64,000 bases of DNA from Gemmatimonadota bacterium (lineage in GTDB: Bacteria; Gemmatimonadota; Gemmatimonadetes; Longimicrobiales; Gaopeijiaceae): assembly GCA_015664885.1 (NCBI GenBank), contig DQPL01000009.1, positions 1 through 64,000 on the forward strand, read 5' to 3'. Both the position numbers and the translations under genes were made by a program. This document shows positions 1-64,000 of the stretch, piece after piece (position 1 is the stretch's first letter; each line of letters opens with the position of its first letter). The notes under the pieces were generated by a model. It did not search any database. It was not told the origin of the DNA and saw only the letters and a program-made list of their open reading frames with translations.

Positions 1-41
1 CGCTGCAAACATGCCGGAAGACATCCGGCATGTTTGCAGCG
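1..41. repeat. Perfect 18-bp inverted repeat at the window edge
   Basis: Bases 1-18 are the exact reverse complement of bases 24-41, separated by a 5-base loop. It lies inside the aminotransferase reading frame, where the conserved MPDV motif is followed by residues that do not match the usual continuation. A fold-back artefact at a contig end is the simplest explanation. Confidence 0.8.
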
Positions 42-2263
42 GCCACCCAGGGTGGCGCTCCAGCGCTGCCTTGCCCGGCGAACTTGTAGTGGCTCACGTC
101 GATGCACGCTTGAGTACTGCCGTGGTAACCGCCCTCGAGCGATACCACTGCCTCGCCTCCGGTGTGCGCGCGCGCCAGGCGCAACGCGAGCTCGTTGGCC
201 TCGCTGCCGGAGTTTACCAGGAAGCAGACCGAGAGCGCTTCGGGGAATAGCGCCGAGAGTCGCTCCGCGTACTGCAGGATGGCTGTGTGCAGGTAGCGCG
301 TATTGGTATTGAGCACGCCCATCTGACGCCGGCCGGCCCGTACGACCGCAGGGTGCTCGTGTCCCACGTGCGCGACGTTGTTGACGCCGTCCAGGTATTC
401 CCGCCCCAGCGAGTCGTAGAGGTAGGCGCCACGGCCACGCACGACGTGAATGGGCTCGTCGTAGGAGAGACTCAGGTTGGGGCCGAGCACGTCCTTCCGG
501 CGCTGCTCGAGACCGATGGTCTCGACGTAGGTCGTCTCTCCCGGTAGCCGGAGCATGAGATTCGGGTCCGGCGAGAACGACGCCCAAACCGAGCGCTCTC
601 TCGGAAGCGCGACGCCCGGAAACTCTCCTTCGAAGTCGAGCAGATCCGTCATGATCTGGAAGTGCAGGTGCGGGGGCCAATCGCCGTTCTCGGGGTAGGG
701 TCCGACGCGTGCGATCGTCTGCCCGGCCTCGACCGGATCTCCGGGGTCGAGGTTGGCGACCGACGCGCGTTGCAGGTGGCCGTACAGCGTCCAGAACGGC
801 CCGGCGGGCCCCTCGTGCTCGAGGATCACCGTGGGGCCGTAGTCGAGCCGCGTGTCGTTGTCCCGAACACTCTTCACGTGGCCCGCCAGCGGCGCCCGTA
901 CCAGCGCACCCGGCTGCTCGAAGAGATCGATGCCGAGGTGGATGGTGCGCCGTTCTCGCGGGTCGCCTTCGCGCCCGGCGAAGGCGTCCGTCAAGTAGAA
1001 CGCGCGCGGCTCCAGAAAACGCCCGATGCCGAGCGTGATGCCTTGCTCGTGCATGCGTGCGAAGACGCGCGCCGTGAAGTCGTCGGTGTCGTCGGTATCG
1101 CGACCGGTCAGATCGGGACTGCCCACACTCAGGTCGAGCACGCCGATCGCGCCTTCGTCGGTGGGTTGTTCCATCACTGGAATGACCTCCTGCATGGCCA
1201 GCCACGTCCTGAGCGGTGCACTTCGCCGACAGGCGTCGAGGCCGCAGGCGTCTCGGAGGATGCCCGTGGCGATCGCCTCGGGCACCGAATCGAGCGTTCG
1301 CAGCATCTGCCACGCCGGCTGCTCGGACACCAGATGGTATTCGTCTGCGTTGCCTTCCTTCCGCCGCCATGCCGCGATGCACACGCTCTGCCCGAGGCGG
1401 GCCCGCACGAGCGACATCGTGACGTCGACCTCCTGTTCGAGCAGTGGCAGCGTCCCATGGTACCCCCGGGTCAGCGCGGCTGCTGCGGCAAATGGATCGG
1501 GGGTCCCGAGAATCGAGTAGGCGATGGCGATCGCGAGATCGAACGCGCGCGGCGCGGAGTGCGCGTCTCCCAGATCGATAATGCCCGCGACTCGGTATTC
1601 TTCTCCCTCCGTAAGCGATACCAGCACGTTGTGATCGTTGACGTCGCCGTGGATCATCTGGGAGCCGAGGCCGAGGAACTCTGGTTCCTTGGCACGGAAG
1701 GAGGAGATGACTCTTTCGATCAGCGCGCGCTCTTCGCCCTCGAGCAGAGCGAGTCCGCGTTCCATGACGTCGCCGGCGGGTCCCAGCGCCCAGTCCAAGT
1801 CGATGCGGGCTGGAGGGTGGTCGGGGATCGCGCCGAGCGCGCTGGCAAGGTCCGCCATGCGTCGCCCGATGTCCAACATGAGTGCCTCGCTACGAGGACG
1901 GACGGTTGCGAGAACGGTACCAGGCAGGAAGTGGAGGATTCGCAGGCGGTGGGTCGAGCCCGCGGGGTCCACGTGCTCGACGAGTGTCGAACCTGAGCGA
2001 GCCGCGACGAGTCCCGGGACCAGGCCGTTCGTATCTTCCGCCAGCCGCTCGATCATGCGGTTCTCGAACTCGAGAATCGTCTGAGGTTGGTCCGGACAAC
2101 TCACCTTCACGACGTAGCGTACCCCGCCTTCGACCTCGAGCAGAAAGTTGCGGTCTCGGTATCCGGGCAACGGAGTCAGGGTACCGTCGAGACCGTAGTG
2201 CTCGCGGACTGCTTCGAGGGCTACGGCTTCGTCGAGATCGGGACGGCTATGAATGCGGATCAT
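1..2263 (-). CDS. APH / M23 peptidase / class III aminotransferase fusion (3' end cut by window edge)
   Basis: About 754 residues are readable without a stop from an ATG at 2263 to the window edge. The N-terminal third is a phosphotransferase (APH/choline kinase) fold, with HGDVNDHN near residue 205 and DLGD after it. The middle is an M23 metallopeptidase-like domain, with HLGID near 441, YGHL, and HLHF near 533. The C-terminal part is a class III PLP aminotransferase (NSGSEANE near 683, then a GGYHGST segment). Such triple fusions of roughly 1000 residues are known in bacteria, but their physiological substrate is not established; the aminotransferase part is closest in character to the ethanolamine-phosphate phospho-lyase/AGXT2-like group. 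The last codons before position 1 may be artefactual because bases 1-41 form a perfect hairpin. Confidence 0.85.
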   Translation of the reverse strand, partial: MIRIHSRPDLDEAVALEAVREHYGLDGTLTPLPGYRDRNFLLEVEGGVRYVVKVSCPDQPQTILEFENRMIERLAEDTNGLVPGLVAARSGSTLVEHVDPAGSTHRLRILHFLPGTVLATVRPRSEALMLDIGRRMADLASALGAIPDHPPARIDLDWALGPAGDVMERGLALLEGEERALIERVISSFRAKEPEFLGLGSQMIHGDVNDHNVLVSLTEGEEYRVAGIIDLGDAHSAPRAFDLAIAIAYSILGTPDPFAAAAALTRGYHGTLPLLEQEVDVTMSLVRARLGQSVCIAAWRRKEGNADEYHLVSEQPAWQMLRTLDSVPEAIATGILRDACGLDACRRSAPLRTWLAMQEVIPVMEQPTDEGAIGVLDLSVGSPDLTGRDTDDTDDFTARVFARMHEQGITLGIGRFLEPRAFYLTDAFAGREGDPRERRTIHLGIDLFEQPGALVRAPLAGHVKSVRDNDTRLDYGPTVILEHEGPAGPFWTLYGHLQRASVANLDPGDPVEAGQTIARVGPYPENGDWPPHLHFQIMTDLLDFEGEFPGVALPRERSVWASFSPDPNLMLRLPGETTYVETIGLEQRRKDVLGPNLSLSYDEPIHVVRGRGAYLYDSLGREYLDGVNNVAHVGHEHPAVVRAGRRQMGVLNTNTRYLHTAILQYAERLSALFPEALSVCFLVNSGSEANELALRLARAHTGGEAVVSLEGGYHGSTQACIDVSHYKFAGQGSAGAPPWVAAANMPDVFRHVCS

Positions 2264-2300
2264 CCCGTGAGGATACCCGGGCTCGACACCGCCGGCGACC

Positions 2301-3165
2301 TCAGTCCGCTTGCAGAGCCTCCCGCGGATCGACCCGGCTCGCTCACCAAGCCGGTAGAGAGCCCGCCAAGATGGCGACCGCCAGAAGTGCCGCGGCAACC
2401 GCGGCGTAGACAGACGGGTCGCTCGCGGAGACCCCGAAGAGAAGCGGCTCGACGAATGGCGCTGCCGCGAACGCCGCCGCGAGACCGATTCCCACACCCA
2501 CGACCATCAACGCGCGCTGCATGACGAGGTGAACGATTCGCGATACGCCAGCGCCGAGCGCCGACCGCACTCCGAGCTCGTGCTGCCGCAGCGCAATGTC
2601 GAATGGGAGTACCTAATAGAGGCCCCATCCCGCGACGATCAACGCAAGAACGCCGAAGAGCGTGAACATGAGCGCACCCAACCTCCAGGATCTCAGATGT
2701 GGCTCGATGTATCGCTGAAGCGTGTGCACGTTCACGAAGCGAATGAGCCCGGATACGCCGCTCGCTTCGGCGCGTAGCGAAGCGATGTACTCGTCCGCGG
2801 GACCGGTAGTGCCGGCCATGATCGCCTGCGGCGGTCCCGAGAAACTCGGATGCCACTGGTTGACGAAATAGAGAAAGTGATCGTCCTCGACGAGTTCCTG
2901 GCGACGGTGGTTCTCGACTACGCCGACCACCTCTGAGCAGGGCACATCCCCGTCTTCCGCGCGCCCAATCAGCAGGCACTGCCCCAGTGCGTCAGCCTCT
3001 GGCCAGTAAGCGGCGGCCATGCTCTCGCTGACGATCGTCAGCGGCGGTGCATTCTCGGCGTCGGCGGCGGGCTCGCACGCTCGACCCCTGACGATCGTGA
3101 GCCCCATGGCTTCGAAGTATCCGGACCCGACCTTGTTCACGTAGGGACCTCCCGAAGGGTGCCCC
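2301..3165 (-). pseudogene. Decayed MacB/FtsX-like (ADOP-type) permease, 3' remnant
   Basis: One reading frame encodes the typical C-terminal half of a bacterial ADOP/MacB-type permease. It shows a periplasmic VNKVGSGYFEAMG segment, then a membrane helix (LGALMFTLFGVLALIVAGWGLY), RQHELGVRSALGA, two further helices, and the closing ASRVDPREALQAD. The frame is interrupted by TAG at 2613-2615, where relatives usually have Ser, and by TGA at 2343-2345, where PAWRAS is normal. The final stop is TGA at 2301. The 5' half, including the first membrane segments, is absent and the remnant is joined to an unrelated pilin-like 5' end near 3150. It is therefore very unlikely to be functional. Confidence 0.8.
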
Positions 3166-3252
3166 GGAACCGAGCGTGAGGATCGAGAGAAGCACGAGCA
3201 TGTCGCCAATGCTCGCGCCCGACCTTTGGGCGTCCTTCCGGGAGAGCGTCAT
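3150..3252 (-). pseudogene. 5' fragment of a pilin-like gene
   Basis: An ATG at 3252 overlaps the stop of the upstream gene (ATGA). It begins a peptide, MTLSRKDAQRSGASIGD, followed by a hydrophobic MLVLLSILTL stretch. The G/ASIGDML arrangement recalls a type IV prepilin leader and N-terminal helix, though the +5 Glu is replaced. After about 30 codons the sequence enters the permease remnant in a different frame, so the gene is truncated. The prepilin assignment is an inference from a short segment. Confidence 0.45.
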
Positions 3253-3764
3253 GAGCGGGGTCCGGGACCCCAGCCGACCTCGACGTCCCTAAACTGCGGG
3301 TCCGGCTTGGCGGAATCGTAGACGAGTGCGCGTCCGTTGGGGTGTGCGGCCACCAGCTGGTGGACACGGCTGTTCGAACGCACGAAGCGGATGCCGGGGA
3401 TCCGTACCGGCACCTCGTCCAAAGTGCGAGGTATGCGACCGTGCCGAGCCCGGAACACTTCGATTTGCCGTGCTTGCATCTGTAGCGCGGCGACGACGCC
3501 TCGTCCACGCTCCGTGCTCGAAACCTGCGGGAGTGGTGCTCCGGCCAGCCACGGGGGCGAGGCGAAACCGATGTAGGCGGAGAGCCCGAGCACGACCAAC
3601 GACAAGGGCCCCTTCCATTGCCCCGTTCGGCGGCCCTGCTTCGAAGGTTGCCGGTAATTGGCCTCTTTGGTCTCGGCGTGCGCGATCGCCTCGGCCAGGA
3701 GTCGGTTTCGATCCTCGGGGGAGCTGACTCGTTCAGCTGGTGGGTCCAGATCTTCGATTTTCAC
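3249..3764 (-). CDS. Small single-pass membrane protein, unknown function
   Basis: This 171-residue protein reads from a GTG at 3764, preceded by a G-rich ribosome-binding stretch; an upstream TTG at 3806 would add an unlikely arginine-rich tail. Residues 1-55 are charged, 56-75 form one hydrophobic helix (SLVVLGLSAYIGF), and the remainder is exported or cytoplasmic with a HGRIPRTLDEVP segment. Such segments occur in pilin-type and secretion-accessory proteins. The translationally coupled downstream start (ATGA) leads into a pilin-like fragment, consistent with a former pilus-assembly pair. No family was recognised with certainty. Confidence 0.6.
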   Translation of the reverse strand: MKIEDLDPPAERVSSPEDRNRLLAEAIAHAETKEANYRQPSKQGRRTGQWKGPLSLVVLGLSAYIGFASPPWLAGAPLPQVSSTERGRGVVAALQMQARQIEVFRARHGRIPRTLDEVPVRIPGIRFVRSNSRVHQLVAAHPNGRALVYDSAKPDPQFRDVEVGWGPGPRS

Positions 3765-3831
3765 AGGCGCCCCCCGGCGTGCATCTCGTCCTCCGGCCGC
3801 TCTCAATAATACCTCGCTGCGCGTGCCCCGT

Positions 3832-5514
3832 TCAGTCCCGGACCAATTTGCGGTATTTCAATCGATGCGGTTGCACCGCCGCCTCGCCCAAGCGACGGCG
3901 CCGGTCGTCTTCGTATTCGGTGTGGTTGCCTTCGAACCAGATGACCTGAGAATCACCCTCGAACGCGAGAATGTGGGTCGCCACCCGGTCGAGGAACCAG
4001 CGGTCGTGCGAGATCACCAGCACGCAACCGGCGAAGTCCAGGACGGCGTTCTCGAGCGCGCGTAGAGTATCGACATCCAGGTCGTTCGTGGGTTCGTCCA
4101 GAAGCAACACGTTTCCGCCCGACTTCAGCAGCTTGGCCAGGTGCAGGCGGTTGCGCTCGCCCCCCGACAATACCCCGGCCTTCTTCTGCTGGTCTGCGCC
4201 GCGAAAGGCGAACCACGACAGATAGGCACGAGCGTTCACCTCCGCGCGCCCGAAATAGAGAATGTCGTGGCCCCCACTGACTAGGTCGAAGACGCTCTTC
4301 TCGGGATCGAGCTCATCGCGCGACTGATCGACGTAGGCGAGCTCCACGGTCTGGCCCAATTCGAGCGTGCCCGCGTCGGGCTGTTCTTCGTCGACGATCA
4401 TCCGGAAGAGAGTCGTCTTGCCCGCGCCGTTACCGCCGACGATGCCGACGATTGCGCCGGCCGGCACATCGAAAGAGAGATCGTCGATGAGCAACTGGTC
4501 GCCGAAGCCTTTTCGCAGGCCGCTCGCGGTGATCACCGTGCGCCCTAGCCTCGGACCCTTTGGGATCAATATCTCCGCGGTCCGCACCTGTTCGCGTTCG
4601 TCGCGATCAAGTAGCTCTTCGTAGGCCGTGATGCGAGCCTTGCCCTTGGCCTGCCGCGCACGAGGCGACATTCGCACCCACTCCAACTCGCGCTGCAGAG
4701 TCCTTTGGCGGGCTGACTCGCCTTTCTCCTCCACACGCAGCCGCTCACTCTTCTGCTCGAGCCAGGAGGTGTAGTTGCCCTTCCAGGGAATGCCTTGCCC
4801 GCGGTCGAGCTCCAGGATCCACTGCGCCACATTATCCAGGAAATACCGGTCGTGGGTGATCGCTACGATGGTACCCGGGAATGCCGCTAGGTGATGCTCC
4901 AGCCAGGCGACCGATTCGGCATCCAAGTGGTTGGTCGGCTCGTCGAGCAGCAGGATGTCGGGCTGCTCTAGCAAGACCCGGCAGAGCGCTACCCGCCGGC
5001 GCTCACCGCCCGAAAGTGTAGTGACACCGGCGTCGCCGGGGGGCAGGCGGAGGGCGTCCATCGCGATCTCGATCTTCCGGTCCAACTCCCACGCCCCTAC
5101 CGCCTCGATTCTGTCCTGCAGTTTCGACTGCTCTTCGATGAGCGCGTTCATCTCCTCGTCGCTCGAGATCTCACCGAACGTGAGACTGACTTCCTCGAAC
5201 TTGTGAAGAAGGTCGTGGATCTCGGCAACCGCGAGCTCGACATTTCCCTTCACGTCCAGGGACTCGTCGAGCTCCGGCTCCTGTGCCAAATACCCGATGC
5301 TCGTGCCCTTCGCGGCCCACGCCTCACCCAGGAAGTCGGTATCGATGCCTGCCATAATGCGCAGGAGGGAGCTCTTTCCTGATCCGTTCGCGCCCACGAC
5401 GCCGATCTTGGCACCGGGATAAAACGAGAGGTTGATGTTCTTGAGGATCTCCCGCTTTGGCGGGACGATCTTCGAGAGCCGCTGCATATGGTAGATGAAC
5501 TGCGGTCCAGACAT
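3832..5514 (-). CDS. ettA: Energy-dependent translational throttle protein EttA (ABC-F ATPase)
   Basis: This 560-residue protein starts at MSGPQFIYHMQRLSK, the canonical EttA N-terminus; an upstream in-frame start at 5658 would add a non-homologous leader. It has two ABC domains and no membrane segment. Walker A motifs are GANGSGKS near residue 42 and GGNGAGKT near 350, and each half has an LSGGER signature and a LLLDEPTN(H/D)LD Walker B. Between them lies the ABC-F linker, and the C-terminus has the EttA-type RRRLG...PHRLKYR tail. In Escherichia coli EttA binds the ribosomal E site and gates elongation according to ATP/ADP level; the length and motifs agree with that role. Confidence 0.95.
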   Translation of the reverse strand: MSGPQFIYHMQRLSKIVPPKREILKNINLSFYPGAKIGVVGANGSGKSSLLRIMAGIDTDFLGEAWAAKGTSIGYLAQEPELDESLDVKGNVELAVAEIHDLLHKFEEVSLTFGEISSDEEMNALIEEQSKLQDRIEAVGAWELDRKIEIAMDALRLPPGDAGVTTLSGGERRRVALCRVLLEQPDILLLDEPTNHLDAESVAWLEHHLAAFPGTIVAITHDRYFLDNVAQWILELDRGQGIPWKGNYTSWLEQKSERLRVEEKGESARQRTLQRELEWVRMSPRARQAKGKARITAYEELLDRDEREQVRTAEILIPKGPRLGRTVITASGLRKGFGDQLLIDDLSFDVPAGAIVGIVGGNGAGKTTLFRMIVDEEQPDAGTLELGQTVELAYVDQSRDELDPEKSVFDLVSGGHDILYFGRAEVNARAYLSWFAFRGADQQKKAGVLSGGERNRLHLAKLLKSGGNVLLLDEPTNDLDVDTLRALENAVLDFAGCVLVISHDRWFLDRVATHILAFEGDSQVIWFEGNHTEYEDDRRRRLGEAAVQPHRLKYRKLVRD

Positions 5515-5587
5515 GCGGCCGGGGGGCTGGAAAGGAGTAGGGCGCGCCGCGGAATGTAACGCTGCGCGCCCTTCGTGATCCCTTCGA

Positions 5588-5908
5588 TTATCCACCGAGG
5601 CCGGCCACTTCCACTCTCGCGTCGAGCTCACGTTGCAGTGCCGCGACGTGCTCCTCACTCGATCCGTAGGAGCTCAGCCACAGCCCGACGTGCGGCCATT
5701 CCAACTCCACGAAGAGCAGGCTGTCGTCCAGATCGGCCAGCGTGCCGGCGAAGTGGTAACCGGGTCGAGCAGACACGATCTCGCTCCCGTGTGCGGTGTC
5801 GAGTCGTAGGTCGAACGGTGCGCCGGGGGCAAAGCCGGCGGCAGCCGTGACCGGCGCTCCCCCAAGCAGGCGATCCCAAACGACGTCGCGGGCGAAGTCG
5901 GTGGCCAC
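5588..5908 (-). CDS. Small SRPBCC/START-like protein or fragment
   Basis: A 106-residue frame starts from GTG at 5908. Its second half, with GYHFAGTLADLDDSLLFVELEW and LWLSSYG, resembles the C-terminal strands and helix of SRPBCC-type proteins. A complete SRPBCC domain is about 140-160 residues, so this may be missing the N-terminal strand and helix. The ribosome-binding site is poor and too close to the GTG, and the region upstream is occupied by a receiver-domain gene on the other strand. A 5'-truncated remnant is therefore possible. Confidence 0.45.
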   Translation of the reverse strand: MATDFARDVVWDRLLGGAPVTAAAGFAPGAPFDLRLDTAHGSEIVSARPGYHFAGTLADLDDSLLFVELEWPHVGLWLSSYGSSEEHVAALQRELDARVEVAGLGG

Positions 5909-5937
5909 CCTCTCCGGAGCTAGAGGTTGCGGAGAGC

Positions 5938-6319
5938 GTGACGGAGCTGCTTCTCGTCGTAGACGACGATCCCTCAGTGCTGCAGGTCGCCAGCAAGATG
6001 CTGAAACGGGGGGGGCTATGAGGTCCTCAGCGCAGGTGGAGGCGCCGAGGCTCTCACGATGGCGGAGGCGAGTGAGGGACGAATCTCACTGCTGCTCACG
6101 GACGTGGTGATGCCCGGGATGGGCGGGCGCGAACTCAGTGAGCTTTTCCGTGCGCGTTACCCTGCGGTGCGAATCCTCTTCATGTCGGCCTACACCGAGG
6201 ACGAGATCATTCTTCAGGGTGTGCGCGTCGCCGAAGTGGACTTCATTCCCAAGCCGTTCACAGTGCAGGGGCTTAGGGACAAGGTCCGCACCCTGATCGA
6301 TCGCAACGGCGCAGAATAG
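5938..6319 (+). pseudogene. Response-regulator receiver domain, frameshifted in a G8 run
   Basis: From GTG at 5938 the sequence reads VTELLLVVDDDPSVLQVASKMLKRGG and then hits TGA. Removing one G from the run of eight at 6008-6015 restores YEVLSAGGGAEALTMAEA and a full receiver domain. That domain has LLTDVVMPGMGG (phospho-acceptor Asp), FMSAY (conserved Ser) and IPKPF (conserved Lys), and ends at 6319. The downstream frame has its own ATG at 6059 but would lack the acidic pocket. The sequence style matches the C-terminal receiver of CckA-like hybrid kinases, yet no kinase lies upstream. A homopolymer sequencing error is as likely as real inactivation. Confidence 0.75.
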
Positions 6320-6391
6320 CTGAATTGTCTGCCGTGTCGGGAGGTACCGGCGCGTACCGCGCCCTCCGAGGGCCCGGCGGGCAGCTAGCCG

Positions 6392-9300
6392 CTAGTTTCC
6401 ACCGCCCCCCGGGCGCCCTCGCGCGAGCGCCCTGTAGTACTCCTCCACGAGCTCGCGATACCCGTCGGGCACCTCGTCTGAGCCTGTGAGCGCCGCACCT
6501 TGCTCGGGCTCGCCCTCCACCTCGCGGCGTAGCCCGAACTCGAGACGCTTCAGGCTGTTGAGAAGGTCCTCGTTGAGCGCTGCAACCTGAGCGGGGTCAG
6601 CATAGATGCCTTCCCGCTCGAGTCTGGCCATGGCCTCCAGGACTGCTTGGAGATCCTGAGCAGATCCTTGCTCGGCCTCGCGTAGCCGGTCCTGAAGTGA
6701 GCGAACCTGATCGGTGCGTTGACCGAACTCACCACGCAGCTGTCGGATCTCTTCATCGGTGAACGGGCGCGGGTCTCCGCGTACGGCTCCGCTGTAGTAC
6801 GAGCCGTCTCGTCGGTCTGACGAGTATCCGTCGGGCCCGCCGCCGCCTGCCTGGCTGTTCTGCCCTCCGCGCTGGCCACCTTGGCCCTGCTGGCCCTGGC
6901 CTCGCTGACCGTCTTGACCTTGCTGGCCTTGGCCCTGCTGGCCTTCCTGACCTTGCTGGCCTTCTTGGCCCTGCTGACCTTGGCCTTCTTGTCCTTGCTG
7001 CTGGCCTTCTTGACCCTGCTGCCCCTCCTGCCCTTGCTGTTGCCCTTGGGCGAGGCGCCTGTCCATCGCTTCCAGGCTGCGAACGAGTTCGCGGGCTTCC
7101 TCGAGCGCCTGCTCGAGAGGGTTCACTTCACGCTCGCTGGAGGCACCTGCCGCCCGCTCGAGCTGGTCGCGCAGGGCTTGCAGGTCCGACTCGATGTCGA
7201 GCTCGAGGGTGACCGCGGACTGCGGGTCCCACTGCTCGATCGTGCCGCGCGAGTACTGCAGCTTCTCTTTCAGCTTGGACTCGCGGATTTGCGTCGCGGC
7301 TTCCTGGAGCGCGCGCGCGGCTCCAGGATTGTCGGCCCGGCTGTTCGCGGCGGCCTGATCCAGTTCGCGCTCGAGGTCCTGGACCGTCTCGTGCATCTGG
7401 TCCTTGCGTTCGCGGAGCTGGTCGATGGTTTCCCTCCGCTCAGCCCCAGTCGCTGGAAGCCCCCGCACGTCCCGCTGGACCTCTCGCTGTTGCCGCTGTA
7501 ACTCCGCGACTCGCTCGATCGCGTTCTCCGCGTCGCGCAGTGCGCGATCCGCACGCGCCTCTTCGAGTTGGCGCCGCACGTCCTCCAATCTTCTCTGCGC
7601 CTCCGTCGCCTGACTCTGCCCGGCGGTGCCGCCTTGCGCTGCTGACTGCCGCATCTGTTCGGCCGCCTGTTGCAAATCGCGTGCGTTCTGCTCGAGTTGC
7701 GCGTCATTGTTCTCGCGCGCCAAGCGCTGAAGCTGCCTCGCGGCCTCTTCGACCTGTTCCGCTAAATCCCTCTGGGCTTGGCCGCCACCAGCCGAACCCT
7801 GCTGCGCCTGCGCCCGTCGTCGTTGCCTTTCAGCCTCCTGCTCCTGCCGGCGCGCGAGCTCCTTCAACTGCTCGATCAGCTCATCGACCTCGTTGTCGGA
7901 CTCTTGTTGCTGCCCGCGACGGACGATCTCGTATTGGTTCTTGAGCTTGTCGAGCTCGAGTTCGAAGAGGTCGGCAAGGTCTTCGGCCGCTTGTTGCCCG
8001 GCGCCTCCTCCGCCCCCCTGCTGATTCTGTTCTTGCTGCACGTAGCGCTCGTAGGTCTCCTCAGCCTGCTGAAGGAAGCGCAACGCGGTTTGCTCGTCGG
8101 GCAATGCAGCGCGCAACTCCTGCGCCGCGAGATCCTCCTCCGCCTTGCTCATCGCCTCCACCGCCTTCGGGAGGATGGCGGACACGTCTCGGAAGCCTGG
8201 ATCTGTGCGCGTCAGCCCACGGTTTTCCATGCGCTGCAGGAGTGTGCCGACTTGCTCCTTCAGTCGTCCCTGGGCGAGCGATACGCTGACCACGTTCTCG
8301 CTGAACTCGCTCGCGCCGTAGCTGTCCTCCTGGCGGATGAGATTGAAAGTGGCCGAGATCACCTGCCGTTGCATCTCGGACAGCGCGGTCTCCTCCTGCT
8401 GCCCACCGCCGCCACCGCCGCCACCTTGCTCAGCTTGGCGATACGCACGCTCGAACGGGCGGACGCTCAGGAAGAACATGTCGCTCGAGACCGGCTTGCC
8501 ACCGGAGCGGGTTCGGTTGTCCCGCACGAGCGCGTAGTAGGACACCAGGTCACCGACCTCCAACTCCGAATCCTCGAGAAAGAGCGTGTGGCCTGTGGAG
8601 ACTTCAGACAGCGAGGCACCCGATCCTTCGAAGATCGACAAAGTGTCCTCTTCACCGCCGTTGACCGAGTAGACCAGGCGGATGTCTCCGATGCCGTAGT
8701 CGTCGTCGGCGCGCACCTCGAGGTACACCTCCTCGATCGGCGAGGCGGTGATGTCCCGCCCGGGGTCCGAGAACCGGATCGACGGTGCCCGATCAGCGAG
8801 CACGTCGATGTTGTATTCGGGCGACGCCGGCACCATCTCGCCGTTGTCTCGGGCGAGCACTATCGAATAGAAGCCGGGCTCAGACACGGTGAACGAAGCG
8901 AGCAGCGTACCGTCGGCTTCTACCGTGAGGTCCGTTACAGGCGCCCCGTCCCTGAGCAACTGACCGCCTGGCGTCGCCATGGTCGGGTGAATACGAACAT
9001 CGACGCGGGTGCCTGCGAGGGCCGCGACATCACCGCCGTCCTCTCGCGTCCGGGGATCGAGGCCCGTGTAGCGCGGGAAGTAGTAGGTGAGGTCGAGTCG
9101 GTCCACATGGGGAAGGTCTGCGACATCGATCGAGAACGTGGAGGATCGGATTCCAGCGGACTCGACGAAGTATTCGGTGCGGTCATCCACCGCCAATAGC
9201 ATGACTTCGTAGCCGTCGATCGGGTCTCGCAGCATGCTGAGTCGCTGGAATGTCTCATCGGACCCCGAACGCATGAACACCGACACGTCTCCACCGTCGA

Positions 9301-9958
9301 AGCCCTCGAGCGTCGCGGTGACCATCTGATCGGAGCCCCGTGATATCGTGGTATCCCCAGGCAGCACGCTGATGGAGTAGGGGTTTACCGAGGCGGCGTC
9401 CATGGTCGGGAACAGCAGCGCCGCCAGCCCGTATCGCAAGCTGGATGGGCCCATGAGCGCGAAAGCCAAACCGAACATGGCCACCGCGGTCAGCGTACCT
9501 GCGAATCGGTAGAGCGCGGATTGCTCCACTCGGCGCCCGAACTCGATTTTGCGCACTCGGTCGAGCGCGCTTTGCACCAACTGTTCTCCCAGGGCCGGTG
9601 AGAAGCTGGCGTTATCTGCGTCGAGCGCCGACACCACTGCGTGCTCAAGCGCTGGCTCGTGCTCCTCGAGGTAGAGCGCCACCTGCTCGTCCGTAACCCG
9701 TCTGAGCAACGGTCGCACGATGAACCAGATTGTGGTCAAGGCCAAGGTGCCCCAGGTGAGCACACGCAGCCAGATAACGGCATCGGCGGAAAAGCGCATC
9801 TGTTCCAGGCCGATGGCAGACAGGAAGAGGACGGCGACCGATAGGACCCCTACCCAAGTGAGTCCCCGCAGAAAGATCCGCGTGCGCCAGCGCCACCGAA
9901 CGCTCGAGACCAGCTCGCGTAGCCTGTTGTTCGCCATCCGCCTGTCAGAGTCCTTCAT
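6392..9958 (-). CDS. DUF4175-like large membrane-anchored coiled-coil protein
   Basis: The ATG at 9958 is preceded by AAGGAG at good spacing and gives 1188 residues. Two or three hydrophobic helices lie within residues 25-165, followed by beta-rich extracytoplasmic domains to about 520 and a long Gln/Glu/Arg coiled-coil region (530-960). A Gln-Gly-Glu repeat tract spans about 965-1040, with a C-terminal helical domain after it. This architecture matches DUF4175 proteins, which commonly close MoxR/DUF58/VWA operons. It is the last gene of the nine-gene operon, 42 bases after the BatA-like gene. The role is unknown; a structural envelope scaffold is an inference from topology. Confidence 0.8.
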   Translation of the reverse strand: MKDSDRRMANNRLRELVSSVRWRWRTRIFLRGLTWVGVLSVAVLFLSAIGLEQMRFSADAVIWLRVLTWGTLALTTIWFIVRPLLRRVTDEQVALYLEEHEPALEHAVVSALDADNASFSPALGEQLVQSALDRVRKIEFGRRVEQSALYRFAGTLTAVAMFGLAFALMGPSSLRYGLAALLFPTMDAASVNPYSISVLPGDTTISRGSDQMVTATLEGFDGGDVSVFMRSGSDETFQRLSMLRDPIDGYEVMLLAVDDRTEYFVESAGIRSSTFSIDVADLPHVDRLDLTYYFPRYTGLDPRTREDGGDVAALAGTRVDVRIHPTMATPGGQLLRDGAPVTDLTVEADGTLLASFTVSEPGFYSIVLARDNGEMVPASPEYNIDVLADRAPSIRFSDPGRDITASPIEEVYLEVRADDDYGIGDIRLVYSVNGGEEDTLSIFEGSGASLSEVSTGHTLFLEDSELEVGDLVSYYALVRDNRTRSGGKPVSSDMFFLSVRPFERAYRQAEQGGGGGGGGQQEETALSEMQRQVISATFNLIRQEDSYGASEFSENVVSVSLAQGRLKEQVGTLLQRMENRGLTRTDPGFRDVSAILPKAVEAMSKAEEDLAAQELRAALPDEQTALRFLQQAEETYERYVQQEQNQQGGGGGAGQQAAEDLADLFELELDKLKNQYEIVRRGQQQESDNEVDELIEQLKELARRQEQEAERQRRRAQAQQGSAGGGQAQRDLAEQVEEAARQLQRLARENNDAQLEQNARDLQQAAEQMRQSAAQGGTAGQSQATEAQRRLEDVRRQLEEARADRALRDAENAIERVAELQRQQREVQRDVRGLPATGAERRETIDQLRERKDQMHETVQDLERELDQAAANSRADNPGAARALQEAATQIRESKLKEKLQYSRGTIEQWDPQSAVTLELDIESDLQALRDQLERAAGASSEREVNPLEQALEEARELVRSLEAMDRRLAQGQQQGQEGQQGQEGQQQGQEGQGQQGQEGQQGQEGQQGQGQQGQDGQRGQGQQGQGGQRGGQNSQAGGGGPDGYSSDRRDGSYYSGAVRGDPRPFTDEEIRQLRGEFGQRTDQVRSLQDRLREAEQGSAQDLQAVLEAMARLEREGIYADPAQVAALNEDLLNSLKRLEFGLRREVEGEPEQGAALTGSDEVPDGYRELVEEYYRALARGRPGGGGN
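6860..7060. repeat. Imperfect tandem repeats encoding a Gln-Gly-Glu tract
   Basis: The DNA repeats short CTTGCTGGCC / TTCTTGACC-like units, coding on the minus strand for alternating GQQGQEGQ blocks in the DUF4175-like protein. The units are translated and have no spacers, so this is a coding low-complexity repeat and not a CRISPR array. Length variation by slippage is likely. Confidence 0.8.
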
Positions 9959-10000
9959 GTTCCACTCCTTCTGCATCCCATGCCCAAGCTAGGGGGCGTT

Positions 10001-12124
10001 TCAACTCGTGGCCACGCCAGGTACCCCTGCTTTTCTGGATACCCAATTCGAGAGCAGTGTTTCGCTAACGAACAGAGAGAACGCGGCGAGCAAGACCCAC
10101 CGCCACAGCGACTGCCTACGTTCCTGGTCCACCATGCGCATCTCAGTTGCCTGCGCGAAGTCCGGTCCGTCTTCGGGTCCTACCGTCGCGGTGCCTACCT
10201 GCGCCACCAGTTCCTCTACGTCGATCCTCGCCAGGTTCGACTCCTCGAGCTCGACGTTCACGGCGATCACGAAGGGTCGGTCCGGATCCGATCCGGGAGG
10301 TCGCACCACATAGAAGCCGTGCTCCTCGAGCAGCAGGTAGCGGGGCCCGTCTCCGGCGGGAAGTCGCACGGACTGCCCAGAAGGCGTCAGCGCCACCTGA
10401 TCGAGTCCATCCACCAGACCCGCCGCCTTCGCAGAGACCAGCCCGGCGGTTTGCAGAGCCTCGGGGTCGGCGAGGTTTACGACCTGCCCGACGGTGAACC
10501 ACGGCAAAGCCTCTGTGCGTCCGCCCACGTACTCGGAGATCCGGTGCACGAACGGCAAGTAGACCGGCTGAAGCGCCAGATCATTCCAGAAATTATCCAA
10601 GGTCGAAGTCCAGACCAGCACGGTTCCTCGCCCGTACCGCAACTCGGCCAACGCGACCGAGCCGTCGTCGAAGCGAGCCAGCACGGTGGCGGAATCCGCG
10701 GGCGTGAAGTCACGGGCCCGGAAAAAGCGTGCTCCAGTGAAGTCGCCGCTGCGCGGGCCCGCGAAGGGCTCGAAGACCGGGTGTCCGTACTCGAGGAACC
10801 CGAGCCGTCCACCGCGACTCTGGAGACGGTCCTGAACCTGCCCGATGGTACCGGGCAACATGTCCGCAGCGGAGTTTGGCCAGCCGGAAGCTTGGCCGAG
10901 CACGAGCAGGAGACCACCGCCCGCGTCGACGAAACGGCGTAAACGCTCCGCCGAAGCGCCATCGACGTTCGCGTCGTTGATGATGACGCCATCCGTGCCA
11001 ACGAGGTCCTGCGCCCGCACCACACTGCTTCGACGGAAGTTGACGTCGAAGGGGCGACGCTCGGAAATCGCCAACGCACGTTGCAGGTAGAGGCTGGCAT
11101 CGCGCGCGGCGGCGCCACCTTCGACGACGAGCATCGCGAGCGCGGTTCCCGGCGAGACGACGAAGTAGTGCGCATTGTCGGCTGACAGGTCATCGCTGGG
11201 TACGCGCACTGCGCCACGGGTGTGAGGCTGAGAGAGCGTGAACGGCTGGAACGCTACGGTTGCGGATCCGTTCGGCGGGATCGTGACCGGGCGTGACTGG
11301 AGTTCTTGCCCGTCGATTTCAAGAGACACCATCACCTCTTTGGCCTGTTCTCCGCCGCGGCGCGTTAGTCGCGCGGTCGGCGTCACTCTCTCGCGGCCGG
11401 AAACCGCTTCACGCGCGAGAGCGACATCGGCGACCTGGATGTTGTCTGAAGTCTCGTCACCGAGCTGGACCGCCGTGACCTTGGAGCCTGCAGGCAGTTG
11501 GATGCCTTCGTCGCCGGTCCATGCGTTACGCTGGAAGTCGGTGAGCAAGAAGACTTCACCGCTGGGCAGCTCGGACTCCTCCAGGATTGTCTGTGAGACC
11601 TTCAGGGCCGGACCGAACCGCGTAGCTGAGGAGCTGATCTGGACGGTGTCGAGGGCTCGCGTGAGCTGCGAGCGATCCGCGGTCGAGCGCGTGACGACGC
11701 GGGCACCTTGCCCGAACATCACCAGGCTGGCGCGATCCAGAGGGCCGAGCTCGTTGAAGATCCTGCGAGCTTCGTCGAGCGCGCGGTCGAACTGGTCCGC
11801 GATCTCCATGCTGTACGATTGGTCGATCAGGACGACGACCTCCTGCGGGCCGGATGCCGCTCCCACACCTGATGTGTCTCGCTCGAAGAATGGACGCGCG
11901 AACGCAACAGCCACCAGCGCGAGCGCGGCCGCACGCAGCGATAGCAGGAGCCAATAGTGAATCCGCCTTCTGCGCTGCTCCTGATACGGGATGCGCTCGA
12001 GGAACATGAGCGACGGGAAGTGCACCACGTTGCGCCGCTGGCGGCGCGTGAGGTGCAAGACGATGGGAACAACGACGCCTGCCAACCCGAGCAGAAACAG
12101 CGGGACGAGAAGCGCCAAACTCAT
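10001..12124 (-). CDS. BatA-like VWA-domain membrane protein
   Basis: This 707-residue protein starts with the BatA N-terminal helix (MSLALLVPLFLLGLAGVVVPIVLH) and HFPSLMFLERIP. A second helix lies near residue 60-75 and a VWA domain has the MIDAS motif DQSYSM near residue 99. A glutamine-amidotransferase-like region (GGGLLLVLG) and a C-terminal helix complete it. BatA-type proteins act with MoxR ATPases in the cell envelope. The start overlaps the DUF58 stop by four bases (ATGA), indicating translational coupling. Confidence 0.88.
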   Translation of the reverse strand: MSLALLVPLFLLGLAGVVVPIVLHLTRRQRRNVVHFPSLMFLERIPYQEQRRRRIHYWLLLSLRAAALALVAVAFARPFFERDTSGVGAASGPQEVVVLIDQSYSMEIADQFDRALDEARRIFNELGPLDRASLVMFGQGARVVTRSTADRSQLTRALDTVQISSSATRFGPALKVSQTILEESELPSGEVFLLTDFQRNAWTGDEGIQLPAGSKVTAVQLGDETSDNIQVADVALAREAVSGRERVTPTARLTRRGGEQAKEVMVSLEIDGQELQSRPVTIPPNGSATVAFQPFTLSQPHTRGAVRVPSDDLSADNAHYFVVSPGTALAMLVVEGGAAARDASLYLQRALAISERRPFDVNFRRSSVVRAQDLVGTDGVIINDANVDGASAERLRRFVDAGGGLLLVLGQASGWPNSAADMLPGTIGQVQDRLQSRGGRLGFLEYGHPVFEPFAGPRSGDFTGARFFRARDFTPADSATVLARFDDGSVALAELRYGRGTVLVWTSTLDNFWNDLALQPVYLPFVHRISEYVGGRTEALPWFTVGQVVNLADPEALQTAGLVSAKAAGLVDGLDQVALTPSGQSVRLPAGDGPRYLLLEEHGFYVVRPPGSDPDRPFVIAVNVELEESNLARIDVEELVAQVGTATVGPEDGPDFAQATEMRMVDQERRQSLWRWVLLAAFSLFVSETLLSNWVSRKAGVPGVATS

Positions 12125-13047
12125 CGTTTCCGACTCGAGTGTTCGCGGGCCAGCAGGTACTGGAAGAGTGCCAGGTCGAGCGGCTTCGAAGTGTCGAGCA
12201 ACGTGTAGTCGATGCGGTTGTCGGTGAAGCGACGTTCGAGCTCCGCGAGATGATTCTTCACCAGCCGGATGTAGTCGTCCTTCAGTCGGTTCGGAATCAC
12301 CGGGATCTGTTCTCCGGTCTCGAGGTCCTCGAAACCCGATGGCTGATCGAAGGGGAAGCCCAGCTCGGCGGGGTCCATGACGTGAAAGACGATCACGTCG
12401 TGGCCGCGGCCCCGCAGCGGCGCGATCGCTGCCAATACAGTATCCGGATCTTCATAGAAATCCGAGATCACGACTACGATGCCCTTTCGCCCCAGCAGCT
12501 CCGCCATCTGCATCGCGGGCTCTTTGAGGCTTCCGGCGCGTCCGGCCTCGGCCTGGTCGAGCACGTGCAGGATCGTGTCCATCCGCTTCATGGACGGGGG
12601 CACGTACTTTACGATTTCTTGATCGAACGTGACCAAGCCCACTCTGTCGCGCTGCCGATGTGAGAAGAAGGTCAGACAGGCTGCGAGGTACCGCGCGTAG
12701 TCGAGCTTCGTAACTTCGTGACTGCCGTAGCTCATCGACGCGGAGACATCGAGCAACACCATGAAGTTTGTGTTGGTCTCGGCCTCGAAGAGCTTGATGT
12801 AGTGACGGTCTGAGCGCGCGAAGAGCTTCCAGTCGATGAGCCGCACGTCGTCGCCTGGCATGTATTGCCGATGCTCGGCGAAGTCGGTGCTGAAGCCGAG
12901 GTAGGGCGAGCGATGCAGCCCGGTCAGGAAGCCGTCGACCACCGTTCTGGAGAGCAACTCGAGGTTGCTGATGCGGGCGAGCACTGCGGGGTCGAGGAAC
13001 TGGGTCCCGCCTCTGGCAGAGGCCTGAGCTCGCGCGCGCGCCATCAT
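12121..13047 (-). CDS. DUF58 protein (MoxR partner)
   Basis: A 308-residue soluble protein. Residues 50-75 carry the DUF58 signature region (GDDVRLIDWKLFARSD), followed by a VWA-like fold with the MIDAS-type motif DVSASM near residue 98. DUF58 proteins are encoded beside MoxR ATPases in most bacteria and are thought to be the adaptor or client of the ATPase. The start lies nine bases after the MoxR stop, and the stop overlaps the BatA-like start. The assignment to the family is strong; the substrate is unknown. Confidence 0.92.
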   Translation of the reverse strand: MMARARAQASARGGTQFLDPAVLARISNLELLSRTVVDGFLTGLHRSPYLGFSTDFAEHRQYMPGDDVRLIDWKLFARSDRHYIKLFEAETNTNFMVLLDVSASMSYGSHEVTKLDYARYLAACLTFFSHRQRDRVGLVTFDQEIVKYVPPSMKRMDTILHVLDQAEAGRAGSLKEPAMQMAELLGRKGIVVVISDFYEDPDTVLAAIAPLRGRGHDVIVFHVMDPAELGFPFDQPSGFEDLETGEQIPVIPNRLKDDYIRLVKNHLAELERRFTDNRIDYTLLDTSKPLDLALFQYLLAREHSSRKR

Positions 13048-13056
13048 GAACGCCTC

Positions 13057-14097
13057 CTACATCCCCGACGCAGGGACCGGCACCGCCTCGAGCAACATAT
13101 CAACCAACTGGCTAGCAGTTTTTCCTTCTGATTCCGCGTGGAAGTTCGTGAGCACGCGGTGGCGCATCACGGGCTGCGCGAGGGCACGGATATCTTCGAA
13201 CGAGACGTGGTAGCGGCCCTGCGTGATCGCGCGAGCCTTCGAGCCCAGCACGAGGTACTGCGCCGCCCGGACTGAGGCACCGTACGCGATCCACTTGTTC
13301 ACGAAGTCGAGCGCGTCGCCGTTGGCGCTGGGGCGGCTCGCGCGCGTGAGCGCCACTGCGTATTTGAGCACAGACTCCGAAACCGGCACGCGCCGCACCA
13401 GCTCCTGGAACGCGACGAGGTCGGCACCCGTGATTGCGTGGCTGAACTCCGGGTCGAGAATGCCGGTCGTCGTGCGCACGACCTCCATCTCGTCGTCCTC
13501 GTTCATGTGATCGATGATGATCTGGAACATGAACCGGTCGAGCTGTGCCTCTGGCAGTGAGTATGTGCCCTCGAGCTCGATGGGGTTCTGGGTGGCGAAG
13601 ACGTAGAATGGCTCCTCGAGCGTGTACGTGCGGCCCTGAACCGTGACCCGGTGTTCCTGCATCGCTTCGAGAAGCGCGGACTGTGTCTTCGGGGGAGTCC
13701 GGTTGATCTCGTCGGCGAGCAGGATGTTCGTGAACACCGGCCCTTCCGAGAAGACCATCTCACGGCGTCCCGTCTCCGAATCTTCCTGGATGATGTCGGT
13801 GCCGGTGATGTCTGAGGGCATCAGGTCCGGCGTGAACTGGATGCGCGAGAACTTGAGATCGACGACCTGCGCGATCGTGTGGATCAGGAGTGTTTTGGCC
13901 AATCCGGGCACGCCCACGATCAGGCTGTTGCCACCGACGAAGAGCGTGAGTAAGACCTCCTCGATCACGTCCCCCTGACCGATGATCAGCTTGCGGAGCT
14001 CGCTCAGGATCTGCTCACGGCCGTTCTTCATTTTGTCCGCGAGTGCCACGTCGTCTGGGCTGTCGAGCACAACCGTACCGATCACGTCATCCACCAA
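13057..14097 (-). CDS. MoxR-family AAA+ ATPase
   Basis: This 346-residue protein has Walker A GVPGLAKT near residue 61, Walker B LLADEINR near 123, the MoxR-typical PPKTQSALLEAMQE segment, and sensor 1 ATQNP. The C-terminal lid contains ALTRASRP. MoxR ATPases are chaperone-like and act with VWA proteins to mature or insert metal or cofactor-dependent complexes. Here the partner genes (DUF58 and BatA-like) follow directly. The preceding gap of 79 bases is the widest in the operon and could hold an internal promoter, though none is clear. Confidence 0.95.
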   Translation of the reverse strand: MVDDVIGTVVLDSPDDVALADKMKNGREQILSELRKLIIGQGDVIEEVLLTLFVGGNSLIVGVPGLAKTLLIHTIAQVVDLKFSRIQFTPDLMPSDITGTDIIQEDSETGRREMVFSEGPVFTNILLADEINRTPPKTQSALLEAMQEHRVTVQGRTYTLEEPFYVFATQNPIELEGTYSLPEAQLDRFMFQIIIDHMNEDDEMEVVRTTTGILDPEFSHAITGADLVAFQELVRRVPVSESVLKYAVALTRASRPSANGDALDFVNKWIAYGASVRAAQYLVLGSKARAITQGRYHVSFEDIRALAQPVMRHRVLTNFHAESEGKTASQLVDMLLEAVPVPASGM

Positions 14098-14176
14098 GGT
14101 GTTCTCCGGGTCTGGGGGCGTTGAGGGCCAGCATTAGTCGTTCAGTAAAGCCTTCTGCGCAATGCTTGTGCCGGAT

Positions 14177-14980
14177 CTAGTGCGTATGCGCGTACACGAC
14201 ATAGTTGACACCGAGCTTGTACGCCTCGTTAGCCAGGTCGATGGGGAAGTATCCCATGTCGCTGTACTCCCAGTACTCCGCGATGTCGTTGTTGAAATTG
14301 AACATGACCAGCATGCGCTTCTCAGGATCGTTGTCCTCGAAGATCCCGTAGTACTGAGCGTCTCGCGGTCCATAAGGGGGAATCACGGCTAGCGGATCGA
14401 CACGGAAGAACGAGTCGAAGATGTCGTGGTCATGATCGAGGGTAACGAGCGCGAGCCCTGGCAGCGCTCGCTCCATGTGAGCGGCGAAGTTCCTTAACTC
14501 GAACCCTCGCTCGTCGCGAGTGTCGTCCACGATCAGGAATCCGCCCTTCAAGAGGTACTCACCGAGCGCCCGTACCTCGTCGTCGCTCGGGTTCCAGTAG
14601 CCCACCTCCACGATGTACGCGATGGGATACTTGAGTAGCTCCGGGTCGTCGAACGTCAGGACGTTCGAACCCTCCGCCTGCGTTCCCAGGTAGGTCGTTT
14701 CCTTGAGGATCTGCAGGAAATTGTACTCGGCACGGGGATAGTCGTGTGACCACGTTCCGCCGCGCCGGCCGCGTCGAAACCCCCCGAAGCCGCCGGCGTC
14801 GTACCGTATACGCACGAAGTGGTACTTGCTGTCGAACGGTGCGTTGATGTCGGCGTACGACTGCGCTGCTGCAGCCGCGGCACCCTCTCTCGGCGCCGAC
14901 GGGGACTCCCCGATGCCTACACCCCACGCTGTAGCGGTGCCGACAAGCAGCAGCGCAATCAGGATCTTGCCGCCGCTCAT
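14177..14980 (-). CDS. DUF4159 domain protein, secreted (paralogue 1)
   Basis: The 267-residue protein starts with a hydrophobic export signal (ILIALLLVGTATAWGVG) and contains the DUF4159 core: FVRIRYD, a Gly/Arg-rich linker, SHDYPRAEYNFLQIL, a GGFLIVDD segment, and a terminal NYVVYAHTH. DUF4159 domains have a class I glutamine amidotransferase-like fold of unknown activity and recur in MoxR/VWA operons. Its start overlaps the TPR-gluzincin stop by four bases. A second DUF4159 gene opens the operon, and the two share the same layout with low identity. Confidence 0.85.
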   Translation of the reverse strand: MSGGKILIALLLVGTATAWGVGIGESPSAPREGAAAAAAQSYADINAPFDSKYHFVRIRYDAGGFGGFRRGRRGGTWSHDYPRAEYNFLQILKETTYLGTQAEGSNVLTFDDPELLKYPIAYIVEVGYWNPSDDEVRALGEYLLKGGFLIVDDTRDERGFELRNFAAHMERALPGLALVTLDHDHDIFDSFFRVDPLAVIPPYGPRDAQYYGIFEDNDPEKRMLVMFNFNNDIAEYWEYSDMGYFPIDLANEAYKLGVNYVVYAHTH

Positions 14981-17586
14981 CGACCCGCCCGGATCTCGAG
15001 CAGTAGTTCAAGAGCTTCTTCGTAGTTGGGCGCAAGGTCGAGCGCTTGCAAGATCGCGCGGCGCGCGCTCATGCGGTCGCCCGCGTCCTGGTGAGCCACC
15101 GCGAGCAGGTAGAGCGCTTCCGCCATGTCTGTGGGGTTGAGAGCAACGACTGCTGAGCGCTCGCGCACGGCTCCTTCGAAGAAACTCACTTGGCTGTGCA
15201 ATTCGGCGAGGCGCAGGTGCAGGTCGATGTCGTAGGGCCAGATGAGCACCGCCTTGTAGAGCGAGCGAGCCGCCTGCTCGGGGCGACCGAGCTGCTCGAG
15301 CAGGTCGGCTTGCATCACGAAGGCGGCGTAGTTGGACTCGGAAAAGTCGGTTAGACGCTCCAGCGCGGCGGCGGCGCGCTCCAGGTCGCCTTCCGCCCGG
15401 TGGATCTGCGCCAAATACCAATAGGGGCTGTCCGCTCCGCCATACTCGGGAAAAATGCGTAGTGCCGCGTCGAGGTGAGGCTTGGCGTCGTCGAACCGTT
15501 GCTCACGGATCAGCGCAGCGCCCAACCGAAGCCTCCCGACCAGGTCCCCGGGATTGCCCAGCACGAAGTTCTCCAGATCGCTCGTGTTCGCTGTCGCGCC
15601 CGGCGGGTCACCGACTTCGACGAGTCCCCGCAGCGGCCCGCTGAAGCGCGTCTTCAAGTAGTCGTCGAACTCGTCATCGAACTCCTCGAGTGGCTTGTCC
15701 AGGACGGACTCGAAGAGGTCCACCGTGGTCTCCCCGCGGCGGTACCCTTCGAGCATGTTGCGAATGGCGTCGAAGCCGTACCGCTCCTCGATGACTTGGA
15801 AGACGAGCGACGCCTGGTAGTAGGAGAAGATCACCTGTTGCGGATAGTCGGGCCGCATGAAACCGTCGTCCAGATCGCTCACCTTCTTGAGGTCGCCGTC
15901 CCGGAGCGCTCGCAGAAACGGGATGTCCGGCTGGTGACCCCATCCGGGGCGCGCCTTGCGCTGCTCGTGCACTGCGAGGCCTTCGGAGAACCAACGCGGC
16001 ACACGGTGGTCGGTCATACCCAAGTGGAACGTGTGCGCGAGCTCGTGCCAGAAGACCGACGCCCAGTTGTAGTCGCCGAGCTCGCGCGCGCCGGGAGAGT
16101 CCATGACGAGCACGCTTCCGAAGCTGACACCGAGCGCGCCGAGCCCCGGCTCACCGAGAGTACGTACCGAGAAGTCCGCGTGACTCGGGAAGAGCTCAGC
16201 CCGAACTGGTAACGGCGGTTCGACTCCGTACCGGCGGGAGAGGCTGTCGTAGGCCTCTTCCGCGATAGGGGCCAGGTAGGTCGCGAGTAAGTCCGACTCG
16301 GTGCCGTGCAGGAAGAGCTCGAAGTGCTCCGTCGAGATCGACTCGAAGCGCTCGAAGGTGTCCAGCAGGTCGAGGGTATTCTTGAACCACGGATTGTAGG
16401 GGTCGCCTTCGAAGGCGCGTTCGAGGTGGGCGTTTCCCACTTCGATGTTGCCCAGGCGCAGCTCGTTCAAGCCGAGCAGACCCCACGCCTCCCAGGAGGC
16501 CGAGTCGAGCTCGATCGCAGCCTTGGCGCGTGTGACCGCCTGTGCGTATCGGCGGGTGCGAACAGACAGCTCGGCGAGCGTCGCGTCGAGCGCCGCATAC
16601 CGCGGGTTGATGGTTAGTGCGCGTGAGCGAACCTCGCGAAAGTCAGCGTCATCCCCAGCGAGCATGTGCGAACCCGCGAGCGCAGTCAGCGCCACTAGCG
16701 CGTTGGGGTTCACGCCGAGCGCCTTCTCAGCCTCAGCGCGCGCCTCCGCATGCCCTTCGCGAGTCAGGTGCTGGGCGGCGAGCAGGGCCCTGGCCTCCGC
16801 ATGGTTCGGGTTCACCTCCAGCAGCCGATTCAGCACGTTACTCGCCCCCGGGGCGTTGTCGAATTCGAGCGCTTCCGCGAGCCCGAGTAGCGCAGCAGGA
16901 TGACGGGGGTTTAGAGCGAGGACCTTATTGAACTCCGTCTGAGCCGATTGGCTGTCGTATTTCGAGAGGAATAGTGCTCCAACCCGCACGAGTGGCTCGG
17001 CCCATCCCGGATCGACGCCGGACGCCTCGTCGTAGGCCTTGAGCGCGTCGTGGAAGAGCACCGGAGTCGTGCGCCCGAGGTAGCTCATCGCGCGCCCTAC
17101 CGCGACGAGCTCCGCGGCACGCAGTCTACCGTCTGCCGCGTTGTACACGTCGATGAAGCGGTCGAAGCGTCTCATCGCCTCGTCGAGTTCGCCGCGATTG
17201 AAGAGAAGCTCCGCGAGGTTGGCTTCCGCGGTCAGCGCGTCCGGCGCATTGCCATCGATCGCTCGCCGAAACGCCGCATCGGCTTCGTCGAGCTTCCCGC
17301 TGAGTACGAGAACCTCGCCCAGCGAGTTGGCGATGCCCACCGGTTCCGGAGCCTCGAGCGCAACGCTTCGCGCATCGTCGTATTCACCGGTGGTCGCGAG
17401 CACCTCGATCAGGCCCCGGCGTGCGCTGAGCGACGACGGGTCGTCCCTGAGCGCGCGTCTGAAGCTGCGTTCGGCGTCCTCGTAATTGCCGCTACGCAGG
17501 TCCTCGTCGGCCTCGGTGACGGTCTGGCCGTCCACCGGCAAGGCCCATAGGAACAATAGGACCCATAGCGATCCTACGGGTCTCAC
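14977..17586 (-). CDS. Secreted TPR protein with gluzincin (MA-clan) peptidase domain
   Basis: The 869-residue protein opens with an export signal (VGSLWVLLFLWALPVDG). TPR repeats fill residues 25-420. A metallopeptidase domain has WHELAHTFH near residue 512 (HExxH) and SEGLAVHE near 535, supplying the third zinc ligand Glu. A further block of TPR repeats runs to the C-terminus. All zinc-site residues are present, so activity is plausible. The start and stop overlap the neighbouring genes by four bases each. The substrate is unknown; location in a MoxR/VWA operon suggests proteolysis or assembly control in the periplasm. Confidence 0.88.
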   Translation of the reverse strand: MRPVGSLWVLLFLWALPVDGQTVTEADEDLRSGNYEDAERSFRRALRDDPSSLSARRGLIEVLATTGEYDDARSVALEAPEPVGIANSLGEVLVLSGKLDEADAAFRRAIDGNAPDALTAEANLAELLFNRGELDEAMRRFDRFIDVYNAADGRLRAAELVAVGRAMSYLGRTTPVLFHDALKAYDEASGVDPGWAEPLVRVGALFLSKYDSQSAQTEFNKVLALNPRHPAALLGLAEALEFDNAPGASNVLNRLLEVNPNHAEARALLAAQHLTREGHAEARAEAEKALGVNPNALVALTALAGSHMLAGDDADFREVRSRALTINPRYAALDATLAELSVRTRRYAQAVTRAKAAIELDSASWEAWGLLGLNELRLGNIEVGNAHLERAFEGDPYNPWFKNTLDLLDTFERFESISTEHFELFLHGTESDLLATYLAPIAEEAYDSLSRRYGVEPPLPVRAELFPSHADFSVRTLGEPGLGALGVSFGSVLVMDSPGARELGDYNWASVFWHELAHTFHLGMTDHRVPRWFSEGLAVHEQRKARPGWGHQPDIPFLRALRDGDLKKVSDLDDGFMRPDYPQQVIFSYYQASLVFQVIEERYGFDAIRNMLEGYRRGETTVDLFESVLDKPLEEFDDEFDDYLKTRFSGPLRGLVEVGDPPGATANTSDLENFVLGNPGDLVGRLRLGAALIREQRFDDAKPHLDAALRIFPEYGGADSPYWYLAQIHRAEGDLERAAAALERLTDFSESNYAAFVMQADLLEQLGRPEQAARSLYKAVLIWPYDIDLHLRLAELHSQVSFFEGAVRERSAVVALNPTDMAEALYLLAVAHQDAGDRMSARRAILQALDLAPNYEEALELLLEIRAGR

Positions 17587-18611
17587 TCGTTGCCACCCTC
17601 GAGCGCTCGGATTTCACGGGTCTTGAGAGCCAGTTCGACGAGCAGCTCCTCCATCTCCGCTAGGTATGCGTCTTCTGCCAAGGCGTCACGCACCGCTCGC
17701 AACTGACTGATGCGCTCCTGGATCTCGACGCGCTCTTCGTAGAGGCGAACGAGCTCCGGATCGTCAGGGGTCTGAGCCGAAGTTCCTGCGGCTCCACCCA
17801 GTTGGAACGTCGCCGCGAGCAGGCCGTCCGGTCCCGTGAGTCCGGCATCGTGGCTTCCTTCGCCGTCGCCGTTGTCGTCCAGGATTGCGTGCTCCGTGAG
17901 GAGCTCGTTCTGCTCCTGGTACCGCCGCTCGACCTCTTGGCGGGCGTACAGAAACGCTTCGAGCAGGGAGATGCGCTCGTCGTGGTCCAAATCCGCACCG
18001 TCGTCTGTGAATGCCCCGACGAAGAACTCGGGGAACTCCGTCGCGTTGCGCTCACGGCCGGTGCGCGTCGCGGTGATGATGACCCGGTTGGGACCCGACA
18101 GCGGAGTGAGGAAGCCTCCGCTAGCGCTACCCGTGTGCACGAGCGCGATGGTTTGCGTCGGGAAGGGGATGAGGGCGGTCTGCAGGTCCGAAGGGGTGAG
18201 GTCGGGGCCTGAAATGTTGAACTGAGCTTCGTTGCGATCCGAGGTCCCGTGCCCAATCAGAACCAGGAGCAGGCGATCCATAGGCTGGGCGCGCGCACCC
18301 ACCTCGCCCAACACCCTAAAAAGGTTGGCGCGCGTCGACTTGTCCGCGATGACGTCGGGCGCGTCTTCCGGTCGCTCACCCAGATAGATCACATTTTCTG
18401 TGGGGATGCCGTGCCGCTCGGTGAGCGCGGCCTTCAAGGCGGCTGCCTGGTTGTGAAAGCGCTCCCGGTACTGGGCGCTGCCACCCAGTCCCACGACGAT
18501 GATCGCATGCGTCTCGCCCTGGGCTTGCAAACCCAGCGGAAACACGATGCCCGTGAGCAGCGCGGCGAGAAGAACGCGCGCGCCGGCGATGGGCACGCGA
18601 CCCTGGATCAC
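17583..18611 (-). CDS. C13/caspase-like (clan CD) protein lacking the catalytic Cys
   Basis: GTG at 18611 overlaps the stop of the upstream gene (GTGA), giving 342 residues. A signal-like helix (residues 8-30) precedes a legumain/caspase-like Rossmann core: HAIIVVGLGG, LLLVLIGHGT near residue 119 (catalytic His present), and TIALVHTGSASGGF near 155-165. In active clan CD peptidases the last strand ends in a catalytic Cys (ACxSG); here Ser or Ala occupies that place. A C-terminal coiled-coil follows (EERVEIQERISQLRAV). It is probably a non-catalytic scaffold or binding protein. An upstream in-frame start at 18641 is possible but less well placed. Confidence 0.75.
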   Translation of the reverse strand: MIQGRVPIAGARVLLAALLTGIVFPLGLQAQGETHAIIVVGLGGSAQYRERFHNQAAALKAALTERHGIPTENVIYLGERPEDAPDVIADKSTRANLFRVLGEVGARAQPMDRLLLVLIGHGTSDRNEAQFNISGPDLTPSDLQTALIPFPTQTIALVHTGSASGGFLTPLSGPNRVIITATRTGRERNATEFPEFFVGAFTDDGADLDHDERISLLEAFLYARQEVERRYQEQNELLTEHAILDDNGDGEGSHDAGLTGPDGLLAATFQLGGAAGTSAQTPDDPELVRLYEERVEIQERISQLRAVRDALAEDAYLAEMEELLVELALKTREIRALEGGNE

Positions 18612-20887
18612 ACCAGGCCCCTCAAGCGGCGGAAGCCCCACTCCGCGCCCATGAGTGTCAGCATCAGGAAGAAGAGGAACGGCATATCCCAGAGCGCCAT
18701 TTGCTCTACGAGCGTCACGCCCGCGCCCGTAATCCTGATGTCGTCGGGGAGCGACGCGACGTCCTCAGGAGTGTAAAACTGACCGCCCGTCTCATCGGCG
18801 ATACGGCGTAGCGTCTGCGTGTGCCGGTTCGCACCGAAGTATTCTTCGTCGCTGGCAGCGGTGTACAGATAGGTGCGGTCGGAGCCCAGCGTGTTCCCAT
18901 CTCGCTCAGCAGTGATTTCGACTTCGTACTCGCCGAGCTCGCTCGGCCGAAACTCGACCACGTATTCACCGTCACGCTCGACGGTCCACTCTACCGGAAC
19001 CTCCTCGATGAGCCCACTCGGGCTCGTGATGCGCGCAGTCACAGACGCATCGTTCACCTCGATGTACGTGGAATCACCGACCGTGGCGATGAGACGCACG
19101 CTCTCCCCAGGCTCCACCTGCTCCTGGTCCGTGACCACTTCGACGCTTTCTGGCACGCCGTCGATGAGCCACCGCAGAACCTGCTTCCAGAAGGTCTCGT
19201 GACTCTGATCTTCGAGCGCAGGTATCATCTGCCACAGCCAGGAGTCCTGCACCGTCATCGCTATGGACTTGCCCCGCCCGTACCGCTGGAAGGCCAGTAC
19301 CACCTGATCATCGGGCAAGTCGGGGCTGGTTCCGGTCAGTAGCGCGGTCGCTCCGAGCCTTACTTCCGAGATCGGGTTGACGATCGTGACGGGGGGGAGC
19401 GAATCCCAGCGTTCGCTCACGCCTTCGCCGTCCTCGCCGAGCTGAACCGCGGCATGCGCCAGCCCCGCGGGCGTCGGTTTCACAACGATCTCCGCGAAGA
19501 AGCCCTCTTCGCCACCGGCGGGCTCGCCCAGCACCACCGGCATCACCTCCTCGACCGGCGTGCCTGCCCAGCCGCCTTCAGCGAAAGCGCTGCGGCCACC
19601 GAGCATGAGCAGGCCGCCCCCCCGCTCGGACACGAAGTCGGCGATCATCTGAAGCTGGTCGTGAGCGAAGAATGAAGCCTCCACGCTTCCGATGATCAGC
19701 GAGCGATAGTGGTACAACTCTTCGCGGCTGGCGGGGAAGCCGAACTGCAGCTCGGTGCTGTCGCTGATCTCCAGGCGCAGGAATTTGCCTTCTGCGGTGC
19801 GTTGCAAGATCACGAGCTGGATATTCTCGTCGTCGGCTACGGCCCGGCGCATGAACTTCAGCTCGAAACGGGGCTCACCCTCCAGGTACAGGATCTTCTC
19901 CCGTTCCCCGCGCACTTCGATCTGGACCGTGCGAGCGTTGTTACGTTCGACGCGCTCCCCCGATTGAGGCGGGATGCGGAAGTGAATACGCCTGGGACCT
20001 TCGCCTTCCAGCTTCAGGCTGATGCGTGCGACGACCGGCTCTCCGTCCGGGCCCAGGTCGACTGTTTCCTCAGCCAGGATCTTCAAGTCGTCTTCAACGA
20101 TGATCGGCACGGTCCTCCGTCCCAGCCCGATCTGCGTCACGACGACGTCCACGACGAGTGCAGAGCCCTCGAGCACGGATCGCGGTATCTCGACCCGCCC
20201 CATCTCGATGTCGGGGGCAACTACTTCTTCGCCGAGTCCCACCGTGAAAACTGGGACGCCGGCCGCCTGGAGCGGGACCAAGGACTCGGTCAGGGGCCGG
20301 TCGGAGTTGTGCGCGCCGTCGGTGATCAGGATGAGGCCCGACAGCGGCACGCCCGACAGCTCCTCGCGCGCGGCGTCGAGTGCGCCACCGAGGTCGGTGT
20401 GTGTGCCGTCGAACGTCAGGTCACCGGGCCCGTCGATGCGGCTCGCGACGTCGGAAAAGCGGAAGAAGCGAAGCACGAAGCGATCGGACAGAGCGGTGAG
20501 CAGCTCGCTCTCGTCCGGCGTGAACGCATCCTGCAAGAAGGACGTGCGGGGGGTGCCTGACTCATCCAGCAGCAGCATGCTCTGGGAGTCGTCGATGAGC
20601 ACGCCGACGAAGTTCTGCTGCGGCACCACCGTCGAAAGAATGAGTGCCGGCTGCAGGAGACAGAAGACGAGCAGCGCGAACAGCGCGACGCGCAGCCCGG
20701 CCATGATCCCGCGATCGAAGACCGTGCTCTTGGCTCGGGCGACGGTGTAGCTCGCCACGGCGGCGGCCCCGACCACTCCCGCCGCGATCAGCCACATGCG
20801 GACGGTGCCCGGTGCAGCGAACGTGAAGTCTCCCTGCTCGAACACGAGGGGTCGGTACTTGAAAAAGAATTCGAAGATGCGGTCCAT
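18608..20887 (-). CDS. VWA-domain membrane protein with glutamine-amidotransferase-like region
   Basis: The 759-residue protein has two N-terminal helices (residues 30-50 and 62-85) and a VWA domain with MIDAS motif DDSQSM near residue 97 and LILITDGAHN. An Ig-like segment and an amidotransferase-like domain (GGGLLMLGGRSAF...GWAGTP) follow, then a beta-sandwich region and a C-terminal helix (MALWDMPFLFFLMLTLMG). This resembles large BatA/BatB-related proteins that accompany MoxR/DUF58 pairs. It is the second gene of the operon and is coupled to the C13-like gene by a four-base overlap. Confidence 0.85.
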   Translation of the reverse strand: MDRIFEFFFKYRPLVFEQGDFTFAAPGTVRMWLIAAGVVGAAAVASYTVARAKSTVFDRGIMAGLRVALFALLVFCLLQPALILSTVVPQQNFVGVLIDDSQSMLLLDESGTPRTSFLQDAFTPDESELLTALSDRFVLRFFRFSDVASRIDGPGDLTFDGTHTDLGGALDAAREELSGVPLSGLILITDGAHNSDRPLTESLVPLQAAGVPVFTVGLGEEVVAPDIEMGRVEIPRSVLEGSALVVDVVVTQIGLGRRTVPIIVEDDLKILAEETVDLGPDGEPVVARISLKLEGEGPRRIHFRIPPQSGERVERNNARTVQIEVRGEREKILYLEGEPRFELKFMRRAVADDENIQLVILQRTAEGKFLRLEISDSTELQFGFPASREELYHYRSLIIGSVEASFFAHDQLQMIADFVSERGGGLLMLGGRSAFAEGGWAGTPVEEVMPVVLGEPAGGEEGFFAEIVVKPTPAGLAHAAVQLGEDGEGVSERWDSLPPVTIVNPISEVRLGATALLTGTSPDLPDDQVVLAFQRYGRGKSIAMTVQDSWLWQMIPALEDQSHETFWKQVLRWLIDGVPESVEVVTDQEQVEPGESVRLIATVGDSTYIEVNDASVTARITSPSGLIEEVPVEWTVERDGEYVVEFRPSELGEYEVEITAERDGNTLGSDRTYLYTAASDEEYFGANRHTQTLRRIADETGGQFYTPEDVASLPDDIRITGAGVTLVEQMALWDMPFLFFLMLTLMGAEWGFRRLRGLV

Positions 20888-20906
20888 CGTGGTCGTCCCG
20901 AGGTTT

Positions 20907-21782
20907 CTAGTGGCTCATCGCGTAGACGATCATGTTTGCGCCCATTTCGTAGGCGTACGTCGAATACTGGAGAGGGTATGAAGGATCCTCGGCCCACTCC
21001 CAGGCATCTCCCAGATCCGTGTTGAAGTTGATGATGACCATGAGTCGGCCTTCATCGTCGTACATGCCCTTGACCTCGGGCTCGCAGCCCCAGCACTCAG
21101 CGGTGGATCCGCGGCGAGTGAAGCCGATGGCCGGCACCTGCTTGACCTCTTCGATATCGTAGTACGCGGAGTAGATCTTGTGGTCGAGCCTGATATCGAC
21201 GATGGGCCTTTCCGGGTAGACGCGGCGCATGTTGTACTCGAACACGTTCCATTCCCGCATGCCCCAGAAGTCGTCGACGATCAGAAAGCCACCCGCGTCG
21301 AGAAAACGGCGGAGCCCTGCGACCTCGGAGTCGGTCATGTCCATGTAGCCGGGCTCGACCATGTAGATGACCGGGAAGCGCCGGAGCACCGGGTCCGCCA
21401 GGCTGACTGCGTTCTCCCAGTCGTGCGCGTCGAGGCGCACGAGTCGCTTGAGCACGAATAGGAACTGCCGATCGCCCTTCGGGAAGTCGGTGGCCCAACT
21501 ACCGCCGCGGCCCCAACCGCCACGCCCGTAGCCAGAGTACGCGGCCCGCGTCCAATAGAATGGCCAGCGACCCGAAGCCTCCGAAGGGTCCATGCGTGGC
21601 CCGCGCGCGCCTGAGGCGGTTGGGCGCTGGACCTGCGGCGCCTGCTGGGCCATGAGCTCTGACCCCGGTGAGACGAACTGCGTGGGCTCTTCCAGCGCGT
21701 CAGCGAGCGGCTCGCACGCCCCGACGGACAGGGAGACGGCGAAAACGGCCAGCGTTGAGCTGGCTTTGCAAGTGAGCCTCAT
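20907..21782 (-). CDS. DUF4159 domain lipoprotein (paralogue 2), first gene of the operon
   Basis: A 291-residue protein with signal sequence and lipobox VGAC near residue 23, predicting a lipid-anchored periplasmic protein. The DUF4159 core follows: WTRAAYSGYG, a Gly/Arg linker, WATDFPKGDRQFLFVL, GGFLIVDDFWG, and the end NMIVYAMSH. It shares layout with the protein encoded at 14177-14980 but carries a lipobox instead of a cleavable signal. It opens the nine-gene operon, and the VWA gene begins 19 bases downstream. Confidence 0.87.
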   Translation of the reverse strand: MRLTCKASSTLAVFAVSLSVGACEPLADALEEPTQFVSPGSELMAQQAPQVQRPTASGARGPRMDPSEASGRWPFYWTRAAYSGYGRGGWGRGGSWATDFPKGDRQFLFVLKRLVRLDAHDWENAVSLADPVLRRFPVIYMVEPGYMDMTDSEVAGLRRFLDAGGFLIVDDFWGMREWNVFEYNMRRVYPERPIVDIRLDHKIYSAYYDIEEVKQVPAIGFTRRGSTAECWGCEPEVKGMYDDEGRLMVIINFNTDLGDAWEWAEDPSYPLQYSTYAYEMGANMIVYAMSH

Positions 21783-21824
21783 CGGCAGTGTTTTCTGGAT
21801 TGTCAGGCGCGGCGAGTTTCTTTC

Positions 21825-21899
21825 CTACGACCCCTCAAGGGGAAGGTTCCTGACCGCTCCTAGCCGACACACCCCGCGACGATGCCGCTGAACGATCAA
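21825..21899 (-). CDS. Candidate 24-codon leader ORF with near-perfect Shine-Dalgarno
   Basis: On the minus strand AAGGAGGT (21906-21913) is the strongest ribosome-binding sequence in this intergenic region. It stands six bases before a TTG that opens a 24-codon frame ending in TAG at 21825. The frame ends about 40 bases before the DUF4159 start. A short CCCCTTGAGGGG palindrome (21831-21842) lies near its end. It may be a leader peptide controlling the operon, or an accidental match. Confidence 0.3.
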   Translation of the reverse strand: MIVQRHRRGVCRLGAVRNLPLEGS

Positions 21900-21969
21900 A
21901 TCTGAACCTCCTTCCCTATCGTGACGTAAGGGCCTGTCACAACGCGCGCAAACATGATGCCTTGTAGAC

Positions 21970-22353
21970 ATGCCTCATAAGAAGCCACTTACGGTCGCCA
22001 CGCGGAACGCTACGCTCCGAGATTTCGCGATCTTCCAGGTCAAGTTGCTGCTCGACGGCGCGATAGACTTGTTCGCCTTTTGGGTGTCCATCGGCGCGAT
22101 CGCCATCGATGTCATCGCCGGGCGTGGCAAGCGCCCCCGACTCTTTTATTCGGTCGTGCGTATGAGTGAGCGCTTCGACAAGTGGATCAATCTGCACGGT
22201 GTAATCGAGCGGATGGACTAGGCCGAGTCCGAGGACGGGCTGTTCGGTGTGAGCGACCCGGAGGACGACAACCTGGTCACCAAGATCGAAAAGCTCGTGC
22301 AGAAGGCGCAGAATCCGAGAGGGCAGGTGAGGCCCCCAGGCGAGCCGCTTTAG
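21970..22353 (+). pseudogene. Small conserved-looking protein of unknown function, interrupted by an amber codon
   Basis: An ATG at 21970 opens an 83-codon frame ending in TAG at 22219-22221 (IERMD-stop). The same frame continues for 43 more codons with clearly protein-like content (AESEDGLFGVSDPEDDN, KIEKLVQKAQNP) to a second TAG at 22351. The full product would be 127 residues, with a central hydrophobic segment (DLFAFWVSIGAIAIDVIAG). Family not recognised. Either the gene is broken, the amber is read through, or the base is wrong. Confidence 0.6.
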
Positions 22354-22395
22354 CACGACGCCGGCGAGCTCTTCTAGGATCGCGCGCCTCCCCCG

Positions 22396-23046
22396 GTGCT
22401 CATCAAGATCTGCTGCATCCAAAACGACACCGAGGTCGAGATGGCAGCCGCAGCAGGTGCGACTCACGTGGGACTGGTGGCGGCCATGCCGAGCGGCCCC
22501 GGCCCCATCGCCGCCGACCGCATCGCAGAGATTGTCGGCGCGGTGCCAACGGGAGTCACCGCTGTTCTACTGACGGCACACACCGACGCCGACTCGATTA
22601 TCGGACATGCGCGAACGACCGGAGTCACGGCCGTCCAGATCGTCGGGGAGGTGCCTGCCGACGTTCGCCTCTCGATCAAGGCCGCCGCCGGGTCCATCGA
22701 CATCCTCCAAGTCGTGCACGTTGGTGGGCCTGAGGCGCTCGAGCAGGCCCAGCCCGCGGCGGTCGGTTCGGATTTCGTGCTGCTCGACTCCGGTCGACCA
22801 TCCGCCCTGGTCCCAGAACTCGGTGGGACCGGCCGTACGCACGACTGGGCAGTCAGCGCCCAAATCGTCTCGCGCCTCGACGTTCCGGTCTTCCTGGCCG
22901 GTGGCCTCGGGCCCGAGAATGTCGCGGAGGCCATTCGCACGGTGCGACAGGCAGGTGTCGATCTGTGCTCAGGAATACGGGACCCGGCGGGGTAACTCAT
23001 GAGCGCCCCACTGTCCGCCTTCGTAGAAGCGGTGCGTCGAGCCTAG
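22396..23046 (+). pseudogene. trpF: Phosphoribosylanthranilate isomerase-like protein with premature stop near the C-terminus
   Basis: From GTG at 22396 the frame shows the TrpF barrel features: LIKICCIQ (catalytic Cys region), THVGLV, FVLLDSG (catalytic Asp), VFLAGGLGPENVAEAI, and GVDLCSGIRDP. The frame ends at TAA (22993-22995), yet the same frame continues LMSAPLSAFVEAVRRA to TAG at 23044, which is the usual last helix of TrpF (about 216 residues in total). A single base change from AAA (Lys) would explain the stop. Loss of the last helix may or may not abolish activity. No other trp gene is nearby, so the reaction is inferred from fold motifs only. Confidence 0.7.
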
Positions 23047-23154
23047 GGAGCCTCCGAAGCGGGCACCCTTGCGCGGACGCGTGCTAACGAACAATCCCTT
23101 TCCCGGGTCTTTCATGCTGGTAAGGCAGTTTTCGCTACGGGACAGGAGTCCTCC

Positions 23155-23580
23155 ATGAAGTATGGTACAGTCTTGGCCGCGTTCGTCGCGGCAGCGGCTC
23201 TCTCCGCGGCCCCGGTCGCGGCCCAGAGTCTCACGGGAACGTGGGAGCTCACGCAGGAGACACAGCGTGGCCAACGGACCTCGACGCTCGCACTAGTGCA
23301 GAGCGGCGGCTCGCTCACAGGTACGCTCACGCTCACGCTCGGTGGTCGACGCGGTGGTGGTGGCGGTGGCGGTGGCACCAGAGAGTTCGACATCGAGGAC
23401 GGAGCGGTCGACGGGAACAGCTTCAGCTTCAGCATGACGCTGAGCTTCGGAGACAACTCCTTCACCCAGGAGTACTCGGGCACGTTCGACGGCGACTCCA
23501 TGGAGGGTCAGATCGCTGGCGGCGGTCGCGGCGGTCGCGGCGGTGGTCCTCGGCCATTTACCGGCAAGCGCGGCGGCTGA
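23155..23580 (+). CDS. Small secreted Gly-rich protein
   Basis: This 141-residue protein has a clear signal peptide (VLAAFVAAAALSAAPVAAQ) and then alternating beta strands (LTGTWELTQET, STLALVQSGGSLTGTLTLTLGG). There are two Gly-rich runs, at about 60-73 and at the C-terminus. The strand pattern resembles lipocalin-like extracytoplasmic proteins of the phylum, but no function can be named. The ATG is preceded by AGGAG. Confidence 0.75.
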   Translation: MKYGTVLAAFVAAAALSAAPVAAQSLTGTWELTQETQRGQRTSTLALVQSGGSLTGTLTLTLGGRRGGGGGGGGTREFDIEDGAVDGNSFSFSMTLSFGDNSFTQEYSGTFDGDSMEGQIAGGGRGGRGGGPRPFTGKRGG

Positions 23581-23715
23581 CGCCTAAGCGAGGGGTGGGG
23601 TGACGCGACCTCAAGTCGAGTCACCCGCTGTTCTCGATTTGCCCGTCGGCAGGTCCCCTCACGATCTTGGTAGCCCCCCCTCATCTGATTGACGTCGTAT
23701 TTGTGGAGGAAGACC

Positions 23716-26031
23716 ATGCGGTTTCCCGCCGCCCTTTTCTTTGCGCTCGTCGTCGTGGCTGCACCGGCCACGGCTCAGGACACGAGGCGCCAGCTCACCG
23801 CGGATGACTATGCGCGCTCCGAACGACTTCTGAGCCGTTACACCGATCCGCTCGTCTTCGGCGCGTCGGTGACGCCGCACTGGCTCGCGGACGGACGCTT
23901 TTGGTATGAGCGTCGCGTGCCTGAAGGAACCGAGTTCATACTCGTCGATCCCGATTCGAGGACCCGTGAACCGGCGTTCGATCACTCGAGACTCGCCACG
24001 GCGCTTACCGCCGCGACCGGCCGCTCCGGCATGTCGCCGACGACACTTCCGATCGAAGGCCTGGCCTTCGCACCTGGTGAGCTGACCGTCGAGTTGAGGC
24101 GTGCCGGTCGCTATCGCTGTACGACGGATCCGTACCGCTGCCGCTCGGTGGGTTCCCCTCCGATGCCAGGCGCTTCACGCCTTCTGGTGGCCTCGCCCGA
24201 TGGCCGCCTGGAAGCGTTCCGTCGCGATCACAACCTGTGGGTGCGAAGCGTAGCGACGGGTGAGGAGACCCGCCTGACGACCGATGGCCGCGAGGACTTC
24301 GGATATGCCACCGACAACGCAGGATGGACTAGGAGCGACGCGGCAGTCGTGAAGTGGTCCCCCGACTCGCGCAAGATTGCGACCTTCCGGCACGACGCGC
24401 GTGGCGTCGGAATGATGTACTTGGTGAATACGCAGGTTGGCCATCCCGAACTGAGCGCGTGGAAATATCCGTTGCCCGAGGACTCGGTGATCTTCCGCAT
24501 TTCGAGAATCGTGATCGACCTGGACCGGCCCGAGGCCGACCGCATCGTTCGCTTCGACATGCTCCCGGACCAACACCGCTCGACGTGCAGCGATCACATC
24601 AGGTGTGGCCGTAGCTTCGGCGACGTCGAATGGTCGGCGGACAGCGAGACACTCGCCTTCGTATCCAGTTCGCGGGACCACAAGAGTGCCCACGTACGCC
24701 TCGCAAACATCTCAACCGGTCGAGTTACGGACCTCTTCGAGGAGGTCGAGTCGACCTTCTTCGAGTCGAACGGCTGGCGGTATCTCTCGCAGTCGAACGA
24801 GATCCTCTGGTTCAGCCAGCGCGCCAACTGGGGCCACCTCTACCTCTACGACGCGCGCACCGGTGCCCTCGAGAGCCAGGTCACCACGGGCGACTGGAAC
24901 GTGCTGGACATCATCGAAGTCGACGAGTCATCACGCACCGTCACGGTGCGCGGCAACGAGCGCGAGCACGGTGACCCCTACTTCCAATACTTCTATGAGA
25001 TCGACCTCGACGATGGAGAGGTCACACTGCTGACGCCCGACAGCGCGAACCATACCGCCTCGTTCTCACCGCACGGCGACTACCTCGTCGACACGTACTC
25101 GACACCCGTGGTGCTCCCTGTAACGGTGCTACGCGACCGCGGTGGCCGCACGCTCATGACGCTCGAGCAGGCGGACATTTCGGGATTGGTAGACTCGGGT
25201 TGGCAGCCGCCCATGCCGTTCAGCGTGAAGGCTCGAGATGGCGCGACAGACCTGTACGGCCTCCTCTTCCGTCCGCAGGACTTCGACGAGGATGCCGAGT
25301 ATCCGGTGGTGAACTATCTGTACCCGGGTCCGCAGAGCGGCAGCGTGGGAAGCCGCAGCTTTCGGGCGTCGCACCGCGACCTGCAATCGATTGCCGAGCT
25401 TGGCTTCGTAGTCATCGAGCTCGACGCGATGGGAACGCCAGGGCGCTCGAAAGAATTTCACGAGACGTACTACGGCAACATGGGTGACAACGGACTGCCC
25501 GATCAGATCGCCGGGATCCGGCAACTAGCTGAGCGCTATTCGTGGATCGATGTCGATAACGTCGGGATCTTCGGCCATTCCGGAGGCGGGTTTGCTGCTG
25601 CCGCCGCTATCATGCGCTACCCGGACTTCTACAGCGTGGCGGTATCGCAGGCGGGCAACCACGACAACCGCAACTACGAGGACGACTGGGGTGAGAAGTG
25701 GCAGGGCTTGCTGGAGGTCAACCCGGATGGGACTAGCAACTACGACAATCAAGCCAATCAGTTGCTCGCGGAGAATCTGGAGGGTAAGCTGCTCATCGCT
25801 CACGGCACGATGGACTCGAACGTGCCGCCCTCGAACACGATGCTCGTCGTTGACGCGCTCATCGGCGCCAACAAGGATTTCGATCTGATCTTGATGCCGA
25901 ACCGCAGCCACGGCTTCGGAAACGAGCCGTATATGATGCGACGCCGCTGGGACTATTTCGTGCGCCACCTGCTGGGCGCCGAACCCCCCAAGGGGTATGA
26001 GATCGGCCAGCTTCCGCCCCCGATCGGCTGA
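23716..26031 (+). CDS. Secreted S9 family (DPP-IV-like) serine peptidase
   Basis: The ATG at 23716 follows GGAGG and begins a signal peptide (FPAALFFALVVVAAPATAQ), giving 771 residues. The N-terminal two thirds form a DPP-IV-type beta-propeller (DGRFWYERRVPEG, SPDGRLEAFRRDHNLWVRS). The C-terminal alpha/beta hydrolase has nucleophile GHSGGG (Ser near 621), Asp in HGTMDSNVP (near 699) and His in NRSHGF (near 731). This triad is typical of prolyl-dipeptidase-like exopeptidases acting on peptides outside the cytoplasm. An upstream in-frame start at 23689 would extend before the signal peptide and is rejected. Confidence 0.93.
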   Translation: MRFPAALFFALVVVAAPATAQDTRRQLTADDYARSERLLSRYTDPLVFGASVTPHWLADGRFWYERRVPEGTEFILVDPDSRTREPAFDHSRLATALTAATGRSGMSPTTLPIEGLAFAPGELTVELRRAGRYRCTTDPYRCRSVGSPPMPGASRLLVASPDGRLEAFRRDHNLWVRSVATGEETRLTTDGREDFGYATDNAGWTRSDAAVVKWSPDSRKIATFRHDARGVGMMYLVNTQVGHPELSAWKYPLPEDSVIFRISRIVIDLDRPEADRIVRFDMLPDQHRSTCSDHIRCGRSFGDVEWSADSETLAFVSSSRDHKSAHVRLANISTGRVTDLFEEVESTFFESNGWRYLSQSNEILWFSQRANWGHLYLYDARTGALESQVTTGDWNVLDIIEVDESSRTVTVRGNEREHGDPYFQYFYEIDLDDGEVTLLTPDSANHTASFSPHGDYLVDTYSTPVVLPVTVLRDRGGRTLMTLEQADISGLVDSGWQPPMPFSVKARDGATDLYGLLFRPQDFDEDAEYPVVNYLYPGPQSGSVGSRSFRASHRDLQSIAELGFVVIELDAMGTPGRSKEFHETYYGNMGDNGLPDQIAGIRQLAERYSWIDVDNVGIFGHSGGGFAAAAAIMRYPDFYSVAVSQAGNHDNRNYEDDWGEKWQGLLEVNPDGTSNYDNQANQLLAENLEGKLLIAHGTMDSNVPPSNTMLVVDALIGANKDFDLILMPNRSHGFGNEPYMMRRRWDYFVRHLLGAEPPKGYEIGQLPPPIG

Positions 26032-26038
26032 GAGTCCC

Positions 26039-26911
26039 GTGCACATCACCACCGGCTCGACGAGCGTCAGGGCAAAGCCCACCGACGACCAACTCGACAT
26101 CTACGCCCTCACGCACCAAGGCATGGTGCGCACCGAGAACCAGGATCACTTTCTGGTCTGCCAGCTCAAGAAACAGATGGAAGTGTTGCATACGAGCCTT
26201 CCCAATGTTTCGGTGATCCCGGCGGACCAGGAGCGCCTGGCGATGCTCATGATGGTCGCGGACGGGGTCGGGGGACACTTCGGAGGCGAGGAAGCCAGCC
26301 GCGTCGCGGTCAAGGCGGTGGCCCAGTATCTCTCCGAGAGCGTCCACGTCTACTACACCGTGGACACCACCGACGACAGCGTATTTGCCGAAAAGCTCGC
26401 GGCCGCTGCGCTACGCGCGCACGAGCGAGTGCTGGAGCGTCGAGAGGCGAACCCGGCGCTGGGCAGGGCCGCCACGACTTTGACGCTTTGGATCGGCGTC
26501 TGGCCGAGGGTCTATCTCGTGCAGTTGGGCGACAGCCGGTACTACGTGCTGAAGGGTGATGACCTGGTACAGATCTCCCGGGACCAGACCGTTGCGCAGG
26601 ACCTCCTGGATCAGGGCGTGCTTACGCCCGAGCAGGCGTCCCGGGGTCGGTGGTCGCACACGCTGTCCAATGCGATCGGTGGAGTCGAGTCACACCCGGT
26701 GGTGACCTCGATCGAGAACGATTGGAAGTACGTGCACTTGCTGTGCAGCGACGGCCTCACCAAGCACGTCTCCAATGATCAGATCAAGGAGAGGTTGCAG
26801 GCGATGACATCCGCCCAGCAGGCGTGCGAGGCGCTGCTCCAGGACGCGCTCGATGCCGGCGGCACGGACAACATCACCGTTGTCGTCGGCCGTGCTTCCA
26901 AGGGCGTCTAG
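26039..26911 (+). CDS. PP2C-family Ser/Thr protein phosphatase
   Basis: The protein is 290 residues from GTG at 26039, eight bases after the peptidase stop; an upstream start at 25997 overlaps that gene. PP2C metal-binding motifs are present: TENQDHF, VADGVGGH, and the C-terminal GGTDNITVVV. Intermediate conserved blocks (LGDSRYYVL, LLCSDGL) are also intact. It would remove phosphate from Ser/Thr in the cytoplasm. No cognate kinase is seen in the window. Confidence 0.93.
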   Translation: MHITTGSTSVRAKPTDDQLDIYALTHQGMVRTENQDHFLVCQLKKQMEVLHTSLPNVSVIPADQERLAMLMMVADGVGGHFGGEEASRVAVKAVAQYLSESVHVYYTVDTTDDSVFAEKLAAAALRAHERVLERREANPALGRAATTLTLWIGVWPRVYLVQLGDSRYYVLKGDDLVQISRDQTVAQDLLDQGVLTPEQASRGRWSHTLSNAIGGVESHPVVTSIENDWKYVHLLCSDGLTKHVSNDQIKERLQAMTSAQQACEALLQDALDAGGTDNITVVVGRASKGV

Positions 26912-26920
26912 CTGATACGG

Positions 26921-27412
26921 CTAGGATTCCTCGGCAGGCGCCTCTTCGTTGACCGTCACCTTCTCCATCACCACATCTTCGCGTGGCCGGTCACCGGGGC
27001 CCGTATCGATCACGCCGATCTTATCCACGATATCGAGTCCGGTCGTGACCCTTCCGAAGATCGCGTGCTTGCCGTCCAGCCACGGGGTCGCGGCCAGAGT
27101 GATGAAGAACTGGGAGCCACCGGTGTTGGGGCCGGAGTTCGCCATCGAGAAGGTGCCCTTCTGCGTGTGCGCTAGCCCCACAGCGAACTCATCGGGAATC
27201 TGGTAGCCCGGACCACCGGTGCCGGTCCCGGTCGGGTCGCCGCCCTGGATCATGAATCCACTGATCACTCGATGAAAGATGATGCCGTCGTAATAACCTT
27301 CCCTGGCGAGCTTGAGGAAGTTGCCGGCCGTCTTGGGTGCGACGTCCTCGAACATCTCAGCGATGAAGGTACCTTGGTTGGTTTCAAACGTGACCGTGGG
27401 GTTGGCCATCAT
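26921..27412 (-). CDS. Cyclophilin-type peptidyl-prolyl isomerase
   Basis: The 163-residue protein starts TVTFETNQGTFIAEMFED and contains the cyclophilin core FHRVISGFMIQGGDPTGTGTGG, FSMANSGPNTGGSQFFITLA, and W(L)DGKHAIFGRV. The catalytic Arg (FHRV) and the hydrophobic pocket motifs are conserved. No signal peptide is present, so the enzyme is cytoplasmic. It is transcribed convergently to the phosphatase gene. Confidence 0.96.
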   Translation of the reverse strand: MMANPTVTFETNQGTFIAEMFEDVAPKTAGNFLKLAREGYYDGIIFHRVISGFMIQGGDPTGTGTGGPGYQIPDEFAVGLAHTQKGTFSMANSGPNTGGSQFFITLAATPWLDGKHAIFGRVTTGLDIVDKIGVIDTGPGDRPREDVVMEKVTVNEEAPAEES

Positions 27413-27514
27413 GTCTCCGGAGGGGTGGGTTGAAGCGCTACGCTAACCGTGGCGCCCTTGAGCGGGAAGTCCCAGGTTTCCGGCTGCCAACCCCTCCCCC
27501 GGTACCGAAGCGCA

Positions 27515-29458
27515 ATGATGAGACTGGTCCGCTATTGCATGGGCGCCGCGATGTTCGCGAGCGCATGCACGCCGGCACTCAAGCTGACCCCGAGTGACGC
27601 GCCAACCGTGCTCGCGCATCAAGTGCTCGAGGCGGCGGATCCAGGCCTGCCCGGTCCGTATGAGGTGCTTCAGCTCTATTACGGAAGCGGCACCGACAAG
27701 AACCGGGTCGAGTACCGCGACTCGGTCGCGATCACGACCGAGCCGGTCGACGCCTCGAAGCTCGTCAGCCTGGGGGGTGCCGCGGACAGTCGCAACGAGT
27801 ATTGGGGCTTCACGCCCACGGAGATGCCGCTCAACGCACGCGTCTGGTACCCCAAGGGCGACGGTCCTTTTCCGCTGGTGCTCGTGGTGCACGGCAACCA
27901 CAGCATGCGCGACTTCTCAGACCCGGGTTATGACTATCTCGGAGAGTTGCTCGCCAGCCGTGGATACATCCTCGCGAGCGTCGATGAGAACTTCATCAAC
28001 GGTGCGCGCGGAGAGAACGACGCGCGCGGCTGGTTTCTCCTGAAGCATCTGGGGGAGTTCGAGCACTTCAACGAAGAGGAGGGCAATCCGTTCGAGGGGA
28101 AGGTCGACATGAGCAACGTTGCGCTCATTGGTCACTCCCGTGGCGGCGAAGCCGTAGCGAACGCCGCCGCCTTCAACAAGCTCACGCACTACCCCGACGA
28201 CGCATCGCTGACGTTCGACTTCGACTTCGACATCAAGGGCATCGTCTCGATCGCGCCCGTCGACGGTCAGTATTTACCGACGGGCCGTGGGGTCGTCGTG
28301 GAAGACATGAGCTACCTCACCTTCCACGGGTCGCATGACGGGGACGTGACCAGCTTCCACGGATTGCGCATCTACGACCGGCTGCGGTTCAACGACTCGG
28401 CCGATTTCCGCTTCAAGGCCGCTGTATACGTGTACCGCGCCAACCACGGGCAGTGGAACAGCGTGTGGGGGTCCGGCGACATCGGGCCGCGCAGCGCGCG
28501 CACCCTCGACCTGCGCGGGCTGATCCCACAGGTGGACCAGCGTCGTTTCGCGGAGATCTATGTCTCGTCCTTCATGGAGGTCGTGCTCAAGGGACGCCTG
28601 GAGTACTTGCCCATCTTTCGCGACCACCGCGTGATCGGACAATGGCTGCCGAGCACGATGTACATCACACGCTTCGAGACGAACGCGTTTCGGCCGCTCG
28701 CGACGTTCGAAGAAGACATTGACGTGACGCGAGGTACCGAAGACGGTGTGAGTCTCCGAGGTGTCTCGCTGTCGACCTGGCGGGAGGCGACGCTGATGCT
28801 GCGGTCCTCGAATCGACCGACCACGTCGGCGTCGCAGGAGAACCAGGCGGTAACACTGGGCTGGAACAATCGCATCGCTGGTGCCGACACGACCCGGCAC
28901 CGCCCAGCTGCTTCGTACTCGGTCGAGCTGGGTGGGCGCCTGGCAGCGCGCTGGGCGCTCGGACGACAGCATTCGCTCGAGTTCATGCTCGGGCCCACCG
29001 ACTCTACGCCACGAGCGCGGCGTGATGCCTCACAACCCGCCGCAACATCTGCACAGAATGACGACGGGAGTGGTCGCGGGGGTGCCGGACGTGCCCGCGG
29101 CCGGGACGACCTGGAGATGCCTGCGGTAGACCTCAGCATACAGTTGGAGGACGCCGCGGGGCGTACATCGAGCGTGGTGTTAAGCGAGTATGGCGCCATC
29201 CGCCGACCGCTCGAGACCCATGTCATGCGCCGGTCGGACCAGGAGTGCCAGAGGTGCACGGCGCCCTGGGAGCTCATCCTGCAGACGTACTCGATTCCGC
29301 TCTCGGACTTCGTCGAGCAGAATGCTGCGCTCGATCTCCGGCAGCTCAGCGTGATTCGCTTCTTGTTCGACCGTGTGCATGCCGGCGAGGTGGTCGTGGA
29401 CCAGATCGGCATCAGCGAGTTGGAGCCGGGCTTTCTGAGCGCACGGGTGGAGCGGTAA
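27515..29458 (+). CDS. Secreted alpha/beta-hydrolase-like lipoprotein
   Basis: Starting at ATG 27515 (647 residues) a signal with lipobox FASAC predicts lipid anchoring. The catalytic core is an alpha/beta hydrolase: PLVLVVHGNH (oxyanion region), ALIGHSRGG (nucleophile Ser), and FHGSHDGDV (acid region). The later half (residues 360-647) is a beta-rich accessory domain containing a low-complexity SGRGGAGRARGRDD segment. The substrate is unknown. The stop overlaps the next start by one base (TAATG), linking it to the asparagine-synthetase-like cassette. Confidence 0.75.
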   Translation: MMRLVRYCMGAAMFASACTPALKLTPSDAPTVLAHQVLEAADPGLPGPYEVLQLYYGSGTDKNRVEYRDSVAITTEPVDASKLVSLGGAADSRNEYWGFTPTEMPLNARVWYPKGDGPFPLVLVVHGNHSMRDFSDPGYDYLGELLASRGYILASVDENFINGARGENDARGWFLLKHLGEFEHFNEEEGNPFEGKVDMSNVALIGHSRGGEAVANAAAFNKLTHYPDDASLTFDFDFDIKGIVSIAPVDGQYLPTGRGVVVEDMSYLTFHGSHDGDVTSFHGLRIYDRLRFNDSADFRFKAAVYVYRANHGQWNSVWGSGDIGPRSARTLDLRGLIPQVDQRRFAEIYVSSFMEVVLKGRLEYLPIFRDHRVIGQWLPSTMYITRFETNAFRPLATFEEDIDVTRGTEDGVSLRGVSLSTWREATLMLRSSNRPTTSASQENQAVTLGWNNRIAGADTTRHRPAASYSVELGGRLAARWALGRQHSLEFMLGPTDSTPRARRDASQPAATSAQNDDGSGRGGAGRARGRDDLEMPAVDLSIQLEDAAGRTSSVVLSEYGAIRRPLETHVMRRSDQECQRCTAPWELILQTYSIPLSDFVEQNAALDLRQLSVIRFLFDRVHAGEVVVDQIGISELEPGFLSARVER

Positions 29459-30801
29459 TGTCTACCATGACTCAACGCCAAATTCCGCTGAACCGCGTCG
29501 TCGACCTCACCGATCCCGGCAGGAACGTCATCTTCAACATGACGGTCGAAGAGGCTCGCGAGATCTTGCGCTCTGGCCCCGTGGAGGCCGTTGAGACGAT
29601 CGACGGATCGTTCGCGCTCGTGAGCGTCGAAGGCAGTACCGTGCGCCTCGCGCGCTCGATGGACCGCCCTCTCAGGCACTTCATCGCGAAGCTCGTCGAT
29701 GGCCCATGCCTAGTCGTTGCCGACCGTGTCGACTCGATCCACGCTTGGCTCGTCGAGAAGGGTATGGACGGCCAGTTCCACCCGTACTACACGCGCATGG
29801 TGCCTGCGCACTACGTTACACAGCTGCAGCTCGTCGGGTGTCCTGATCCGACTCCGACGTTCGAGCGCTTCTTCGATCCTCCGCGCGGTACCGCGACCGA
29901 CGACCTCGAGACCTTGGGTGAGGCCTACGTACGCGCCGCCTACGACGAGATCAGGAAGTGGATCGACCACCGTGCGAGCGAAGGTCCGCTCGGTGTGTGC
30001 TTCTCAGGCGGCATCGACTCGGGGGCGGTCTTCCTGCTCACCCTGCGGGCGCTTCTCGAGCACGGTGACGTGCCCACGCGGCTCAAGGCGTTCACGTTGG
30101 CGGTGGACGGTGGTGGGGCCGACGTAGATCGGGCGCGCTCCTTCCTCGAGCAACTGGATCTCGGACTGTACCACGAGACGATCGCGGTCAGCAGTGCGGA
30201 TCTGGATTGGCGGGAGACCGTGCGTGCGGTCGAGGACTACAAGCCGCTCGACATCGAGGCTGCGACCATGGGGCTGGCGCTCGTGCGCGGAATTCGGAAA
30301 CGGTATCCCGAGTGGGAGTATCTGCTCGACGGCGACGGCGGCGACGAGAACCTCAAGGACTATCCCATCGAGGAGAATCCGGAGCTCACCATCCGGAGCG
30401 TGCTCAACAACTCTATGCTGTATCAGGAGGGGTGGGGCGTGCATAGCATCAAGCACTCGCTCACGTATAGCGGCGGGTTGAGCCGTAGTTATGCGCGCAC
30501 ATATGCGCCGGCCGCGCTGAACGGCTTCGATGGGTTCAGTCCGTTCACGCAGCCCGAGGTCATCCGGATCGCGGAGTCGATTCCGTTCATCGAGTGGACC
30601 AATTGGGATCACGCCGAGCTGTACGAGTTGAAGGGCCGTCTGGTATCCGCTGGGATTCGGGCTCTGACGGGACAGGAGATGCCCGTTTTCGAGAAGTGCC
30701 GCTTCCAGCGCGGCGCTGTCGAGAGCGATGTGTTTTCGTCTGCGTTCCCGACCGACGCGATGGAGTACCGCCAGGCGTTCAACGCGATTTACGCCTCGTA
30801 G
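29458..30801 (+). CDS. Asparagine-synthetase-like ATP-dependent amidoligase
   Basis: This 447-residue protein starts at ATG 29458, overlapping the hydrolase stop. Its N-terminal region resembles a degenerate class II glutaminase domain without the nucleophilic Cys2. The C-terminal PP-loop synthetase has the ATP motif SGGIDSG near residue 183, DGDGGDE near 299, and FEKCRFQRGA near the end. Without the Cys the enzyme probably cannot use glutamine; it may use ammonia, or form another amide or beta-lactam-like bond. Three genes here (30 to 33 kb) are coupled, suggesting one pathway. Confidence 0.85.
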   Translation: MSTMTQRQIPLNRVVDLTDPGRNVIFNMTVEEAREILRSGPVEAVETIDGSFALVSVEGSTVRLARSMDRPLRHFIAKLVDGPCLVVADRVDSIHAWLVEKGMDGQFHPYYTRMVPAHYVTQLQLVGCPDPTPTFERFFDPPRGTATDDLETLGEAYVRAAYDEIRKWIDHRASEGPLGVCFSGGIDSGAVFLLTLRALLEHGDVPTRLKAFTLAVDGGGADVDRARSFLEQLDLGLYHETIAVSSADLDWRETVRAVEDYKPLDIEAATMGLALVRGIRKRYPEWEYLLDGDGGDENLKDYPIEENPELTIRSVLNNSMLYQEGWGVHSIKHSLTYSGGLSRSYARTYAPAALNGFDGFSPFTQPEVIRIAESIPFIEWTNWDHAELYELKGRLVSAGIRALTGQEMPVFEKCRFQRGAVESDVFSSAFPTDAMEYRQAFNAIYAS

Positions 30802-30805
30802 CAGG

Positions 30806-31813
30806 GTGAGCGGGCGCGCCGCAAGGTCCTCGCCTTCCTCGGCCGGGGCTGCCGAACAGGGCGGCCCGCTTCAGGCCACGCCGAAAGCAACCACCGAGTG
30901 GATCCGAAGCCTGAGGGCGCCGAAGCCCTCGTTCGACCCGTGGGTACCGCAGGCGGTTCAGATCGAGGACGAGCGCGCGCGTGACGGCTCGACCGCATCA
31001 GTGGGCACGGTCTTCATCACCAACCGCGAGTGCCCATTTACGTGCCTGATGTGTGATCTGTGGAAATACACCACCGATGAGTCAGTACCGGCGGGGGCGG
31101 TGGACCGTCAGGTGGAATCGGCGCTCGCACAGATGGGTGCCATCAGCCAGGTGAAGCTGTACAACGCGGGGAACTTCTTCGACGACCGCGCCGTCGCACC
31201 ACCCGATCGGGAGCGCATTGCGACGCGCCTGGGGCATTTGGACGCCGTGATCGTCGAGAACCACCCCAAGATGGTGGACGACCGCGTTAGGGCGTTCCGT
31301 GACCTGGCAGGAACCGACGTGGACGTCGCCATGGGGCTCGAGACCGTTCATCCTGAAATTCTTCCTCGCCTCAACAAGCGAATGACCCTGGCGGATTTCG
31401 AAGCAGCGAGCGAGCGTCTGCGCGCCGCGGAGCTGCAGGTTCGTGCCTTCATCCTGGTACGCGCCCCCTTCATGACCGAGGCCGAGGGCGTGGAGTGGGC
31501 GTGCCGCTCGATCGACTTTGCGTTCTCGGTGGGCGTCGAGTGCTGCGCGGTCATCCCGACGCGCGCCGGCAATGGCGCGCTCGACGCACTGGCGGCCGAG
31601 GGTCAATTCCAGGCACCGACGCTCGATTCTCTCGAGGCTGTAGCGGCGTACGGCCTGGGCCTCGGACAAGGCCGCGTATTCGCCGACCTGTGGGACGTCG
31701 AGCGTATCGCGACATGTGACCGCTGCTCGCCCGCGCGCATAGAGCGTCTGCGCACGCTCAACCTAACGCAGACGATCCCGGCACTCGTGCCCTGCGAGTG
31801 CCGTGCGGTGTGA
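30806..31813 (+). CDS. Radical SAM enzyme (CxxxCxxC)
   Basis: GTG at 30806, four bases after the previous stop, gives 335 residues; an earlier in-frame start overlaps that gene. The cluster motif NRECPFTCLMCDLW (CxxxCxxC) lies near residue 75. It is followed by KLYNAGNFFD, VENHPKM, GLETVHPEILPRLNKRMT, and a C-terminal CDRC...CEC group that could hold a second metal site. The barrel pattern resembles the uncharacterised MiaB-like radical SAM proteins (recalled as COG1244, unverified). It is expected to generate a 5'-deoxyadenosyl radical; the substrate is unknown. It overlaps the flavoprotein gene by 11 bases. Confidence 0.88.
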   Translation: MSGRAARSSPSSAGAAEQGGPLQATPKATTEWIRSLRAPKPSFDPWVPQAVQIEDERARDGSTASVGTVFITNRECPFTCLMCDLWKYTTDESVPAGAVDRQVESALAQMGAISQVKLYNAGNFFDDRAVAPPDRERIATRLGHLDAVIVENHPKMVDDRVRAFRDLAGTDVDVAMGLETVHPEILPRLNKRMTLADFEAASERLRAAELQVRAFILVRAPFMTEAEGVEWACRSIDFAFSVGVECCAVIPTRAGNGALDALAAEGQFQAPTLDSLEAVAAYGLGLGQGRVFADLWDVERIATCDRCSPARIERLRTLNLTQTIPALVPCECRAV

Positions 31814-33299
31814 GGTCGCGGTCATCGGTGGAGGATTCGGTGGCACGCTCGTAGCGATGTGCCTCGCGGCGCAGGGTCGTGACGTCATCGTGCTCGAACG
31901 GGAACGGCATCCTCGCTTCGCGATCGGCGAGTCGTCCACTCCGCTCGCGAACCTCGTGCTCGAAGACATCATTAGAACGTACTCGCTTGAGGCGTTGCTC
32001 CCGCTTTGCCGTTACGGGACGTGGAAGCATAGCTATCCCAAGGTGCGCTGCGGGCCGAAACGCGGATTCAGCTTCTTCGCGCACGAGCCCGGGCGCCCCT
32101 TCGAGGCGTTCAGCGACCATCGCACCGAGCTGCTGGTGGCGGCCAATCCGTCGCAAGACCTCGCCGACACCCAGTGGCTGCGCTCGGACGTCGACGCGCT
32201 CTTTTCCGAGACCGCCAAGGCCCAGGGAGTACGTGTGCTCGAGGGCGTGAGCGTGCTGGACGCCGAACGTGGGAGGCGATGGAAGCTGGCCCTCTTGCAG
32301 GAGGCGGAGGACGCGTCGTCCACACCGGCTTCGGGCCGGTCGCAGTCGTTCAGCGCTGACTTCGTGATCGACGCGTCGGGCGGTGCCTCGCCGCTCCACA
32401 CGGCAGTCGGACTCACCGATGCCGGCGAGAGCCTCGCCACACGGTCGCGCGCAATCTTCTCGCACTTCGAAGGCGTCGAAACCTGGCACACGGTCTGCTC
32501 GGCGGCTGGCGGGAATCTCGATGACCATCCGTTCCCGGCAGACGACGCGGCGCTGCACCACATGACGCGCGAAGGCTGGATCTGGATGTTGCGCTTCGAC
32601 CACGGCGTGACGAGCGTCGGCGCTGTGCTGACAGACGACGGAAAGAGCGGGTCCATCGAGGAGGAGTGGAAGGCGCTGTTCGAGCGATATCCGTCGGTGG
32701 CCGCCCAGATGTCTACAGCCCTGCCGACGAGACCATTGGTGCGCACGAGCCGCTTGCAGCGACGCCTCCGTCCCGCGGCGGGACCGGACTGGGCCTTGTT
32801 ACCGGGAGCCGCCTACTTCATCGATCCACTCTTGAGCCCCGGGAATGCGCATACCATGCACGGTGTGGAACGGCTGTCGCGGATCTTCGAGTCGTGGCCA
32901 GACCGAGGCGCGATGGCCGTCGGGCTCGATGAGTACGACAGCCGCCTGCAGGCCGAGGTCGACTTCATGGACCCGCTCATACATGGCTGCTACCTGGCGA
33001 TCGATTCGCTACCTCTATTGGCCGCATACACGATGTACTACTTCGCGGGCGCCATCCACAGCGAGGAGCGGCGGCGTGACGGCACCGCCGAGGGCGCTGA
33101 CGGCTTCCTGCACTCGCACGACGAGGCGTTCCGTGGGCGGGTGATGGAGGCCTATCACGATCTCGCCGACATCACCGAGGGCCCGGTGGACGCCGGCGTC
33201 GTCGAAGCGTTTGCAAGTCGAGTCGCTGCAGACATCGAGCCGTGGAATACCACTGGCCTCTGTGATCCCGAGCGCCAGAACATGTACCCCTACAAATAG
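31803..33299 (+). CDS. FAD-dependent oxidoreductase, tryptophan-halogenase-like
   Basis: The 498-residue protein starts at GTG 31803 inside the radical SAM gene. The FAD-binding motif is EVAVIGGGFGGTLVA at residues 4-18, followed by VLERERHPRFAIGESSTP (halogenase-like GESS) and FVIDASGG. In place of the halogenase WxWxIP motif there is GWIWMLRF, so a true halogenase function is doubtful. It more likely performs hydroxylation, reduction or another flavin reaction on the product of the neighbouring genes. Confidence 0.85.
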   Translation: MRCEVAVIGGGFGGTLVAMCLAAQGRDVIVLERERHPRFAIGESSTPLANLVLEDIIRTYSLEALLPLCRYGTWKHSYPKVRCGPKRGFSFFAHEPGRPFEAFSDHRTELLVAANPSQDLADTQWLRSDVDALFSETAKAQGVRVLEGVSVLDAERGRRWKLALLQEAEDASSTPASGRSQSFSADFVIDASGGASPLHTAVGLTDAGESLATRSRAIFSHFEGVETWHTVCSAAGGNLDDHPFPADDAALHHMTREGWIWMLRFDHGVTSVGAVLTDDGKSGSIEEEWKALFERYPSVAAQMSTALPTRPLVRTSRLQRRLRPAAGPDWALLPGAAYFIDPLLSPGNAHTMHGVERLSRIFESWPDRGAMAVGLDEYDSRLQAEVDFMDPLIHGCYLAIDSLPLLAAYTMYYFAGAIHSEERRRDGTAEGADGFLHSHDEAFRGRVMEAYHDLADITEGPVDAGVVEAFASRVAADIEPWNTTGLCDPERQNMYPYK

Positions 33300-33316
33300 G
33301 GGCTGCACGTCCGCGG

Positions 33317-34237
33317 CTAGCGCCAGCGCACTCCGAAGCGGTGCGTCCCTGAAGCGCCCTCGACGTCCACGGGCTGAAAGGCCCACTCCAGCGTGACGTT
33401 GTCGCCCCAGAACGCGAAGCCGAGACTCACCGGACTGGCGTCGCCCGCGTGTACGCGCCGTGCTCCGATACGCGCCACGAAGGTGCGGCCGCGGATGGGC
33501 CAGTAGCCGATTTCGACCCCGCCCGACGGCACTACCTGGTCCCCGACGTAGGTCACAGCGCCGGTGAAGCCGACGTCCAGGATTCCGACCTGCTCTCCGT
33601 AGGCGCCAACGCCGAACGTAAGGCCATCGGGCCGAGCCATATCGAGTCCGCCGGGTGATAGATCTCGTCCTCCGTTCCGGTACGTTAGCCCGGCTCTCAC
33701 GGGGCCGAGGTCTGCGGCGACACCGAAGTCGACGAGCAGCGCGGCGTCGCGTGTCGTGCCCACGCGCTCTTCCACCAGTTTTGTGGCGATGCCGATATCG
33801 AGGCCCCCAAGCTCCCGCGCATACGCGACGGTGGCGACTCGTTCCGAAACCGGTGAGGCGCCCAGCGTGAACAGATGGTCCTGCCCGGCGGGGGCCGCCA
33901 AAAGGCCTTCGGCTTGTGCTCCGTATTGCAGCGTTTGCAGACCGACGCCGATACCGCCGCCCAGCCACTGCCTCGCGGCCGAGACGGTGGTGGAGCTGCT
34001 GTTCGCGCCCCAACGCTGCACGTCGAGCCCGAAGCCAGATGCGCCAACCAAAAGTGCCGGATGGTAAAAGATGGCATCGGCGTGCCCAGCGTTCATCATG
34101 TAGGCGTCGCCGAGCGCCATCGCGTGCGTGGAAGCGGGCAGTTGCAACACGCGCGGGAGGGTGCCGGTGTTCTGCGCGTCGACACTCGCCGTGAAGACGA
34201 TGCCGAAGGCTACCGTGAAGAGGAGCGAAAGACGCAT
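33317..34237 (-). CDS. Outer-membrane beta-barrel-like protein (PorV/UPF0164-like)
   Basis: The ATG at 34237 has GAGGTGG upstream and a signal peptide (LSLLFTVAFGIVFTASVDAQ), giving 306 residues. The mature part begins LPRVLQLPASTHAMALGDAYM and continues with alternating amphipathic strands, ending in an aromatic-poor VRWR. LGDAY with an early FYHPALL resembles PorV/UPF0164-like barrels of Bacteroidota and relatives. Family membership is inferred from pattern only. Confidence 0.65.
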   Translation of the reverse strand: MRLSLLFTVAFGIVFTASVDAQNTGTLPRVLQLPASTHAMALGDAYMMNAGHADAIFYHPALLVGASGFGLDVQRWGANSSSTTVSAARQWLGGGIGVGLQTLQYGAQAEGLLAAPAGQDHLFTLGASPVSERVATVAYARELGGLDIGIATKLVEERVGTTRDAALLVDFGVAADLGPVRAGLTYRNGGRDLSPGGLDMARPDGLTFGVGAYGEQVGILDVGFTGAVTYVGDQVVPSGGVEIGYWPIRGRTFVARIGARRVHAGDASPVSLGFAFWGDNVTLEWAFQPVDVEGASGTHRFGVRWR

Positions 34238-34306
34238 GGCCACCTCATGAGGGTCGTGTGTTCGTAGGCTGCAAGCTCGGGCGAGGGGGCTCATGCCGGC
34301 AAGCCA

Positions 34307-35104
34307 CTACGAACCCACCCGTTTGATGAAGTCCTCGATGAGCGCCCGCGCGATCGACATGCGGTGCGGCAAGTCCGGCATCGTCTCCGGTGTGAACCAC
34401 CTCGCGTCTTCCAGCTCGTCCGGCTCGAGTCGGATGTCACCCGACTCCCAATCCGCGATGAATCCGACCATGAGGGAATGCGGAAAGGGGTGAGGCTGAC
34501 TGCCGAAGTACTGCAGGTTGGTCACACGCACTCCGACCTCTTCCTGGATCTCGCGGCGCACGCATTCCTCGAGTGATTCTCCAGGCTCCACGAAGCCAGC
34601 GAGCGTCGAGTACACCCCCGGAGTGAAGTGTGGGGAGCGTCCCAACAGAGCCTCCCGCCCGCGTTGAATGAGCACGATAATCGCGGGGGTGAGGCGTGCG
34701 AAGTGCAGCTGGCCGCAGGTTGTACACTCCATCGCTTCGTGTCCCGTGCCCCGCTCCGTTGGCGCGCCGCACCGCGAACAGAAGCGATGCGTCCGGACCC
34801 ACTCGATCTTCTGGCGCGCGGTGCCTGCTGCGCGAAAGAAAGGCTTGTCCAGGAGCGCGTGGGTCGCGCGCAGCGCGGTCAACTCGAATCCATCGGGGGC
34901 CTCGAAGTCGTCGGGGACCGCATGCAGCCGGGAGTCTCTCCCCCGCAGGGCCGGCAGCACGACGTCGAAGCGCTCGGCGTTCGGGCCGAGCGCCTCGAGC
35001 AGGCCCGCGACGTCCTGGGACGTTGGAACGCTCGCTCCGTCCCCAGTCGACTTGAGCAGCAGGCGACGCCCGGCGAACACGAAGCTCCAAGCGGTATCGC
35101 TCAC
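34307..35104 (-). CDS. nudC: NADH pyrophosphatase (Nudix) NudC
   Basis: The 265-residue protein starts at GTG 35104, overlapping the stop of the zinc-ribbon gene. A four-Cys zinc ribbon (CSRCG...CTTCG) is followed by the Nudix box GFVEPGESLEECVRREIQEEVG and the NudC-specific SQPHPFPHS motif (classically SQPWPFPxS). The enzyme hydrolyses NADH and may remove NAD caps from RNA. An upstream start at 35239 would read through the neighbouring gene and is rejected. Confidence 0.95.
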   Translation of the reverse strand: MSDTAWSFVFAGRRLLLKSTGDGASVPTSQDVAGLLEALGPNAERFDVVLPALRGRDSRLHAVPDDFEAPDGFELTALRATHALLDKPFFRAAGTARQKIEWVRTHRFCSRCGAPTERGTGHEAMECTTCGQLHFARLTPAIIVLIQRGREALLGRSPHFTPGVYSTLAGFVEPGESLEECVRREIQEEVGVRVTNLQYFGSQPHPFPHSLMVGFIADWESGDIRLEPDELEDARWFTPETMPDLPHRMSIARALIEDFIKRVGS

Positions 35105-35316
35105 GGTGCCGGCTTCTTGTCGAGAACATGCGTGCGGTGGCACGAGGAGCACACGACCAACAGTCGGTCGCGCACATAAGAGACGTCCGTCCTGGGAGGA
35201 ACCGGGCGCAGGTCCAGCGCAGGTCCACAACGCGGACACTTCAACACGTCGCCCGCCTGAAAAGCGTCTTCGATCTCCTGCTCGTCAGCGTGGGTGTAGC
35301 GGCCTGGCGCAGCCAT
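35101..35316 (-). CDS. Small zinc-ribbon protein
   Basis: A 71-residue protein from ATG at 35316 with GAGG upstream. Two CxxC pairs (CPRCG and CSSCH) about 30 residues apart predict one zinc site. Its stop overlaps the NudC start by four bases, so the two are translated together. Function unknown; RNA or protein binding is the usual role of such ribbons. Confidence 0.7.
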   Translation of the reverse strand: MAAPGRYTHADEQEIEDAFQAGDVLKCPRCGPALDLRPVPPRTDVSYVRDRLLVVCSSCHRTHVLDKKPAP

Positions 35317-35400
35317 GGTCGGCCTCAGCAGAGTGATGATCCCCTGTGTCTTTCCTGACGACACTATATTACCAGGCTAATCACGGAACTAAGGATATAG

Positions 35401-37782
35401 ATGCACTTCGCGATATTTCAGCTGGCGCTCTCTACGCTCGTGCTCGGGCCCGGCGACGGGGATTCGAGTGAAGCGAAGGCCTATTCGGGCCGGGCCGCCG
35501 ATAACGAGGTCGCCACCCCTGCGCTAGATCGGGCCCAGATCGACATCGACGGTCGCCTTGACGACGCTGCTTGGCAGCAGGCCGCACTCCTGACCTCGTT
35601 CACGCAGTTCCGGCCGGTCGAAGGCGTGGAGGCCTCCGAGAGGACCGAAGTCCGAGTGCTGGTGGACGCGGAAGCGATCTACTTCGCGATCATGGCGTTC
35701 GACAGCGACCCCAGCGGAATTCGCGCGACGCTAGCTGAACGCGACTCCTACACACGCTCTGACGACTACGTCCGCCTCATTCTGGACACGTTCGACGACG
35801 CCCGGCGAGCATACGTATTCACGGTGAACCCGTTGGGTGTGCAGCACGACGGGATCTGGAACGAAGGCGGAGGCAGCGCGGGACGACGTCACGGCAACTA
35901 CGGCCAGCCGATCGACGACAACCCCGACTTCCTTTGGGACTCTGACGGGGCTATCACCGAGTGGGGCTACCAGGTCGAGGTGCGGGTCCCGTTCAAGAGC
36001 CTTCGTTTTCCTGAGGCCGAGCAGCAGTCCTGGGGCCTGCATGTGCAGCGCCGGATACAGCGCAGTGGGTTCGAGAGCTCATGGGCGCCGATCACCGCCA
36101 ACGTGTCCAACAAGTTGACGCAGGCCGGAAAGCTCAACGGTTTGCGTAACCTCGACCCGGGGCTCTTCATGGAGCTCAACCCCGTGCTGACTGGGAAACG
36201 AATCGGCGAGTTCAATGCCGCTGACGGGCTTTTCCGGCGGCAGGATCCGAGCGGGGACTTCGGTCTCAACGCCACGTATGGAGTGACCTCTAATCTCACG
36301 CTGGATGCGACCTACAACCCGGACTTCAGCCAGATCGAAGCGGACGCGGGCCAGATCGTCGTGAACGAGCGTTTCGCGCTCTTCTTTCCCGAAAAGAGGC
36401 TTTTCTTCCTGGAAGGAACCGAGATCTTCGGGATGGCGAAACAGATCATCTATACCCGCTCGGTCGCCAACCCGATCGCGGGTGCAAAGCTCACCGGCAA
36501 GCTGGGTAGTTTGAACGTCGGCTACCTGGGCGCGATCGACCAATCGTTCGACGCAGGCGCCGCCAACACAGTCGTGAACTTGGTGCGTGTGCGTCAGGAC
36601 GTGGGCGCGGCCTCTACGATCGGCGCCGTATACACAGACCGCACCATCGGGGCGAACAATTTCAACAGGGTCGCAGGGGCCGATGCGCGGTTCGCGCTCA
36701 ATCAGCGCTACACCCTGACGATGATCGGGGCTGCGAGCTTCACCGACAATCCCGGTCTGACGTCCCGAGCGACCGGAAGCATGCTGAGCGCCAAGATCGA
36801 GCGCGCCGGACGGGCGGTTTCCTTCAACGCGGAGCTGGAGGACACAGACGCGAACTTCGACGCCGGAAGCGGATTCTTCCGCCGGATCGGGGACACGCAG
36901 TTCAACTCCCGCTTTTCGTATAACTGGTACGGCAAGCGCGGCGCACTGATCCAGCAGGTCGGTCCCTCGTTCGACTTGAAGGGCTATTGGGACCACGATG
37001 CGTTCTGGGCCGGCGAGGGCATCGAGGAGGGCGAGGCACAACTCGGTTGGCGGGTCGGCTTCAGGGGCAACATCATGTTCTGGGGCAACCATCAACGGTC
37101 GATGTTCGATTTTGCGCCGGAGGCGTACCAGGGGCTGGTGGTCGCGCAGACCGACGGCTCGTATACGGATTTTCGACCGGACCAGTCGCTCTTCGGTGGG
37201 CTGAGCTCGACCACGTTGTCGCTCTGGGTGAACAAGTGGGAGCGTGTTCGCGGCAACGTCCGCTACACGTTCTCCGAGACCCCGGTCTTCGATCGCTCCT
37301 TCGGCGTGGCGGTCGAGCCCGCGGATTCACGCTCGACCGAAGTCACGCTCAACCTGTACCCGACGCGCTCGCTCGTGGCCGAGCTGGGCGTCCGGCAGAC
37401 TCGCCTCACGCGTAGGACCGATGGCGTCGAGCTCTCCTCGGCGCTCATTCCGCGGGTGCGCGCGCAGTACCAGTTCACGCGCTCGCTCTTTGTTCGCGGT
37501 ATCTTCGAGTACTCGAGCCAGGAGCGTTTGGGGCTCCGAGATCCGGCGACGGGGTTGTCGCTCTATCGCGTCGACCAGAGCGGAGAGTACACCTTGCGCA
37601 GTGGCTCCGAGGGCTACGACGTCCACATCGAGGGTCTGGTATCGTACGAGCCGTCGCCCGGCACGGTCTTTTACGTCGGCTATACTCGCCAGATGGAGGA
37701 CACGGAGTCGTTCCGATTCAGGGAGGTTCGCGCGATGGCGGACGGCCTCTTCGTGAAACTGAGCTACCGCTTCCGTATGTAA
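35401..37782 (+). CDS. DUF5916 outer-membrane-type protein with N-terminal CBM9-like domain
   Basis: The 793-residue protein has a short hydrophobic N-terminus, then a CBM9-like beta sandwich (DIDGRLDDAAWQQA, VRVLVDAEAIYFAI) at about 45-220. A DUF5916 C-terminal region of alternating strands follows, with the conserved RFALFFPEKRLFFLEG block and ending KLSYRFRM, a typical outer-membrane barrel C-terminus with a terminal aromatic-rich strand. Family role is unknown; carbohydrate or substrate uptake is suspected. No export signal longer than about 15 residues is visible, so the start may be slightly wrong. Confidence 0.85.
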   Translation: MHFAIFQLALSTLVLGPGDGDSSEAKAYSGRAADNEVATPALDRAQIDIDGRLDDAAWQQAALLTSFTQFRPVEGVEASERTEVRVLVDAEAIYFAIMAFDSDPSGIRATLAERDSYTRSDDYVRLILDTFDDARRAYVFTVNPLGVQHDGIWNEGGGSAGRRHGNYGQPIDDNPDFLWDSDGAITEWGYQVEVRVPFKSLRFPEAEQQSWGLHVQRRIQRSGFESSWAPITANVSNKLTQAGKLNGLRNLDPGLFMELNPVLTGKRIGEFNAADGLFRRQDPSGDFGLNATYGVTSNLTLDATYNPDFSQIEADAGQIVVNERFALFFPEKRLFFLEGTEIFGMAKQIIYTRSVANPIAGAKLTGKLGSLNVGYLGAIDQSFDAGAANTVVNLVRVRQDVGAASTIGAVYTDRTIGANNFNRVAGADARFALNQRYTLTMIGAASFTDNPGLTSRATGSMLSAKIERAGRAVSFNAELEDTDANFDAGSGFFRRIGDTQFNSRFSYNWYGKRGALIQQVGPSFDLKGYWDHDAFWAGEGIEEGEAQLGWRVGFRGNIMFWGNHQRSMFDFAPEAYQGLVVAQTDGSYTDFRPDQSLFGGLSSTTLSLWVNKWERVRGNVRYTFSETPVFDRSFGVAVEPADSRSTEVTLNLYPTRSLVAELGVRQTRLTRRTDGVELSSALIPRVRAQYQFTRSLFVRGIFEYSSQERLGLRDPATGLSLYRVDQSGEYTLRSGSEGYDVHIEGLVSYEPSPGTVFYVGYTRQMEDTESFRFREVRAMADGLFVKLSYRFRM

Positions 37783-37784
37783 CG

Positions 37785-37850
37785 GAGCGTGTCGCCCGCT
37801 CTGGGAGGGCGTATTTTCCCGCTCTGGGCGAGCGTGTTGCCCGCTCGGTT
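37785..37850. repeat. Three imperfect ~22-bp tandem repeats upstream of infA
   Basis: Units of the form GAGCGTGT-CGCCCGCTCTGG occur three times with a few substitutions, directly after the DUF5916 stop. They could form alternative hairpins (GAGCG/CGCTC) acting as a terminator-like or attenuation structure, without a T-run. Confidence 0.5.
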
Positions 37851-37928
37851 TGGCGTTCGTAAGGTAGGCGCCTGGTAGGCGCGCTAAGAAGCTCAGTACG
37901 AGGACCTGGGCTGGGGCGAAAGATCTAG

Positions 37929-38144
37929 GTGGGCAAGGACGCGATCGAAATCGAAGGCACCGTGAGCGAGGTCCTTCCGAACGCGACGTTCCGTGTGGAG
38001 CCGGAGAATGGACACGAGGTGCTCGCCTACCTCTCCGGGAAGATGCGCAAGCACTACATCCGCGTGCTCGCGGGCGACCGAGTGAAGTGCGAGCTGTCGC
38101 CATACGACCTCACCCGGGGTCGGGTTACCTACCGATACAAGTAG
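37929..38144 (+). CDS. infA: Translation initiation factor IF-1
   Basis: GTG at 37929 begins [20 protein letters not shown], the classic IF-1 opening, and the protein ends RGRVTYRYK (71 residues, the normal length). It is an OB-fold protein binding the 30S A site. The conserved [18 protein letters not shown] core is intact. The upstream tandem repeat may belong to its leader. Confidence 0.97.
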
Positions 38145-38166
38145 CCGGCTAGGGCCCTCGATGCCC

Positions 38167-39270
38167 TCAGCTCAGGTAGACCCTCAACCTTTCGATCTGC
38201 TCTTCGTCGCCTAGCACGATGAGGTCGTCGTCGGCCTCGATGACGGTGGAGGCCGACGGATTGAAGACGAATGGGCTGCCGCGCTCGTGGTCCTTTCTGA
38301 CGGCCACGATAATGAGGCCTGTCTAGTGAGGAATGCGCAGTTCGCTCAACGTCTTTCCCACCGCGCTCGACGCTTCCGGTACACTCATCTGCTCAGCTCT
38401 TAACACCAGGTCCGACGCGCGAGTGGCGATATCGAAGAAAGAGACCACCGACGGCCTGAGAACGACTGGCGCCATGCGATTCGCTGCGCTCACGTTGGAG
38501 CTGACAACTTGATCGGCTCCGGCGCGGTACAGCTTGTCGATCGACTCTTCCTCATACGCACGGGTGACGATTGTGAGTTTCGCCGCGAGATCACGCGCCG
38601 AAAGGCACACGTAGAGGTTGTCGGCGTCGGCGCTCAGGCACGTGATGAGGCCGTTCGCCTGCAGGAGCCCCGCTTCCAGTAGAACATGGTCGTGAGTCGC
38701 GTCGCCTTCCAGCACGCGCACGTCCGCAACGTACTCGGCGAGCTCCTCGATCCGGGTCTGATCGCGCTTAATGATCACGTAATCGTGCGGAACAGATTCG
38801 ATCTCCTGCGCGACCTGACGACCCGTCCGTCCGGCGCCGCAGATGATGACATGCCCCTTCAGCTTCGCGATTTCCTGCATGTTCCGACGCCTCTTGAGTG
38901 CGTCCTTCAGGTCGAGCTCGACGATGAACGACGTGATGTTGGCGAACCAGAACCCCATCCACGAAATCCCGCATAACAACAGGATAATCGTGAAGGTGCG
39001 CCCGGTCGGTGTGAGGTCGAACACGTCCGAGTATCCCACGGCGGTCACGGTGATGACCGTCATGTAAAGCACGTCCGCGAGCGGCTGCTGCTCAATCAAC
39101 ACGTATCCCAGTGTTCCCAATACGATGAGCAACACGAGAACCGAAAGTGTCCAAGGGAATCTGGGGATAAACGCTGCGATCGGACCAGTCGGCGAGAAAC
39201 GGCTAGGGCTCAGGGAGCCAAATTGGCGAATCGGAGGGGTGCTACCTGCCAGGAACCGTAGGAAACACAC
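38167..39270 (-). pseudogene. Two-TM potassium channel with TrkA-N domain; TrkA-C part separated by in-frame TAG
   Basis: From 39270, two helices flank a pore loop with the filter-like TAVGYSD near residue 75 (classically TVGYGD). A Rossmann RCK/TrkA-N domain with GAGRTGRQVA follows near 143. The frame ends at TAG 38323-38325 after LRIPH (315 residues), but the same frame continues TGLIIVAVRKDHERGS...VIEADDDLIVLGD to TGA at 38167. That is a complete TrkA-C domain. The intact product would be 367 residues. Either a base error, a pseudogene, or programmed readthrough yielding two isoforms is possible; in the short form the RCK ring would lack its regulatory ligand-binding half. Confidence 0.8.
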
Positions 39271-39292
39271 GACCTTTTGGCCATTTTTTCCC

Positions 39293-39321
39293 TTGACGCC
39301 CCCCCAGGTCTCGCTTACCGT
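39293..39321 (+). promoter_or_regulatory. Sigma70-like promoter for HU
   Basis: TTGACG (39293-39298) and TACCGT (39316-39321) are separated by 17 bases and lie about 150 bases upstream of the HU start, in the gap diverging from the potassium channel gene. Both boxes fit the consensus moderately. Confidence 0.5.
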
Positions 39322-39473
39322 TGGTTCAATTGTGACTCGCAGGGTGCGGAAACACTTGAGCAGTGCGGCTTTTCAGGTGGTCAGCACCTCCCAGGAGAAA
39401 GCTCTCCGGGACTGCACCGCAGGGCGGCTTCGGCCGTGACAGAACAACCCATTCTTGTTACAGGAGCAGCCAG

Positions 39474-39767
39474 ATGAACAAATCCGATCTCGTGGACACC
39501 CTCGCCGGGGCAACCGGCATGACGAAGGCCGATGCATCGAGGGCAGTGGATGCACTTTTCTCGCCGAGCGAGGGCATTATCGCTACGGCACTGAGGGGCG
39601 ATCGCCGCGTACAGATCACTGGTTTCGGCACGTTTGAAGCCAAGCACCGCAAGGCCCGCATGGGCCGCAACCCACGCACGGGTGAGACGATTCACATTGC
39701 CGCAACCAAGACCCCTGGGTTCCGCGCTGGTAAGGGGCTCAAGCACTCGGTCAAAGGCGGCTGGTGA
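39474..39767 (+). CDS. HU-family DNA-binding protein
   Basis: The ATG at 39474 has GGAG upstream and gives 97 residues starting MNKSDLVDTLAGATGMTKADA. HU signatures VQITGFGTFE and GRNPRTGE are present, followed by the DNA-binding beta arm and RAGKGLKHSV. A four-residue insertion (SPSEG) sits in the second helix. It is a nucleoid protein, expressed from the promoter above and closed by a strong terminator. Confidence 0.95.
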   Translation: MNKSDLVDTLAGATGMTKADASRAVDALFSPSEGIIATALRGDRRVQITGFGTFEAKHRKARMGRNPRTGETIHIAATKTPGFRAGKGLKHSVKGGW

Positions 39768-39823
39768 CGTCGTTGTGGAAAGGTTGGGCTGACCGGCGCC
39801 GCACCGGTTAGCACGGCTGACTG

Positions 39824-39868
39824 AAAGAGGCCGCGTCACTCTTGGTGATGCGGCCTCTTTTTTTATTG
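39824..39868 (+). terminator. Rho-independent terminator of the HU gene
   Basis: AAAGAGGCCGC is followed after a 15-base loop region by GCGGCCTCTTTTTTT. The stem is perfect over at least 10 pairs and is followed by a T-run, 57 bases after the HU stop. Confidence 0.93.
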
Positions 39869-39882
39869 TTCCAAGCGGGCAG

Positions 39883-40210
39883 CTAGGGAACCTCTGAACA
39901 AGTAGGGTACGCCGCGTTACGATGGCACGGCCCCATCTCCGTCGTTGGACCTCCTAGCCGTAGCGACGGCTATGGCGTCGTTGCCCCGCCTAGGATCTGG
40001 GGCTGTGGCACCGTAACCGCACAGACCGTCAAGTGTTTTCGCACTTGGTGTTGGGGCGCAGGGGGGTCGCGGCCCAATAGGTCGTTTCGCCTCCTCGGAC
40101 CACCGCCTTCGGCGGCGGTGCCCGAACAACTACGACTCGTCGTCGTGCCTACTATTGGACTCGCGAGACCCCTGCGCGCGGCGTACCCTACTTGTTCAGA
40201 GGTTACCTAG
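39883..40210. mobile_element. MITE-like element with 34-bp terminal inverted repeats and CTAG target duplication
   Basis: The left end (39883-39916) and right end (40177-40210) are inverted copies over 34 bases with one mismatch, starting CTAGGGAACCTCTGAACAAG. CTAG occurs at both edges and is the 4-bp target typical of IS5-group elements. Only a 70-codon antisense frame lies inside, so no transposase is encoded. Internal hairpins (TAGCCGT/ACGGCTA, CACCGCC/GGCGGTG) are visible. The right CTAG supplies or coincides with the stop codon of the helicase-like gene. This is a non-autonomous element most likely moved by an IS5-like transposase elsewhere. Confidence 0.82.
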
Positions 40211-41790
40211 CGGCGTGCCGGTCCTTTGCGCGCGCCGCCGGTGCCGCGCTTGGGTCTATCGAAGTCCGCACGGACTGCACGACCGCGGATCGTGGTGCCG
40301 TTGAGGGCCGTGATGACCTTCCTCGCCACCTCGTCGTGGACCTCCACGAGCGTGTGGCTCTCCTTGATGTCGATGCGGCCAACAGAGGTGCCCGGGACGC
40401 CGGCTTCACCGGTGATCGCACCGAGCAAGTCACCAGTGCTGAGACCGTCGCGCTCTCCAACACCGAAGAAGAGCTTGGCCCACGCGGGTGCCGGCGCGCC
40501 TGTGTTCGGCAACTCGGGGGCGGGCGGCGGCGGCATCTTCTTCCTGAGCAGCGCGACCGCCGCCGCGGCCACCTCAGCTGGGTCGTGCTCTTCGAACAAG
40601 GGTTCGAGAGCCAGCAGATAGGGAGCCGTGTCCTCGGCTTCCAGAGCAGAGCGCAGCTGTTGCTGGATTTCAGCCACAGCGGCGGAGCCGCTGGACGTCG
40701 CGGGTGGAAAAGGCACTACCGTGTAGCCAGCCGCGCGCGCCGTGGCTCGCAGGTGTGCGACCTCGCGGGCCAGGATCACGACGATTCCCCCGTCTGACGT
40801 GCCGTGCCTGCGATCCAACTCGTCCGCGTCGGCAGGCGCGTCGCAGCTGACCACCTTCACGCCTTCGTGCCCATCGAGTGCTGCGCGAGCGGCGAGCGCG
40901 TCCACGCCGAGCCACACCGGGACCGACGCATCACCCGGTGCCCCGGCCACGAAACCGTGAAGTGTCAGCAAATCACCCACGTCCGCCGCGCGATCCTCGT
41001 TCCGGCAGAAGACCAGGACGTGGCGCGCATCATCGGCAAGTAGGTGGTTCACCATTTCCAACACGGCTTCTTCACGAGGCTCGGTCACGATACGGAATCG
41101 CACAGTGCCACGCTTGGGCGCGTCCACCACCGATAGATCTTCCCCGGGAATGGTCACCGCCCGCTTGACGTGGCCTTCCAGGAACTTGGAGACGCCCGCC
41201 GTTATCGGTTGGGCTGCGACCACGCGCTGTGCTTCCTTGGGCATGTACTCGAGGATCGCCTCCGTCGCCTCCATCCCCTCGAAGGTGTCGATGCGTGAAG
41301 CTTGGTCCACGACGATCGCCTCTACGGCCTTGAGGTTGATGCCGCTCGATTTCGCGGCAGCCAACACGTCCGCCGGCGTGCCGAAGAGCATCGTCGCCCG
41401 CTCAGGCATTACCCAATGAGAGCCGAGCGCCCCGACCGTGTGCCCCGCGCTGTCCGCGAGCCGACCCATCGATTGAGCGAGGTAATCGGCACGATCTCGG
41501 GAGGGGGCGAGCACCAGCACCTTGGGCGTGTCCCCCTCCCCTTCGACGCGGTCCAAGAGCGCCGCACCCCACGCTACCGTGATGCCGCTGCCGGGGCCTG
41601 CGGCCAGGAAGAGGTTGTTGGCTCGCCGGATTACGGGCAGCGCCTCCGCCTGTAGCGACGTTGGCTGCTCGAGGCCGTCCGCAGCGAGCGCCTCCACCAG
41701 CTCGGGCGCGAGCCCGAGTTCTTCGAAAGAGTCCACGTCGTGGGCTAGGGACGAGACACTAGGTCGGCTCACCCGACCCTGCACCGCCAC
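40207..41790 (-). CDS. Degenerate DEAD-box protein with DbpA-type RNA-binding domain
   Basis: The 527-residue protein retains a DEAD-box layout (SFEELGLAPELVEALAADG, a Q-motif-like PTSLQAEALPVI), but motifs are altered. Walker A reads AGPGSGITV instead of TGxGKT, DEAD is replaced by VVDQAS near residue 159, and SAT by AAQP. Helicase ATPase activity is therefore unlikely. The C-terminus (about 450-525) is a DbpA/CsdA-type RRM domain (LLGAITGEAGVPGTSVGRIDI). It probably binds rRNA as a non-catalytic assembly factor. The stop lies in the CTAG at the border of the MITE. An intact RhlE-like helicase is encoded 4 kb away. Confidence 0.83.
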   Translation of the reverse strand: MAVQGRVSRPSVSSLAHDVDSFEELGLAPELVEALAADGLEQPTSLQAEALPVIRRANNLFLAAGPGSGITVAWGAALLDRVEGEGDTPKVLVLAPSRDRADYLAQSMGRLADSAGHTVGALGSHWVMPERATMLFGTPADVLAAAKSSGINLKAVEAIVVDQASRIDTFEGMEATEAILEYMPKEAQRVVAAQPITAGVSKFLEGHVKRAVTIPGEDLSVVDAPKRGTVRFRIVTEPREEAVLEMVNHLLADDARHVLVFCRNEDRAADVGDLLTLHGFVAGAPGDASVPVWLGVDALAARAALDGHEGVKVVSCDAPADADELDRRHGTSDGGIVVILAREVAHLRATARAAGYTVVPFPPATSSGSAAVAEIQQQLRSALEAEDTAPYLLALEPLFEEHDPAEVAAAAVALLRKKMPPPPAPELPNTGAPAPAWAKLFFGVGERDGLSTGDLLGAITGEAGVPGTSVGRIDIKESHTLVEVHDEVARKVITALNGTTIRGRAVRADFDRPKRGTGGARKGPARR

Positions 41791-42088
41791 GATCTTCCGG
41801 CTCGTACGGAAGGCGGTTCAGAAGCCGCTGAACCTCATAGTCCAGCCTGGAAGTGCGAAGCCGATCGGTAGTTGCCACCACTTCCGTGTACTGCCCATGG
41901 CGGTGTGCGGTCACCGTAACGGATCCTTCCGCGCCGTTGTACGTGGCGCTGTGGCTGGCAGTCTTCAGTTGCGAGAGCCCTACCATCTCCGGGAGAAACT
42001 CCTCCGCTTCGGTCAGGACCTCACTCGGCGAGAGCGCCGTCTTGCGCTGGTATCCAGCCATGTCCGTACTGTCGGTTTCGGGTAGCAT
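41759..42088 (-). CDS. Small hypothetical protein
   Basis: ATG at 42088 follows GAGG at 11 bases, giving 109 residues, and the 3' end overlaps the helicase-like start by 32 bases. Composition is balanced with no signal or helix; the segment SVTVTAHRHGQYTEVVATTDRLRTSRLDYEVQRLLNRLPY is the most structured. Family not recognised. Tight coupling suggests co-function with the degenerate DEAD-box protein. Confidence 0.55.
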   Translation of the reverse strand: MLPETDSTDMAGYQRKTALSPSEVLTEAEEFLPEMVGLSQLKTASHSATYNGAEGSVTVTAHRHGQYTEVVATTDRLRTSRLDYEVQRLLNRLPYEPEDRGGAGSGEPT

Positions 42089-42102
42089 GGGCCGTGCGTC
42101 CC

Positions 42103-42681
42103 TCAACGGCCGTCGAGTAAGGTGCCAATGGCCGCCTGGTTGTGGAAGCCCTGAAGCGTACCCGTGGGTGCGACCAACCCGGGAGCGGACGTCACGCCGG
42201 CTTCGGTGGCTTGTCGGTGGATTCTCGCGAGGTCGGCCTCATACCGATCAACGTCGAGCACGGCCTTGCTCTCGGTGAGGTCCAGACCCAGCGAGTGCGC
42301 GATGTCGACGAGCACGTCGATCCGTCCGATGTCGCGGCCGTCGAGAAAGTAGGCCTCGAAGATGGCGTCGAGCGCCGGCCGTGCGAGCGCGGATTCCTTC
42401 GCGTGCAGGAAGAGCTCGTGTGCTTTTCGAGAACGCGGTACCAGGTCTGGCTGCACGAGCGAGAATCCCATGGTCTCCGCCACGCGCTGACCCTCTGCCC
42501 AGCGCGCTTGCCAGAAGGGGTCGCGTGTGTCCGTCAGCGGCGCGTCGGACGGATACGACTCAATCGGCTCTCGTCCGACGCGGATGTCCCTTTGCTCTTC
42601 CGCGGCACAAAGGGCACGGTGCATCGCAAAGGACAGTGGGTCTACCGCGTCGAAGAAGAATCGGGAACTTGGAGGGTTCAT
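42103..42681 (-). CDS. DsbA-fold protein lacking CxxC (HCCA-isomerase-like)
   Basis: From ATG at 42681 the 192-residue protein starts SSRFFFDAVDPLSFAMHRAL. DsbA/FrnE relatives carry a CPWC-type motif at this point, whereas here it is VDPLSF, so disulfide chemistry is not possible. The C-terminal part shows SAPGLVAPTGTLQGFHNQAAIGTLL, the cis-Pro loop and end helix of the thioredoxin-like family. This resembles 2-hydroxychromene-2-carboxylate isomerase and glutathione-transferase-kappa-like proteins. An open frame upstream to 42975 lies antisense to the aminotransferase and is rejected. Confidence 0.7.
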   Translation of the reverse strand: MNPPSSRFFFDAVDPLSFAMHRALCAAEEQRDIRVGREPIESYPSDAPLTDTRDPFWQARWAEGQRVAETMGFSLVQPDLVPRSRKAHELFLHAKESALARPALDAIFEAYFLDGRDIGRIDVLVDIAHSLGLDLTESKAVLDVDRYEADLARIHRQATEAGVTSAPGLVAPTGTLQGFHNQAAIGTLLDGR

Positions 42682-42793
42682 GGGTGCGTCAAAGGTGCTC
42701 GTGGCCGCCTGCGGGGACCACCCCGAGCGTGCTTCCTCCACGCGTGGGGCGACGCCATATTTCAGCCCCACCGATGACATGATGAGGCTGACC

Positions 42794-43996
42794 ATGCAGT
42801 TCAGTGCGAATGTCGAGAAGCTCAAGCCCTCCGCAACGATCGCGGTCAGCACGCTCGCGAAGAAACTGGCGTCGGAGGGCCGCGACATTTTGAACCTCGC
42901 CGGCGGGGAACCGGACTTCGACACGCCCGAGTTCATTTCCCAAGCCGCCATCGACGGGATACGCGCGGGTCGCACGCGCTACACGCCTCCAGCGGGGCTA
43001 CCTGAGCTGCGAAAGGCGATTGCGGGCCGTCTGAGCGAGCAGGCGAGGCGTGAGTTAGACTGGAACGGAATCGTCGTGAGCACCGGAGCGAAACAGGCGC
43101 TCTTCAACGCGACCTTCACGCTCTTCGGGCCTGGAGACGAGGTCCTCATCGCCTCGCCGTACTGGACCACCTACCCGGATCAGGTCAACATCGCCCGGGC
43201 CGAGCCCAAAGCCGTATTCGGGGCAGAGTCGAGGGATTTCAAGATTACCGCGGACGATCTTGATGCGGTTTGTTCCGAACAGACGCGTGGGCTCATCCTC
43301 AACACACCGAGTAACCCCACGGGCGCGGTGTACTCGCTGGAGGAACTCGAAGCGATCGCGATCTGGGCGCGGGACCGGAGCGCTTGGCTCATCTGCGACG
43401 AGATCTACCGCAACATCTACCACGATGCGGACCGCGTTGCGGCGCCTGGCATCCTGGAGCTGCCCGAGTCTTCGCTCGGCGACTTCGTGCTCATTGACGG
43501 GGTCTCGAAGAGCTACGCCATGACTGGCTGGCGGCTAGGCTTCTCCTACACGAGTGTCGAGCTCTCCCAGAAGCTCACGGCGCTCCAGAGCCAGACCACG
43601 TCGAACGTCGCCACTCCGACTCAAGTCGCCGCGCTGGAAGCGTTCTCCAACGTGGAAGAGGCGCGCGCCTCGATCGCGGAGATGCGCGTGGCCTTCACGC
43701 GTCGTCGGGATCTAGTGATGGCGCGTATGGACGAACTGCTGCCGGACATGCCGTACACCCGCCCGCACGGAGCCTTCTACCTCTACTTTCGCGTCGACGG
43801 GTTTTTCGACGATGGAATCCCCGACGCCAGCGCTTGGTGCTCGTATCTGCTCGAGCAGCAGGGGGTGGCGCTCGTGCCCGGGGCAGCGTTCGGCGATGAC
43901 CGCTGGGTGCGCATGAGCTTTGCGGCGTCCGACCACGTGTTGGAAGATGCCTTCAGCCGCATCGCGGCGATGGTGTCAGCCGCAACGCTCGCCTAG
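42794..43996 (+). CDS. Class I/II aminotransferase, aspartate aminotransferase-like
   Basis: ATG at 42794 has GAGG at eight bases and starts MQFSANVEKLKPSATIAVS, giving 400 residues. Conserved features are NLAGGEPDFDTP, ILNTPSNPTG, CDEIY, and the PLP lysine in VSKSYAMTGWRLG. The C-terminal HGAFYLYF and VRMSFA are intact. It likely transfers amino groups from aspartate or a related amino acid; the exact substrate is not determined. Confidence 0.93.
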   Translation: MQFSANVEKLKPSATIAVSTLAKKLASEGRDILNLAGGEPDFDTPEFISQAAIDGIRAGRTRYTPPAGLPELRKAIAGRLSEQARRELDWNGIVVSTGAKQALFNATFTLFGPGDEVLIASPYWTTYPDQVNIARAEPKAVFGAESRDFKITADDLDAVCSEQTRGLILNTPSNPTGAVYSLEELEAIAIWARDRSAWLICDEIYRNIYHDADRVAAPGILELPESSLGDFVLIDGVSKSYAMTGWRLGFSYTSVELSQKLTALQSQTTSNVATPTQVAALEAFSNVEEARASIAEMRVAFTRRRDLVMARMDELLPDMPYTRPHGAFYLYFRVDGFFDDGIPDASAWCSYLLEQQGVALVPGAAFGDDRWVRMSFAASDHVLEDAFSRIAAMVSAATLA

Positions 43997-44007
43997 TACT
44001 AGTAGGG

Positions 44008-44889
44008 CTAGCCCAGCGCGTCGACGACGCGCGAGGCCGCTGCGAGTGCGTCGCTCTCATAGGAGGCCCCGAACAGGTTTACATGCACCAACAAGTAGTA
44101 GAGCTGATACAGGTCGCGCCTGAATGCCTCGTACTCTCGACTGATGGGCCGACTCGCACCATAAGCCTCGTAGAAGCGCTGCCCGAAGCCTCCGAATAGC
44201 TCGGTCATCGCCAGGTCGACCTCGCCGTCGCCCCGAAACACTGCGGGGTCGATGAGGACGGGGACCCCCTCAACCGTGGCGTAGGCGTTTCCGCTCCACA
44301 GGTCGCCGTGCAACAAGCCACCGCGCTCGACATCAACCAGAGCGTTCGGGATCACGTCGATCAGGCGGTCCATGGTATGGCTGCGCAAGAAACCCTTGGA
44401 GCGGGTAAGCTGCAGCTGGGGCACGATTCGCAGGTCCCGCCAGAACGCACCCCAGTTACTACGCTCTTCGTTTGCCTGCGGCAGCGAGCCGATCCAGTTG
44501 TCCCGTGCCCACCCGAAGGAGGGACCGAGCTCGGAGGCGTGCAGCTCTGCCAATGACGTGCCCAACCTCTCGGGGTAGTCCGCCGCTGGCGTCCCGGAAC
44601 CCACGTATTCCAGCAGGAGCCAGGATGGGGTGCCGGCGCCACCGCCTCGGTCGAGCGGCGCGGGTATTTGAACCGTGCAGGCGCGCCTCAATGCCTCCAG
44701 CCCGTCTGCTTCGGCCTCGAACATCTCAGGCGGCGCCACCTCGTTCCACTTCAGAAAGAAGGTATCGCCGTCTCGCGTATCGAGTCGCGCGCCGTTGTTG
44801 ATGCATCCGCCGGAAGCAGCGACGCTCGCGGTGATGCGGTGACCGAGGGCCGACTCCACCTGTTGCCTCAGCGGAGTCGGTAGATGCAT
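44008..44889 (-). CDS. Fructosamine kinase family protein
   Basis: This 293-residue protein starts QVESALGHRITASVAASGGCINNGARL, then has FFLKWN (ATP lysine), LLHGDLWSGNAY (catalytic loop) and LIDPAVFRGDGEVDLAMTELFGGF (Mg-binding DPA). This is the whole fructosamine-3-kinase pattern. The enzyme phosphorylates glycated amino groups to allow their removal. It is the neighbour of a low-molecular-weight phosphatase, a pairing that is often seen. Confidence 0.95.
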   Translation of the reverse strand: MHLPTPLRQQVESALGHRITASVAASGGCINNGARLDTRDGDTFFLKWNEVAPPEMFEAEADGLEALRRACTVQIPAPLDRGGGAGTPSWLLLEYVGSGTPAADYPERLGTSLAELHASELGPSFGWARDNWIGSLPQANEERSNWGAFWRDLRIVPQLQLTRSKGFLRSHTMDRLIDVIPNALVDVERGGLLHGDLWSGNAYATVEGVPVLIDPAVFRGDGEVDLAMTELFGGFGQRFYEAYGASRPISREYEAFRRDLYQLYYLLVHVNLFGASYESDALAAASRVVDALG

Positions 44890-44921
44890 CGGCGCGGTTG
44901 GGCGGGCGGTTGTGCAGGCGG

Positions 44922-45416
44922 TTAGGCGGCGCGCAGTTGCTTGAGCAGGCCCCTGCAGGATCGCTTGACCATCTTGTAGACGTTCTCGAAGCCGCTCGCG
45001 CCCCCATAGTAAGGATCGGGGACTTCGTCGCCGTCGCGTTCCGGCTCGTACATGCGTAGGAGCTCGATGTGCGCTCCGGAGCCGTTGGCCTCACTCATGC
45101 GTTGCAGTGTGCGCAAGTTGTCGTGGTCCATGGCGATGATGTAGTCGAAGCGCTCGAAGTCCTCCAACACCACTTGGCGCGCGCGGGAATCCAACTCGAT
45201 TCCATGCTGCTCGGCGACGAGCGTAGAGCGGGCGTCCGAGCGCTCTCCGACGTGCCACGCACCGGTGCCGGCCGAGTCGATGTCGAATCGGTCCGCCAGC
45301 CCTTCCTGCTCGACGAGGTGCCTAAAGACTCCCTCCGCGAGCGGTGATCGGCAGATATTGCCGAGGCAGACGAAGAGAACGGATGTCCGGGACGACGAGG
45401 CGGGGTTCTCGTCCAT
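44922..45416 (-). CDS. Low-molecular-weight protein tyrosine phosphatase
   Basis: The 164-residue protein has the P-loop VCLGNICRSP at residues 15-24 and the general-acid loop VPDPYYGGASGFENVY near the C-terminus. Length is normal. It removes phosphate from proteins or fructosamine-6-phosphate-like substrates. Its frame ends 32 bases before the fructosamine kinase start, so it is the first gene of this small operon. Confidence 0.96.
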   Translation of the reverse strand: MDENPASSSRTSVLFVCLGNICRSPLAEGVFRHLVEQEGLADRFDIDSAGTGAWHVGERSDARSTLVAEQHGIELDSRARQVVLEDFERFDYIIAMDHDNLRTLQRMSEANGSGAHIELLRMYEPERDGDEVPDPYYGGASGFENVYKMVKRSCRGLLKQLRAA

Positions 45417-45571
45417 TTTGGCGGTCGAGTCCAGTAAGAGTCGAGTGATCGTCTCGACGCGTGGTGCGTTCTGACGCGGCCAAGTTGTAGCGGTGTTACA
45501 CCCTTGGCAAGAAAGCCGGTTACCTTTTTTTCGCCATCTGTCCTACGTGTGTCGAAGCGCTTGGTTTCGGC

Positions 45572-46858
45572 ATGACCTCTGCGCCTTCGCGAGACCCAGT
45601 GGACATCGCTCGATTCTCAGACATGAAGCTCTCCGACGAGCGCCTTGCGGCGATCGAGGCTCTCGGATGGGTGACACCGACGCCGATTCAGGTGCAGGCG
45701 ATCCCTGCTGGCCTGGACGGCAAAGACGTGGTGGGCATCGCGCAAACGGGCACGGGCAAGACGGGCGCGTTCATGATCCCCGCCCTCGAGCGCATTCGAG
45801 CTGGAGAAGGCCTACAAGTGCTCGCGCTCTGTCCGACACGAGAGCTCGCCCAGCAGGTCTCCGACGACTCGGCGGCGCTCGCAAAAGGCACCAACATCCG
45901 AAACGAGGCCATTTTTGGAGGCGTGGGCTACGCGCCCCAGATCAGGGCGCTCGAAGACGGCTTCGAGGTGATCGTTGCCACGCCCGGCCGCTTCATCGAC
46001 CACATGCAGTCGGGGCGAGTGGATCTGAGCAAGGTCGACTACCTCGTGCTGGACGAGGCCGACAGAATGCTCGACATGGGGTTCAGGCCCCAAATCGAAG
46101 ACGTCTTGCGAGGCATGCCCAAAAAACGGCAGACGATGCTCTTCAGCGCGACCATGCCGCACGGCGTTCACGACCTCGCGTTGCGCCTCACCAAGGATGC
46201 GCTTTGGGTGGAGGCGACCCCGTCCGGCACGACCGCCGACGGCATCGAGGAGTTTTTCTACTCGGTGAAGCCGGAGAAGAAGCCCGACTTGCTGCTCAAG
46301 CTCATGGCCGAGCCTGGATGGGACCATGTGCTGATCTTCACCCGCACCAAAGCCGGTGCCGATGTGCTCGAGGGGCGTTTGCAGCGCGAGGGTATCCTGG
46401 CCGACGTCATGCACTCGAACCGGCAGATGAAGCATCGCACGCGTGCGCTGGAGCGCTTCGCGACCGGCAAGGTGCGCGTCCTTGTGGCGACTGATGTCGC
46501 GCAGCGGGGCCTCGACGTCGAGGGTATCAGCCACGTGGTGAATTACGATGTCCCGCTCGATCCGGAGGATTACGTTCACCGTATCGGGCGCACGGGTCGT
46601 GCGGGAGCGACCGGGAATGCGGTCACGCTCGTCACCGCGTCGGACCTCGGGGCGATGAAGAGCCTGGAGCATCGCTTGGGGCGAAGGGTGGAGAAAACTC
46701 ACCTTCCCGAGTTCGACTACGCGGGAACACCTCAGACCGAGTCGCGCTCTGCCGCGCGGCGCGGGCGGAAATCGCGCTCGCCCCACGGCATGGGTTCCAA
46801 GGCCGCCGCCGACTTGACGCCCGAGGAACTGGAAGCGCTGCTCAATCCCGGGTCCTGA
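45572..46858 (+). CDS. RhlE-like DEAD-box RNA helicase
   Basis: The 428-residue protein has all motifs intact: Q motif (TPTPIQVQAIP), Walker A AQTGTGKT near residue 59, DEAD near 161, SAT near 192, and HRIGRTGRAG. The C-terminal tail is basic (RRGRKSRSPHG). It unwinds short RNA duplexes in ribosome assembly or mRNA decay. The intact copy contrasts with the degenerate homologue at 40207-41790. Confidence 0.95.
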   Translation: MTSAPSRDPVDIARFSDMKLSDERLAAIEALGWVTPTPIQVQAIPAGLDGKDVVGIAQTGTGKTGAFMIPALERIRAGEGLQVLALCPTRELAQQVSDDSAALAKGTNIRNEAIFGGVGYAPQIRALEDGFEVIVATPGRFIDHMQSGRVDLSKVDYLVLDEADRMLDMGFRPQIEDVLRGMPKKRQTMLFSATMPHGVHDLALRLTKDALWVEATPSGTTADGIEEFFYSVKPEKKPDLLLKLMAEPGWDHVLIFTRTKAGADVLEGRLQREGILADVMHSNRQMKHRTRALERFATGKVRVLVATDVAQRGLDVEGISHVVNYDVPLDPEDYVHRIGRTGRAGATGNAVTLVTASDLGAMKSLEHRLGRRVEKTHLPEFDYAGTPQTESRSAARRGRKSRSPHGMGSKAAADLTPEELEALLNPGS

Positions 46859-46902
46859 TACCACCGTTGTGAAGCGGCGCTTTGCGCCTCAAAAGGCAAG
46901 CC

Positions 46903-47313
46903 ATGATTCTCCGACGCTACGGCACTTCGTACCAGAGTGTGGACCTCAACTTCGACTCGAAGGCGCTGAACGAGGTCGGCTTCCGCAGGAATCACGAGCA
47001 TTCTTTCGCGGTGGACGACTTCGACGCTTCCTACGCTCTCGGGACTACGCATGAGCTCGAGGCGGAGGCGGAGGGTGACGTTCAGGACCACACTGAGCAG
47101 CAGCTCCTGGATCGGCTGCAGGAGCAGATTGAGGCTCTGGTGGCTGGGCTCGGCGACGGGGAGGTGCTCGTCGTAGAGAACGAGCAGGGGCACGATTACC
47201 CGAAGACGCGACAGCAGACCGCCAATGTGATCATCGAGGGCGAGAACCGCCTGCACTTCACGTATACGATCGCTCCGCTGCTTCGTATCGCGGTATATCG
47301 ATCGATCGAGTGA
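46903..47313 (+). CDS. Hypothetical protein, soluble
   Basis: ATG at 46903 with AAGG upstream gives 136 residues. It starts MILRRYGTSYQSVDLNFDSKALNEVGF and has a mixed alpha/beta pattern with a central acidic segment (ELEAEAEGDVQD) and a C-terminal RLHFTYTIAPLLRIAVYRS strand pair. No membrane segment or motif is recognised. It lies between the helicase and threonine ammonia-lyase on the same strand, eight bases upstream of the latter. Confidence 0.6.
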   Translation: MILRRYGTSYQSVDLNFDSKALNEVGFRRNHEHSFAVDDFDASYALGTTHELEAEAEGDVQDHTEQQLLDRLQEQIEALVAGLGDGEVLVVENEQGHDYPKTRQQTANVIIEGENRLHFTYTIAPLLRIAVYRSIE

Positions 47314-47320
47314 TCGCGCC

Positions 47321-48531
47321 GTGCCGACCTACGCGGCAATCCAGGAAGCCGCACAGCGGATCCGCGACGGAGTCATAGAGACGCCGTGCACGCGGACGCG
47401 GGCCTTAGGGATCTCGCGCCGGGCAACCACTACCTGAAGCTCGAGAACCTCCAGCGTACCGGCTCGTTCAAGGATCGCGGCGCGCTCAACCGCATGCTCC
47501 GGCTCACCGAGGCTGAGAGGGCCCGGGGGGTTGTGACGGCGAGCGCCGGCAACCATGCGCAAGCGGTGGCCTACCACGGTGGGCGCCTCGGCATTTCGGT
47601 CACGGTCGTGATGCCCGAGACTGCCCCGCTCATCAAGGTCACCAACACTCGCGGCTACGGTGCTGATGTGATCCAAGTGGGTACGATCCTCGACGACGCT
47701 GCCGCCGAGGTTCAGAGGTTCGCCGCAGAAGAAGAATTGTCGATCATCCACGCTTTCGATGATGAAGACGTGATCGCCGGCCAGGGCACGATGGGGCTCG
47801 AGATCCTCGAGCAGGTACCAGACGTGAGCGTCGTCGTGGTGCCTGTCGGCGGTGGCGGGATGATTTCCGGGATCGCCTGCGCAATCAAGGAGATCAAGCC
47901 CGACGTGCGCATCATCGGCGTGGAGGCTGACGCTGCGGCTTCCGCCAAGGCCTCACGAGACGCCGGCGAGGTCGTGAAAATCGCGGCGTCCGACACGCTG
48001 GCGGATGGCATCGCCACCAAGCGCATCGGCGAGATCACGTACCCGCTCATCGAACGCTACGTGGACGAGCTGGTATCGGTCGGAGAGGAGGAGATAGCGG
48101 CAGCGATCCTACTCTTGATCGAGCGGGAAAAGACGGTCGCCGAGGGCGCCGGTGCAGTCGGGCTGGCTGCGCTGATGACTGGAAGCGTGACCCTCTCCGA
48201 GACGGATCGAGCCGTACTTCTGCTCTCGGGCGGCAACATCGACATCAACATGATCTCGCGAATCATCGATCGCGGTCTCGTCTTCGACGGCCGGTTGGTG
48301 AGGCTCGCGATCACCGTGAAGGATCGCCCGGGATCACTCGCGGGGCTAACGCGCGCGGTGGCGGACATGGATGCGAACGTGCTCGAAACCTACCACCGGC
48401 GTGCGTTCGCGGACATATCTGTTGGTGATGTGGGCATCGTCATCCAAATGGAGACGAGGGGCCGGGAGTACGTCATCGAGATCGTGCATCGGCTCGAGGA
48501 CCTTGGGCACGAGGTCAGGGAAGAGCAGTAG
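47321..48531 (+). pseudogene. Threonine ammonia-lyase with C-terminal ACT domain; frameshift near residue 29
   Basis: GTG at 47321 opens PTYAAIQEAAQRIRDGVIETPCTRTRALG, the usual N-terminus of the family. It runs out of frame at about 47409, while the rest continues in the next frame (DLAPGNHYLKLENLQRTGSFKDRGALN). One missing base, most likely a G in the GGG run, explains it. The remainder is intact: PLP lysine in SFKDRG, SAGNHAQAVAYH, VPVGGGGMISG, and a C-terminal ACT-like domain (ITVKDRPGSLAGL). It deaminates threonine or serine to 2-oxobutyrate or pyruvate. A downstream GTG at 47386 could produce only an N-terminally shortened protein. Confidence 0.85.
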
Positions 48532-48554
48532 CCGCCCGAGTACGCCGAGCGACG

Positions 48555-49508
48555 CTAGCGGATCCCAACCGGTTTGCCGTCGAGCTGCCAGGCCGGATCG
48601 ATCGCGATGCCGAGGTGCACGAGGGCGGTCACGGCGACGTCGACAACGAACGCTGGTTCGGCCGGTGCTCCGCGATCGGCCGATGCGCCGCTCACGAGCA
48701 GGTAAATCGTACGCTCCTCGTCCGAATTGCCACCATGCCCGCCAGTGGACGTTCGTCCATGGTCGGTACTAGAGATGATGAGCCAGTCCTCGGTGTCGTA
48801 GCTGGCCCTGGCTCGCACCGCCGCGACGATCTCACCGACATGGCTGTCTGCCAGCGCTATTGCCTCTCGGTATTCGGTGCCGATCGAGCGATGCTCGTGA
48901 CTTGTTTCATCCGGGTTGCCCAGGTAGACGAAGAGCGCGTCGGGGTCGGCGGTCGCGAGGTGCTGCGTGGTCAACTTTACGGACCGGGCGTCCGCCTGGG
49001 CCCAACCGAGCTCGTATCCATCCAGGACGTGCCGCACATCAACGGCGTTACTCACCGTGGGCTTGCCGTCGTCCTGTCGCACCAGCGGCAACCAGTCCGC
49101 GACCACGAAGGTGGACAGCTCCGGCCGCACTTGCTCGATGCGCGTCAGGAAATCGGGATAGAGGTCGTAGCGCTTGCCACCGAACTCGTTGTCGGTCACC
49201 CCGTGTTTCTCCGGCCACACGCCGTTCAAGAAGGAGGACCACCCCGGGCCGCTCACGGACGGGTACCCCGTCCGGGCCGTGCCCGTGAAGGTTCCCGCGG
49301 CGGCCAATGCGTCCAGGTTGGGCGTGGCCACCTCGGCGAGCACGTCCGGACGGACTCCGTCGATACCGATCACGAGGACCTTGGGTGTGCGTGCGATCTG
49401 GGCCGCTTCAGCGTCCGATGCTTGGTCCGTCTGTGCCGGGCCGCATGCGGTGGTCAGGGCGAGCAGTAGTGTGGCGGTCAGGCGAGTGGCGTCAGAGAGT
49501 GTGCCCAC
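48555..49508 (-). CDS. Lipoprotein alkaline-phosphatase-superfamily phosphodiesterase
   Basis: GTG at 49508 follows GGAG and gives 317 residues with a signal and lipobox LTTAC near residue 21. The core shows VLVIGIDGVRPD (first metal Asp), RTGYPSVSGPGWSSFLNG (nucleophile region), YLGNPDETSHEH and STDHGRT. These are nucleotide pyrophosphatase/phosphodiesterase signatures. It acts in the periplasm on an unknown phosphoester. A longer frame from 49775 has no signal-like start and is rejected. Confidence 0.88.
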   Translation of the reverse strand: MGTLSDATRLTATLLLALTTACGPAQTDQASDAEAAQIARTPKVLVIGIDGVRPDVLAEVATPNLDALAAAGTFTGTARTGYPSVSGPGWSSFLNGVWPEKHGVTDNEFGGKRYDLYPDFLTRIEQVRPELSTFVVADWLPLVRQDDGKPTVSNAVDVRHVLDGYELGWAQADARSVKLTTQHLATADPDALFVYLGNPDETSHEHRSIGTEYREAIALADSHVGEIVAAVRARASYDTEDWLIISSTDHGRTSTGGHGGNSDEERTIYLLVSGASADRGAPAEPAFVVDVAVTALVHLGIAIDPAWQLDGKPVGIR

Positions 49509-49775
49509 AGAATGCTCCGGGTTGAGCCGATGGTTGGCGCGTTCCCCACAATGGGGCCGCGAAGCGAGGCGAGCCATGATATGGACCGACATGAGGGTTG
49601 GCCGCTCGCTCTTGAGTGCCGCGGGGACCGCGTGCTCATTGCAGGATTCAGGCTTCGGGCCCATCGTGCCTCGCAGAATGATCGGTCGGCCGTCCTCCCC
49701 CCGATGGCGTAGGCCGAGATTGTTCGCGTTAGTTGGATCGGCGGCGTAACTCCAACCGACTGAGGGCCAGGACAC
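49509..49775. other. Intergenic region, 267 bp
   Basis: Divergent region between the phosphodiesterase and the small gene at 49776. It has no convincing gene. It presumably contains both promoters; no box pair is convincing. Confidence 0.5.
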
Positions 49776-50045
49776 ATGACGGCAGTGCCAGAGCGGCGGC
49801 GGGAGAAGCTTCTTCGAGTTGAGCTACGGCCGGGCTGCTTCTACGTCTTGAGGATCAGACGGGAAGACGGGCTGGTGCAGCTATCGCTCGACGATGGGAG
49901 GGTGGTGAAGGTCGAGAAAGAGGGTCAGGATCAGGTTGTGCGTGTGCAGCAGGAAGTCGGTGGCTGGATCTGGCAGTATGAGGATGAGTCAGACCGTGTG
50001 AAGTGGAACTTCATGAAGCTTCCGGGCGATCCGCCGTCCGGGTGA
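49776..50045 (+). CDS. Small hypothetical protein
   Basis: An 89-residue protein starting MTAVPERRREKLLRVELRPGCF. Its strand-rich pattern (FYVLRIRREDGLVQLSLDDGRVVKVEKE) suggests a small beta domain. Family not recognised. The stop is eight bases before the cupin start, so the two may be co-transcribed. Confidence 0.5.
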   Translation: MTAVPERRREKLLRVELRPGCFYVLRIRREDGLVQLSLDDGRVVKVEKEGQDQVVRVQQEVGGWIWQYEDESDRVKWNFMKLPGDPPSG

Positions 50046-50053
50046 GGGGTGGC

Positions 50054-50428
50054 ATGAATCAAAATAGGGTGTCCGTACGACATGTCGATAGCGTTCTGGC
50101 CGTAGAGGTGAAGGCGGGCACGGGGACCACGACTCAAGTGCTCATCGGCCCTGAGCAGGGGCCCAACTTCGCCATGCGGCGCTTCATCATGGAGCCCGGC
50201 GGCGGCATGCCGATGCATACCAACACGGTCGAGCACGAGCAGTACGTGCTGCGTGGCAGCGCTCGCGTTCAGATCGGTGAGGAAGTGCACCACGTGAAGG
50301 AAGGCGACGTGGTCTACATCCCGGCAGGGGTCCCGCACACGTACGAGGCAGACCAGGGTTCGGAGCCGTTCGAATTCATCTGTGTCGTGCCCAACGGTCC
50401 GGACACGATCGAGCTCGTCGACTGCTGA
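50054..50428 (+). CDS. Small cupin protein
   Basis: ATG at 50054 with a G-rich binding site gives 124 residues. The cupin motif 1 (MPMHTNTVEHEQYVLRGSARVQIGEE, with His and Glu ligands) and motif 2 (GDVVYIPAGVPHTYEADQ) are complete, so one metal site is expected. The substrate is unknown; single-cupin proteins of this size are often isomerases or dioxygenase-like. Confidence 0.9.
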   Translation: MNQNRVSVRHVDSVLAVEVKAGTGTTTQVLIGPEQGPNFAMRRFIMEPGGGMPMHTNTVEHEQYVLRGSARVQIGEEVHHVKEGDVVYIPAGVPHTYEADQGSEPFEFICVVPNGPDTIELVDC

Positions 50429-50445
50429 GAGCGGTGGCGTGGCGC

Positions 50446-51390
50446 CTAGTGCTCCCGCCACTGCTGAAGATGCTCGACTAGCAGCTCGCTGAGCCGCTCT
50501 GGCGCCTCCTCGGCGATCCAGTGGCTGACGCCCTCGAGAACCTCGAAGCGATACGGTCCGGTGACGAATTCCTCGGTGGCTTCCGCCGTGGCGCGCGTGA
50601 AGGCGGCGTCGTTCGTGCTCCACACGTAGAGTGTGGGTACAGTGACGATCGACGGTGGCGGTGGGGTGGCGGTGGTCGCTCCCCCCGTGCCCGCCCGGTA
50701 CCAGTTCAGCGCGGCACCGAGCGCCTCCTCCGTCCCGAGCACCTCAAGATAGACGTTGATGTCGGCTTCCGACATGGAGCCCCACTGACCGAGCAGTTCC
50801 TTGAACTCGGCCGCATCGTTCTCCAGGAAGCGCCGCTCGGAGCCCTCCGCGCGGAAGGAAGCAAAATAGGACGACGCCCGAGCTTGCTCACCGTCAGCCT
50901 CAGCCAGTGCCCGACCGAATGCGCTGACGTGTGGTGTCGAGAGCACAACGAGCGAACGCACCCGACCCGGAACTGCCGATCCGACGACCCACGCTACTGC
51001 GCCGCCCCAGTCGTGACCGACGAGATGGAAGCGTTCGGCGCCCAGTGCGGTTGCCATGCCCAGAACGTCACCGACGAGATTGCCCATGGCGTAGGCTGAC
51101 ACTTCGGTCGGTCGGGCGCCTGCCGAGTAACCGCGCTGATCGGGCGCGACCGCCCGGAACCCCTGAGCGGCAAGCACAGGAAGCTGTGTTCGGTAGGAAT
51201 AGCTGGACTGTGGGAAACCATGCAGCAGCAGTACGAGCTCTCCGTCTTCCGGCCCGGCCGCTAGTGCATCGAAGACCATGTCTCCGACCGGAATCTGGAT
51301 TCTCTCGACTCCTTCCGGCAACGTCTGACTCGATGCAGGTATGCTTGCCATGAGCAATGAGAGTGTGAGGAATGCGGGAAGTTTCTGCAT
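50446..51390 (-). CDS. Secreted alpha/beta hydrolase, epoxide-hydrolase-like
   Basis: A signal peptide (LPAFLTLSLLMASIPASSQ) precedes 295 mature residues. Catalytic features are LLLHGFPQSSYSYR (oxyanion), VGHDWGG (Asp nucleophile, as in epoxide hydrolases and haloalkane dehalogenases), and the His in GVSHWI. The acid residue lies in WSTNDAAF. It is expected to act on an epoxide or halide in the periplasm. Confidence 0.88.
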   Translation of the reverse strand: MQKLPAFLTLSLLMASIPASSQTLPEGVERIQIPVGDMVFDALAAGPEDGELVLLLHGFPQSSYSYRTQLPVLAAQGFRAVAPDQRGYSAGARPTEVSAYAMGNLVGDVLGMATALGAERFHLVGHDWGGAVAWVVGSAVPGRVRSLVVLSTPHVSAFGRALAEADGEQARASSYFASFRAEGSERRFLENDAAEFKELLGQWGSMSEADINVYLEVLGTEEALGAALNWYRAGTGGATTATPPPPSIVTVPTLYVWSTNDAAFTRATAEATEEFVTGPYRFEVLEGVSHWIAEEAPERLSELLVEHLQQWREH

Positions 51391-51515
51391 GGGACTCCTG
51401 CCAGCTCACTGAGATGACGAAACTAAACTGCACGGCGGTGAATGCGTGGCAATATAGGTCTTCTAGCGGACAGTAAGACCGGGCGCGAGCTTTCACCGCC
51501 CAAGAAGGAGGGTCG

Positions 51516-52028
51516 GTGCGACTACACGACATCATCGAACGCCTGCGCGCGAACGTCGACGTGTTCGACGCTCTTACACGAGCCGTGAGCGAGGAGCAGG
51601 CGCGATGGAAGCCGGCCACTGACCAGTGGTCCATCCTTGAGGTGGTGAACCATCTCGCGGATGAGGAAGTAGAGGACTTCCGTCACCGGCTCGACCTCAC
51701 GCTTCATCGCCCGGGAGAACATTGGCCCCCCATCGCTCCCGAGGTGTGGGCGCGAGAGCGGCAGTACAACTCTCGTGAGCTGGGTCAGTCCGTGGAGCGC
51801 CTGATGACTCGACGCGCCCGGTCATTGCGGTGGCTCGAAGGGCTGACTCAGCCGGATTGGTCGCGACTTTACGAGCATCCGAGCGCGGGTCCATTGCCCG
51901 CAGGTGGTGTGCTGACCTCCTGGTTGGCGCACGACTTCATTCACGTGCGTCAGTTGAACCGTCTGCACCGGGAGTACCTGGCCTCTGAGCTCTCGGACTA
52001 CGCGCCGGACTACGCTGGGTGCTGGTGA
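51516..52028 (+). CDS. DinB-like four-helix protein
   Basis: GTG at 51516 gives 170 residues. The DinB metal-binding pattern is visible: WSILEVVNHLADEEVEDFRHR and WLAHDFIHVRQLNRL (His ligands). DinB/YfiT superfamily proteins are metal-dependent and often thiol-transferases. The next gene starts within its stop (TGATG), so it is translationally coupled. Confidence 0.85.
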   Translation: MRLHDIIERLRANVDVFDALTRAVSEEQARWKPATDQWSILEVVNHLADEEVEDFRHRLDLTLHRPGEHWPPIAPEVWARERQYNSRELGQSVERLMTRRARSLRWLEGLTQPDWSRLYEHPSAGPLPAGGVLTSWLAHDFIHVRQLNRLHREYLASELSDYAPDYAGCW

Positions 52029-52765
52029 TGCGGAAGGCATTGGTACTACTGCTCTCAGGTGCCTTGCTCAGCTCAGCGACCCCCGCCCGCGCGCAGGAAG
52101 TCGCCGAGACGATCGTACCGGACCGACCCGGCCTGGGTGATGGCGCACATGTCGTGGGCGCGGGTGTCGTCCAGGTGGAGGTCGGAGTCGAGGCCGCGAT
52201 CGGTAGCGGGGGCGACGTTTTCACGTTCGGCCAAAGCCTGGTACGCTACGGGGTCGGCGGGATCGAGATCCGCATTTTCCCCGGCTCGGTCTTGATCGCG
52301 GACGATGAGCGGGGGGCGCCGGATCCGGGTGTGGGGCTAAAGGTGCCGTTGTCGACCGGAGACGGCCCTCTCTTTTCGGCGGTGCTCTCCACCACGCTCC
52401 CTGTCGGTTCGGCGGCCTTCTCGGCGGGCGAGGCGAGCGGCGCGGCCACGCTGGTCGCGGAATTCACGCTTAGCGATGCTCTCGGGCTTGCGCTCAACGC
52501 CGGCTACGGCTTCCCGTTCGCGCACGTCGACGACGGTGCCGTCAGTTTCGTCGTCACTCCGGGTTTGTCGGTGGCCAGTGTGGACGGGCTCGGACTCTAC
52601 GCCGGGTACGCGGGCTCGTACGGACCTGGCGACGACGAGCACTTCGCGGAGGCGGGCGTCGTATACGTGCCGGACGCGGACAAGCAATGGGACCTGAACT
52701 GGGGCATCGAGACCGGTAGTCGCCGTTGGTTCCTGGGGGTGGGCTTCTCGTACCGCTGGCGGTAG
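52028..52765 (+). CDS. Outer-membrane transporter-like beta-barrel protein
   Basis: ATG at 52028 overlaps the DinB stop and gives 245 residues with a signal peptide (ALVLLLSGALLSSATPARAQ). The mature part has alternating strands ending FLGVGFSYRWR, typical of a barrel C-terminus. DRPGLGDGAHVVGAGVVQVEVGVE resembles the PF13557 (MetA-pathway phenol) family. Assignment is moderate. Confidence 0.65.
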   Translation: MRKALVLLLSGALLSSATPARAQEVAETIVPDRPGLGDGAHVVGAGVVQVEVGVEAAIGSGGDVFTFGQSLVRYGVGGIEIRIFPGSVLIADDERGAPDPGVGLKVPLSTGDGPLFSAVLSTTLPVGSAAFSAGEASGAATLVAEFTLSDALGLALNAGYGFPFAHVDDGAVSFVVTPGLSVASVDGLGLYAGYAGSYGPGDDEHFAEAGVVYVPDADKQWDLNWGIETGSRRWFLGVGFSYRWR

Positions 52766-52796
52766 ATCGCGGGCAGCTCGACTTGGATCACACCAG

Positions 52797-53251
52797 CTAC
52801 GCCAGTTCCACGCCTCCTCCGGCCTCTTCCGCCGCGCGCAACGCGCGGTCTGCCGTCTCGAGCAACTCCGACGGTTCCTTCATGCTAGCCTCGTAGTTGG
52901 CAAGGCCGATCGACACCCGTCCGAGATTGAGCTCGAGCACCGCTTGTTCGATTCGGTCGGCGGCGATCATGCCGCCCGCGATGTTGGTGCAGAACAGGAG
53001 AACGACGAGTCGGCCATGGCCCAAGTGCCCTGCCAGATCCGAGGTCCGCGTCGAGTCTTGCATCCGCTCTCCGAGCACGCGCAGTGGCTCAGGATCGCTT
53101 GCCTCGAATTCCTCGGATCCGAACGAGAGCAACAAGACGGTCATCGCCACGCCAGGGTCGGCGGCTTGGAACAAGTAGCTGTACACGAGTTCGAAGTGCA
53201 GCCGGTTGGCCGATCGGTGAGCGCCGGGTGGCCGATCGCGTGATCTCTCAT
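52797..53251 (-). pseudogene. Degenerate GGDEF-domain protein, frameshifted near its N-terminus
   Basis: ATG at 53251 starts MRDHAIGHPALTDR, then continues in another frame as ANRLHFELVYSYLFQAADPG. The canonical GGDEF opening is DxLTGLxNR, so about 13 bases encoding LTGL-like residues are missing near 53215. Downstream the GGDEF signature is altered to LGHGRLVVLLF, so cyclase activity is lost even in the repaired gene. The remainder (VSIGLANYEASMKEPSELLETADRALRAAEEAG) is the usual GGDEF end. It may be a c-di-GMP receptor or a decaying gene. Confidence 0.7.
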
Positions 53252-53259
53252 TCTTGCCC

Positions 53260-55257
53260 CTAGCTCTGAGGAAGTGCGAGAGCGACCAGCTCGGCCGGTT
53301 GCCCCCCGCCACCCACGGAAATGACGATGTACTGGCGTCCCTCGTGAAGATAGGTCATCGGCAGACCCGATTGCGCGTTCGGCAGCTCGATCTCGGCGAG
53401 GATCTCGCCGGTCATCTTGTCGTGCGCGCGAAACATCGGGGCTCCCGCCATGCCTTCTCCGGCGAAGAGGAGCGTCTTGGTTACGAGCAGGCCTGCGCGC
53501 GAGATCTTCCCGGTTCGCGGGATGTTGGCGGGGTCCAGCTCCAGTCGCTCTGCCACGAAAGCCGGCGTGTCGCCGTTGGCGATCATCCAAGCGTGATCAC
53601 CGGTCGACAGATCGATCGCGGTGATGCGCCCCCACGGAGGCTTCACGATGGGTATGCCCGGCGCTAGCTGTGCGCGACCAAACCCTTGTATGTAGTTCAT
53701 GTCCGAGCGGTCGCCGCCCTCACTCAAGGCGAGAATGAACGGATTGGTCTGCGTGCCGATATAGAGGAAGCCGGTCTCGGGATCGAGCACGCCGCCCTCC
53801 CAATTCGCGCCGCCGGTCGAAGTCGGAAGCATGAGCGTGCCTCGCGTGCCGTCTTCCGCTCTGGCGAGCGATGGCGGCGTGTAGAGGGGACCCATGCGGT
53901 AAGCGCTTGCGACTTCCGCGGCACGCGCCCTGATCTCCGGCGTGAAGTCGAGCAGATCGTCTTCGCTGAAGCCGTTCCGGTCGAACGCGGCCGGCTTGGT
54001 GGGGAAGGGTTGTGTCGGAGAGGTCCACTCGCCGGGCACGTCGCTTTGAGGCACCGCACGTTCCTCGATGGGCCAGACTGGTTCACCGGTAAGCCGGTCG
54101 AGCACGAACGCGAAGCCCTGCTTCGTGATCTGGATCACGATCTTCCTGGGCTCACCCTCGATCTCGATGTCGGCGAGGATGGGAGCCGTGGGGTTGTCCA
54201 GATCCCAGATGTCGTGGTGGACCGTCTGGAAGTGCCATACGCGCTCCCCGGTCCGGCTGTCCAGCACGAGTACGCTGGTCGAGAAGACGTTGTTGCCCGG
54301 CCGGTGGCCTCCGTAGTAGTCGCCGGTTGCAGCCTCCGTGGGAACGTAGACCCAGCCGGTTTCCGGATCGAACGAGATCGGTGCCCAGGAGGCGGCGTTG
54401 CCCGTATAGGACCACGAGTCGTCCTGCCAGGTGTCGACCCCGAGATCCCCGGGCTCAGGGATGGTCTTGAAGGTCCAGATGAGCTTGCCTGTGCGCACAT
54501 CAAAGCCGCGGATGTCGCCGGGCGTGTTCGCCCGCGTGGGCGGTTGGAAACCGACGTGATGCGCGGAGCCCACCACGACCACGTCGCCTGCGATGGTCGG
54601 CGGGGAGCTGGACCCGATCGTGCCCACGATGTTGACGCCGTCGCGAGCCCGGTGGCCCTCCATCAAGTCTACGATGCCGTCCCGGCCGAAGTCCGCGATC
54701 GGGACCCCGCTGCGCGCGTCCAACGCCGCCATGTGGTATCCGGGCGTAACCACCAGGATACGCGCGTTGCCTTCTTCGTCCTCCCAGTAGCCGACGCCCC
54801 TCCCGGGATTAGGGCGCGGGGCGCTCGAGAGTCGTTCGCCTTCGATCATGCTCCACGTCCATAGCGTCTCGCCGGTCCCCGCGTCGATCGCGACCACCGC
54901 GCGGCGCATGCCCGCGGTTGCGTACAAGACTCCATCGACCATGAGCGGTGTCGTTGAGCTGCGGATGTTCGGATTCGGTCCGAAATTTCTCGCGGTCCAT
55001 CGCCACACGACCTCCAGGTCCTCGACGTTGCTGGTGTCGATCTGATCGAGGCTGGCGTACCGCGTGTGGCCAGAATCGCCGCCGTACACGCGCCACTCGC
55101 CGTCACTAGCGCCCTGTTGAAGAGCGGCCGACAGCGGGTGCGGGACGGCCAGGACTGCGGCGATGACGATTGCCACGCCGCAGTGCCAGAAGGGTGCCGC
55201 GTGTTGCGCGATACGATTCGTGATCTGCTGGGGGCGACTTGCGGTCATGTATTGCAT
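53260..55257 (-). CDS. PQQ-dependent dehydrogenase-like quinoprotein (glucose dehydrogenase type)
   Basis: This is about 665 residues from ATG 55257 (an ATG at 55248 and a GTG at 55278 are alternatives). A signal-like helix (VAIVIAAVLAVPHPLSAA) is followed by eight-bladed propeller sequence: WRVYGGDSGHTRYASLDQI, TGKLIWTFKTIPEPGD, FQTVHHDIWDLDNPTAP, and WGRITAIDLSTGDHAW. Membrane-type PQQ glucose dehydrogenases have this pattern. It oxidises a sugar or alcohol in the periplasm and passes electrons on. No adjacent cofactor gene is seen. Confidence 0.9.
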   Translation of the reverse strand: MQYMTASRPQQITNRIAQHAAPFWHCGVAIVIAAVLAVPHPLSAALQQGASDGEWRVYGGDSGHTRYASLDQIDTSNVEDLEVVWRWTARNFGPNPNIRSSTTPLMVDGVLYATAGMRRAVVAIDAGTGETLWTWSMIEGERLSSAPRPNPGRGVGYWEDEEGNARILVVTPGYHMAALDARSGVPIADFGRDGIVDLMEGHRARDGVNIVGTIGSSSPPTIAGDVVVVGSAHHVGFQPPTRANTPGDIRGFDVRTGKLIWTFKTIPEPGDLGVDTWQDDSWSYTGNAASWAPISFDPETGWVYVPTEAATGDYYGGHRPGNNVFSTSVLVLDSRTGERVWHFQTVHHDIWDLDNPTAPILADIEIEGEPRKIVIQITKQGFAFVLDRLTGEPVWPIEERAVPQSDVPGEWTSPTQPFPTKPAAFDRNGFSEDDLLDFTPEIRARAAEVASAYRMGPLYTPPSLARAEDGTRGTLMLPTSTGGANWEGGVLDPETGFLYIGTQTNPFILALSEGGDRSDMNYIQGFGRAQLAPGIPIVKPPWGRITAIDLSTGDHAWMIANGDTPAFVAERLELDPANIPRTGKISRAGLLVTKTLLFAGEGMAGAPMFRAHDKMTGEILAEIELPNAQSGLPMTYLHEGRQYIVISVGGGGQPAELVALALPQS

Positions 55258-55435
55258 CCATACGGAAGACGGTCGCACACAACCTGAGGGGACGGTCCAG
55301 GGCTCGCCAGAGCGCCGGTGAAGCAGTTGTTTGCGCCGCTGCCTGCTCTTACCGTTTGCCGCATCTTGGGCCGTAGCACCCGGGGACCCACGCGGGTGGC
55401 GGCTCGTTGCACATTAACCTCGGGTTGCTAGTGCG

Positions 55436-56446
55436 ATGAAGAAGCGACGGTGGAGAGTCGCGGCCGCCGTCTTCTTGGGCGGTGCGCTCGTCGTTCTTTT
55501 CGGGCCACGGACCAGTTTCGAAGAGCGGTGGAACGAGCCCGAGCTAGGCCCGGACGTCGATGCCTACCTCGCGGAACGTGAGTCGAGCGTGCCCGATCTT
55601 CGCCCGGGAGAGGCGAAGGCGGTGGTGTGGACGGATCCGGAGGCGCGCGCCAGCACCCCCATAGCGCTGGTCTATCTCCATGGCTTCTCCGCGGATCGCC
55701 ACGAGGTGGATCCGCTCGTGAGTCGAATCGCTAAAGCTCTGGGTGCAAACGTGTTCTACGCGAGGCTGACAGGGCACGGTCGCGACGGGACCGCGATGGC
55801 CGAAGCGACCGTGGGGGCGTGGATGGACGATGTCGCAGAGGCCGTCGCCGTGGGAGCCGTGCTCGGGGAGCGGGTCGTGCTGATCGGCACCTCGACCGGG
55901 GGCACGCTAGCGGTCTGGGCCGCGGCCCGTCCGGAGACCGAGGGGCGCGTAGCGGCGCTCGTGGTCATCTCTCCGAACTTCCAGCCGCGCGACGCGGCGT
56001 CACGGATTCTGCTTTGGCCGTGGGGTGGCCAGATCGCGCAACTCGTCGTCGGTCCCGAGCGCTGCTTCCAACCAGAGAGCGCTGAGCAGGGGCTGCACTG
56101 GACCGTATGCTATCCGACGTCGGCGCTGCTGCCGATGATGGCGTTGGTCGAGCATGTGCGCACGATGCCGCTTAACGGCGTGACCGTGCCGACGCTCGTC
56201 GCCTACTCGCGTGACGACGCGGTGGTCGATGCGGGGGAGATCCGGCTCGCGTACGAGCGGCTTGGCAGTTCGAGCAAGCAACTGGTAGAGATCTCGGCGT
56301 CCGAGGACCCGGAGCAGCACGTCATCGCGGGGGACATCATGTCGCCCGGCACGACCGACGAGATCGTTCGATCGATACTGAACTTCCTCCGCATGACACC
56401 AGGCCTGGACATCGGGGTGTCATCCTCGGTAGACAGCCAGCGGTAG
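55436..56446 (+). CDS. Alpha/beta hydrolase, membrane-anchored
   Basis: The 336-residue protein has an N-terminal helix (VAAAVFLGGALVVLFGP) and a hydrolase core with VYLHGFSADRHE (oxyanion), VVLIGTSTGGTLA (nucleophile Ser), SRDDAVV (acid) and QHVIAG (His). Lid insertions resemble lysophospholipase/carboxylesterase families. Substrate unknown. Confidence 0.85.
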   Translation: MKKRRWRVAAAVFLGGALVVLFGPRTSFEERWNEPELGPDVDAYLAERESSVPDLRPGEAKAVVWTDPEARASTPIALVYLHGFSADRHEVDPLVSRIAKALGANVFYARLTGHGRDGTAMAEATVGAWMDDVAEAVAVGAVLGERVVLIGTSTGGTLAVWAAARPETEGRVAALVVISPNFQPRDAASRILLWPWGGQIAQLVVGPERCFQPESAEQGLHWTVCYPTSALLPMMALVEHVRTMPLNGVTVPTLVAYSRDDAVVDAGEIRLAYERLGSSSKQLVEISASEDPEQHVIAGDIMSPGTTDEIVRSILNFLRMTPGLDIGVSSSVDSQR

Positions 56447-56555
56447 CGGGGCGCGGAACGCCGCGCGCGGCCTCGATCGAGCTGTTTGACACAGGCCCTG
56501 CCATCTACACGAAACGACCGGCTCCGGACACCACGTTTCGAAAGGAGGTGCCCCG

Positions 56556-57215
56556 GTGACCACACACGTTATTCCCGTGTTGACGGCGAACGATCGTCTG
56601 AAGCAGCGCTTCGACGGCATGCTTGCTGTCTCGTTGGTGCTCGCTGCCGCGCTACATGTGCTGCTGTCCGAGCTCTTCCCGGAGATGAGCGCCGTCAGTT
56701 GGTCGATTCCGGCGGAGGAGATCATCGACGTCGTGCGCATCGAGGACATCGAGCTGCCCGCGGATCCGGGGGAGTTGAGCCGTCCGTCCATGCCTGTGAT
56801 CTCGGTCGACGCCCCGCTCGAGCAAACGCTGCCGACCATCCGCTTCGATGAGTACGTCAAGTTGCCGCCCCCCCCAGATGCGGGAGCCGAAGTTGCGGAC
56901 GGCAATGGCACCCCGTTCACGCCATATACCGTCGCGCCGGAGTTCCTGAATGCTCGTGAACTTCGGTGCGCACTGGAGAAGGCCTATCCTCCGGCGCTGC
57001 GGGATGCGGGTTTGGGCGCGACGGTGAGCATGCTCATCAACATCGACGAGGAAGGTAAAATCCTCGGGGCGCGCATCGGAGAACCCGCGGCCTACGCGGC
57101 GCTCGACAGGGCAGCGTTGAGCCTCGTCGACGTGATGCGCTTTCGGCCTGCCATGAACCAGGATCGGTACGTCGCCGTGTGGATCGCGCTACCGCTGACG
57201 TTTCAGGTGCGATGA
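56556..57215 (+). CDS. TonB-like energy-transducing protein
   Basis: GTG at 56556 gives 219 residues with one helix (SLVLAAALHVLLSELF), a Pro-rich spacer (KLPPPPDAG), and a TonB-type C-terminal domain (PPALRDAGLGATVSMLINIDEEG...FRPAMNQDRYVAVWIALPLTF). The AGLGATV and final VWIALPLTF strand are conserved. It would couple the proton-motive force to outer-membrane transport. No ExbB/ExbD genes are nearby. Confidence 0.85.
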   Translation: MTTHVIPVLTANDRLKQRFDGMLAVSLVLAAALHVLLSELFPEMSAVSWSIPAEEIIDVVRIEDIELPADPGELSRPSMPVISVDAPLEQTLPTIRFDEYVKLPPPPDAGAEVADGNGTPFTPYTVAPEFLNARELRCALEKAYPPALRDAGLGATVSMLINIDEEGKILGARIGEPAAYAALDRAALSLVDVMRFRPAMNQDRYVAVWIALPLTFQVR

Positions 57216-57230
57216 ACTAGTGTCCCCGCC

Positions 57231-57413
57231 CTAGCTGGTGGCCAACTCTGGCAGGCGGTCGAACCATGGCTTCGCCTGCTTGAGTTGGCCCGCCAGTCTG
57301 AGCAGGCAGGCCTCGTCGCCAAAACGGGCGACGAAGTGCACGCCGATCGGGAGCGTTTGCAGAATTACCAGATTGACCGTACCGGGCAGAAGCTCTGGTG
57401 TCTGGTGCGCCAT
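57231..57413 (-). pseudogene. C-terminal remnant of an amidase
   Basis: A 60-codon frame ends with LPIGVHFVARFGDEACLLRLAGQLKQAKPWFDRLP. This is the normal C-terminal block of amidase-signature enzymes (IGVQFVGRFGDE...LLRLASQLE). Nothing of the catalytic Ser-Ser-Lys part is present upstream; the adjacent genes leave no room. It is a fossil fragment. Confidence 0.65.
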
Positions 57414-57469
57414 GAGATACCGTCCGTCAGAGTGTTGACCTCACTAAGTGAGGGTAACTGCTCGAGACT

Positions 57470-58336
57470 CTACGGAGCGGTGGCGGGAGCAGTTTCGGTG
57501 CGGCAAAAAGCGGCCACCACGGGCCATGCGACGAGCATGCCCCGGCTAGCGAGTACCTCGTCGCGCAAGCGACGCTCCAGCGTATCCGCGTCGGCGTTCG
57601 TGAAGCCACCAAGGCCCTGGCGCTCTGCTTCGGGCAGCATGCTGCGCACGCTGTGGGCTATGTACTCGTAGTAGGGGCTGTCAGCGCCGCCTTCCAGGCG
57701 CGCCTCGAGCCGTGCTCTCGGCTGGGGCAGCCCGGCGGCGCCAAAGAGCTGCTTGAGACGCCCGCCCGCGTGCAGGTCCGAGCCGGCTCCCGCGACCACG
57801 GCGCTCTTCCAACGCACGATCTCGTCGTAGAGCGGCGAAGCGGGGAATGAGTGGGGGCCGCTGAGCAAGGCGTCCATGTACGACTCGATCATGCAAACGA
57901 CCCCGCCTGCTCGGAGCGAGCGCACGACCGACGCGAGCACCTGTGCCGGATCGGGCTGATGCATGAGAATGAAGCGGCCAACCACCGCGTCGAAGTTGGC
58001 GGGGCTGTGGAACTCGTCGATCTCGCTCACGGCGAAGTCGACGTTATTGAGCCCCTGATCACGCGCCCACTCTCGAGCTGCTTCGACTGCCCTTTCTCCT
58101 CGATCGATGCCCAGGACTGATCCTGCCTCCCCTACGACTGTGGCGACTGCGCGAGACACATCTCCCGTCCCGCATCCGATGTCGAGAACACGCATGCCGG
58201 GCTCTATGCCGGCATCGCGAAAGGCGCGGAGGGTGGCGTCACGATAGAGATCGCCCTGGATGTCGAGGCGTCTCAGCTCGTGGTCGGTGTGGCCGAGTAG
58301 GTAGTGAGCACCGTCTTGAGTGGCGTCAGAAGTCAC
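57470..58336 (-). CDS. SAM-dependent methyltransferase
   Basis: GTG at 58336 overlaps the stop of the acetyltransferase gene (GTGA) and gives 288 residues. Class I methyltransferase motif I is VLDIGCGTGDVSRAV, followed by GIDRGERAVEAA and FDAVVGRFILMHQPDP. The C-terminal half is helical. Target is unknown. Coupled expression with the acetyltransferase suggests the two modify the same or related compound. Confidence 0.9.
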   Translation of the reverse strand: MTSDATQDGAHYLLGHTDHELRRLDIQGDLYRDATLRAFRDAGIEPGMRVLDIGCGTGDVSRAVATVVGEAGSVLGIDRGERAVEAAREWARDQGLNNVDFAVSEIDEFHSPANFDAVVGRFILMHQPDPAQVLASVVRSLRAGGVVCMIESYMDALLSGPHSFPASPLYDEIVRWKSAVVAGAGSDLHAGGRLKQLFGAAGLPQPRARLEARLEGGADSPYYEYIAHSVRSMLPEAERQGLGGFTNADADTLERRLRDEVLASRGMLVAWPVVAAFCRTETAPATAP

Positions 58337-58836
58337 AGATCGAGCTCCCACCATTGGGCTGTATGCGTCACGCCCCACACCTGCTGCTTCTCTTCGCGCG
58401 TGAGCAGGAACCCGTGGGCCTGGTAGAGTCGGCGAGCCGCATCGAGGCCCCGAGACGTGAGCAGCACCATCTTCTCATATCCTAGATCGCGGGCCGCACC
58501 GACGCACTCGCTGACGAGTTTGCGACCGACGCCGAGGCCCTGGGCCGAGGGCTCGACGAGCAGCGTGCGTAGCTGCGCCACGCCGTCCGATTCCTTGGCG
58601 AGCAAGATGGACCCCACGCGCTCACCGTCCTTCTCGGCGATCCACATGCGTTCGTGCGACGGATCGAAGCCGTCGATGAAGTCCGCCAGAATTCGCGCCA
58701 CGAGAGCCTCGAACCTCATGTCCCATCCATGTGATTCTGCGTACAGCTCTCCGTGACGTTTGATCACCCATCCGACGTCACCGGATCGATGAGGGCGGAG
58801 TGTGATGCCGGCATCGTTTTTGGCGGAATGGCTCAC
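58333..58836 (-). CDS. GNAT family acetyltransferase
   Basis: This 167-residue protein has the acetyl-CoA motif LLVEPSAQGLGVGRKLV (Q/RxxGxG/A) and the typical GNAT strands (ITLRPHRSGDVGWV, WIAEKDGERVGSILL). The late ARRLYQAHGFLLTREE segment matches. The substrate is unknown. It is the first gene of a pair with the methyltransferase. Confidence 0.93.
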   Translation of the reverse strand: MSHSAKNDAGITLRPHRSGDVGWVIKRHGELYAESHGWDMRFEALVARILADFIDGFDPSHERMWIAEKDGERVGSILLAKESDGVAQLRTLLVEPSAQGLGVGRKLVSECVGAARDLGYEKMVLLTSRGLDAARRLYQAHGFLLTREEKQQVWGVTHTAQWWELDL

Positions 58837-58883
58837 GGGCGGTAATCTGACAGCCCTGAGCCGATTATCCAGGAGTCGAGACG

Positions 58884-59520
58884 ATGCGATCGAAGGTGAA
58901 CATTGCCGGGGCGCTGACGGCGGCCTTGGCGCTCAGTTTACCCGCAGGCGTGTCGTCGCAGGCTCACCCTGGGGATCAGGGTCGGATCTCCATCATCCAG
59001 ATGCCGTTCACGGGGGCCCGCAACGTTCCCGAGATTTCGGACAATCCGGCGTACCTCTACACAAGCGGGGTCCATGACACGATCCGGGCCATGGGCTTCT
59101 CGTTGATACCCGACCGCACCGTGGCGCTCACCACCGAAGAGGACCGGGAATACGGCTCGTGGCACCGCATGGGTCTGGCGAACGGGCACCTCGCCGGCAT
59201 GGTCGCCGGTAACTGGCGGTCGGGGACTTTGACCGTGGGTCTGTTGGGCAACTGCACTTCGGTCATCGGCGTGTTGGGAGGGCTTCAGAAGTCCAGTGCG
59301 AACGGGGAGCTACGTAGCGTCGGGCTGGTCTTCATCGACGCGCACGGGGACTTCAACGTGCCGGAGACCACGTTGTCCGGCATGCTCGGGGGAATGCCGG
59401 TAGCGGTTTCGGCGGGCATGGCGCTACACAACCTGCGCAAGGAGTCCGGGCTCGATCCAGGCATCCCCACCGAGCACATCGTGATGGGAGCGGTGCGAGA
59501 CCTCGACCCGCTCGAGCGCG
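58884..59520 (+). pseudogene. Secreted arginase-family protein, 5' part only
   Basis: From ATG 58884 a signal peptide (ALTAALALSLPAGVSSQA) precedes an arginase/agmatinase core: GLLGNCTSVIGVLGGL (metal-binding GN/GG block), VFIDAHGDFNVPETTLSGMLGGMPVA (DAHGDxN metal ligands), and GAVRDLDPLE. After this point homology to arginases ends abruptly and the reading frame shifts into permease sequence. The C-terminal metal ligands and helices are missing, so no activity is expected. Confidence 0.8.
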
Positions 59521-60000
59521 GTACTCGCAGGCTTTGGGGTGCTCAACGGTTGGGTGCTTATGCAGGGTCAGATGCCGCTCGCCCCGTCTCGCGACGGACT
59601 CTTCCCGGCGAGATTCGGTCGGCTGAACCGGCGCGGAACGCCCGGCTTCACACTGCTGCTGTCCTCGTTCCTCTGCACCGTGCTCGTCATGGCCAACTTC
59701 ACGCGTGGGCTCGTCGGGCTCTTCACGTTTGCGCTCGTGCTCGCGACTGTGACTGTGTTGCTATCGTACGTGCTCACCACGCTGGCGCACATCGTGCTCA
59801 TCCGTCGCGAGCCTGAGCGCTGGGGCGGACAGGGCGCGCGCCTGGCCATGGTTGTGTCCGCACTGGCTGCCGCGTACTCGGTCTTCGCGGTAGCGGGCGC
59901 CCAGACGAGTGAGATCCTACTTGGCGTTCTCCTCTTCGCCGCTGGCGCCCCGCTCTACCTTTGGAGTATCCACAGGCGAGCCGAGCTAGAGAGCCGCTGA
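59520..60000 (+). pseudogene. APC-family amino acid permease, 3' part only
   Basis: In the next frame the sequence reads VLAGFGVLNGWVLMQGQMPLAPSRDGLFPARFGRLNRRGTP, the loop and following helices of a basic-amino-acid APC permease. Further helices (SSFLCTVLVMANF, FTFALVLATVTVLLSYVL, ALAAAYSVFAVAG, LLGVLLFAAGAPLYLW) follow. The 5' half is missing. The stop TGA at 59998 overlaps the next start (TGATG), so the permease was coupled to the DDAH-like gene before the fusion. Confidence 0.8.
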
Positions 60001-60860
60001 TGTACCAGTCCGAGGTGGCCCCACTCAAGCGCGTTCTCATGAAGCATCCGCGCGACGCGTTCGTCAGTCCGCAGCGAATCGCGGAGCAGTGGCAGACCTT
60101 GAGCTATCTGGGGCCGCCGGACTACGACGAAGCGTGTCACGAGGCCGACGCGCTCGCGGCACTGCTCGAACGCCTGGGCGCGACCGTCGATTGGATGCCG
60201 GCGGACGACATCGGCCTGGACTCGGTCTACGCCCGCGACGCATCGCTGGTCAGTAACGCCGGCGCGATCCTGGCGCGCATGGGGAAAGGAGCCCGGTCTG
60301 CTGAGCCGGATGCGGTCGGGCACGAATACACGGACTTGGGGGTGCACGTGCTCGGCTCGATCGAGCAGCCGGGGACGCTCGAGGGCGGGGACGTGACCTG
60401 GCTCGGCGACGAGACACTCGCTGTAGGGAGGGGCTATCGGACCAACGCCGAGGGCATCGCGCAGTTGCGGGCTCTGTTGGGAGAAGACGTCGAGGTGATC
60501 GAGGTGCTGCTGCCGCACTGGAAGGGAGCCGGCGACGTCCTCCACCTGATGTCGATGCTGAGCCCGCTCGCCGAAGACCTGTTGCTCGTGTACTCGCCGT
60601 TGCTACCGGTGCCGTTCCGAGAGCAGTTGCTGTCGCGCGGCTTCGAGCTCGTGGAAGTGCCCGATGACGAGTTCGAAATGGGGTGCAACGTGCTCGCCGC
60701 CGCGCCCCGGGTCGCGGTGGCGCTGGAGGGTTTCCCGGAGACCTGTCGGCGTATGGAAGCAGCTGGAGTCACGGTTCACGCGTACTCCGGCGGGGAGATC
60801 AGCGCCAAGGGACATGGCGGCCCCACGTGCCTGACGCGGACGCTGGAGCGCGCGACCTGA
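60000..60860 (+). CDS. DDAH-like amidinohydrolase (dimethylargininase/arginine deiminase family)
   Basis: ATG at 60000 gives 286 residues. Guanidino-hydrolase signatures are present: VYARDASLVSN, TLEGGDVTWLG (catalytic Glu/Asp region) near residue 128, and the nucleophile GGPTCLTR near 276. It hydrolyses arginine or methylated arginine to citrulline and an amine. The arginase and permease remnants upstream are of the same pathway, so this was an arginine-utilisation cluster. Confidence 0.92.
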   Translation: MYQSEVAPLKRVLMKHPRDAFVSPQRIAEQWQTLSYLGPPDYDEACHEADALAALLERLGATVDWMPADDIGLDSVYARDASLVSNAGAILARMGKGARSAEPDAVGHEYTDLGVHVLGSIEQPGTLEGGDVTWLGDETLAVGRGYRTNAEGIAQLRALLGEDVEVIEVLLPHWKGAGDVLHLMSMLSPLAEDLLLVYSPLLPVPFREQLLSRGFELVEVPDDEFEMGCNVLAAAPRVAVALEGFPETCRRMEAAGVTVHAYSGGEISAKGHGGPTCLTRTLERAT

Positions 60861-60881
60861 AGCGCGCCACCGTTGTCGCGT

Positions 60882-62537
60882 TTAGTCGTTCAGCGCAAAG
60901 GTGAAGAGGACGTTGCCGGCGGCTATGGCCACGTACTGCTTGCCGTCCACCATGTAGCTCATGGGCGCCGAGTGCACTCGGGAGCCCAGGTTCACATACC
61001 ACTTTTCCGCTCCAGTCAGCGCGTCCAGCGCGAAGAAGTAGCCATCGGGCGTGCCGCTGAAGACGAGATCGCCCGCGGTCGAGAGCACACCGGCGCTGGA
61101 TCTGGGCTGGATGGGGTATTCCCACTCCATGTCGCCGGACTGCGGCGAGATCGCTCGGATCGCGCTCACGTACTTGTCCGCCGGCAGAGGCGTCTCGCCT
61201 CCCCCACCCGTGTAGCGCTCGCCCTCGATGTACTCTTCGTCGCGGATGTAGTACGTGGTCTCGCCGTCGTAGGCGTTGACGTACAGCAGATCCGTGCGCG
61301 GACTGTAGCTCGGCGACCACCAATTGGACCCGCCTCCGATCGAGGGCGAGACCGTGTTGCCTTCGATACTCGGGAACGTACCGGGGATGCGGATCGGGTG
61401 TCCTTCTTTGTCGAGGCCCGAGGCCCAGGACTGTCTGGCATACGGCTTCCCGGTCAGGAATTCGCCGGTCTCGCGGTCGAGCACGTAGAACCACGCGTTC
61501 CGGTTGGGCCAGAGCATCAACTTGCGTTCTTCACCATCGAAGCGGGAATCGGCCAGAATCGGAATCTGGGTGGCGTCCCAGTCGTGCACGTCGTGTGGCG
61601 TGAACTGGAAGTACCACTTCAGCTCGCCGGTATTCGGATCGATGGCCAGCGCGGCGTCCGAATACAGGTTGTCGCCCAGCCTGACGTCCCCGTTCCAGTC
61701 GGGCCCTGGATTTCCGGTGCCCCAGTACACGAGGTCCAACTCGGGATCGTAGGAGCCGGTCATCCAGGTCGCTGATCCACCCGTGCGCCAGGAGTCGCCG
61801 GCCCAAGTGTCGTTGCCGGGCTCGCCCGGCCCAGGAACCGTATAGAGTCTCCATGCGAGCTCGCCGGTCTTCGCCTCGTATGCGTCGATGAAGCCACGGA
61901 TTCCGAATTCTCCGCCTGCGATGCCGGTGATGACTTTGTCTCCGACTACCAGTGGCGCGGCCGTCTTGCTGTAGCCGGACTCCTCTTTTGCGACCTCCAC
62001 GTCCCAGAGCAGGCTGCCGGTTCTGGCGTCCAGCGCGACGAGATGTGCATCGAGCGTGCTCATGAACAGGCGGTTTCCGAGCACAGCAACGCCTCGGTTG
62101 TTCCTGCCGCAACAGTAATTCAGGTCTTCGGGCATCTCGTGCTCATAGCGCCAATAGCGGGTCCCGGTCCCGGCATCGAGCGCGATCACGGTGGCCGGCG
62201 CTTCGGTGACGTACATGACACCGTCGACGACGAGTGGGGTGGCCTCGGATCGGTCCAGGATGCGGAGCTGGTGGGCCCATTGCATCTGCAGCTGGTCTAC
62301 GTTGCGGACGTGGATCTGGTCCAGCCCGGAGTACCGTTGACTCGAGTAGTTGCCCGAGTACATGAGCCAGTTGTGGGGCTCGGCGTCGGAGTTCACCAGG
62401 CGTTCGGCTGTGACCGGGCTGAAGGACGGCGCTGCCCCGATGGTGGCCCCTGGACGCGGGTCTTCACCCGGTCCTTGAACGGCGCTCACGGGAGCCGCGA
62501 ACAGCAATACGCTCAACAGTGCAATGGATCTGCTCAT
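60882..62537 (-). CDS. PQQ-dependent alcohol dehydrogenase (quinoprotein)
   Basis: ATG at 62537 has GGAGAGGGGA upstream and begins a signal peptide (IALLSVLLFAAPVSA); 551 residues. Quinoprotein features include the vicinal disulfide NYCCGRNNRG near residue 142, the propeller (RYSGLDQIHVRNVDQLQMQWAH), the catalytic region FQFTPHDVHDWDATQIP, and GGGSNWWSPSYSP. It oxidises an alcohol in the periplasm. The cytochrome c gene directly upstream on the same strand is the expected electron acceptor. An ATG at 62570 overlapping that gene is an alternative start. Confidence 0.93.
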   Translation of the reverse strand: MSRSIALLSVLLFAAPVSAVQGPGEDPRPGATIGAAPSFSPVTAERLVNSDAEPHNWLMYSGNYSSQRYSGLDQIHVRNVDQLQMQWAHQLRILDRSEATPLVVDGVMYVTEAPATVIALDAGTGTRYWRYEHEMPEDLNYCCGRNNRGVAVLGNRLFMSTLDAHLVALDARTGSLLWDVEVAKEESGYSKTAAPLVVGDKVITGIAGGEFGIRGFIDAYEAKTGELAWRLYTVPGPGEPGNDTWAGDSWRTGGSATWMTGSYDPELDLVYWGTGNPGPDWNGDVRLGDNLYSDAALAIDPNTGELKWYFQFTPHDVHDWDATQIPILADSRFDGEERKLMLWPNRNAWFYVLDRETGEFLTGKPYARQSWASGLDKEGHPIRIPGTFPSIEGNTVSPSIGGGSNWWSPSYSPRTDLLYVNAYDGETTYYIRDEEYIEGERYTGGGGETPLPADKYVSAIRAISPQSGDMEWEYPIQPRSSAGVLSTAGDLVFSGTPDGYFFALDALTGAEKWYVNLGSRVHSAPMSYMVDGKQYVAIAAGNVLFTFALND

Positions 62538-62566
62538 TTCAATTCCCCTCTCCTTCGCTGCTGCGA

Positions 62567-63373
62567 TCATCCTTCTTCATCCCTAATCAACCCGTACAGA
62601 TACGCGACGAGGTCGGTCAGTTCATCGTCGGACAACTCGCTCGTGTAAGAGGGCATCGAGGAGGTCTCGATGCGTTCGCTTTCGATGAGGTCACGCTTCT
62701 GGAACGACCACAGGTGATTGTCCTCATCGAGGATTCTGACCGAATAAGTGCCTTCGTTCATGCGCCGACCGGCAACGGGAGTGCCGTCTCGATGAACGAC
62801 CCTCATCCTCCACCAGCGCGGCATCACCCGCTCGTCGGGTTCGACCAGGTCAGACAACAGGTCCTCCGGCGAGCGACGTGCGCCGATGGTCGATAGGTCC
62901 GGTCCGGATAGACCGCCCGCACCATCGATCATGTGGCAACTCGTGCATCCTCCCTTGTTCCGGTACAGCCGCTCCCCTTTCGCAGGATCACCGGGCACTT
63001 CCACGCGAGGCCCTCCGCTCAGTGAGCGCAGATACGCGACGAGCTGCCAGACATCCTGATCCGATCGTGCCCTGCGAAACGCCGTCATTTCTGTGTCGGG
63101 GACCCCTCGTGTGATTACGCTGAAGAGGCCCGCATCGGTTGATGCGTGCCGGAACCTGCCCGTTGTGAGATCGGGGCCGGTCTCGCCCCCGGTCGCGTTC
63201 ATCCCGTGGCAGCGCGAGCAGTGTCTTTCGAAGATCCCCTCGCCCGCCCGCACATCGACCAACGCGTCGTATGGGTTGGCGTCGTCCTGTGCGGAGAGAC
63301 TGTTCGTCGCGCCGCCTGTAAATGCGGCGACGAGGATCCCAGTGATTCCAAGATGCAGTGACGTGCGGAGCAT
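62567..63373 (-). CDS. Secreted diheme cytochrome c
   Basis: The 268-residue protein has a signal peptide and two CxxCH haem motifs: HCSRCHG near residue 51 and CTSCHM near 142. Met ligands are likely in the TEMTAF and SSMPSY segments. It is the electron acceptor for the adjoining quinoprotein, whose start follows or overlaps its stop. Divergent to it lies a PadR regulator gene. Confidence 0.95.
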   Translation of the reverse strand: MLRTSLHLGITGILVAAFTGGATNSLSAQDDANPYDALVDVRAGEGIFERHCSRCHGMNATGGETGPDLTTGRFRHASTDAGLFSVITRGVPDTEMTAFRRARSDQDVWQLVAYLRSLSGGPRVEVPGDPAKGERLYRNKGGCTSCHMIDGAGGLSGPDLSTIGARRSPEDLLSDLVEPDERVMPRWWRMRVVHRDGTPVAGRRMNEGTYSVRILDEDNHLWSFQKRDLIESERIETSSMPSYTSELSDDELTDLVAYLYGLIRDEEG

Positions 63374-63541
63374 ACCCGTCCTCCTTGGGCAAACGGCCAG
63401 AGGGCAGGGTACGTCCAGCCGAAGCGGCGGGCAACGCGGCGTTAACGGGCGATGTATTGTACGTTTCTACAAATATGATTTTATCATGGTTGTAGAAATC
63501 GACGGGCGGTGCCGTGTGCACCGACACTCCGGAGGGGATCG
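63374..63541. promoter_or_regulatory. Divergent promoter region with PadR operator candidate
   Basis: The gap contains a 35-bp near-perfect palindrome at 63464-63498: arm TTTCTACAA and TTGTAGAAA, with an inner pair TATGAT/ATCAT(G) around a three-base centre. A TATGAT element lies inside it, so a bound repressor could block a promoter. Such AT-rich palindromes are typical PadR operators. It sits 44 bases upstream of the PadR start and 90 bases upstream of the cytochrome gene. Confidence 0.75.
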
Positions 63542-63880
63542 ATGCCAAAGGGCGACCACGTAGGAGAGTTCGAACATCTGGTTATGCTCGCGCTGCTGCG
63601 CCTGAAAGACGACGCGTACGGCATGAGGGTTCGTCGTGAGATCCAAAGCCGGACGGAGCGCTCTGTGTCGATCGGGTCCGTGTACGCGACGCTCGATCGC
63701 CTTGAGCAAAAGGGCTACGTGCTGGCGTCCTTCGGCGCCTCGGGGCCAGACGCGCGGGGTCGCGCCAGGAAGTACTTCCGTCTCACTCCCGATGGAGCCG
63801 AAGCCGTGCTCCGCAATCGGGAGGCGATCAACCGGATGACGGAAGGTTTGGCGGTGCGCGAGGAGTTGGACGCGATATGA
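63542..63880 (+). CDS. PadR-family transcriptional regulator
   Basis: ATG at 63542 follows GGAGGGGATCG and gives 112 residues. The winged-helix pattern (FEHLVMLALLRLKDDAYGMRVRREIQSRT, IGSVYATLDRLEQKGYVLASFG, KYFRLTPDGAEAV) is complete. PadR proteins are ligand-sensitive repressors, often encoded immediately before an ADOP permease, as seen here. The palindrome upstream is its probable operator, suggesting autoregulation. Confidence 0.95.
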   Translation: MPKGDHVGEFEHLVMLALLRLKDDAYGMRVRREIQSRTERSVSIGSVYATLDRLEQKGYVLASFGASGPDARGRARKYFRLTPDGAEAVLRNREAINRMTEGLAVREELDAI

Positions 63881-63895
63881 GACCGGAGCCACCGC

Positions 63896-64000
63896 GTGTG
63901 GCCAGGGCTGCTCGTTTCCGTGGCGACGCGCCGGGCGAACCGGCGCTCCGTCGTTCAGGACTTGCGGGAGGAGTTCCACTCGATGCTCGCCGAAGGCGTC
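63896..64000 (+). CDS. ADOP-type permease, 5' end (cut by window edge)
   Basis: GTG at 63896 with GGAG eight bases before opens WPGLLVSVATRRANRRSVVQDLREEFHSMLAEGV. The QDLREEF block is the prefix-domain motif of permeases that follow PadR genes. Reading from ATG 63877, which overlaps the PadR stop, gives a frame unlike this family unless two bases were lost near 63898. The rest of the gene is outside the window. Confidence 0.6.
   Translation, partial: MWPGLLVSVATRRANRRSVVQDLREEFHSMLAEGV

Follow-up and report, generated by a model that had tools for sequence, protein, structure and literature searches.

Three adjoining enzyme genes

The window, a stretch of 64,000 nucleotides from a Gemmatimonadota genome (contig DQPL01000009.1), carries three intact open reading frames that adjoin one another on the plus strand in the order gene A, gene B, gene C. 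A gap of 4 bases separates A from B, and B and C overlap by 11 bases; the intact frames bear out the adjacency and the spacings described in the initial annotation. The stop codon of a hydrolase gene lying upstream overlaps gene A by 1 base. A DUF5916/CBM9-like protein is encoded on the same strand at 35401–37782 and is apparently unrelated to the cassette.

Gene A (29458–30801, plus strand) encodes a ligase of the Asn-synthase family, 447 amino acids long (PF00733, 3.5e-13), with a vestigial Ntn domain. Its PP-loop, SGGIDS (residues 183–188, positions 30004–30021, plus strand), is marked by four residues, S183, G185, D187 and S188, that are invariant in alignment A5. The glutaminase Cys, described as lacking in the initial annotation, is indeed missing from the N-terminus of the window copy, and no Cys is present in the first 12 residues of 111 of the 112 aligned relatives. 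This absence, together with a score against TIGR01536 (glutamine-dependent asparagine synthetase) of 45 bits for a cut-off of 267, places A outside the glutamine-dependent asparagine synthetases. A sequence search for A among solved structures gave no match. The AlphaFold model of A (mean pLDDT 80.7) has as top Foldseek match the beta-lactam synthetase 1mc1 (E 5.5e-15, TM 0.61), asparagine synthetase ranking behind, and A combines the PP-loop, the Cys-less Ntn domain and the fold of the beta-lactam-synthetase-like class. Residues 294–345 are the most conserved stretch of the protein, yet they are modelled at low confidence. Known Asn-synthase-like enzymes of natural-product pathways make amides and lactams, and some make nitriles (PMC13060819), so that A may have any of several products.

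Gene B (30806–31813, plus strand) encodes a radical SAM enzyme (PF04055, 7.8e-8). Its start codon is uncertain, being either the GTG at 30806 or an in-frame start farther upstream within A, and residues 1–36 are not conserved. C76, C80 and C83 of the CX3CX2C motif (residues 76–83, positions 31031–31054, plus strand) are invariant, and four C-terminal cysteines (residues 304, 307, 330 and 332, positions 31715–31801, plus strand) are invariant or nearly so in 16 relatives. Both the radical SAM assignment and the C-terminal Cys cluster had been proposed from the window alone; the conservation of the cluster suggests a putative second metal site. The best curated family of B is TIGR01210 (RaSEA), with 6.1e-30 and 104.5 bits for a cut-off of 212, and the alignment spans profile positions 4–296 of 313, which is nearly full-length for B. 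The best B relative tested scores 118 bits, also below the cut-off. By sequence, B is a full-length, sub-threshold relative of RaSEA. Solved structures yielded no match in a sequence search with B; its structure model has a confidence of 91.4, and the closest folds are Elp3 radical SAM domains.

Gene C (31803–33299, plus strand) encodes a flavoprotein of 498 amino acids (PF04820, 3.3e-15) that resembles CtcP/PltM-type halogenases; the initial annotation had already called it halogenase-like. CtcP, the tetracycline 7-halogenase, and PltM are its best solved relatives, with phmmer values of 2.7e-32 and 4.5e-30, and profile matches to them (1e-74 and 1e-72) cover most of the length. The three glycines of the FAD-binding GxGxxG motif (G9, G11 and G14) are invariant, as is Lys86 (32058–32060, plus strand), which aligns with the catalytic Lys of PltM (Lys87) and of CtcP (Lys98) (PMC6424973, PMC12400496). 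A weak match to QhpG (1.1e-16) was also found. C could possibly catalyse oxygenation without halide instead of halogenation.

Co-inheritance and spread of the cassette

A search for gene B found it in 6 of 98 relatives and, among 395 genomes of the phylum, in 41, two of which gave weak matches (E 2.7e-5 and 6.8e-4) and were set aside, leaving 39. Genes A and C were counted by profile searches in the same 395 genomes. C was retrieved from 39, including G081, where the match is weaker and probably a different protein; with this genome excluded, A, B and C are present in 40, 39 and 38 genomes, respectively. These are almost the same genomes, and the homologues are thus not scattered independently. 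A is present in every B-positive genome, and the only genome of the 395 with A and no detected B is G003, a fragmented assembly that also carries C. When the neighbourhoods were searched with the trio by tblastn, order and strand were kept in nearly all, the exceptions being contig ends and the closed, single-contig genome G251. The junctions A/B and B/C are most often 4-base overlaps in these relatives. The A-B-C arrangement is not due to chance: nearly all relatives, drawn from several families of the phylum, have the genes in this order and on one strand. The genomes surveyed are mostly metagenome assemblies, and the distribution of the trio is patchy, at about 10 percent of the phylum. In G251 (L037, L154, L155), A and B lie 350 kb apart and are both retained, while C is missing. 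A third place in this genome holds a CRTAC1 protein that is 64 percent identical to a neighbour of A-B in Maribacter.

In a wider set with one genome per species, at least 551 relatives of A were confirmed by means of the A alignment. The loci examined are the best 80 of these, a set biased to the copies closest to the window's A. They belong mainly to Bacteroidota, with others in Planctomycetota, Calditrichota, Marinimicrobia and further groups, and include cultured species of Maribacter, Lutibacter and Lutimonas. Within these best 80 of at least 551, B adjoins A in 76 loci; of the remaining four, three have B elsewhere in the genome and one is at a contig end. Most Bacteroidota loci share an identical 8-base overlap at the A/B junction. 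C follows A-B in 12 of the same best 80 loci, all from Gemmatimonadota or Planctomycetota, and is absent genome-wide from the Bacteroidota genomes of the set that were checked. A general lack of C in Bacteroidota was nevertheless rejected, as four loci of a broader Bacteroidota sample (L159, L160, L161 and L164) carry A-B-C. Bacteroidota, Calditrichota and Marinimicrobia share a large clade that has A-B without C, the gene having probably been lost there. On account of this clade the core is limited to A-B, and C counts as an add-on that tracks it. The initial view of the trio as a functional unit holds, the unit being real and conserved, but has to be narrowed to A and B for the core.

Co-inheritance of the three genes extends to at least three bacterial phyla. 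In the tree of A, the window's copy groups as sister to a Gemmataceae copy, apart from the majority of the copies in its phylum. The A and B trees agree (r = 0.92 for 112 loci, relatedness not being controlled). These two observations fit joint horizontal transfer. A phage or plasmid origin was rejected, since searches for B among viral contigs and for A among plasmids gave no relative, and neither protein has a PHROGs match; a defence system was likewise rejected, with no PADLOC match.

Genes found beside the cassette

The secreted hydrolase had been suggested as a possible fourth member, translationally coupled to A. Its 1-base overlap with A is real, but it lies beside the trio only in the window and in three genomes of the window's family, and in two of these four loci it is 415–439 bases away; its membership was rejected on these grounds. 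The absence of a peptide precursor, also proposed initially, was confirmed on a larger scale: within 1.8 kb of the cassette in more than 110 loci, no conserved short ORF was found beyond fragments or antisense of known genes.

Outside the window's family, frequent neighbours encode CRTAC1 (FG-GAP/UnbV_ASPIC) proteins, which occur in 66 of the same best 80 loci, and in one locus (L132) the CRTAC1 gene overlaps A by 4 bases. They accompany the cassette in 25 of 38 phylum loci, against a background of about 10 such genes per genome. Each of the 15 Bacteroidota genomes that match B strongly has PF07593, compared with 97 of 198 overall (p ~1e-5, without phylogenetic correction). A single CRTAC1 subfamily as obligate partner was rejected, as close kin of the Maribacter neighbour are missing from several A-B genomes. 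The window's own genome has 11 UnbV_ASPIC matches, and another of its contigs (L156, 1970–19901, G000:C99) bears a cluster of four large CRTAC1 genes, unlinked to the trio.

An RnfD-like membrane protein is another recurring neighbour, and in 17 loci from two phyla the cassette is accompanied by a CRTAC1/RnfD-like (UnbV-UnbU) pair. On a Streptomyces plasmid the same pair is flanked by DUF1702 genes on one side and a type I PKS on the other, an arrangement that we take to be the UnbL-UnbV-UnbU-PKSE of enediyne clusters; the RnfD-like proteins of cassette loci are homologous to that of the plasmid (2e-13, 1e-16). UnbU is encoded in 26 of 40 cassette genomes versus 3 of 40 others (Fisher p 9e-8, not corrected for relatedness). 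It is absent from the window's own genome, and is thus not required. In the window's genus and family the trio stands alone, with no CRTAC1, UnbU or SusC/D gene beside it.

Other neighbours are found in part of the loci. SusC/D genes adjoin the cassette in 12 of 38 phylum loci and also in part of the Bacteroidota; GH97, creatininase-like and glucosamine-deaminase-like genes go with them in some loci, and an MFS transporter recurs in two phyla. HZS-alpha-like and cytochrome genes lie near A-B in some loci; in L132 (8234–13307), and similarly in L084, L092, L093, L120 and L121, an HZS-alpha-like gene and one for a beta-propeller/MauG-like cytochrome stand beside CRTAC1 and A-B, which links the cassette to HZS-like clusters (PMC12758564). 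Radical SAM and Asn-synthase genes go unmentioned in the main text of that paper. An AhpD/CMD-like protein encoded near the cassette in several genomes (L058, 13749–14333, plus strand; L055, 14696–15274) has an in-frame TGA at NQC(V/T)FUT(S/N)AH and is, by its sequence, a likely candidate CxxU selenoprotein.

Possible pathway, alternatives and known systems

On the basis of the gene content and order, co-inheritance, motifs and fold class described above, we infer a possible order of steps, types of reaction and nature of the product. A would adenylate a carboxylate with ATP and couple it to an amine; the amine would come from the substrate and not from glutamine, as it does in beta-lactam synthetase. 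B would then perform radical chemistry on the adduct made by A; by analogy with archaeosine synthesis, it might cut a C–N bond and leave the nitrogen behind, a suggestion that rests on the sub-threshold relation of B to one enzyme family. Where present, C would halogenate or oxygenate the product of B with FADH2 and O2. The end product would most likely be a non-peptide small molecule or a cofactor, working with the secreted CRTAC1/UnbV proteins and with membrane transport. The proposed ligate-then-cleave order takes as its model the ArcS–RaSEA pair, a complex of two enzymes in which ArcS ligates lysine and RaSEA carries the reaction on to archaeosine (PMC11298593).

Taken as a whole, the idea of a dedicated pathway that has spread horizontally, with A then B as core and C optional, and that most likely makes a non-peptide small molecule or cofactor, seems to us evenly poised between right and wrong. 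Three observations favour a small molecule over a secreted-protein target: the lack of a precursor ORF, the lack of a single obligate CRTAC1 partner and the solitary position of the trio in the window's genus. Several points weigh on the other side: A is not homologous to the ArcS of the model, the most conserved stretch of A is the part modelled at low confidence, the solitary trio of the window's genus and family lacks the CRTAC1, UnbU and SusC/D genes seen elsewhere, and the data do not separate a small molecule from the modification of a secreted protein. The latter is the strongest competitor, although we think it rather unlikely: A and B, and C where present, would be maturases that act post-translationally on a secreted CRTAC1/UnbV (FG-GAP) protein. 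QhpD and QhpG, which mature quinohemoprotein amine dehydrogenase, provide the model. The frequency of CRTAC1 genes at A-B loci, the overlap with A in L132, the PF07593 enrichment (uncorrected for phylogeny), the weak QhpG match of C and the HZS-alpha-like and cytochrome genes of some loci all agree with such a role, but no single CRTAC1 subfamily travels with A-B, none is encoded near the window's trio, and A and B have no visible signal peptide whereas CRTAC1 proteins appear secreted.

The remaining explanations fare less well. Tailoring of a ribosomally synthesized peptide whose precursor is encoded elsewhere is improbable: Asn-synthase-like, radical SAM and halogenase enzymes are all known in RiPP pathways (PMC13060819, PMC12715798), but the search around the cassette in more than 110 loci revealed no conserved short ORF. 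The initial annotation had left room for a small-molecule or a tRNA/cofactor pathway, and the tRNA option has become weak, B scoring below the RaSEA cut-off and the neighbours not being tRNA-modification genes. A bacterial counterpart of archaeosine synthesis that modifies a nucleoside or tRNA, with A replacing ArcS, could call on RaSEA being the best curated family of B and on the complex formed by ArcS and RaSEA (PMC11298593); it is quite improbable given the patchy distribution in about 10 percent of the phylum, the halogenase-like third enzyme, the Asn-synthase fold of A and the neighbouring genes, which encode secreted proteins and transporters. Most improbable of those considered is a step of uptake or catabolism served by SusC/SusD, and not a biosynthesis. 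It would account for the SusC/D genes of 12 of 38 phylum loci and some Bacteroidota and for their GH97, creatininase-like and glucosamine-deaminase-like companions, but these vary from locus to locus whereas A-B is constant, and a sequence of ATP-dependent ligation, radical chemistry and halogenation would be unusual in catabolism.

No description of the cassette was found in the open-licence literature, either as this gene combination or as UnbV with radical SAM or enediyne, and the trio points to an undescribed pathway. A two-enzyme core kept in several phyla, even when split as in G251, almost certainly makes something specific. A bolder proposal, which we put forward tentatively and judge somewhat more likely wrong than right, is that A-B forms the heart of an undescribed pathway shared across phyla. 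Its output, either a new molecule with a redox or signalling role or a new protein modification, would be put to use by the secreted CRTAC1/UnbV-UnbU machinery, for which no role in enediyne clusters has been explained; B would be the first case of RaSEA-type radical chemistry outside archaeal tRNA. If true, this would extend that chemistry beyond its archaeal substrate and offer a possible way into the function of the CRTAC1/UnbV proteins, an unexplained group that many environmental bacteria encode. As carriers include cultured Maribacter, Lutibacter and Lutimonas, the pathway is directly testable.

The cassette resembles several known systems in part. Like A, beta-lactam synthetase and carbapenam synthetase have an Asn-synthase fold, a PP-loop and a vestigial Ntn domain without Cys; however, identity is only ~18 percent, the substrate region of A differs (DGDGGDENLKDYPIEEN), and no clavam or carbapenem genes were seen near A. 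B shares with RaSEA (TIGR01210) the CX3CX2C motif and a near full-length alignment, and A-B would share with ArcS–RaSEA a ligation that precedes the radical step, but ArcS belongs to a TGT-like family not homologous to A, and no tRNA-modification gene, ArcS or ArcTGT, is adjacent to A-B in the loci. C has full-length FAD-domain similarity to CtcP and PltM and their catalytic Lys, although its sequence is distant and no flavin reductase is adjacent to it. The cassette loci of many relatives have a CRTAC1 gene next to one for an RnfD-like protein, as in the UnbV-UnbU pair of enediyne PKS cassettes, whereas no enediyne PKS was seen at A-B-C loci. Finally, while most A-B loci are devoid of HZS-like genes, some bring HZS-alpha-like and CRTAC1 genes together, as do the HZS-like clusters flanked by CRTAC1 (PMC12758564).
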